DNA of 33,531 bases from NCBI GenBank assembly GCA_009927705.1, contig RFMK01000115.1:1-33531 (forward strand), read 5' to 3'. Under the pieces are notes generated by a model that had not been told where the DNA came from, ran no database searches, and saw only the letters and a program-made list of their open reading frames with translations. Of this stretch, positions 1 through 33,531 are shown piece after piece. Origin of the DNA: Actinomycetota bacterium. GTDB lineage: Bacteria > Actinomycetota > Actinomycetes > Nanopelagicales > Nanopelagicaceae. Made by a program: the position numbers and the translations under genes. Each line of letters starts with the position of its first letter. Position 1 is the stretch's first letter.

Positions 1-62
1 GGTGTGGCAAGATACGCCGAGTTATTGAGCGTAAGCGCAAAGCCCAATTGTTAGGACAAACC

Positions 63-569
63 ATGAACGTGCTTGATGCGGTAGATGCCGCCTCCCTCCG
101 TAAGGACCTTCCCAATTTCCGTCCTGGCGATGAACTCAAAGTTCACGTCCGCGTTGTTGAAGGTAACAAGAGCCGTATCCAGGTTTTCCAAGGGCTCGTT
201 ATCGCTCGTCAAGGTTCTGGAATTCGCGAGACTTTCACTGTCCGCAAGATTTCATATGGCGTTGGCGTAGAGAGAATTTTCCCAGTCCACGCTCCAGTTA
301 TTGAGAAGATTGAACTCGTGCGTAAGGGCGAAGTTCGTCGCGCGAAGCTTTACTACCTCCGTGATCTACGAGGTAAGGCGGCGAAGATCCGTGAGCGTCG
401 TGGTGCGGATGATCTCGAGACTGTCTACGCATCTGCTCCTGCAGCCGTCGAAGAAGCACCAGCTCCAGTCGCAGAAGAAGCTCCAGTTGCTCAAGAAGCG
501 GTAGTAGAAGCACCCGTTGAGAGCGCAGAAGCAACTGACACAACCGTGGCTGACGCTGAGAACAAGTAA
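63..569 (+). CDS. rplS: 50S ribosomal protein L19 with acidic Ala/Glu/Pro-rich C-terminal extension
   Basis: Protein [109 protein letters not shown] is typical L19; internal start at 63 preferred over the track start at 48. Confidence 0.96.
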
Positions 570-587
570 TTACTCGAACGACTAACA

Positions 588-1262
588 ATGTCGCGTAAAG
601 CGAAAGGCTCAAACTTTCGCGAACTTCCGATTCTTATCGTATCGGCTCTTGTCCTCTCCATTCTTGTTAAGACATTTCTCGTTCAGTTTTTCTATATTCC
701 CTCTGGCTCCATGGAGAACACTCTTCAAGTAAATGATCGCGTGGGCGTCAACAAACTTGGCGCACTATTCAGTGATATCAAACGTGGAGAAGTTGTCGTC
801 TTCCGCGATCCGGCTAGCTGGTTATCAACACCGTACGATGACAGCAAAGGGATTAGTAAAGTTGTGAAAGATGCGCTGGTTTTTGTTGGCGTCTTACCAG
901 ACCCCGCAAAGCAGTATTTGATCAAGCGCGTTATCGGTGTAAGTGGAGATCGCGTGGTCTGCTGCTCTACTGGCGGAAAATTGGAGGTCAATGGATTGGA
1001 AGTTGACGAGCCCTATATATATGCCGGCAACAAACCTTCTGATTCAACTTTCGATGTAACTGTTCCCAAGGGATTTATCTGGGTTATGGGCGATCACCGT
1101 GGCGCCAGCGCTGACTCGCGTTTCCATACCGATGATCCGAATAAGGGGATGGTCCCACTTGATAAAGTCACGGGACGAGCGCTGTTTGTCATCTGGCCAC
1201 TAAAGAATATGGGCGTTCTTGAGGTTGGAAAGGATCTTTCACAGATCCCAGTAAAGAAATAG
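588..1262 (+). CDS. lepB: Signal peptidase I
   Basis: N-terminal TM segment, FYIPSGSMENTL catalytic Ser motif, YLIKRVIGVSGDRV Lys motif, MGDHRGASADSR box. Confidence 0.95.
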   Translation: MSRKAKGSNFRELPILIVSALVLSILVKTFLVQFFYIPSGSMENTLQVNDRVGVNKLGALFSDIKRGEVVVFRDPASWLSTPYDDSKGISKVVKDALVFVGVLPDPAKQYLIKRVIGVSGDRVVCCSTGGKLEVNGLEVDEPYIYAGNKPSDSTFDVTVPKGFIWVMGDHRGASADSRFHTDDPNKGMVPLDKVTGRALFVIWPLKNMGVLEVGKDLSQIPVKK

Positions 1263-1276
1263 TTTTTGTTTCAGAG

Positions 1277-1879
1277 ATGATTGAAAACAAGCTCATCACA
1301 GCAGGCATCACGTTGATTGCTGGAGTTGATGAGGCAGGACGAGGTGCTTGTGCTGGTCCACTAGTTGTTGCGGCTGTTATCCTCAACGATCCTCAATCCA
1401 AAGAATTGATAGATGTTCGAGACTCAAAAGAATTATCACCTTCACAAAGAGAAACGCTCTTTGATCTCATCATAAGAAATTCGAAGCATCATGCGATTAT
1501 CGAGATTTCTTCCCACGAGATAGACCGGATTGGACTTCATCGGGCGAATCTTGAAGGAATGCGTCGCGCCATAAGCGCCCTCGGAGAAGAACCACAGTAC
1601 GTATTGACGGATGGTTATGAAATTGAAGGATTAAGTTCACCATCACTTGCGGTGTGGAAGGGCGATCAAGTCGCTATTTCTATTTCTGCTGCTTCGATCC
1701 TCGCAAAAGTTCACCGCGATCGACTGATGCAGGCGCTTGATAAGGATTTTCCTGGATATGGCTTGGCGCTCCACAAGGGTTATGTGACTCGGGCTCACCA
1801 AGAAGCGTTGAAAATGATGGGCGTGTCAGCTATTCACCGACGTTCGTACGCGAATATTGCAGCACTACTCAACAGCTAA
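1277..1879 (+). CDS. rnhB: Ribonuclease HII
   Basis: AGVDEAGRGACAGPLVVAAVIL motif, DSKELS, AASILAKVHRDR. Confidence 0.95.
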   Translation: MIENKLITAGITLIAGVDEAGRGACAGPLVVAAVILNDPQSKELIDVRDSKELSPSQRETLFDLIIRNSKHHAIIEISSHEIDRIGLHRANLEGMRRAISALGEEPQYVLTDGYEIEGLSSPSLAVWKGDQVAISISAASILAKVHRDRLMQALDKDFPGYGLALHKGYVTRAHQEALKMMGVSAIHRRSYANIAALLNS

Positions 1880-1940
1880 AGTTATTCACAATATTTAATA
1901 GTCAACGATAAATGTCCAACATTTTCTCTAATCTCCCGCG

Positions 1941-2309
1941 ATGGCTTTACATCAGAGAGCATCAGAACTTGGCATTCGCGGCGAGGAATTTACCGTCGCA
2001 TATTTGCAGAAACGTGGCTATCGAATTATCGACCGTAATTGGCGAATTAAAGAAGGCGAGCTCGACATCGTTGCATTCTCGCCTGAGTGCGAAATTGTCT
2101 TTGTGGAAGTTAAGACGCGCAGCAGCGCGACTTTTGGCGAACCACTCGAATCAATTTCAAGCGAGAAACTTCACCGTATCCAACGACTGGCGCTCGCCTG
2201 GCTCGCAACCCACCAACGTTTGGGATCTTCCTACCGTATTGATGTAGCAGGAGTACTTGCAGGTAGATCAGGAGAGCTCTCGATTGATTATCGGAGCAAA
2301 ATCATATGA
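1941..2309 (+). CDS. YraN/UPF0102 family endonuclease-like protein
   Basis: G..GE..A..YL...GY.I..RNWR...GE+DIVA.....VFVEVKTR pattern; located between rnhB and comM as in many actinobacteria. Confidence 0.9.
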   Translation: MALHQRASELGIRGEEFTVAYLQKRGYRIIDRNWRIKEGELDIVAFSPECEIVFVEVKTRSSATFGEPLESISSEKLHRIQRLALAWLATHQRLGSSYRIDVAGVLAGRSGELSIDYRSKII

Positions 2310-3823
2310 GCGTTGCCGCAACTCGTGGAATCTCTCTCAATGGCCTGGAAGGCGAAATAATCAATATCGAAGTCGATGTTACGCATGGTTTACCTAGTTA
2401 TCAACTCCTCGGATTACCAGATGCAGCGCTCAATGAAGCCCGAGATCGAATTCGATCAGCAATCGGCAATTCCGGAAAACGTTGGCCACAAACCAAGATC
2501 ACGGTCTCGCTCTCTCCTGCATGGTTACCAAAAAGTGGTTCTGGTTTCGATCTTGCGATAAGTATCGCCATTTTGAGCGCTACGCAGCAAATTTCAGAAC
2601 TCGATTTGAACGAAACTATCTTTATTGGCGAACTTTCCCTTGAGGGATTACTACGACCAGTTCGTGGATTACTACCTATGTTACTTGCAGCCGAAAAACA
2701 TGGAATGCGAAGAGCAGTAGTGCCAGAAGCTAATCTTTCGGAAGCGCAAAGTGTGTCGCGACTTGAAATCATTCCTGCCTCATCTTTGGTCCAAGTCCTT
2801 GCAATCATCTGTGGCGCCGAGATGCCTCGCCAAATCCCGTTAATTACTTATGAAAATGAATCACCCAACTTTGATTTTGCAGAAGTAGCTGGTCAAGAAG
2901 ATGCCAAAAGAGGCTTAGAGATTGCTGCCACAGGTGGACATCACATTTTGATGATGGGACCCCCTGGAACAGGAAAGACAATGTTGGCCGAACGACTTCC
3001 GACGATTTTGCCGCCACTTAATGATGATCAGTTGCGTGATGTTGCAGCGATACATTCGATTGCCGGCACAACACAACTCGCCTCAATACTTCGCAGAACA
3101 CCGCCATTTGTTGCCCCACATCACACAACCACCAGCGCCGGAATGGTTGGTGGTGGTACAAAGATGATTCGGCCCGGTGCGTGTTCACTTTCGCATCACG
3201 GGGTGTTATTCATCGATGAAGCACCGGAATGCGCTCATGGAATCCTTGATGCTTTACGACAGCCGCTGGAATCTGGCTCGATTGAGATCACTCGTGCAGT
3301 CGGCACCACGCGTTTTCCTGCTCGATTCATTCTAGTTCTCGCTGCGAATCCGTGTCCGTGTGGGCGCTTCTCTGGGAAGGGTCGTTCGTGCCAGTGCTCT
3401 TCATTGCAGGTTCGACGTTATTTGAATCGACTCTCCGGTCCATTGCTTGATCGAATTGATGTGAAGTTACGAGTTGATAATCCAACGCGTGCCGAACTAG
3501 CCAGCAATGATCCGCGTGAATCGAGTGAGGAAATGCGTAGGAGAGTGGAAAGCGCTCGAGCTATTGCTCGCGAGAGATTTGCTGGTCTTGGCTTCGAACT
3601 CAACTCAGCAATCCCGTCAGAGTTCTTGCGGAGAAAATTTCGGGCCGACAGTAAAGCCATGAGCATGCTTCACATCTTGATTGAGCGCGAGGAGATTACG
3701 GCTCGTGGATTTCACAAAATCCTTCGTCTTGCATGGACAATCGCAGATCTACGTGGAGTCTCAATCCCTGGAGTTGATGAAGTCGAAGCTGCACTTGCGC
3801 TGCGCACCGAGACGAGTCAATAA
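2306..3823 (+). CDS. comM: YifB/ComM family Mg-chelatase-like AAA ATPase
   Basis: Walker A GPPGTGKT, LPDAALNEARDRIRSAI N-terminal ChlI-like domain, HHGVLFIDEAPE Walker B, NPCPCG motif. Confidence 0.95.
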   Translation: MSVAATRGISLNGLEGEIINIEVDVTHGLPSYQLLGLPDAALNEARDRIRSAIGNSGKRWPQTKITVSLSPAWLPKSGSGFDLAISIAILSATQQISELDLNETIFIGELSLEGLLRPVRGLLPMLLAAEKHGMRRAVVPEANLSEAQSVSRLEIIPASSLVQVLAIICGAEMPRQIPLITYENESPNFDFAEVAGQEDAKRGLEIAATGGHHILMMGPPGTGKTMLAERLPTILPPLNDDQLRDVAAIHSIAGTTQLASILRRTPPFVAPHHTTTSAGMVGGGTKMIRPGACSLSHHGVLFIDEAPECAHGILDALRQPLESGSIEITRAVGTTRFPARFILVLAANPCPCGRFSGKGRSCQCSSLQVRRYLNRLSGPLLDRIDVKLRVDNPTRAELASNDPRESSEEMRRRVESARAIARERFAGLGFELNSAIPSEFLRRKFRADSKAMSMLHILIEREEITARGFHKILRLAWTIADLRGVSIPGVDEVEAALALRTETSQ

Positions 3824-4717
3824 ATGGAAGACATTGCACGCTTACGACTCTTTCAGGCCATTGACGGTGGTTCTCCGTTCTGGACCGAAGAATTTGCGAA
3901 TTACGGCGGCGATGAACTTATCACCAGAATTCTCGCCGGAAAATATGATGCTTCGAAACGCTCATCCGCTCGCATAAAGAGCGAATTACTGAAAAATCAA
4001 CATGATGGTCTGATCGAAGAGATTGGTAGTTCAGGCGCCCGATTCATCACTCCCGCTTCGGAAGAGTGGCCACAAGGACTAAACGATCTCGTTGCCCCGC
4101 CATTTGGATTGATAATTAAAGGATCACCTGTTTTCTCTACAAGTGTTGCCATTGTTGGAACACGGAATCCCACGACTTATGGCGCAAGAATTGCTAGTGA
4201 ATTTGCTTCGGGTTTTGCGGATCGAGATCTAGCGATTATTAGCGGTGGCGCTTACGGAATCGATTCTCATGCGCATCGCGGTTGCATCGCAGCTGAAGGG
4301 AAAACATTTGCGGTTCTCGCATCTGGCGTTAATGTGGAATATCCCGCAGGAAATTCCCGCCTCTTCAAGGAAATCGAAGAATCAGGAGCTCTCATCTCAG
4401 AAGTAATGCCAAATGTTCGTGCCAGACCGGAACGATTCCTGACTCGAAATCGATTGATCGCGGCCATATCAATTGGAACAATCGTGGTGGAAGCGGCGTT
4501 TCGTAGTGGTTCACTTCGCACAGCGCGAGACGCAGCCGAGCTGATGAGAGTTGTGATGGCAGTCCCAGGGCCGGTTACATCTCCCACAAGTGATGGATGT
4601 CATCGCCTGATTGGCGAACGCTGTGCCGAGATCGTTACATCAGTTGCGGATGCCATGGAATTGCTCGCGCCATTGACGGCGAAAAATGCAGGTACTCTTG
4701 GCAGTGATGACACATAA
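3824..4717 (+). CDS. dprA: DNA processing protein DprA/Smf
   Basis: VAIVGTRNPTTYG, SGGAYGIDSHAHRGCIAAEGKTFAVLASGVNVEYPAGN; follows comM directly. Confidence 0.94.
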   Translation: MEDIARLRLFQAIDGGSPFWTEEFANYGGDELITRILAGKYDASKRSSARIKSELLKNQHDGLIEEIGSSGARFITPASEEWPQGLNDLVAPPFGLIIKGSPVFSTSVAIVGTRNPTTYGARIASEFASGFADRDLAIISGGAYGIDSHAHRGCIAAEGKTFAVLASGVNVEYPAGNSRLFKEIEESGALISEVMPNVRARPERFLTRNRLIAAISIGTIVVEAAFRSGSLRTARDAAELMRVVMAVPGPVTSPTSDGCHRLIGERCAEIVTSVADAMELLAPLTAKNAGTLGSDDT

Positions 4718-5633
4718 ATCTGCTTTTGTCGCAATCGTCGGAAGACCGAATACCGGAAAATCAACTCTTGTTAACGCGCTTGTCGGTGAAAAAGTAGTTA
4801 TTACATCGCACCACCCAAATACCACCCGTCATGCGATTCGCGGAATCGTCACTCGACCAGGGTTTCAGTTGGTCGTCGTTGATACACCGGGCGTTCATAA
4901 ACCGAAAACTCTTCTTGGTGGCGCATTGAACACCATGGTCAGCGAGAACATGGATTCGGTCGATGCCATTGTTATGTGTATTCCTGCGATCGAAGATATT
5001 GGCGCGGGGGATTTATTCATCGCTAAGGAAATTGCCAAGCATCCACAATCTAAGAAGATTGCGGCGGTGACCATGATTGATATGGCGAAGAAGGCGAATC
5101 TTCCCCAACAACTTATGGCCGCCTCAAAACTAGCAACTGAAGCCGGTTTTCAATGGGATGACATCGTTCCAATCTCAGCCAAGACGGATGATCAAGTTCA
5201 ACTTCTGATTGATCTGCTCGTGAAGTACGCCCCCGACTCACCACCGTTTTATCCATCCGATATGACTTCTGACCAAGAACTCTCTACTCAGATCGCTGAC
5301 CTGATTCGCGAAGCTGCGATTGCGGACGTCTTTGAAGAAGTCCCACATTCAATTGCAGTCATCATCGATGAAATGTCGGAGCGAGAGAAACGAACTCCCG
5401 ACGAACGCCCATTCTTTGATGTTCATGCCTCGATTGTCGTTGAACGCGATAGCCAGAAAGCCATAATCATCGGCAATAAAGGGGAGCGATTGAAGGCTGT
5501 TGGAATAGCTGCACGTCAAGAAATTGAGAAGAAACTTAATGGGAAAATATTCCTAGGATTACATGTGAAAGTGATGCCAAACTGGCAGAGTGATGCGAAG
5601 GCGTTGTCGAAGTTGGGGTTTACCCAGCAATAA
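4707..5633 (+). CDS. era: GTPase Era
   Basis: GRPNTGKST G1, DTPG G3, KH-domain-like C-terminus (QKAIIIGNKGERLKAVG); start MTHKSAF overlaps the dprA end by 11 nt. Confidence 0.94.
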   Translation: MTHKSAFVAIVGRPNTGKSTLVNALVGEKVVITSHHPNTTRHAIRGIVTRPGFQLVVVDTPGVHKPKTLLGGALNTMVSENMDSVDAIVMCIPAIEDIGAGDLFIAKEIAKHPQSKKIAAVTMIDMAKKANLPQQLMAASKLATEAGFQWDDIVPISAKTDDQVQLLIDLLVKYAPDSPPFYPSDMTSDQELSTQIADLIREAAIADVFEEVPHSIAVIIDEMSEREKRTPDERPFFDVHASIVVERDSQKAIIIGNKGERLKAVGIAARQEIEKKLNGKIFLGLHVKVMPNWQSDAKALSKLGFTQQ

Positions 5634-6498
5634 CCGGGGCAGCAGGTTTTCTACTCGCAAAGTAGGAGCCGAGGAGCACCAGCGGAAGTCCAATAGCAAT
5701 GGCAAGCGTGATTGATTCATTGAGTAAGAAAATGCCGAGAACGACTGCAACGGCCGTATTGGGATAAACCACAAGTGATGCTCGTGCGGCTCCAATTTCA
5801 TCAAGGACCAAGAAAAAGACCCAGAATGCAAAGGCAGTGCAGATTATTCCAAGTCCGACCGTTGCCAAGATTGCGTTTGTTGTCGGAGTTTGAGCTGGCA
5901 AATGCGTAAGGGCAAATGGGGCAAAGATTATTGTTGAGAGAGCCATCGCTAATCCATTAATTGCAATTCCAGAGGTGTTTGGCGCTTTACGCGTGATCAT
6001 GTTGACGGCATATGCATACGAGATTGCAGCGACAAGTACTTGAATGAGCGCACGTGCATTACCGAAATCGTTGAGCGTTTCAAATCCGACCAAGAAAGCG
6101 ATACCGACAAATCCGATTGCAATTCCAAAAATTCTGGTGCGGTGCGCCGCAGTTGAATCGCCCGTGTGGTGAGCAAAGAGCGTCGCCCAAATCGGGACTG
6201 TTGCGACGAGTAACGCCACTACACCAGAGGAGAGATCCTTCTGGGCATTAGTAATCAACGTCCATGGAATAACCATTTCTAAAATCGCATATAAGGCGAT
6301 GTATTGCCAGTATTGCATGGCCGAACGTAAAGTTTTTTGATGGAGTGCAATCGGGATGAGAACAAGTGCGCCAATGAATAGTCGCGAGAATACGATGACC
6401 GGAGTTGAAAGCTCATCAACAGCAACTTTCATGAATAGATATGGCACGCCCCACAGCACACCTACGAGCGCAAAAAGCGCCCAACCTTTACGTGACAT
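5620..6498 (-). CDS. EamA/DMT family permease
   Basis: Hydrophobic ~10-TM protein with duplicated EamA-like halves; convergent 14-bp overlap with era. Confidence 0.85.
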   Translation of the reverse strand: MSRKGWALFALVGVLWGVPYLFMKVAVDELSTPVIVFSRLFIGALVLIPIALHQKTLRSAMQYWQYIALYAILEMVIPWTLITNAQKDLSSGVVALLVATVPIWATLFAHHTGDSTAAHRTRIFGIAIGFVGIAFLVGFETLNDFGNARALIQVLVAAISYAYAVNMITRKAPNTSGIAINGLAMALSTIIFAPFALTHLPAQTPTTNAILATVGLGIICTAFAFWVFFLVLDEIGAARASLVVYPNTAVAVVLGIFLLNESITLAIAIGLPLVLLGSYFASRKPAAPVIAG

Positions 6499-6501
6499 TC
6501 T

Positions 6502-7665
6502 TTAGATTACGCTCCGATAGAGATTAGTTGTTTGAACCGCAACCTTATCCCAACCGAACTCTGCTATCGCTCGTTCGCGCCCGGCTTTTCCATAGCGATG
6601 TGCGAGTGAAGAGTCAGACATCACAGTATTAATCGCTGCGGCAAAGTTTGTTTCAAATATTTCGTGCTGATTTGAAAAGTCAACGAGTAATCCTGTCTCT
6701 CCATCAGCCACAACTTCAGGAATTCCACCAACTCTTGAAGCCACGACCGCTGTCTCACACGCCATAGCTTCCAAATTGACGATACCGAGTGGTTCGTAGA
6801 TCGATGGGCAGAGAAAAGCTTGTGCATGGGTCAGAAGTGATGTGAGTTCCTTGTGGGGCAACATCTCTTTGATCCAATGAATATTGCCGCGCTCTACTGA
6901 AAGTTCAGCGATCAACTGCTCAACTTCGGCTCCAATCGCTGGTTCATCTGGACTTCCAGCCGCAAGTACCAAGGAATAGTCACTCGAGACTTGACGCCAT
7001 GCGCGCAATAAATGCGCCAAACCTTTCTGCCGAGTGATGCGACCGACGAAAAGAGCATAGGGTTTATCAATTCCTAACTTCTCCAGAATGGAGCCATCTT
7101 TCTCTGGCGCGAATTTTGTAGTGTTGATTCCATTGCGGATTGTGTGAACTTTATTTGGGTCAATCTGCGGATACGCGGCAAGAACATCGGCGCGCATTCC
7201 ATCGCTGACTGCGATGATGGCATCAGCGCTCTCATAGGAGATTTTTTCCGCCCAAGACGAAATCTGATATCCACCACCAAGTTGTTCTGCTTTCCATGGC
7301 CTTAATGGTTCAAGCGAATGAGCAGTCACAACGTGAGGAATGTTGTACATCTTGGAAGCAAGGTATCCAGCGAGATTGGCATACCAGGTATGAGAATGGG
7401 CTATATCTACGCTACCTAGGTGGGAAGCAATATCGCTATCGATAAGTAACGCTTGAAGCGCCGGGTTAATTGAGGCTAGATCTCCATGTAATTCATAGTT
7501 GACGGCATCCTCGCGTCGTGGTCCGAAACAATGGACTTTTGTCGCGATATCAGAGATTTCGGCGAGCGCAGTCACAAGGTTACTTACGTGAACTCCCGCT
7601 CCGCCATAAATGTGCGGCGGCCATTCCTTCGTAATCATGCCTACTGTGACCTTCGTATTACTCAC
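6502..7665 (-). CDS. glgM: Actinobacterial GT4 glycogen synthase / alpha-maltose-1-phosphate synthase
   Basis: MITKEWPPHIYGGAGVHVSNL N-terminus, SIYEPLGIVNLEAMACETAVVASRVGGIPEVV GT4 signature; divergent to glgC as in Mycobacterium; GTG start. Confidence 0.88.
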   Translation of the reverse strand: MSNTKVTVGMITKEWPPHIYGGAGVHVSNLVTALAEISDIATKVHCFGPRREDAVNYELHGDLASINPALQALLIDSDIASHLGSVDIAHSHTWYANLAGYLASKMYNIPHVVTAHSLEPLRPWKAEQLGGGYQISSWAEKISYESADAIIAVSDGMRADVLAAYPQIDPNKVHTIRNGINTTKFAPEKDGSILEKLGIDKPYALFVGRITRQKGLAHLLRAWRQVSSDYSLVLAAGSPDEPAIGAEVEQLIAELSVERGNIHWIKEMLPHKELTSLLTHAQAFLCPSIYEPLGIVNLEAMACETAVVASRVGGIPEVVADGETGLLVDFSNQHEIFETNFAAAINTVMSDSSLAHRYGKAGRERAIAEFGWDKVAVQTTNLYRSVI

Positions 7666-7671
7666 ACTCCA

Positions 7672-7681
7672 AGAGTATCGT
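7672..7681. promoter_or_regulatory. Overlapping divergent -10 boxes for glgM and glgC
   Basis: Minus TACTCT (7672-7677) then 6 nt to the glgM GTG; plus TATCGT (7676-7681) then 6 nt to the glgC ATG. Confidence 0.7.
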
Positions 7682-7687
7682 TAGGGC

Positions 7688-8911
7688 ATGGCGCGCTTAG
7701 ATCTTCCTCTCGGAATTGTCCTTGCAGGTGGTGAAGGAAAGCGTTTAATGCCGCTCACTGCAGATCGAGCAAAACCTGCAGTTCCTTTTGGCGGCTCCTA
7801 TCGTCTCGTTGATTTCGTTCTCTCTAATCTTGTTAACGCAGGTTTCTTACGTATCGCAGTATTGACCCAATACAAATCACATTCACTCGATCGCCACATC
7901 ACAACGACATGGCGCATGTCTAATTTACTCGGCAACTACATAACTCCAGTCCCAGCACAACAGAGGCTTGGTCCCCGTTGGTACACAGGTAGTGCCGATG
8001 CGATTCTTCAGAATTTCAATCTCATTCATGATGAGAATCCAAAGCATGTCATCGTCTTTGGCGCAGATCACGTTTATCGCATGAATCCAGATCAGATGTA
8101 CCAGCAGCACCTCCAAACCGGAGCTGGTGTAACTGTTGCTGCGATTCGAGTTAAGCGCACTGAAGCTTCAGAATTCGGAGTTATTGAGTTAGCTGATGAC
8201 GGCGTAACTATTAAGGCTTTCCATGAGAAACCAGCAAATCCGCCGGCAATGCCAGGACACCCTGACTTAGCGCTCGTTTCAATGGGTAACTACATATTTC
8301 GTCGTGATGCGATGGAAGAAGCTTTGATTTTGGATTCGGAAGATGTAGATAGCCGACACGACATTGGGGGAAACATCATTCCCGCCATGACTAAAGCAGG
8401 ATTAGCAAAGGTTTACGATTTCGCAGATAACAATGTTCCTGGTGAGACTGAACGCGATAAGGGTTACTGGCGCGATGTAGGTTCGATTGATTCCTATTTT
8501 GATGCGCACATGGATCTTGTATCTCCTCTGCCAATTTTCAATCTCTACAATCGGCAATGGCCGATTCTGACTAATCCACCATCACTTCCACCCGCAAAGT
8601 TCTCCGAACGTGGAATTGCCTTTGATTCAGTGGTCGGAGCGGGCACGATTATCTCTGGCGGAGAATTACGTCGAACAGTGGCTTCATATGATGTCTATGC
8701 GGGCAGAGATTCGGTTGTCGAGAATTCAGTTCTTATGCCGTCAGTAAAGATTGGCGAGAACGCCAAAGTGCGCAATGCAATTCTTGATAAGAATGTCATC
8801 GTTGAGCCAGGCGCAATGATTGGTTTTGATGCCGAGCGAGATCGCGAGCGTTTCACAGTCTCGGCAGGTGGAATAATTGTTGTTGGAAAAGGCGTCACCG
8901 TTACGCGTTAA
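7688..8911 (+). CDS. glgC: Glucose-1-phosphate adenylyltransferase
   Basis: [42 protein letters not shown]-like YTGSADAI; C-terminal hexapeptide repeats. Confidence 0.96.
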
Positions 8912-8995
8912 AACTCGGACAAAAGCGCATACGCTAGACTGCGGCCCTGGGTCAAAGTTGACCCCCAATCCATAATTAATCGGAGACTATTCAAT

Positions 8996-10021
8996 ATGCG
9001 TTTCGGTGTGCTCACAGGTGGCGGAGATTGCCCAGGACTCAATGCGGTTATTCGTGCGGTAGTGCGTAAGGGTGAAAAAGAGTATGGCTACGAATTCGTA
9101 GGTTTCCGTGATGGATGGAAGGGCCCACTTGAGGGTTTGACCATGCCACTCAATATCGCCGCAACGCGTGGAATCCTTCCTCGAGGGGGAACGATTCTTG
9201 GTTCTTCGCGCACCAACCCATTCAAGATTGAAAATGGCGTAGAGCGCATCAAAGAAAATCTTGCCAAGATGAATATTGATGCCCTCATCGCCATCGGTGG
9301 CGAGGACACTCTTGGTGTTGCCACCAAACTTGATGCGCTTGGCGTGAAAGTAATTGGCGTTCCTAAAACCATTGATAATGATTTGAACAATACCGATTAC
9401 ACATTCGGCTTTGATACATCGGTAAATATTGCCGTTGAGGCAATTGACCGTTTACACACCACAGCGGAGTCTCACCACCGTGCGCTCATCGTTGAAGTTA
9501 TGGGTCGTCACGCTGGATGGATCGCGCTGCACTCAGGACTCGCAGGCGGAGCATCATGCATCCTGATTCCAGAAGTTCCATTTGATATTGAAAAAGTATG
9601 TAAGTACGTCGAATCCCGTTTTGAGCAGTCATACGCTCCAATCATCGTCGTTGCTGAAGGAGCGCTTCCTAAGGATGGCGATATCGTTACTAAAGATGCG
9701 ACTCTTGATTCCTTTGGCCATGTGAAGCTTTCAGGTATCGGCGAGTGGCTAGCAAAAGAAATTGAGAAGCGCACTGGGACCGAGGCTCGTACTTCAATCC
9801 TCGGCCATATCCAGCGCGGCGGAACCCCAACTGCATTTGATCGAGTGCTTGCTACCCGTTTTGGACTTCATGCGATTACTGCGGCCCATGAAGGTGATTG
9901 GGGCAAGATGGTGGCGCTCCACGGCACCAACATTGCACGTGTTCCATTGGCATCAGCCACTGAGAAGCTCAAGACCGTTGACCCAACGCTTCTTGCTGAA
10001 GCAGAAGTATTCTTCGGTTAA
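8996..10021 (+). CDS. pfkA: 6-phosphofructokinase, predicted PPi-dependent
   Basis: GVLTGGGDCPGLNAVIR; GGEDT in place of GGDGS and PKTIDNDL in place of PGTIDNDI. Confidence 0.93.
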   Translation: MRFGVLTGGGDCPGLNAVIRAVVRKGEKEYGYEFVGFRDGWKGPLEGLTMPLNIAATRGILPRGGTILGSSRTNPFKIENGVERIKENLAKMNIDALIAIGGEDTLGVATKLDALGVKVIGVPKTIDNDLNNTDYTFGFDTSVNIAVEAIDRLHTTAESHHRALIVEVMGRHAGWIALHSGLAGGASCILIPEVPFDIEKVCKYVESRFEQSYAPIIVVAEGALPKDGDIVTKDATLDSFGHVKLSGIGEWLAKEIEKRTGTEARTSILGHIQRGGTPTAFDRVLATRFGLHAITAAHEGDWGKMVALHGTNIARVPLASATEKLKTVDPTLLAEAEVFFG

Positions 10022-10063
10022 TAGGTCTTCGTCCCTGGACTGATTCTCCCTACCCTTACCTCT

Positions 10064-11416
10064 ATGTCCGCTTCCTCGGTCTCACTCGAAACTCTCTTCA
10101 ACGAGGGTCTCGTTGCTGCACAACAACCTGCTTGGCCGAACACAGAAGCTGTAAATAAGGCGGTCTCCGAACTTAAGACGCTCCCACCTCTGGTTTTCGC
10201 TGGCGAATGTGACAACCTCAAAGCAAGAATCGCAGAAGCTGCTGATGGAAAAGCGTTTTGGCTTCAAGGCGGAGATTGCGCAGAAACTTTTGCTGGCGCA
10301 ACCGCAGATTCCATTCGCAATCGCATCAAAACTATTCTTCAGATGGCAGCAGTTCTGCAATACGGAGCAAGTCTTCCAGTCATTAAGGTCGGTCGAATGG
10401 CTGGTCAGTTTGCGAAACCACGTAGCAACGACATTGAGAAACGCGGAGATGTGAGTCTTCCGGCCTATCGCGGCGATGCTGTTAATGACCTTGAATTCAC
10501 GGAGTCTGCACGAACTCCTGATCCACAAAGACTTGTGAAGGTGTATCACACATCTTCTGCAACCCTCAATCTTGTGCGCGCATTTACGCAAGGCGGATTT
10601 GCTGACTTAAGACTCGTTCATGAGTGGAATAAGGGGTTCGTAAAAGACTCTCGAATTGGCGCACGTTACGAGCAGATGGCAAATGAGATTGGTCGCGCTC
10701 TAGATTTCATGAGAAGTGCAGGCATCAATCCTGAAGAATTTAAGACCGTTGATTTCTATTCAAGCCATGAAGCGCTGATTCTCGAGTATGAGAAAGCTTT
10801 GACACGTATCGATTCACGAACCGGTTTACCTTATGACGTCTCTGCACATTTTGTCTGGATCGGCGAGCGAACCCGACAACTTGATGGTGCGCATATGGAC
10901 TTTGCGAAAAAGATTAAGAATCCAATTGGCGTGAAACTCGGTCCGAAGACAACAGCAGATGATGCTTTAACAATGATCAAAGAACTCAATCCGGAAAATG
11001 AACCTGGACGCCTTACTTTCATCACTCGTATGGGCGCAGGCAATATCCGTTCAATTCTGCCGCCGCTCGTTGAGGCAGTAACCAAATCAGGCGCCAAAGT
11101 GCTCTGGGTATGCGATCCAATGCATGGAAATACTTATGAAGCTCCAAGTGGTTTTAAGACTCGTAAATTCGATGATGTTTTAGACGAAGTCAAAGGCTTC
11201 TTTGAAGTTCACCACAAATTGGGCACGCATCCCGGCGGAATCCATATCGAGCTCACAGGTGATGATGTGACTGAGTGCGTGGGCGGAGGAGAAGAGATCT
11301 CGCATGAAGACTTAGCTACCCGATATGAGACCGCTTGCGATCCACGCCTGAATCACACACAGTCTCTTGAACTGGCCTTCCTTGTTGCTGAGATGCTTCG
11401 CGACCGCAAGTTATAA
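10064..11416 (+). CDS. aroG: Class II 3-deoxy-7-phosphoheptulonate (DAHP) synthase
   Basis: PPLVFAGECDNLKARIAEAADGKAFWLQGGDCAETF, KVGRMAGQFAKPRS, WVCDPMHGNT. Confidence 0.95.
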   Translation: MSASSVSLETLFNEGLVAAQQPAWPNTEAVNKAVSELKTLPPLVFAGECDNLKARIAEAADGKAFWLQGGDCAETFAGATADSIRNRIKTILQMAAVLQYGASLPVIKVGRMAGQFAKPRSNDIEKRGDVSLPAYRGDAVNDLEFTESARTPDPQRLVKVYHTSSATLNLVRAFTQGGFADLRLVHEWNKGFVKDSRIGARYEQMANEIGRALDFMRSAGINPEEFKTVDFYSSHEALILEYEKALTRIDSRTGLPYDVSAHFVWIGERTRQLDGAHMDFAKKIKNPIGVKLGPKTTADDALTMIKELNPENEPGRLTFITRMGAGNIRSILPPLVEAVTKSGAKVLWVCDPMHGNTYEAPSGFKTRKFDDVLDEVKGFFEVHHKLGTHPGGIHIELTGDDVTECVGGGEEISHEDLATRYETACDPRLNHTQSLELAFLVAEMLRDRKL

Positions 11417-11464
11417 AGTCACACTCCATTCCCAAATAACCCGGAGCAGGCATACAGTGCCTCT

Positions 11465-11959
11465 GTGTTGCTGCGTTCATCCCTGAAGACTCCAATCGGA
11501 ACGCTATCCCTTATTTCTCGAGAACAGATCCTCTTAGCTGCAGGGTTTGCTTCACATGATGAGTTAGCAAAGGGTTTGTCTCAAACTGATAGAGATACTG
11601 ACTCAAAGAAAGTCGTCTCAATTCCGGCAATCAACGCTCTTCTCGAAGATTATTTTGATGGCGATCTCTTTGCGCTCGATGGAATAAAAGTTGATCAGCC
11701 TGGTGAAAGTTTTTCTCAGCAAGCATGGAAAGGAATGCGCAAAGTTACGCCGGGAAAAGTTATTTCCTATGCGGAGTTAGCAAAGAAGGCAGGATCTCCT
11801 GATGCAGTGAGAGCGGCTGGCAGTGCTTGTGCACGTAACTTAATCGCCGTCGTAGTACCGTGTCATCGCATCGTGAAGACCGGTGGAGCACTAGGAAACT
11901 ACGCTTATGGCTTGAAATATAAAGAGTGGTTACTTCGCCACGAAGGCGCTATTAAGTAG
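11465..11959 (+). CDS. ogt: Methylated-DNA--[protein]-cysteine S-methyltransferase
   Basis: VVVPCHRIVKTGGALGNYAYGLKYKEWLLRHEG active-site region; GTG start. Confidence 0.93.
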   Translation: MLLRSSLKTPIGTLSLISREQILLAAGFASHDELAKGLSQTDRDTDSKKVVSIPAINALLEDYFDGDLFALDGIKVDQPGESFSQQAWKGMRKVTPGKVISYAELAKKAGSPDAVRAAGSACARNLIAVVVPCHRIVKTGGALGNYAYGLKYKEWLLRHEGAIK

Positions 11960-12994
11960 ATCTTGAAGGATTGAAGCAGCACGCTCAATCTGTGAATCAT
12001 TCACATCTCGGTGCGTCACAAGTCGAACAAAAGTTGGGCCAAGCGCGCTAATCCATAACCCTTTTTCTCGGGCATTTGCAGCGAATTGAGCGGCAGATAG
12101 TTGTGCGCCGGTCAGCTCTAATCCAACAATGTTGGTTTCCACAGTCGAAGGATCAATGGTGGTGGGGGCAGCACTGGCGCATGCTACGGCCAAAGTTTTT
12201 GCGCGCCGATGATCTTCGGCCAAACTCGCAATATTGTGATCAAGAGCGTAGTGACCGGCGGCGGCAAGTAGTCCTATTTGACGCATTCCTGCGCCATAGC
12301 GTTTACGCCACACGCGAGCTTTAGCAACTCTTTCTTTCGTAGAGATCATCAGTGAACCTACAGGTGCGCCTAATCCCTTTGATAAGCAGACGCTTACCGT
12401 GTCGAAATACTTTCCATACTCAGAAAATGCGATACCAGTAGCAACATGGGCATTCCAAATTCGCGCTCCATCAAGATGCATTGCCATACCTCGTCGAGAC
12501 GATGCTTCTCGAAGGGCCGCAATCTCGCTGATTGGTTGGACAGTCCCACCGCCAAAGTTATGTGTGTTTTCAACAGCAATTGCTGTAGTGGATACCAAGT
12601 AAGGACCTGAATCAGGTTTAGCTAAATGCATCGCATCTGATGCGCTCAATAACCCGCGATGTGCAAGCCATGTACGAGTGGTGATTCCACTGAAGACTGC
12701 TGCGGCGCCAAGTTCAGCCCGTGCAATGTGAGAGTTCGTTTCGCAAATTAGCTCTTCACCTGGGGCGACCAACATGCGGATTGCTAATTGGTTGGCAAGA
12801 GATCCAGTCGGGGTGAATACTGCGGCTTCTTTACCAAAGAGAGCAGCGACTCTTTCTTCAAGCGAGTTAACGGTCGGGTCATCGCTATAGACATCATCGC
12901 CCACCGGAGCTTGAGCGATCGCGGCTCGCATCTCTGGAGAAGGGCGGGTGACGGTGTCGGAGCGAAGATCGATGACCGAATCATGGGAAGCCAT
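11930..12994 (-). CDS. ltaE: Low-specificity L-threonine aldolase family (PLP)
   Basis: DLRSDTVTRPSPEMRAAI, GDDVYSDDPTVNSLEERVAALFGKEAAVFTPTGSLANQ, SKGLGAPVGS. Confidence 0.92.
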   Translation of the reverse strand: MASHDSVIDLRSDTVTRPSPEMRAAIAQAPVGDDVYSDDPTVNSLEERVAALFGKEAAVFTPTGSLANQLAIRMLVAPGEELICETNSHIARAELGAAAVFSGITTRTWLAHRGLLSASDAMHLAKPDSGPYLVSTTAIAVENTHNFGGGTVQPISEIAALREASSRRGMAMHLDGARIWNAHVATGIAFSEYGKYFDTVSVCLSKGLGAPVGSLMISTKERVAKARVWRKRYGAGMRQIGLLAAAGHYALDHNIASLAEDHRRAKTLAVACASAAPTTIDPSTVETNIVGLELTGAQLSAAQFAANAREKGLWISALGPTFVRLVTHRDVNDSQIERAASILQDLLNSAFVAK

Positions 12995-13006
12995 GGCGTA
13001 ATACTC

Positions 13007-13867
13007 TCAGGATTGAGAAGAACTGGGAACCCGCGGCTGAACGATTGCCAGCATTGCAATGAGCACAAGAGTTCCTCCAAGAGCGAGCCGCAAGGTGAAC
13101 GGCTCCATTCCATACATAAATGAGAAGAGCGCTGCAAAGACGACTTCCATCGTGAGAATGACTGCAACTTTCGTTGTAGAAATTCTTGCTTGAGACCACG
13201 TTTGAATAACGAATGCAATCGCAGTAGCAAACAAGGCCGTGAAAATGATGACAGCCCAAACATGTGTATCTGGAGGCGCAACGAAGCCATTGATGCTTGC
13301 TGGAATTGATGCTAGAAGTGCACAACCTATGAGTTGCATGACGGTTAATGCATAGGCATCGAAGTTCTTACTCCACGAGCCCAACAAGATGATGTGAATC
13401 GCAAAAAGAACCGCTGAGATCAAGACAAAGATCTCTCCGAGCCCCACACTCCACCCTTCGACGGAGAGAATCCCTAAACCAAGTACTGCTAAAAATACGT
13501 AACCCCACATCGCTTTAGTCAGTCTTTCTTTGAGGAAGATTGAGGCAAGCAGCGGTGTGAAAACAACATAAAGTCCAGTAATAAAGCCAGTAATTGCCGG
13601 AGTTGTGCGATCCAAACCGAGAGTCTGGAAAATGTATCCAGAGCCAAGCGCCATCCCAATCATTAGGCCCTTCATAACGAGTTCTTTTGTGAAGCGCTTC
13701 AATACCGAAGGGCGAAGAGCGATCATTGCAGCTGCGGCAACGATGAAGCGAGAGGTTAGGAAGCTGTAGACATCTTGTTGGTCAAGGATGTCCTTCATCC
13801 ATACGAACGAGATTCCCCACATGGCAGCAACAGCTAGAAGCGCCCAGGGCGCTAACTTCATCTGCAT
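13007..13867 (-). CDS. EamA/DMT family permease
   Basis: WGISFVWMKD motif and ~10 TM segments. Confidence 0.86.
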   Translation of the reverse strand: MQMKLAPWALLAVAAMWGISFVWMKDILDQQDVYSFLTSRFIVAAAAMIALRPSVLKRFTKELVMKGLMIGMALGSGYIFQTLGLDRTTPAITGFITGLYVVFTPLLASIFLKERLTKAMWGYVFLAVLGLGILSVEGWSVGLGEIFVLISAVLFAIHIILLGSWSKNFDAYALTVMQLIGCALLASIPASINGFVAPPDTHVWAVIIFTALFATAIAFVIQTWSQARISTTKVAVILTMEVVFAALFSFMYGMEPFTLRLALGGTLVLIAMLAIVQPRVPSSSQS

Positions 13868-14757
13868 TATTTATCGCGCATCTTCCTTAGCAGTGCTACT
13901 TCTTTCCCATGTTCTGGTTCTTCGCCCGGAGTTTCGAGTATGAGTGGGGCATTTACAACGGCTGGATGTGCGAGCAGCTCTTCGAATGGTTTCACGCCGA
14001 TTTCTCCATCACCTAAGTTCTGGTGGCGATCCTTAAGAGAACCTAGTACGTCCATCGAATCATTGGCATGTATGAGTTGAATCCGTTCTGCTCCTGCAAC
14101 GTCAACCAGAAGGTCAATTGTCTTAGTCATTCCGCCCTTTGATTTGATGTCGTGCCCAGCAGCAAAAACGTGGCAGGTGTCTAAACAGACTCCAACTTTT
14201 GGATGCCACTCCAAAGCTTCAAAGTAGTTATTCAAGTCATCCAATTTCTTCACTAGGGACTGACCTTGTCCTGCAGTTGGCTCCAGAAGTAACCATGGAT
14301 CTTTATCGTCCAACTTTTCGAGAATTGGCATCATTCCATCATGTATCTGTTTCCACGCTTGTTTGACATGTCCCTCATCAACGGCTGATCCGGTATGGAT
14401 AACAACGCCAAGAGCGTTAATTTCTCGGCCGCGTTTCAATGAATAAGCGGTCGATGCAAGGGAATTTTTATATGTACCTTCAGTTGGTGAACCAAGATTG
14501 ATGAGGAATGGCGCATGCACATAAGTTTCTATATCCAGCGATTGAGCTTTCTCAATAAATGCGAGATCGGCTTGAGGATTGGCTTCAGGCATTGCCCAGC
14601 CCCGAGGATTTGAGGCAAAGACTTGGATCGCTTCGGCCTTTATTGTCTCTGCATATTCGATGGAGCGCTTTGCCATTCCGCCAGAAGTTGGAACATGCGC
14701 CCCAAGACGAGGTCGCTTCAATTTTGAAGTAATGGATTTCTTAGCGGATGTCGACAC
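13867..14757 (-). CDS. nfo: Endonuclease IV (AP endonuclease family 2)
   Basis: GAHVPTSGGMAKRSIEYAETIKAEAIQVFASNPRGW, GVCLDTCHVFAAGHD, HANDSMDVLGSLKDRHQNLGDGEIG, ILETPGEEPEH. Confidence 0.94.
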   Translation of the reverse strand: MSTSAKKSITSKLKRPRLGAHVPTSGGMAKRSIEYAETIKAEAIQVFASNPRGWAMPEANPQADLAFIEKAQSLDIETYVHAPFLINLGSPTEGTYKNSLASTAYSLKRGREINALGVVIHTGSAVDEGHVKQAWKQIHDGMMPILEKLDDKDPWLLLEPTAGQGQSLVKKLDDLNNYFEALEWHPKVGVCLDTCHVFAAGHDIKSKGGMTKTIDLLVDVAGAERIQLIHANDSMDVLGSLKDRHQNLGDGEIGVKPFEELLAHPAVVNAPLILETPGEEPEHGKEVALLRKMRDK

Positions 14758-14761
14758 TCAA

Positions 14762-16648
14762 TCACCCTACAGTGATTGTGACAGTCGAGCCACGTTTGAC
14801 CTTTGTACCAACCTTGGGTGAGACATTGGTAACGACTTTTGTCTTCTTGTTTCCTACCTTCTTTACCGTTGGTTTCAAATCCAGATCTTTGAGCGCGGCA
14901 ACCGCCTTTGCTTCAGAGACCGAGAAGACATTTGGAATGAAGACAAATTCCGAGCCTTTAGAAACGAGAAGCGTGATCGTGCTTCCTTTATCTACTTGGC
15001 CCGCGCCGGGAGTCTGGCTGATGACAGCGCCTATCGGCAGATCCTCACTGTAGACATACTTTGTCTTCACATCAAATCCTGCGTCACTGAGCTCATTAAG
15101 TGCTTGTTCGCCGCTCTTTCCTTTGTAATCTGCGAACGCAACTTGTTCGACGCCGAGTGAGATTACTAAATTAACCTGGCTATCTCGCTTTACTCGCTCA
15201 CCTGACGCGGGGTCAGATCGCATTATGAAGCCTTTGGGGAATTCAGAAGAGAATTCTTCTTTCACATCGCCAAGCACCAGCTTGTTATCTTTCAACTGTT
15301 GTTCAGCAACATCTTGCTTGAGGCCTTGTAGGTTCGGAACTGCATAGCGTTCTTTACCTTTAGAGATTGTGACATCAACTGTTCCATTAGGTGAAACTCG
15401 ACCACCGCCCGCAGGACTTGATGTGATGATCTTCCCATCCGGAATATCTTCGCTAAATTCTTCGGTGGCAACATCAAGCGATAGCCCCAAGTCTTTCAAA
15501 GTTGACGTTGCTTCTTTTACTGTAAGGCCAGCAAGTGATGGGACTACTACTTTGGATCCAGGGCCAAGAAATCCGTACCAAATACCAGCGCCAATGATGA
15601 TTGCTAAGAGAGCTGCAATTCTACGATTACGTTGTACGCGCGCTGAAACCTGCTTCTTCTTCGTTTGAGCAGTCTTCTCTTTCTTCACGGGCGTCTCCTC
15701 TTTCTTTGCAGGTGTAGAGAATTTGGATTTCTTTTCTTTAGCAGCAGGTTTTAAGGGCAGTGGCGGCAGATCCAATTCAAGACTGAGTTGTCGTTTGCGT
15801 GGATCTAGTTTTTCCGAAAGTTCCCTGATCTGTTCTAGCAAAACGCCAGCATCTCTTGGACGTTTATCCGGATTTATGTCTGTCGCTGAGAGCACTAACG
15901 CATCGACCTCAGCAGAGATTGTCGATTTCAGAGTTGAGGGGGCAGGAACTCTCTCATTGACATGTCGAATCGCAATCTGAACGGGGTCATCACCCTGATA
16001 CGGCTTCTGACCAGTAAGAATCTCGAAGAGGACAATTCCAAGTGAGTAAATATCACTGCGCGCATCGGCGACGCCGCGTTGTACTTGTTCTGGAGAGAGA
16101 TATGAAACGCTACCGAGGATTACGCTCGATTCTGCGGTCATCGTATTTCCAAGGAGTGCTCCGCGCGCCAGACCAAAGTCAGCAATCTTTATCCGGCCCT
16201 CTTTAGAGACCAAGATATTTTCTGGCTTTATATCGCGATGTGTGATTCCCAATTTATGTGCTGCTGCAAGCGCACTCGCGACTGGTGTCATGATTTGAAG
16301 AGCACGTTCAACAGTAAGTGAACCTTGTTCATGCAAATAATCTCGAAGGGTTGCACCCTCGACAAGTTCCATAACAATGAATACACATGGAACACCCCCT
16401 TGATTCCAGCCTTGATCTAGGACCGAAACGATGTTGGGGTGGGAGAGCGATGCAGCTGCTTTTGCTTCTCGAATAAATCGTGAGACGAACTGTTCATCTT
16501 GCGCCAGATGGGGATGCATTACTTTTACAGCAACCTGACGGTCGAGGCGAAGATCTAAGGCGGCGTAGATAGTGGCCATTCCACCGGAAGCAACGATTCG
16601 GCTGAGCTGATATCGCCCATCGATGACTTCACCAGTTAGATCTGACAC
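14762..16648 (-). CDS. pknL: Transmembrane Ser/Thr protein kinase with PASTA repeats (PknL-like by neighbourhood)
   Basis: Hanks kinase motifs VAVKVM, HRDIKPENILV, DFGLARG; TM segment RIAALLAIIIGAGIWYGF; four C-terminal PASTA-like repeats; near aroG, idsA-like and metF. Confidence 0.93.
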   Translation of the reverse strand: MSDLTGEVIDGRYQLSRIVASGGMATIYAALDLRLDRQVAVKVMHPHLAQDEQFVSRFIREAKAAASLSHPNIVSVLDQGWNQGGVPCVFIVMELVEGATLRDYLHEQGSLTVERALQIMTPVASALAAAHKLGITHRDIKPENILVSKEGRIKIADFGLARGALLGNTMTAESSVILGSVSYLSPEQVQRGVADARSDIYSLGIVLFEILTGQKPYQGDDPVQIAIRHVNERVPAPSTLKSTISAEVDALVLSATDINPDKRPRDAGVLLEQIRELSEKLDPRKRQLSLELDLPPLPLKPAAKEKKSKFSTPAKKEETPVKKEKTAQTKKKQVSARVQRNRRIAALLAIIIGAGIWYGFLGPGSKVVVPSLAGLTVKEATSTLKDLGLSLDVATEEFSEDIPDGKIITSSPAGGGRVSPNGTVDVTISKGKERYAVPNLQGLKQDVAEQQLKDNKLVLGDVKEEFSSEFPKGFIMRSDPASGERVKRDSQVNLVISLGVEQVAFADYKGKSGEQALNELSDAGFDVKTKYVYSEDLPIGAVISQTPGAGQVDKGSTITLLVSKGSEFVFIPNVFSVSEAKAVAALKDLDLKPTVKKVGNKKTKVVTNVSPKVGTKVKRGSTVTITVG

Positions 16649-16657
16649 GTAGAGATT

Positions 16658-17230
16658 TTAGATGAAGCGCGCGCCATCGACGCGGACGGTCGCACAATCG
16701 CGAGTGTTGTCGCTTCGAAAGTGTTCACTTTCTCTCATCTGCCAGACTCGCATCTCATTTTCCATATAGTCACCATCACGATGCAAAACTCTGGAAAGTC
16801 CAATCTCAGGCTCGATATCAATCCAAATAAGTTGATCCAAGTATTTGCGGACGGCCCTCTGTCCTGAACCCACGCCTTCAAGAATCAATAGTTCAGGCAG
16901 TTCAATTCGCTGGAAATCACCGAATTCTTTAGCGAACCAATCGTACTTTCTAAATTCAATCGCTTTGCCCTGGGATGCTGGGTAAGCAATATTGAACTCT
17001 AGGGATTTTGTCAAAGTGGGTGTGAGCGCATCTTCCCAGCCAGCGTAGAGATCATCCATGTGAATGATCGCAATCTTCGACGATGGAAATGCTCCGGCTA
17101 AGCGATGTGCAAGCGTTGATTTTCCCGCACCAGCAGGACCATCAATGGCGATAATTCGACAGTATGTGTTCCGACGCTCGCCGAGAAGAATCTTCTCAAC
17201 AATTTCTTGCAGCGAGAGTTGGACTGTCAC
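16658..17230 (-). CDS. Uridine kinase-like P-loop NTPase; candidate thiamine-salvage kinase by operon context
   Basis: IIAIDGPAGAGKSTLAHRLA Walker A, IIHMDDLYAGWE, LILEGVGSG; starts 5 bp after the pnuT-like stop. Confidence 0.82.
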   Translation of the reverse strand: MTVQLSLQEIVEKILLGERRNTYCRIIAIDGPAGAGKSTLAHRLAGAFPSSKIAIIHMDDLYAGWEDALTPTLTKSLEFNIAYPASQGKAIEFRKYDWFAKEFGDFQRIELPELLILEGVGSGQRAVRKYLDQLIWIDIEPEIGLSRVLHRDGDYMENEMRVWQMRESEHFRSDNTRDCATVRVDGARFI

Positions 17231-17235
17231 GATGG

Positions 17236-17814
17236 CTATGCAGCTTTAGGGGTAAGCGCCAACCAGCGATACCAACCAAAGCCAGCAATCACTGTGAAGA
17301 CTCCGTATAGAACAGAGGTGAACCAATAGCCTTGATTGGCATAGTGATACGTCCCAAACGCATCAATAACTAACCAAAGAATCCAAGTTTCGTTACGTTG
17401 CAACACCATGACTATTTGCGCAACTGTGCTTGAGACGAGAAGGAATGCATCAGGCCAGGTTGCTGCGGCGCCAATATCTGCGAGAGCGGGGGCGCTTAAT
17501 CCCCAGACGACGAGAAGTGCTGATAGCCAGAGCACACGTTCTTTATTAGACATGTATCGTGGTTCGGCGCCAGTTGATTTCCAACCGAACCAGCCCCAAC
17601 CTGCGGCGGTAATAAAAACGAATTGCAATATTGCGCTGGCATAAAGATCTACTTGATAGAAAAAAACAGCATAAAGAGCGCTACTGAGTAGCCACCATGG
17701 CCAGGTGATTCGAGCGCCAAGCGCTCCAAGAAAGACGGCGATGAGAGAAGTGATGACAGATACGAATTCGAGGTAAGTGACGCCATAACCCCACGCGGTA
17801 AATAAAACTGACAT
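17236..17814 (-). CDS. pnuT: PnuC-family transporter, predicted thiamine transporter PnuT
   Basis: PnuC-like protein with WGWFGWKSTG and repeated W/G-rich TM segments; preceded by a TPP riboswitch. Start MSVLFTAW (17814) is preferred; the track start at 17838 lies inside the riboswitch. Confidence 0.88.
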   Translation of the reverse strand: MSVLFTAWGYGVTYLEFVSVITSLIAVFLGALGARITWPWWLLSSALYAVFFYQVDLYASAILQFVFITAAGWGWFGWKSTGAEPRYMSNKERVLWLSALLVVWGLSAPALADIGAAATWPDAFLLVSSTVAQIVMVLQRNETWILWLVIDAFGTYHYANQGYWFTSVLYGVFTVIAGFGWYRWLALTPKAA

Positions 17815-17818
17815 AGAT

Positions 17819-17900
17819 TGCTCCCTTCCAATTCGCATTACCGAACTGGTCTAGCGGTCGACCTTAAAAGGTCCTCTCAGCCAACTTTTGGCTCCCGTTG
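17819..17900 (-). promoter_or_regulatory. TPP (THI-box) riboswitch
   Basis: Minus-strand CAACGGGAGCCAAAAGTTGGCTGAGAGGACCTTTTAAGGTCGACCGCTAGACCAGTTCGGTAATGCGAATTGGAAGGGAGC carries the conserved GGCTGAGAGG, GACC...GACC, GGTAATGC and AAGGGA elements. Confidence 0.92.
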
Positions 17901-17911
17901 AAATAAAACAT

Positions 17912-17918
17912 TAGCATA
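17912..17918. promoter_or_regulatory. Overlapping divergent -10 boxes for crtYc and riboswitch-pnuT
   Basis: Plus TAGCAT (17912-17917) then 5 nt to the crtYc GTG; minus TATGCT (17913-17918) just upstream of the TPP aptamer. Confidence 0.65.
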
Positions 17919-17922
17919 AGCC

Positions 17923-18255
17923 GTGCTCAAATTCGGTTACTTCGCGATGTTGGGCTTCACCGTTGTTGGATCATTTTGGCTTGAATTTATTTTCAAAGTT
18001 GGGGTACTGCGACGACTTAAGAGAGTTGCTTTAAGCATTCTGCCTGTTGCCGTCATATTTCTTATCTGGGATTACTATGCGGTTGCGTCGGGACATTGGT
18101 TCTTTGATGAAAAGCAAGTTGTAGGAATATATGGACCTGCAGGTGTACCGCTAGAAGAATTCCTTTTCTTTATCATCGTTCCGCTTGCTGCTTTGATGAC
18201 AATCGAAGCAGTGCGTGCCGTGAAGAAACACTGGAAATTCGGTGACGAACAATGA
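17923..18255 (+). CDS. crtYc: Heterodimeric lycopene cyclase subunit CrtYc
   Basis: GTG start; three TM segments; IYGPAGVPLEEFLFFIIVPL motif. Confidence 0.92.
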   Translation: MLKFGYFAMLGFTVVGSFWLEFIFKVGVLRRLKRVALSILPVAVIFLIWDYYAVASGHWFFDEKQVVGIYGPAGVPLEEFLFFIIVPLAALMTIEAVRAVKKHWKFGDEQ

Positions 18256-18557
18256 CATACACGCAACTAGCGTTAACGATGACACTCGTCGCTATTCTTT
18301 TCGATCTGTACGGCACAAGATCAAAAATAGTGACTCGTAAAAGTTTTTGGAACGCTTACGGAATTATGCTCTTCTTCCAACTCATCACAAATTGGTGGCT
18401 TACATCCAGAGGAATTCTTACTTATGCTGATGACGCTATCACTGGAATGCGCATCGCCGCCGCTCCAGTAGAAGATCTTTTCTTTGGATTTGCAATGATC
18501 ACAATGACGATCTCCTTGTGGATTTACTGGGGAAAAAAGGGAGTGCAGCGAAACTAA
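18252..18557 (+). CDS. crtYd: Heterodimeric lycopene cyclase subunit CrtYd
   Basis: GMRIAAAPVEDLFFGFAMI motif; ATGA overlap with crtYc. Confidence 0.92.
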   Translation: MTYTQLALTMTLVAILFDLYGTRSKIVTRKSFWNAYGIMLFFQLITNWWLTSRGILTYADDAITGMRIAAAPVEDLFFGFAMITMTISLWIYWGKKGVQRN

Positions 18558-19462
18558 CGAGCCGCCAGCGCTTGAATCCACGCCGGAAAGGCAACGGATG
18601 CTCGCCGCAACGTTGAAGTTTTGGCTCGTTTGTCGAAGATGTTGTAATCAATCTTCTCTACTTCATCGACAATTCCACAATACAACTCACTTGCCGCCCG
18701 AATACATGGCCGAGCATCAGGTGATAAGAGGTTGATCCCGGCGTTGGCTTCAGTTTGCAGAGCACGTACGCGCGCTATTTGGAACTTTAGAGCTTCAATG
18801 ATCTGAGGCGTAAGGGTTCGATTTTCTAGCATCGCTCGGGTGACACCGTGTGCTCTGAGTTCACTCATTGGCAAATAAACCCGGCCGCGCTCTAAATCTT
18901 CTCCGACATCTCGAATGAAATTTGCCAATTGAAAAGCGATTCCCAGCTTCTCCGCTGGAATCAGCGCCTCGGATTTCTTACCTTCTACGGTGCCCAGTAC
19001 GTGAACCATCTGTAATCCGATTACAGCTGCTGAGCCGTAGACGTATTCCATCAAATCTTCGTAAGTTTCATATTCCGCGACTGAGAGGTCCATCGACATT
19101 GAATGCAGGAAAGCCTCGAAGTATGCGATCGGAATATCGAATCGGCGAACGGTATCCACGAGCGCTCGACCGATGTGGTCATTGCTCCGTCCGTGAGCAA
19201 TATCTTGGAGTAATTGCTCACTCCATCGCTCGAGTGAATCGCGCTTTTCTTTAGCGCTGAGTGTTGAACCTAAGTCATCAACAATCTCATCTGCATAGCG
19301 TGCAAAACCATAGAGCGCATGCACATGAGGACGTTTAGCTTTTGGCAGAAGTAGCGTCGCCAGGTAATAGGTCTTGCCATGCAACGAGTTAAGACGTTTG
19401 CACTCTTTATACGATTCGCGGAGCGCAGGTTGAGTGATACCAGCTGCAGTTAACTCATCCAT
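18554..19462 (-). CDS. crtB: Phytoene synthase
   Basis: HALYGFARYADEIVDD, QLANFIRDVGEDLERGRVYLP squalene/phytoene synthase signatures. Confidence 0.95.
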   Translation of the reverse strand: MDELTAAGITQPALRESYKECKRLNSLHGKTYYLATLLLPKAKRPHVHALYGFARYADEIVDDLGSTLSAKEKRDSLERWSEQLLQDIAHGRSNDHIGRALVDTVRRFDIPIAYFEAFLHSMSMDLSVAEYETYEDLMEYVYGSAAVIGLQMVHVLGTVEGKKSEALIPAEKLGIAFQLANFIRDVGEDLERGRVYLPMSELRAHGVTRAMLENRTLTPQIIEALKFQIARVRALQTEANAGINLLSPDARPCIRAASELYCGIVDEVEKIDYNIFDKRAKTSTLRRASVAFPAWIQALAAR

Positions 19463-19464
19463 AG

Positions 19465-20946
19465 TTAACGAACGGGGCCAACAATTCTCTCCGCAGCAAG
19501 GCGACCCGAAATCAAGACCATAGGAACTCCTACTCCGGGTTGAGTTCCACTTCCTGTGAACACTACATTTTCGAATCCAGCCGCCATGTTTCGTGGGCGG
19601 AAAGGTCCGGTCTGGAAGAACGTATGTGCACTTGCAAATGGAGCGCCGCGCTCAAGTCCCATTTCTTCCCATTCAAGCGGAGTAGTCACATGTTCAACTT
19701 CAACTGAATTCGCGAAGTCGGTATACCCGCGGGCTTGCATGGTCGCATACATCTGATCTTTGTAAACGTTCTTCATCTTCTTCCAATCGATATCGGCATC
19801 GAGATTGGGAGTCGGGAAGAGGATGTAATAACTATGTTTATTTGCAGGCGCCAACGATGGATCATCCTTCGAAGGAACCGTGACTAATAAACTTGGGTCC
19901 GTCATCAAAGTGCGTTTCTTGATTAATTCATCAAAAACTCCATCCCATGACTCACCAAAGTGGATATTGTGATGCGCCAAATGGTCGTAACTCTTAGATG
20001 AGCCAGCAAGGATCGTGACGCATGAAGGGGAGTAATTCAGGCGCTTGACGGAAAGGGGAGTCTTTCCAAGGAGATCGCGCCATGCGACGGGAAGATCGGG
20101 GTTGAGTACAACGACATCGCATTCGATCCGTTCGCCATTGGAAGTCATGACTGCTGAAGCGCGAGAGCCCTTCTTTTCAATTCGATCGACTGTGGTGTTG
20201 TAGCGGAATGTAACGCCATGTTTTTCGGCAGCCCCGGCCAGTGCGCGAGGGACAGCGTGCATTCCACCTTTTGGAAAGAAGACTCCGTTTACAGAATCCA
20301 TATACGCAATGACGGCGTAGATTGCGAGAGCTTGTTGCGGTGAAACTCCGGCGTACATTGCTTGGAAGGAGTACACCTTTTGAGTGCGTGGATCTTTCAA
20401 GAACTGAGAAACTTTCGGTGCTAGCCTTCGAAATCCACCAAGCGCAATTAACCGTGCAAGATTTGGAGTTAAGAGATTGAAGGGCGTATCGATATTGCGA
20501 TTGATGAAGTCATTCATTTCATACTTGTATAGCTTGGTGACGAAATCTACATATCGCCTATAGCCCAGCGCTTCTCCTGGCCCGATTACTTTTTCAATCT
20601 CCGCTTCCATCTGTGCAGTATTTGCGTGGACATCGAGTTGAGAACCGTCGGCATAGAAAGCGCGGTAAAGAGGCTGAAGCGGAATAAGGTCGAGCCAATC
20701 TTCCAATTTTTCGCCCACGCAATTCAATGCATCTGAAATCAGATCTGGCATCGTGAGAACGGTTGGTCCAGTATCGAAGGAATATCCCTCTTTATTCAAT
20801 AATCCATTCCGACCGCCCGGAACGGATTCCCTTTCAATCACCGTTACTTTACGTCCCGCTCCCGCAAGTCGGAGTGCGGTGCTTAGGCCAGCGAGGCCTG
20901 CGCCAACGACCACAACGTGGTCGGTCTTTCCTTTTACAGTACGCAC
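19465..20946 (-). CDS. crtI: Phytoene desaturase (CrtI)
   Basis: VVVVGAGLAGLSTALRLAGAGRKVTVIERESVPGGRNG FAD motif, FDTGPTVLTMPD, C-terminal GSGTQPGVGVPMVLISGRLAAERI; GTG start inferred just after the crtE stop. Confidence 0.94.
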   Translation of the reverse strand: MRTVKGKTDHVVVVGAGLAGLSTALRLAGAGRKVTVIERESVPGGRNGLLNKEGYSFDTGPTVLTMPDLISDALNCVGEKLEDWLDLIPLQPLYRAFYADGSQLDVHANTAQMEAEIEKVIGPGEALGYRRYVDFVTKLYKYEMNDFINRNIDTPFNLLTPNLARLIALGGFRRLAPKVSQFLKDPRTQKVYSFQAMYAGVSPQQALAIYAVIAYMDSVNGVFFPKGGMHAVPRALAGAAEKHGVTFRYNTTVDRIEKKGSRASAVMTSNGERIECDVVVLNPDLPVAWRDLLGKTPLSVKRLNYSPSCVTILAGSSKSYDHLAHHNIHFGESWDGVFDELIKKRTLMTDPSLLVTVPSKDDPSLAPANKHSYYILFPTPNLDADIDWKKMKNVYKDQMYATMQARGYTDFANSVEVEHVTTPLEWEEMGLERGAPFASAHTFFQTGPFRPRNMAAGFENVVFTGSGTQPGVGVPMVLISGRLAAERIVGPVR

Positions 20947-20947
20947 T

Positions 20948-22009
20948 TCATACGCTCCGTTGGGTTGCGATAATCGCCATTTCTTCCAGGACGTTGGCAA
21001 TCCTTCCCTCGACTGTTGATTGCTGCAACGTAAAAATCGCTTCACTAGTGAGCTCTGTGATGAGCTTCTCAACTTCTGAGAGCGCTCCAGTGCTTCTGAT
21101 GATTCCTTGAATCTCTTCTACTTCTGTTGCGGATAGCGATTGATTCCCCAGGGCTGACGTCACAACTTTTCTTTCAGCTGACGTCGAATTCTCCATTGTT
21201 ACGGCAATAAGGACGGTGCGTTTTCCTTCGCGGATGTCATCACCGGCAGGCTTACCAGTTACTTTCGGGTCGCCAAATACACCCAAAATGTCGTCGCGAA
21301 GTTGAAATGCTTCGCCAAGTGGAAGTCCAAACTTGGAATAGGTTTCATTGAACTCTGCCTTACCTGCGAGCGCAGCTCCAAAGTGAAGTGGCCGCTCAAT
21401 CGAGTACTTGCCAGATTTGAACCGAGCAACTTTGAGCGATCTCTCAACACTTGTTGTTGCGAGTGCTCCTTCAAGAACATCGAGATATTGGCCGGCCATC
21501 AATTCATCACGCATGTCCGAAAAAACTTCTTGAGCGTTAACAAATTCTTCTCGAGTGATTCCTGATTCAACCAATAATCTATCCGCCCATACGAGCGCAA
21601 GATCGCCTAATAGAATCGCGGAAGCAAGGCCGAAGCGTTCGGAGTTACCTTGGTATGAAGATTCATCATGAAGAGCTTGGAAGAGTTTATGGATTGCAGG
21701 TTTATTTCGACGAGTATCAGATCCATCCATCACATCGTCATGAATGAGTGCACACACGTGCACAAGCTCGAGAGCTGTACAGGCTTTTAGAATCTCTTGT
21801 CGTGGGGTAGCGCCAGTTCCCAAGTAACCTAAGTAAGCAAAGATTGGACGGAATCGTTTACCGCCATCGGTGATGAATTCAGTCATGGCAGCAGCAACTG
21901 GTCGTAATTCTGACCCGATATCAACGAGAGCCCCGCTTCTGGCCTTGGTGAAGTCGGCTAAAACGCCGTCAATATCAGTACGTAACTGCGATAGTTCTTG
22001 GGAAGCCAC
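20948..22009 (-). CDS. crtE: Geranylgeranyl diphosphate synthase (IdsA/CrtE type)
   Basis: GGKRFRPIF, LVHVCALIHDDVMDGSDTRRNKPAIH (first Asp-rich motif), QLRDDILGVFGDPKVTGKPAGDDIREGKRT (second); GTG start. Confidence 0.94.
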   Translation of the reverse strand: MASQELSQLRTDIDGVLADFTKARSGALVDIGSELRPVAAAMTEFITDGGKRFRPIFAYLGYLGTGATPRQEILKACTALELVHVCALIHDDVMDGSDTRRNKPAIHKLFQALHDESSYQGNSERFGLASAILLGDLALVWADRLLVESGITREEFVNAQEVFSDMRDELMAGQYLDVLEGALATTSVERSLKVARFKSGKYSIERPLHFGAALAGKAEFNETYSKFGLPLGEAFQLRDDILGVFGDPKVTGKPAGDDIREGKRTVLIAVTMENSTSAERKVVTSALGNQSLSATEVEEIQGIIRSTGALSEVEKLITELTSEAIFTLQQSTVEGRIANVLEEMAIIATQRSV

Positions 22010-22015
22010 GGCGCA

Positions 22016-22025
22016 ACGGTACCCT
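22016..22025. promoter_or_regulatory. Overlapping divergent -10 boxes for crtE and metF
   Basis: Minus TACCGT (22016-22021) then 6 nt to the crtE GTG; plus TACCCT (22020-22025) then 8 nt to the metF ATG. Confidence 0.7.
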
Positions 22026-22033
22026 CCCGCTAT

Positions 22034-22882
22034 ATGTCTAGCGCGCCCACCTTTTCAGTCGAATTCTTCCCGCCGAAGGATGAGGCAGGCGAAGCTCGTT
22101 TATGGCGCGCAGTCGACGAGATTGCTGGCGCAAAGCCAGATTTTGTCTCCGTCACATATGGCGCAGGCGGATCCACGAGAGATCGAACAATTCGGTGCAC
22201 ATCAGAGATAACCGCGCGAACTGGATTCCCCACAATCGCACACTTAACGTGCGTTGGTTCTACCAAAAGTGAAATTTCAACGATTCTTGATCAGTATTCG
22301 GCTGCGGGAATCAAATCTATTCTTGCGCTACGAGGAGATCCCCAAGGTGGGCCGCGTGCTCCATGGGTTCCAATAGAAAATGGTTTCAATCATTCAGATG
22401 AATTGGTCTCACTTGCTTACGAAAAAGGTTTCGAAGTCGGCGTTGCTGCATTTCCCGATGGTCATCCTGCATCGCAAGGCGATTTTGCGAAAGATATCGA
22501 CGTTTTATTGGAAAAAGAACGACGTGGCGCAACTTTCGCAACTACCCAATTTTTCTTTAGTACTGATAGATACAGTGAACTTGTCGAACGACTTCAGAAG
22601 CGCGGATCAAATCTAGATATCTACCCTGGAGTCTTGCCCATCACAAACATCTCACAACTTACTCGCATGGCAGAACTATCGGGAACTCCAATCCCAAGTG
22701 AAGTCTTGACACGAATTACTGCCGGCGAGAATGATCCCAACAAAGTACGTGCGATTGGTATCGAGATTGCGATTGAACTTTGTGAAAAGTTACTGCATAA
22801 CGGAGTGCCGGGAATCCACTTCTACACGATGAATTCGGCATCATCAACGCTTGAGATAGTGAAACGAATAGGTTTGCGATGA
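22034..22882 (+). CDS. metF: Methylenetetrahydrofolate reductase
   Basis: FSVEFFPPKDEAGEARLW, VTYGAGGSTRDRT, HLTCVGST, LALRGDP, TTQFFFS; start MSSAPTF. Confidence 0.95.
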   Translation: MSSAPTFSVEFFPPKDEAGEARLWRAVDEIAGAKPDFVSVTYGAGGSTRDRTIRCTSEITARTGFPTIAHLTCVGSTKSEISTILDQYSAAGIKSILALRGDPQGGPRAPWVPIENGFNHSDELVSLAYEKGFEVGVAAFPDGHPASQGDFAKDIDVLLEKERRGATFATTQFFFSTDRYSELVERLQKRGSNLDIYPGVLPITNISQLTRMAELSGTPIPSEVLTRITAGENDPNKVRAIGIEIAIELCEKLLHNGVPGIHFYTMNSASSTLEIVKRIGLR

Positions 22883-23523
22883 AAAGGCCCACATTCACGC
22901 GAGATGAATTCTTTAGCCAATGGAGCGATCTCCATGGTGGAGCCGCGATTAAGGGGATTGTCAGACTCTGGCTCACAATCAGCTTTGCTATATGCCGCTT
23001 ACTTTCAGCAGTTCGAATTACTCCGAACGGCTTGACCTACGTTTCATTGCTCTTTGCTGGGCTCTATCTCTACTTCATTGATTCCCATTGGGCGATTGCA
23101 TTTCTCGTACTTTCGCTGATGGCTGATGGACTGGACGGGACGTTGGCAATCATCACGGGGCGCGTAACTCGCTGGGGTGCCACACTAGATTCAGTAGTTG
23201 ATCGCATCGTTGAAGCGATCTGGGCAATTGGTCTCTTTCACATGGGAGCGCCATGGCAATATGTTTTAGTGGCGTGGCTCGCTGCTTTCGCTCAAGAGTA
23301 TATGCGCGCTCGCGCCGGCGGACTTGGGATTCACGAGATTGGTGTGGTTACAATTTCAGAACGTCCGGTCAGGGCAACCTTTATCTTCATTGCGCTTATC
23401 GGCAGAGTTGTTGGTGTTGACGTTATCGATGTTGTCGCTCTGGTATGGATGGTAATGCAATTATTCTCTGCACTTACTGTTCTGCGAGTTCTTCGACCGC
23501 TTCTGCAACAATCTCAGCGCTAA
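22879..23523 (+). CDS. CDP-alcohol phosphatidyltransferase-like membrane protein
   Basis: DGLDGTLAIITGRVTRWGATLDSVVDR resembles D-x2-D-G-x2-A-R-x8-G-x3-D-x3-D with Ile at the Arg position; multiple TM segments; ATGA overlap with metF. Confidence 0.8.
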   Translation: MKRPTFTRDEFFSQWSDLHGGAAIKGIVRLWLTISFAICRLLSAVRITPNGLTYVSLLFAGLYLYFIDSHWAIAFLVLSLMADGLDGTLAIITGRVTRWGATLDSVVDRIVEAIWAIGLFHMGAPWQYVLVAWLAAFAQEYMRARAGGLGIHEIGVVTISERPVRATFIFIALIGRVVGVDVIDVVALVWMVMQLFSALTVLRVLRPLLQQSQR

Positions 23524-24994
23524 TTCCCACCAACGGCAATCCGCCACCAGGATGTGCCGAACCTCCAACACAGTAAAGATTCTTGATTGGAGATCGATTC
23601 TTAGCTCGCAAGAATGCCGAGCGCGCGCCGTTGCTTGAGGTTCCGTAAATCGAACCACCAGGAGCATTAGTTCGATGTTCTAAATCAGCCGGTGTCCTAA
23701 TCTCGCATACCTCAAGACGAGATCGAATATCGAGACCCTTACTCTCAAGGAGATTAATGATGTGGTCTGCGTATTTTTCTTTGAGTGAAGGAGCATTCCA
23801 ATCACAACCATTTTCTGGTTCATGACGTGGCGCATTAACGAGAACGAACCAGCTCTCTGTATTTTCATCTTTCACCATGAGCGGATCTTTGGGGTTACAG
23901 ATATAGATTGCTGGATCCGGAACTGGTTCTTTGCGTTGAAAAATCGCGTCGAATTCATCGTCATAATCTTTCGGAAAGAAGACGGTGTGATGGCTCAACG
24001 CCGAATTGCCCCGTAATCCCAAGAGCAAGCTAAATCCAGAGAGGGATGGCGTCGCCTTTTTTAGCGCCGCTCGAGCACGTCGAGTCTCTTTGATTGGAGG
24101 CAAAAGCTTGTTGTAAACGATTTCTGCATCAGCGTTGGCAACCACGATATCTGCATCGATTTCTCTGCCATCATGAAGTTTGATGCCGGTTGCGATACCT
24201 GAATTGGTGGTGATCGAGGAGACTCGAGTATTGAGTTGTATTTCTATGCCAAGTTCCTTTGCTCGTGCTTCAAGCGATAGTGGAAGTGAGCCTAAACCGC
24301 CTTGGATATGCCAAGCTCCAAATGCTTCTTCGACGAAAGCAATCGTCAGCAAGACGGCAGGAACTTTACGCGGATCAGATCCTGTATATGTGGCATACCG
24401 ATCAATAATCTTTTTTAGATAGGGATTAGCTGTGATGGAAGAAGTGAGGGTCCGTAATGAGGTTAATGGTGAAATAGTTTTCAAGTCTGCCAAAAAATGT
24501 GGACGCTTGAACAGTTGCAACGGCGAACGAAGTTCACCTTCAATAAAAGACTCCCGCGATGCTTCCCACATTGCCTCTGCACGTGAAAGAAGCGCATGCC
24601 AATCTTTCCCTGCTTGCTCACCTAATTGCTCGGAGATTGCTGCAACAGTTCCGTTGTGAGACAAATTGGGAAAAAGTATTTTGGTGCCATCATGGAAAAT
24701 ATAGGTGAAAGATGGATCTACGGGATCTAACCTCAAAATATGTTCGAGACGTTTACCCGTTTTAAGGAAGAGATCTCTATAGACGGCGGGAAGAGTTAAC
24801 AGAGACGGACCTGTGTCAAAGGCGTACCCGTTTATCCATTCAGTTCGACATTTTCCGCCAACATAATCAGAAGCCTCAAATATTGTTACTGCATGTCCTT
24901 TTTTTGCTAGACGCACGGCGCAAGCTAACCCACCAACGCCAGCACCAATGACGACAACTTTCTTGGGGGAGCGGGTTGGGCGATGATGACTCAT
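23474..24994 (-). CDS. CrtI-family carotenoid desaturase, predicted CrtD-like 1-hydroxycarotenoid 3,4-desaturase
   Basis: VVVIGAGVGGLACAVRLAKKGHAVTIFEASDYVGGKCRTE, FDTGPSLLTLPAVYRDLF, C-terminal GGSAHPGGGLPLVGISAEIVAEAV; clustered with CruF-like and GT genes; start MSHH overlaps the GT2 stop (ATGA). Confidence 0.88.
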   Translation of the reverse strand: MSHHRPTRSPKKVVVIGAGVGGLACAVRLAKKGHAVTIFEASDYVGGKCRTEWINGYAFDTGPSLLTLPAVYRDLFLKTGKRLEHILRLDPVDPSFTYIFHDGTKILFPNLSHNGTVAAISEQLGEQAGKDWHALLSRAEAMWEASRESFIEGELRSPLQLFKRPHFLADLKTISPLTSLRTLTSSITANPYLKKIIDRYATYTGSDPRKVPAVLLTIAFVEEAFGAWHIQGGLGSLPLSLEARAKELGIEIQLNTRVSSITTNSGIATGIKLHDGREIDADIVVANADAEIVYNKLLPPIKETRRARAALKKATPSLSGFSLLLGLRGNSALSHHTVFFPKDYDDEFDAIFQRKEPVPDPAIYICNPKDPLMVKDENTESWFVLVNAPRHEPENGCDWNAPSLKEKYADHIINLLESKGLDIRSRLEVCEIRTPADLEHRTNAPGGSIYGTSSNGARSAFLRAKNRSPIKNLYCVGGSAHPGGGLPLVGISAEIVAEAVEELAEQ

Positions 24995-26085
24995 AGCGCG
25001 CGCTCCTTCCACATTAGTGCGCCTCTACTCTTCCGATTCCAGGAGAGGGCGATTAGATAGATCCACATTGCTGCGCTTACAGGATGAAGCAGCGCGCTAC
25101 TCATCGTCGAACGTGTTCGACCAGCTACGACGAGCCGGGTCAGGACAGTTGCGAAGTATCCATACCAACCAAGTATTTCGCCTGAGATGCCCATCCCGAT
25201 TGGCAGGATTGAAGTTAGGAATAGCAAGGACATTGCAAAGAAAGCACCGCGCTTGTTAACAAAGGCTCGCCATTGAGACTTGGAATAACCCTCAATCAGA
25301 TCTTTCGAATTTGAATACATTCGACAATTAGCGATTCTGGACCCTTCAGCTACGCCGCCTCGAAAACCCGAACGCACCATGGATCGAGCTAGTTCCAGGT
25401 CATCTAGGACTTCTTGCTTGATTGCGTGATGTCCGCCGGCTTGAAAATAAGCATTGCGTCGCATCATTAGGAATTGTCCATTCGCAACAACCATCGAAGG
25501 TCTTTGCAGTGCTTCAGCCAAACGTAATGGCAGGGACACAAACCATGACCATTGTAAGAGCGGCTGGGTAAGTCTTTCCATAAATGTAATTGCAATCTGA
25601 CGTGGATACGGTGAAATAAAATCCCATCGCCACCGTTTCATAGCGTTGATTGAGGAGCTAATTGCGGTATCAGATAAACGTACATCAGCATCGACAAAGA
25701 CCAGAAATTCTCCACGCGCTGCAGAGGCTAGTTGGTGACATGCGAAATTTTTTCCTAGCCAATCCGAGGGAAGCGGTAATCCCTCAATGACTCGCAATCT
25801 CTTATCCGAAAACGCGTGCAAGAGGGTTCTCGTGGAGTCGGTGGAAGAATCATCGAGTGCAATCACCTCAAAGTCATCAAGTTCGCGCTGATTGAGTAGC
25901 GATGAAATCACTCCATTTACATTCTCAGCTTCATTGCGCAGTGGGACGAGGATTGATACTGATTCTGCGATAGCACCACTCTGGGATGGCTTAACGATAC
26001 GAACTGTAAAGAGGTTCACGATGGCGATGATTGCCATTGTGGCAAGAAGAATTAACGACAGATTAAGCAGAAATCCCATCATCAA
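24991..26085 (-). CDS. Family 2 glycosyltransferase, CruC/CrtQ-like carotenoid glycosyltransferase
   Basis: SILVPLRNEAENV, ALDDSSTDSTRTLL, LPSDWLGKNFACHQLA, FVDADVRL, ANGQFLMMRRNAYFQAGGH; TM segments; embedded in carotenoid operon. Confidence 0.86.
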   Translation of the reverse strand: MMMGFLLNLSLILLATMAIIAIVNLFTVRIVKPSQSGAIAESVSILVPLRNEAENVNGVISSLLNQRELDDFEVIALDDSSTDSTRTLLHAFSDKRLRVIEGLPLPSDWLGKNFACHQLASAARGEFLVFVDADVRLSDTAISSSINAMKRWRWDFISPYPRQIAITFMERLTQPLLQWSWFVSLPLRLAEALQRPSMVVANGQFLMMRRNAYFQAGGHHAIKQEVLDDLELARSMVRSGFRGGVAEGSRIANCRMYSNSKDLIEGYSKSQWRAFVNKRGAFFAMSLLFLTSILPIGMGISGEILGWYGYFATVLTRLVVAGRTRSTMSSALLHPVSAAMWIYLIALSWNRKSRGALMWKERAL

Positions 26086-26888
26086 TCACGACGGCCGTAT
26101 CGAACAGCAAGGAAGTAACTCACAACGAGAGCTCCCAAAGCTAAGCCTCCTAGGAACGCGACCCCAGGGCGATCAAAAAAGAAGAGATTCGCAACGATGC
26201 CACCAATCCACGTCCATGCTAAGAAGAATTCTGGAACTGCTCGGCTTGAGCCGAGTGAACGTCTCTCACGTGGTAGAGCAAAGTGCAGAAGAGCCATCAG
26301 ACCCATTCCGGTAAGTAACCAGCCAAATGCGTTGGATAGTGGAATCTCGGTCTGGAAGGGAACATGACTTCCCGTGACTTCCCACGTCCAACGTCCCGCA
26401 GAAACCATTTGCGGATCGAGGAAGAAATCCCAAGCCATCAATCCATAGCCACCTACAAGGAAGACTAACTTCGGAGCTAGTCTTCGCGCTGCGATAAAAA
26501 CTGAATGCGCCATCATGATCCACGCAAAGGGAACGACGAGTGGTACTCCATAAATCTGATAGCCGAGAGATGGTGAGTACTCATAGCTACCAAATGGCCA
26601 CGTGGTGCGAAGGCCAATTTGCTCAATAATGAGTGCGTAGAAGAATGTGATGAAAAGAAAACGTAAGGCGTAATTCCAGCCATAAGCAAAAAGTGAATGA
26701 AGCAGCATGGCACCAGCAGCCCAATACACCGTTGCGATTGTGATAAGTCGGAGCGCTTCTCCTTCGGCTAATGGATAAGAGATCTGTAATCCAAGTGCGA
26801 CCGTCAGGACTGCTAGAAGAATGAAATTCTTCGAAGGGGAGATTGAACGTCGAGCATCACGTCGAGGACGATAATTGCGAATCGACAT
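26082..26888 (-). CDS. cruF: CruF-like carotenoid 1',2'-hydratase family protein
   Basis: TTWPFGSYEYSPSLGYQIYGVPLVVPFAWIMMAHSVFIAARRL and WDFFLDPQMVSAGRWTWE typical of CruF/DUF422; start MSIRNY preferred. Confidence 0.88.
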   Translation of the reverse strand: MSIRNYRPRRDARRSISPSKNFILLAVLTVALGLQISYPLAEGEALRLITIATVYWAAGAMLLHSLFAYGWNYALRFLFITFFYALIIEQIGLRTTWPFGSYEYSPSLGYQIYGVPLVVPFAWIMMAHSVFIAARRLAPKLVFLVGGYGLMAWDFFLDPQMVSAGRWTWEVTGSHVPFQTEIPLSNAFGWLLTGMGLMALLHFALPRERRSLGSSRAVPEFFLAWTWIGGIVANLFFFDRPGVAFLGGLALGALVVSYFLAVRYGRRD

Positions 26889-26902
26889 GAGGTTATTGTG
26901 CC

Positions 26903-27568
26903 TTACAACTCTCCTGAGCTTCGAGTGATAGCAAAGCGCGCAAACATCTCCTCTGCGTACCAATTCTCGCGATGCGTAGCAGCGATGGCAGCTTTATGAG
27001 CCTCACCCCGGTAGGCGAAATTTCTGACCGCTTCGGCCGAGTTCCAGATCGACAGAGTTCCTTGTAAACCGATGGGCGCTTCACCAATGCCAATAGCGGC
27101 AGCCAACCCCTCAGAGCTATGGAGACTTTGCGTCACAGGTGGAACAGAACGCCAGAAGATTAAATTCTTGCGCCACTTGATGCGCGCTCGCGTGATTGCG
27201 GCAACTGGTCCATTCCAATCTTTAGCGGCGAAAGCGAGATGTGAAAAAGGTGTTTGCCTAGACCATTGGCCATGAACTGAAATCGGAGTTAATTCAGCTG
27301 CAAATTCACTTTCCGCTTTCTTCCGCCAACGGGCAACAATTCGAGAACTTTCGAATCTGGCTAAATCTTCGGGATTGATCACTATCAGCAATCCCCAACG
27401 GCGCGGATCTGCATCTCGAGGAGTGAAAGTTTCACCTTTGCCTGCGCCCAATAATTTCCAGAAAGAAATTCCGTGAGCACGCCATAAAGAGATGCGATCT
27501 AAACCCATACGGAAGATTGCCCAAGGTATGTGTCTACTCTTTATCTTCCAGAAATAGATTCGAATCAT
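26903..27568 (-). CDS. crtA: Spheroidene monooxygenase (CrtA)-like carotenoid oxygenase
   Basis: FWKLLGAGKGETFTPRDADPRRWGLLIV, GPVAAITRARI, FWRSVPPV, AIGIGEAPIGLQGTLSIW, WYAEEMFARFAI: strong CrtA-family pattern. Confidence 0.88.
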   Translation of the reverse strand: MIRIYFWKIKSRHIPWAIFRMGLDRISLWRAHGISFWKLLGAGKGETFTPRDADPRRWGLLIVINPEDLARFESSRIVARWRKKAESEFAAELTPISVHGQWSRQTPFSHLAFAAKDWNGPVAAITRARIKWRKNLIFWRSVPPVTQSLHSSEGLAAAIGIGEAPIGLQGTLSIWNSAEAVRNFAYRGEAHKAAIAATHRENWYAEEMFARFAITRSSGEL

Positions 27569-28356
27569 GACGCTAGCGCGGCAACTTTTTTAATTTCATC
27601 CACCACATCAAGCGGTGCGTCCCACATCGGTGCGTGACCTGTATTTGGGAAGAGAATCCATTTTGCATGAACCGGAGCAACGGATCTCTCCTGGCACGTT
27701 GTTGCAGGAAGAGTCCTATCAGTATCACCAAAGATGATGGTGACTGGAACGCTTTCCGGAATGAAGCTATCGAAACGTTTCATGAGCATTCCATCCCATG
27801 CTGGGTAGTAACCCTCTGCTGTCGACATTGCAATCGTTGCATCCAAACAAAGTTCATAACTGAACTCTTTCCATCGTGGGCTGACATCAGCGAAACCAAG
27901 TTTGCGTGCGGCCTCGAAGTGGAGCGCGGTTGGTGCAATCTTGGCGGTATATCGAGCGAGAAAACGCGCAATGGCAGTACCTGGATAACGAGCGTTGTAA
28001 GGATTGAGCCACAATCCTGCAGGCGCGACTCCGACAAGTGAGCGAACTCTGTGGGGCTCATAGCTTGCCATTTCAAGCGAAACCCAACCGCCTAAAGAGT
28101 TTCCAGCTACATGAAAACGATCAATCCCAAGCGATGTAAGTTGTTCGAGAACATAAACTCCAAGTGAATGCGGATCCATAGGCTGGCCCTTGCTATAGGG
28201 AGTCTGACCATGGCCTGGTAGGTCCACTGTGATGACAGTGAAATCTTGATTAAGCATCGGGCGAATTGGTTTCCAAGCAGTGCTCGCAGATCCCATTCCG
28301 TGGATGAGAACTAGTGGATCACCGGATCCTGAAATCTCATACTTAAGTGGATACAT
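27565..28356 (-). CDS. Alpha/beta-fold hydrolase
   Basis: LVLIHGMGSASTAWKP, VDLPGHGQT, VAGNSLGGWVS nucleophile elbow, FGDTDR, NTGHAP; 4-nt overlap with crtA-like gene. Confidence 0.88.
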   Translation of the reverse strand: MYPLKYEISGSGDPLVLIHGMGSASTAWKPIRPMLNQDFTVITVDLPGHGQTPYSKGQPMDPHSLGVYVLEQLTSLGIDRFHVAGNSLGGWVSLEMASYEPHRVRSLVGVAPAGLWLNPYNARYPGTAIARFLARYTAKIAPTALHFEAARKLGFADVSPRWKEFSYELCLDATIAMSTAEGYYPAWDGMLMKRFDSFIPESVPVTIIFGDTDRTLPATTCQERSVAPVHAKWILFPNTGHAPMWDAPLDVVDEIKKVAALAS

Positions 28357-28845
28357 CTAATCTCCAACTTTCGCAGGTGTTGCTTGAGCTGCGCGAAGTA
28401 ACTCAGCAAATGTAGTTGGAAAGACTGCGTGCGGATGGCCCGCGGCAGCCCACACAATGTCGTAATCGTTGAGCGCCTCATCAATCAGTATGGTGGCCGG
28501 AGAATTAATCCAACCAACCGGCGCAACTCCACCAACCGAATAACCAGAGCTCTCTTTTACATAATCAGCATCTGCGCGACCCAATGCTTCAACGCCCAAC
28601 AATGCTGCGACTAATGTCGTATCAACACGATGACGCCCCGAAGTGATAACTAACAATGGTCTGCCATCTGGAAGTTTAAAGACGATGGATGATGCAATCT
28701 GTCCAACTTCGATACCAAGTGCTGCGGCTGCTTCGGCTGCTGTACGCGCACTATCGGAAAGGACTTTAATTTCACCTGGCATCGAGTGCTCGCGAAGCGC
28801 GGATTGAGCGCGTTGGACTGCCGCTTTCTCGAGAACCCCATCCAT
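28357..28845 (-). CDS. YbaK/EbsC-type aminoacyl-tRNA deacylase
   Basis: IKVLSDSARTAAEAAAALGIEVGQIASSIVFK, GYSVGGVAPVG, AAGHPHAVFPTTF. Confidence 0.91.
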   Translation of the reverse strand: MDGVLEKAAVQRAQSALREHSMPGEIKVLSDSARTAAEAAAALGIEVGQIASSIVFKLPDGRPLLVITSGRHRVDTTLVAALLGVEALGRADADYVKESSGYSVGGVAPVGWINSPATILIDEALNDYDIVWAAAGHPHAVFPTTFAELLRAAQATPAKVGD

Positions 28846-28856
28846 AATCGGCGATT

Positions 28857-29252
28857 CTAGAGAGTCGTAATGAGTTCCTTCACGAGCGACTTGATTTGAT
28901 CTCTTATCGGACGCACAGCATCAACGCCTTGACCAGCCGGATCCTCCAACTTCCAATCTAAATAACGCTTGCCAGGGAAGAAGGGGCAGGCATCACCGCA
29001 ACCCATGGTGATGACAACATCTGAGCTTTCGACCGCACTTGTTGTGAGAACTTTTGGGATTTCTGAGCTGATATCAATACCTTCTTCAAGCATCGCAGCG
29101 ACAACAGCGGGATTGATTGAATCAGCAGGCGCTGAACCAGCGCTACGCACCTCAACCCAATCTCCGGCGAAGTGCGTCAAATACGCAGCCGCCATTTGGG
29201 ATCGCCCCGCATTGTGTACGCATACAAATAGAACGGAAGATCGTTTAGTCAT
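28857..29252 (-). CDS. arsC: Arsenate reductase, low-MW phosphatase-fold ArsC
   Basis: LFVCVHNAGRSQMAAAY P-loop, MGCGDACPFFPGKRYLDWKLEDPAG with additional Cys pair; start MTKRSS. Confidence 0.92.
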   Translation of the reverse strand: MTKRSSVLFVCVHNAGRSQMAAAYLTHFAGDWVEVRSAGSAPADSINPAVVAAMLEEGIDISSEIPKVLTTSAVESSDVVITMGCGDACPFFPGKRYLDWKLEDPAGQGVDAVRPIRDQIKSLVKELITTL

Positions 29253-29886
29253 TTCTTTTCTCCGCTTTCCATAATGAAAGAGCAATCAAGGATCCGATTA
29301 CTTGTGCAAATACAAATGCACCAACCGAACCAAATTCAATTCCGGATGGAGCATCGGTGAAGACACGCGACAATGTGACGGCAGGATTTGCAAATGAAGT
29401 AGATGAAGTAAAGAAATAAGCTGCAAAAATCCACAGTGGAATCAGTTTCCACACGCTCTTCTCATTGGATGTAAGTGCGAGATAAACCAGACCCATGGTC
29501 GCCACAATCTCTCCAATGAAGACTCCGGAACCACTCCGCTCGATTGTGCTTGAAGCAATCAACTTTGAGTCAAACATGGAATTCGCAATCAGTACTCCTA
29601 CGATGGCGCCAAGTACTTGTGCCACAACATAGAAAAGAAACTCTGTGAAGGAAGACTTTTTCCTCAACCACGATGTAAGAGTTACAACGGGGTTGTAGTG
29701 AGCACCGCTGATGGGTGAACCAACTTTGATAATAATTGCCAACGCAGCAGCGGTAACCGCAGCATTAATCAATAGACCCAAAGCCGAATCTGCTTTCAGG
29801 TAAGAGGCCATGAAAGACGATCCAACAACCGCGATGAGAAGGACTGCTGTGCCGATAAATTCAACTGCTAAATTACGTAACTTCAT
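29245..29886 (-). CDS. MIP/aquaporin family channel
   Basis: LAVEFIGTAVLL, GAHYNPVVTL (first NPA-like loop, NPV) and SFANPAVTLSRVFTD (second NPA); start MKLRNL overlaps the TauE-like stop. Confidence 0.9.
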   Translation of the reverse strand: MKLRNLAVEFIGTAVLLIAVVGSSFMASYLKADSALGLLINAAVTAAALAIIIKVGSPISGAHYNPVVTLTSWLRKKSSFTEFLFYVVAQVLGAIVGVLIANSMFDSKLIASSTIERSGSGVFIGEIVATMGLVYLALTSNEKSVWKLIPLWIFAAYFFTSSTSFANPAVTLSRVFTDAPSGIEFGSVGAFVFAQVIGSLIALSLWKAEKRND

Positions 29887-30632
29887 GAAATGACCCAGGT
29901 TTCTACTAAGGTGAAAAATGCTATAGCAAAGACGAAATATGCGAACGCGCGTTTGAGTGTTGCCGGAGAAACCTTGGAGCTTCGGTGTGATGCAATTCGT
30001 GAGATAACGAGAGCGACGAGAGCGATAATGATCGGTAACAACCAATCAACATCACTCCAGTGGCGGTAATGTGCAAAAAAGCCCGTCAAAGTATTGATCA
30101 TTATGATGAATAAAGAAGTGCCAGCAGCTTTCACAGGGGATACGTTGTAGAACAGAATCAAAATTGGAATGGCGAGGAAGCCACCACCGATGCCGAAGAG
30201 TCCGGTGAGCGCTCCGATAACGAGAGAGATTCCAATCAGAGCAAGAGGCGAAACCTTTCGTTCCGATTGTTGTTGCGGAGTTGGAACCAGCATCGATACT
30301 CCAGCGATGATTAGTACAAGCGCAAATCCAGTAAGCACATATTTCTCTGGAATTCTAGGTAAGTAATATGCACCAGAAAGATTTGTTATCAAGCCAATCG
30401 CCCAGATAACGAGAGCTTCCCTAATCAAAACCTCTCTCTGTTTGATACGTGGAAGTGCGCCCGAAGCTGCTCCGACAAAAACGACAAGGAGAGAAGCAGT
30501 CGTAGCAGCAACAGGGGATAGGCCGAAGACATAAATGAAGATTGGGACCGCAAGCATGGAACCGCCTGCACCGACAAAACCCAGTACTGAACCAATCGCC
30601 ATACCCGCGACAATGGCGAGGGCGATTTCCAC
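29883..30632 (-). CDS. TauE/SafE family permease
   Basis: GSVLGFVGAGGSMLAVPIF and GALTGLFGIGGGFLAIPILI repeated glycine-rich motifs; GTG start. Confidence 0.88.
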   Translation of the reverse strand: MEIALAIVAGMAIGSVLGFVGAGGSMLAVPIFIYVFGLSPVAATTASLLVVFVGAASGALPRIKQREVLIREALVIWAIGLITNLSGAYYLPRIPEKYVLTGFALVLIIAGVSMLVPTPQQQSERKVSPLALIGISLVIGALTGLFGIGGGFLAIPILILFYNVSPVKAAGTSLFIIMINTLTGFFAHYRHWSDVDWLLPIIIALVALVISRIASHRSSKVSPATLKRAFAYFVFAIAFFTLVETWVIS

Positions 30633-30659
30633 GTGCAGACGTTATCGCTCTTCAAATGA

Positions 30660-30696
30660 AAAACCCCTGCGTGACAGTGAGTCACACAGGGGTTTT
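30660..30696 (-). terminator. Rho-independent terminator downstream of doxX-like gene
   Basis: AAAACCCCTGcGTGACagtgaGTCACaCAGGGGTTTT hairpin with terminal T run in the minus-strand direction. Confidence 0.85.
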
Positions 30697-30708
30697 GCCC
30701 AGAATTAA

Positions 30709-31122
30709 CTAGAGGTTAAAGAAACCTTCAGTGATTGATGGGCCGAAGTCAGCACCTGATCCAACGAGGACGAAGATGATGAGCGCAGCGCCAGCAAGCG
30801 AGAGATTCTTGAAGAAGCTGATGGTTTCGTTCTGCTTTGCTTGTGGATCTTGGATGGTCCAGAAGTTATGCATCATGAATGCAGAGACGATGAGGAAGAT
30901 TGCAAGGAGAAGTCCGCCAAGATCGGCATAGACACCGAGAGCGACATAGAGGCCACCGATGACGAGCATGAGGCCTGTGACGATGACCGAGAGTTTGGCT
31001 GCAGGGACCTTCTTATATTGCGCGTAGCCGGTCATCGCTTCGAGCTTGGTGAGGTGTGCGATACCTGAATTGATGAAGAGGAGCGCGAAAAGCACGCGTC
31101 CGATCACAAGGAGGATATCCAT
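30709..31122 (-). CDS. DoxX family membrane protein
   Basis: GRVLFALLFINSGIAHL, four TM segments; SD-like AAAGGAAACC before ATG. Confidence 0.88.
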   Translation of the reverse strand: MDILLVIGRVLFALLFINSGIAHLTKLEAMTGYAQYKKVPAAKLSVIVTGLMLVIGGLYVALGVYADLGGLLLAIFLIVSAFMMHNFWTIQDPQAKQNETISFFKNLSLAGAALIIFVLVGSGADFGPSITEGFFNL

Positions 31123-31144
31123 GGTTTCCTTTCATAGAGGTGAC

Positions 31145-31191
31145 GATTTAGTTGAAGGGTAAACCAATTTTATTGAAATTTCAACTAAATC
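31145..31191 (-). promoter_or_regulatory. doxX promoter with flanking 12-bp perfect inverted repeat
   Basis: GATTTAGTTGAA (31145-31156) and TTCAACTAAATC (31180-31191); minus-strand -35 TTGAAA (31179-31184), 17-nt spacer, -10 TACCCT (31156-31161). Confidence 0.8.
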
Positions 31192-31202
31192 AGCGTGTCG
31201 CA

Positions 31203-31242
31203 AAAACACAAGAGCCGCGTCCCGTGTGGAACGCGGCTCTTG
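31203..31242 (-). terminator. Rho-independent terminator downstream of 5'-nucleotidase gene
   Basis: Perfect 12-bp stem CAAGAGCCGCGT / ACGCGGCTCTTG with 10-nt loop, followed on the minus strand by TGTTTTTG. Confidence 0.88.
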
Positions 31243-31258
31243 ATGAAGTCCTAGTGAA

Positions 31259-33307
31259 CTAGGAGTTTGTCCTGACGATACGGCCATCAGCAGCAGGAGT
31301 TTGAGTTACCTTTCCTGCAGCCAAATCTGCCTTGAGTCCATCGACCAAGATATCAACGAGCAAGATGCCGTTAATACGGGCCATTGATGGATTGAAGAAT
31401 GTGTAACCATCGCCGCCGTACAACATGAAGTCGTTGGTGGCTACGGTGTACATAGTCGCATCCTTCGCAATCGCTTTACCATCCAGTGTTGTCACTGTTA
31501 GAACGCGGGAGCCAACAGCCTTCGAGGAATCAAATGTGAATTTGAACCCAGAAATTTGTGGGAATCGACCAGCGCTTGGATATTGCGAAACGCCATTTTC
31601 AAGAGCGCCCCAGAGCTGTGTTCCGGAGATCTTTGTCGTGACGACTGCGTTTCCGAATGGAAGTACGGAGATTGCATCACCAAGAGTTACATCGAATGGA
31701 CCTGTGACTCCAGCACCTGGACGCTTGTACGAGGTGTTAACCACCTTGTAGGTCGCTGCCGGGAATGTGTCACGGAGTCCACCACCGTTAGTGATAGCGA
31801 AATCAGTCTTCATGCGCGAACGCATCAAGTCTGCCAAGTAATTACCCATGGGAGTTTCACCAGCACGTTCAACAGCTGGAGTTCCACCTCGTGGGAAGAC
31901 TGCGGTCACTTGACCGATCTTCACATCAAGTTTGGCAACAAGTTGATCCTTGTATTTCTTTACAAGTGCAACGCCATCAGCATCTGGAGTCAGTTTAGAG
32001 ATTGCAGATGTGGTTACGTTTTCGATTGATGAACCAATTACCTTGTTCGAACTTGGGCTGACGCAGAGTTGGACACGGTTGTAGGAAACGCCCGCGTTAG
32101 GAACTTCTGCGACAAGAGTTGTGTTTGAACGAGCATTTGGCGCTGGATTGACGCTGCTATAGAGCTGGTGGCTGTGGCCACCGAAGATGACGTCTGCACC
32201 CTTGATTCCCTTGATCATGTTGATGAGATTACCTTTGGCAACGCCATCAGCATTCTCTGACCACCCTTCGTGGATAAGCGCTACAACAACATTTGCACCA
32301 TCAATCTTTGCATCGGCAATTGCCTTGTTGACTGAGGAGACAGTGTTTGAGATGGCGATTGTCTTTTTCGCGCCTGAGGCATCGGTGTAATCAAGGTTGC
32401 CTGGGAAGATAACTTCAGGAGTTTCTTCTGTGTTTGCACCAACAACGCCAACTTTGACGCCGCCACGATTAAGAATGACGTAGCGCTGTGCTGATTTTGC
32501 GCCAGATTTCAACGGCTCAAGGGAGCTGTAATTTGAAGCGACCCATTGGAAGTTGGACAAGCCAATAACTTTCTGGACATGCGCAATATTTCGATCGTGC
32601 TCATGGTTTCCAAAAGTAGAGACATCAAACTTCATCAAGTTCATCGACTCAATGGTTGGGAGCTCTTCAAACTCACCAGAGATTGCAGGAGCTGCACCGA
32701 TGTTATCGCCAGTTGAGAGAGTGAACGTTGATGCAACAGCTTTCCGGTCTGCAGCGAATGCAGTTGTGAGTAGCGCAGTTCCAGCATTTGTTGCTGTTCC
32801 TTCAATTGCGCCATGGAAGTCGCTGAGTTGTAGTAACTGGACGTTCTTAAGGTTCGAACGTGAGACATTTGCAAGCTGTGCGGATGTGAATGTTGTTGCC
32901 CAACGTGCAGGTGCTGAGTAGCCATAAGCATTGACTGCTTGCACTGTGACGCTGACAGAAGTCTGGCCTTCAAGTACTGGAAGATTTACCGAACCTGTGG
33001 TGTTTGCGGGAAGAATGACAGGACATGAACCTTGTCCGCCGCTGATGACATAGTTGGTGACAGCAGGGTTTGCAGTCACGGGATTGAATCGAACTTGGAT
33101 TCCTCGTTCAGTTGCATACGCGCGAACGATGGTTGGGGCTGCAGGTACTGCATATGAATTGGCAGTGACTTGCGGGGAAGTGAGCACCACGAGTGCGGAG
33201 GTCGAAAGCGCGAGGGCGCCGACGACGGATGAAATTCGAAGGCGGAGGGAGCGACCCTGGGTCTTCGAGGCGGATGTATGTGTGATCACGGGCGGATACT
33301 CACACAC
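31259..33307 (-). CDS. Secreted bifunctional metallophosphatase/5'-nucleotidase with N-terminal fibronectin-III-like domain
   Basis: Signal peptide-like LRISSVVGALALSTSALVVLTSPQVTA; LLQLSDFHGAIEG, STGDNIGAAP, FGNHEHDRN, GGHSHQLYS; C-terminal VATNDFMLYGGDGYTFF. GTG start at 33307 sits 6 nt after TAGCCT. Confidence 0.9.
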   Translation of the reverse strand: MCEYPPVITHTSASKTQGRSLRLRISSVVGALALSTSALVVLTSPQVTANSYAVPAAPTIVRAYATERGIQVRFNPVTANPAVTNYVISGGQGSCPVILPANTTGSVNLPVLEGQTSVSVTVQAVNAYGYSAPARWATTFTSAQLANVSRSNLKNVQLLQLSDFHGAIEGTATNAGTALLTTAFAADRKAVASTFTLSTGDNIGAAPAISGEFEELPTIESMNLMKFDVSTFGNHEHDRNIAHVQKVIGLSNFQWVASNYSSLEPLKSGAKSAQRYVILNRGGVKVGVVGANTEETPEVIFPGNLDYTDASGAKKTIAISNTVSSVNKAIADAKIDGANVVVALIHEGWSENADGVAKGNLINMIKGIKGADVIFGGHSHQLYSSVNPAPNARSNTTLVAEVPNAGVSYNRVQLCVSPSSNKVIGSSIENVTTSAISKLTPDADGVALVKKYKDQLVAKLDVKIGQVTAVFPRGGTPAVERAGETPMGNYLADLMRSRMKTDFAITNGGGLRDTFPAATYKVVNTSYKRPGAGVTGPFDVTLGDAISVLPFGNAVVTTKISGTQLWGALENGVSQYPSAGRFPQISGFKFTFDSSKAVGSRVLTVTTLDGKAIAKDATMYTVATNDFMLYGGDGYTFFNPSMARINGILLVDILVDGLKADLAAGKVTQTPAADGRIVRTNS

Positions 33308-33394
33308 GATTTGAGGCTATTTGGTATCGGAGGAGCGTGGCGCAGGTGTCACTTTGGTAACGGCTTGTGTCGTGTCGGGGGCTCTCGCTAGAGT

Positions 33395-33410
33395 TCGAAC
33401 AAATGTTCGA
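33395..33410. promoter_or_regulatory. LexA/SOS box, actinobacterial (Cheo-type)
   Basis: TCGAAC-AAAT-GTTCGA is an exact match to TCGAAC-N4-GTTCGA; dyad extends to TTCGAACA-AA-TGTTCGAA (33394-33411). Confidence 0.9.
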
Positions 33411-33531
33411 AAACCAAGATATCCCACGCCCAGAAATCTTCCTGGCCGGCGGTGAGCCAATCGAGTTCACCCACAACGGCCAGCGCTTTCGTATTCACTC
33501 CGTCCTTTCAACATGGCATGAATCTGGTGGA
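33403..33531 (+). CDS. DUF6504-like protein, 5' partial at window edge
   Basis: Open frame MFENQDIPRPEIFLAGGEPIEFTHNGQRFRIHSVLSTWHESGG to window end; TAGAGT -10 8 nt upstream; family call from the F.V.SVL..W.E.GG pattern. Confidence 0.65.
   Translation, partial: MFENQDIPRPEIFLAGGEPIEFTHNGQRFRIHSVLSTWHESGG

Follow-up and report, generated by a model that had tools for sequence, protein, structure and literature searches.

A DnaE2B-[ImuB-C]-PolY-RecA module was predicted in 2026 and has been reported from Actinobacteria only, with Tessaracoccus lapidicaptus as an example (PMC12926913). In Streptomyces venezuelae, LexA boxes at dnaE2-dinP are bound in vitro, and mitomycin C induction was ~31-fold and 14-fold (PMC9380542). 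In the related Streptomyces coelicolor, the Y-family member has been reported to be inactive (PMC6511836). The lexA gene of Mycobacterium tuberculosis is a leaderless SOS gene, with its start codon at the transcription start (PMC2897130). DnaE2 cassettes under dual control, SOS genes without a leader and the gene module are each already known singly.

Here we analysed a 33,531-nucleotide stretch of DNA (the window) that forms the entire contig C65 of a 1.12-Mb draft genome in 179 contigs, 83% complete. By sequence, the gene set of the operon that starts at its right-hand end matches the predicted DnaE2B-[ImuB-C]-PolY-RecA module: both have a second DnaE, a Y-family polymerase judged active by its motifs and carrying a RecA-like N-terminal motif, and a small stand-alone protein, here predicted to be all-beta, and both lack ImuB. 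However, the published account concerns protein composition; its text mentions neither LexA nor Nanopelagicales, and an operator-embedded start is not described (PMC12926913). The adjoining arrangement of dnaE2 and a Y-family polymerase gene is shared with S. venezuelae dnaE2-dinP, but the box there starts at -68 from the start codon rather than on it, and the available text mentions no DUF6504 (PMC9380542). Control of a DnaE2 cassette by both LexA and PafBC, the latter predicted here, recalls the mycobacterial ImuA'-ImuB-DnaE2 mutasome (PMC10421592, citing Adefisayo 2021). That cassette, however, is split and contains ImuA' and a catalytically dead ImuB (PMC10421592), whereas here there is no ImuB but a motif-intact DinB. 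Unlike that of the DUF6504 gene examined here, the start codon of M. tuberculosis lexA has not been reported to lie within a LexA operator (PMC2897130).

Predicted promoter and operator of the DUF6504 gene

The initial annotation of the window had claimed a perfect LexA box that holds an ATG and is abutted by a -10 element, TAGAGT. The coordinates confirm this (Table 1): a predicted operator matching TCGAAC-N4-GTTCGA is present at the promoter, is by sequence a perfect actinobacterial LexA box, contains the ATG at 33403-33405, and is the single perfect match in the window as well as in the draft genome. Two one-mismatch boxes elsewhere in the draft (contigs C72 and C96) were set aside, as both lie within coding sequences. 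The annotation had overlooked one further conserved element, TGTCGG-N10-TAGAGT, which has the form of the PafBC DNA-damage promoter motif. A PafBC-dependent promoter would also be in keeping with so poor a -35.

Table 1. Features predicted at the right-hand end of the window
Feature	Position	Strand	Basis and remarks
Weak -35-like TTGTGT	33365..33370	+	18 nt before the -10; T at -37 is the sole invariant base
PafBC-type upstream element TGTCGG	33373..33378	+	followed by TAGAGT after exactly 10 nt; GTC-R-G shows no variation from -29 to -25 in 23 sequences
-10 element TAGAGT (TAnnnT)	33389..33394	+	final T common to the operator; all 23 same-genus sequences have T at -14, A at -13 and the final T at -9
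Predicted LexA operator (SOS box) TTCGAACAAATGTTCGAA	33394..33411	no strand	core TCGAAC-N4-GTTCGA at 33395-33410
DUF6504 gene, 5' end, 43 codons, MFENQDIPRPEIFLAGGEPIEF...	33403..33531	+	reading frame, weak PF20114 match, same-genus relatives align; cut by the contig end

The 16-bp core was identical in 24/24 genomes of the genus (Nanopelagicaceae) and was the sole perfect consensus box in 22 of them. Those relatives that bear names are Nanopelagicaceae, freshwater acI actinobacteria. In a genus alignment of 23 sequences (the window and 22 relatives, anchored on the box), all 18 box bases were invariant, while most flanking positions varied; the other invariant upstream positions were T at -37, GTC at -29 to -27, G at -25, TA at -14/-13 and T at -9, with A or G at -26. 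The gene upstream of the box is divergent and differs between lineages, indicating that the box belongs to the DUF6504 gene.

Neither lexA nor recA was found in the draft itself. In the genus mates, lexA was matched in 22 of 23 genomes, once as a contig-end fragment, and lies ~6 kb from recA, so that one assembly gap would explain both absences. LexA boxes were present upstream of lexA in all 14 same-genus loci checked and upstream of recA in 20 same-genus genomes. The initial annotation had counted the lack of a LexA gene in the genome as evidence against its reading; the gene is indeed missing from the draft, but it is present, together with its boxes, in the genus mates.

PafBC sites have been described as TGTCRG-N10-TAN3T, with either TGTCGG or TGTCAG as the upstream part (PMC8151990), and positions 33373-33394 of the window (TGTCGG-N10-TAGAGT) match this motif exactly. 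Among 108 family genomes with a perfect box, 100 carried GTCR-N11-TAnnnT abutting the box. The genome also encodes pafB-pafC as tandem WYL genes on contig C15 (HTH_PafC, E=1e-29). The motif showed no genome-wide enrichment in the genus (128 hits versus 131 for a reversed control), so the PafBC part rests on conservation at the DUF6504 promoter and at the promoter divergent from lexA. PafBC control of the operon is, on this sequence evidence, likely but unproven.

At three same-genus loci (L050, L059 and L063), TGTCRG-N10-TAnnnT followed by a LexA box precedes a LysM (Rv2719c/ChiZ-like) gene divergent from lexA. This is a second promoter with both damage-response elements, in this case with a leader. 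The same arrangement of PafBC motif and LexA box has been described for M. tuberculosis Rv2719c (PMC8151990).

Chance does produce short palindromes, but that the dyad is such a palindrome, or the site of another regulator, is extremely improbable. Simulated windows with the same dinucleotides contain on average just 0.004 perfect 16-bp boxes, and 0.0007 of the 18-bp kind, and this one is identical in every genome of the genus; the same motif stands at lexA and recA, and perfect boxes lie near the DUF6504-dnaE-dinB operon in most of 20 class-level loci. A stronger alternative is that LexA alone controls the operon and that the conserved GTCRG is part of a housekeeping promoter rather than a PafBC site. 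The missing genome-wide enrichment would agree with this, as would S. venezuelae dnaE2-dinP, which has been described as LexA-controlled (PMC9380542). We nevertheless regard it as rather unlikely, because both sequence and spacing agree exactly with the PafBC motif and are fixed in those 100 of 108 genomes while the surrounding spacer varies, because pafB-pafC is present in the same genome, and because the motif recurs at the LysM gene divergent from lexA, as for Rv2719c in M. tuberculosis (PMC8151990). Moreover, mycobacterial mutasome genes are under both systems (PMC10421592). Dual control by LexA and PafBC therefore remains our preferred reading.

The downstream operon and its products

The 43-codon DUF6504 fragment gave a sub-threshold Pfam match of 14.1 bits (cut-off 24.2) because the contig ends at 33531; a full-length same-genus protein scored 42.1 bits. 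In relatives, the gene order is DUF6504, a DNA polymerase III alpha paralogue (1,050-1,160 aa), DinB (~400 aa), DUF3040, mraZ and rsmH. Contig C145 of the draft starts within dnaE2, of which it holds the 3' part, and continues with dinB, DUF3040, mraZ, rsmH, an ftsL-like gene and ftsI, leaving an unassembled stretch of ~2 kb between C65 and C145. The order DUF6504-dnaE-dinB was found in most of the 20 loci spread over the class. The initial annotation placed the first gene of an SOS mutagenesis cassette at the end of the window; this proposal is supported by DUF6504, a second dnaE and dinB in genus and family relatives, and by dnaE2 (3' part) and dinB on C145. The initial annotation had also suggested looking to the right for imuA'/imuB/dnaE2/dinB; dnaE2 and dinB were found, but ImuB was not, the Y-family enzyme being an intact DinB.

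On C145 (2654-7284), the mutagenesis operon runs straight into DUF3040, mraZ, rsmH, the ftsL-like gene and ftsI. Read-through from it could link the cell-division genes to DNA damage.

The DinB of this genome retains the catalytic motifs HVDMDAFFASV and SLDEAF, and its activity is judged from these motifs only. Nearly every genome of the genus has one Y-family polymerase, which argues that there is no ImuB. An ImuB cassette (an ImuA-ImuB-DnaE2 mutasome with a dead ImuB and fused ImuB-C) was rejected, as the only Y-family enzyme is the intact DinB. Near the C-terminus of DinB lies a motif resembling the RecA N-terminus (EAQAAIDRAIERFGRGSVM, compared with EKQKALDTALAQIERQFGKGSVM in RecA), and none of 2000 shuffles was as good. 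Two DnaE genes were present in nearly every genome. In a tree built without a DnaE2B reference, the cassette DnaE grouped with class members in a separate clade, distinct from both replicative DnaE1 and ImuC; for the cassette polymerase, NCBIfam scores did not tell DnaE1 and error-prone DnaE apart.

DUF6504 is probably a stand-alone ImuB-C subunit, as judged from profile and fold comparisons. Comparison of the DUF6504 and ImuB-C profiles (hhalign) gave a moderate match (71.7%, E=3.5e-5), and the Pfam DUF6504 model matched the C-terminus of Shinella ImuB with E=9e-4, which is below the cut-off. The predicted fold is all-beta; the model had no significant match in the PDB, and a PDB sequence search returned none at E<=0.001. 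ImuB-C has itself been reported as a beta-barrel without a close PDB match (PMC12926913). A literature search under the name DUF6504 found no paper.

Several further occurrences of DUF6504 were observed. Many genomes of one large-genome family (f17) have two copies; one copy (L281) sits within a long open frame, and neither dnaE2 nor dinB is recognisable within 7 kb of it. The Arthrobacter conjugative plasmid pYA7-1a (4707-8240) carries DUF6504-dnaE with no dinB, and an SOS response-associated peptidase gene adjoins it on the opposite strand; this locus is an example of the DnaE2-[ImuB-C]-only form carried by a mobile element. Elsewhere in the window (28857-30045, minus strand), a low-molecular-weight phosphatase/arsenate-reductase-like ORF and its MIP/aquaporin-like neighbour may form a pair for arsenic detoxification.

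The start codon within the LexA box and its proposed origin

Across 11 genera, 86 family genomes whose box is perfect have the box ATG as the in-frame DUF6504 start, and the spacer in these was AAAT or ATAT and none other. Codon 2 is TTC in 86/86 genomes, although in the dnaE2 genes TTC makes up only 27% of the codons for Phe, in agreement with the initial claim that the operator constrains the N-terminal coding sequence (MFEN). Genus g17 comprises 18 genomes, among them Planktophila relatives of the IMCC26103 type; here DUF6504 starts 41-69 nt further downstream and its proteins lack the Met-Phe-Glu N-terminus. Both box arms are perfect in 18/18 of these genomes, while the spacer has become ATCT, ACTT or ACCT, with loss of the ATG, in 14 of the 18. 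Since g17 keeps the arms but mostly loses the ATG, it appears to be LexA that preserves the arms and translation that preserves the ATG; judged from these alignments, the repressor site and the start codon are separate constraints on the same bases.

The box could instead be an ordinary upstream operator, with DUF6504 starting elsewhere and the in-frame ATG a by-product of a preferred LexA spacer that often ends in AT. ATGs that are not starts do occur inside the boxes of other genes, such as the recA box TTAGAACAAATGTTCGGT, several loci have an additional ATG in frame further downstream, and a GTG at 33367 of the window is also in frame. This GTG, however, lies upstream of the -10, and 8 of 22 same-genus loci offer no in-frame start before the domain other than the box ATG. 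A by-product would also sit poorly with an ATG that is in frame across 11 genera with just two spacers and that is mostly lost in g17, where it is not the start. We therefore consider this alternative improbable and take the box ATG as the start.

The distance from the end of the -10 to the ATG is 8 nt, and no Shine-Dalgarno sequence was found for 85 of the 86 in-box starts, whereas several of the displaced starts do have one. With the -10 abutting the box and no fitting Shine-Dalgarno sequence, the mRNA is probably leaderless.

Taken as a whole, the site probably serves as promoter and operator for an error-prone polymerase operon that is induced in the SOS response and encodes DUF6504, DnaE2 and a putatively active DinB. 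A LexA dimer on the box would cover the edge of the -10, the transcription start and the initiation codon, thereby blocking RNA polymerase. RecA on single-stranded DNA would trigger LexA cleavage, and RNA polymerase, aided by PafBC at TGTCGG, could then start at or within ~3 nt of the ATG to give a leaderless mRNA. DnaE2, DinB (via its RecA-like motif) and DUF6504 might assemble with RecA for translesion synthesis.

A dnaE2 gene tree places the genera g6, g15 and g13, which lack the box-start, at the base; the box-start clade has a support of 0.98, and g17 is nested inside it as a single loss, so that the tree has a single gain and a single loss of the box ATG. In g13 and g15, the box follows the -10 at a distance of 8 nt, but it abuts the -10 in the box-start clade, suggesting that it shifted by ~8 bp toward the -10 when the ATG became the start. 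The box ATG would thus have been gained once within the family, the box ending up ~8 bp nearer the -10, and lost once in the Planktophila-type lineage. On balance, we favour the view that in one step, basal to most Nanopelagicaceae, the LexA operator moved onto the -10 and its inner ATG became a leaderless start. Since then, the 18-bp segment would have acted as a binding site for the repressor, as the transcription start and as the codons for Met-Phe-Glu, with PafBC activating the same promoter and two damage pathways thus meeting within ~40 bp; the Planktophila lineage would later have undone the overlap.

In the literature searched, we found no LexA operator containing a start codon and conserved over 11 genera with a PafBC element and a natural reversal. 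What appears to be new is therefore the promoter, in which predicted dual LexA/PafBC control is compressed onto a putatively leaderless, operator-embedded start. The locus provides a natural experiment in which selection for repressor binding can be separated from selection for a translation start on the same bases. It also gives DUF6504 a concrete and testable candidate role, that of small subunit in a DnaE2-DinB-RecA polymerase complex, and, with PafBC control as predicted, would show streamlined freshwater bacteria compressing two DNA-damage responses onto one mutagenesis operon.
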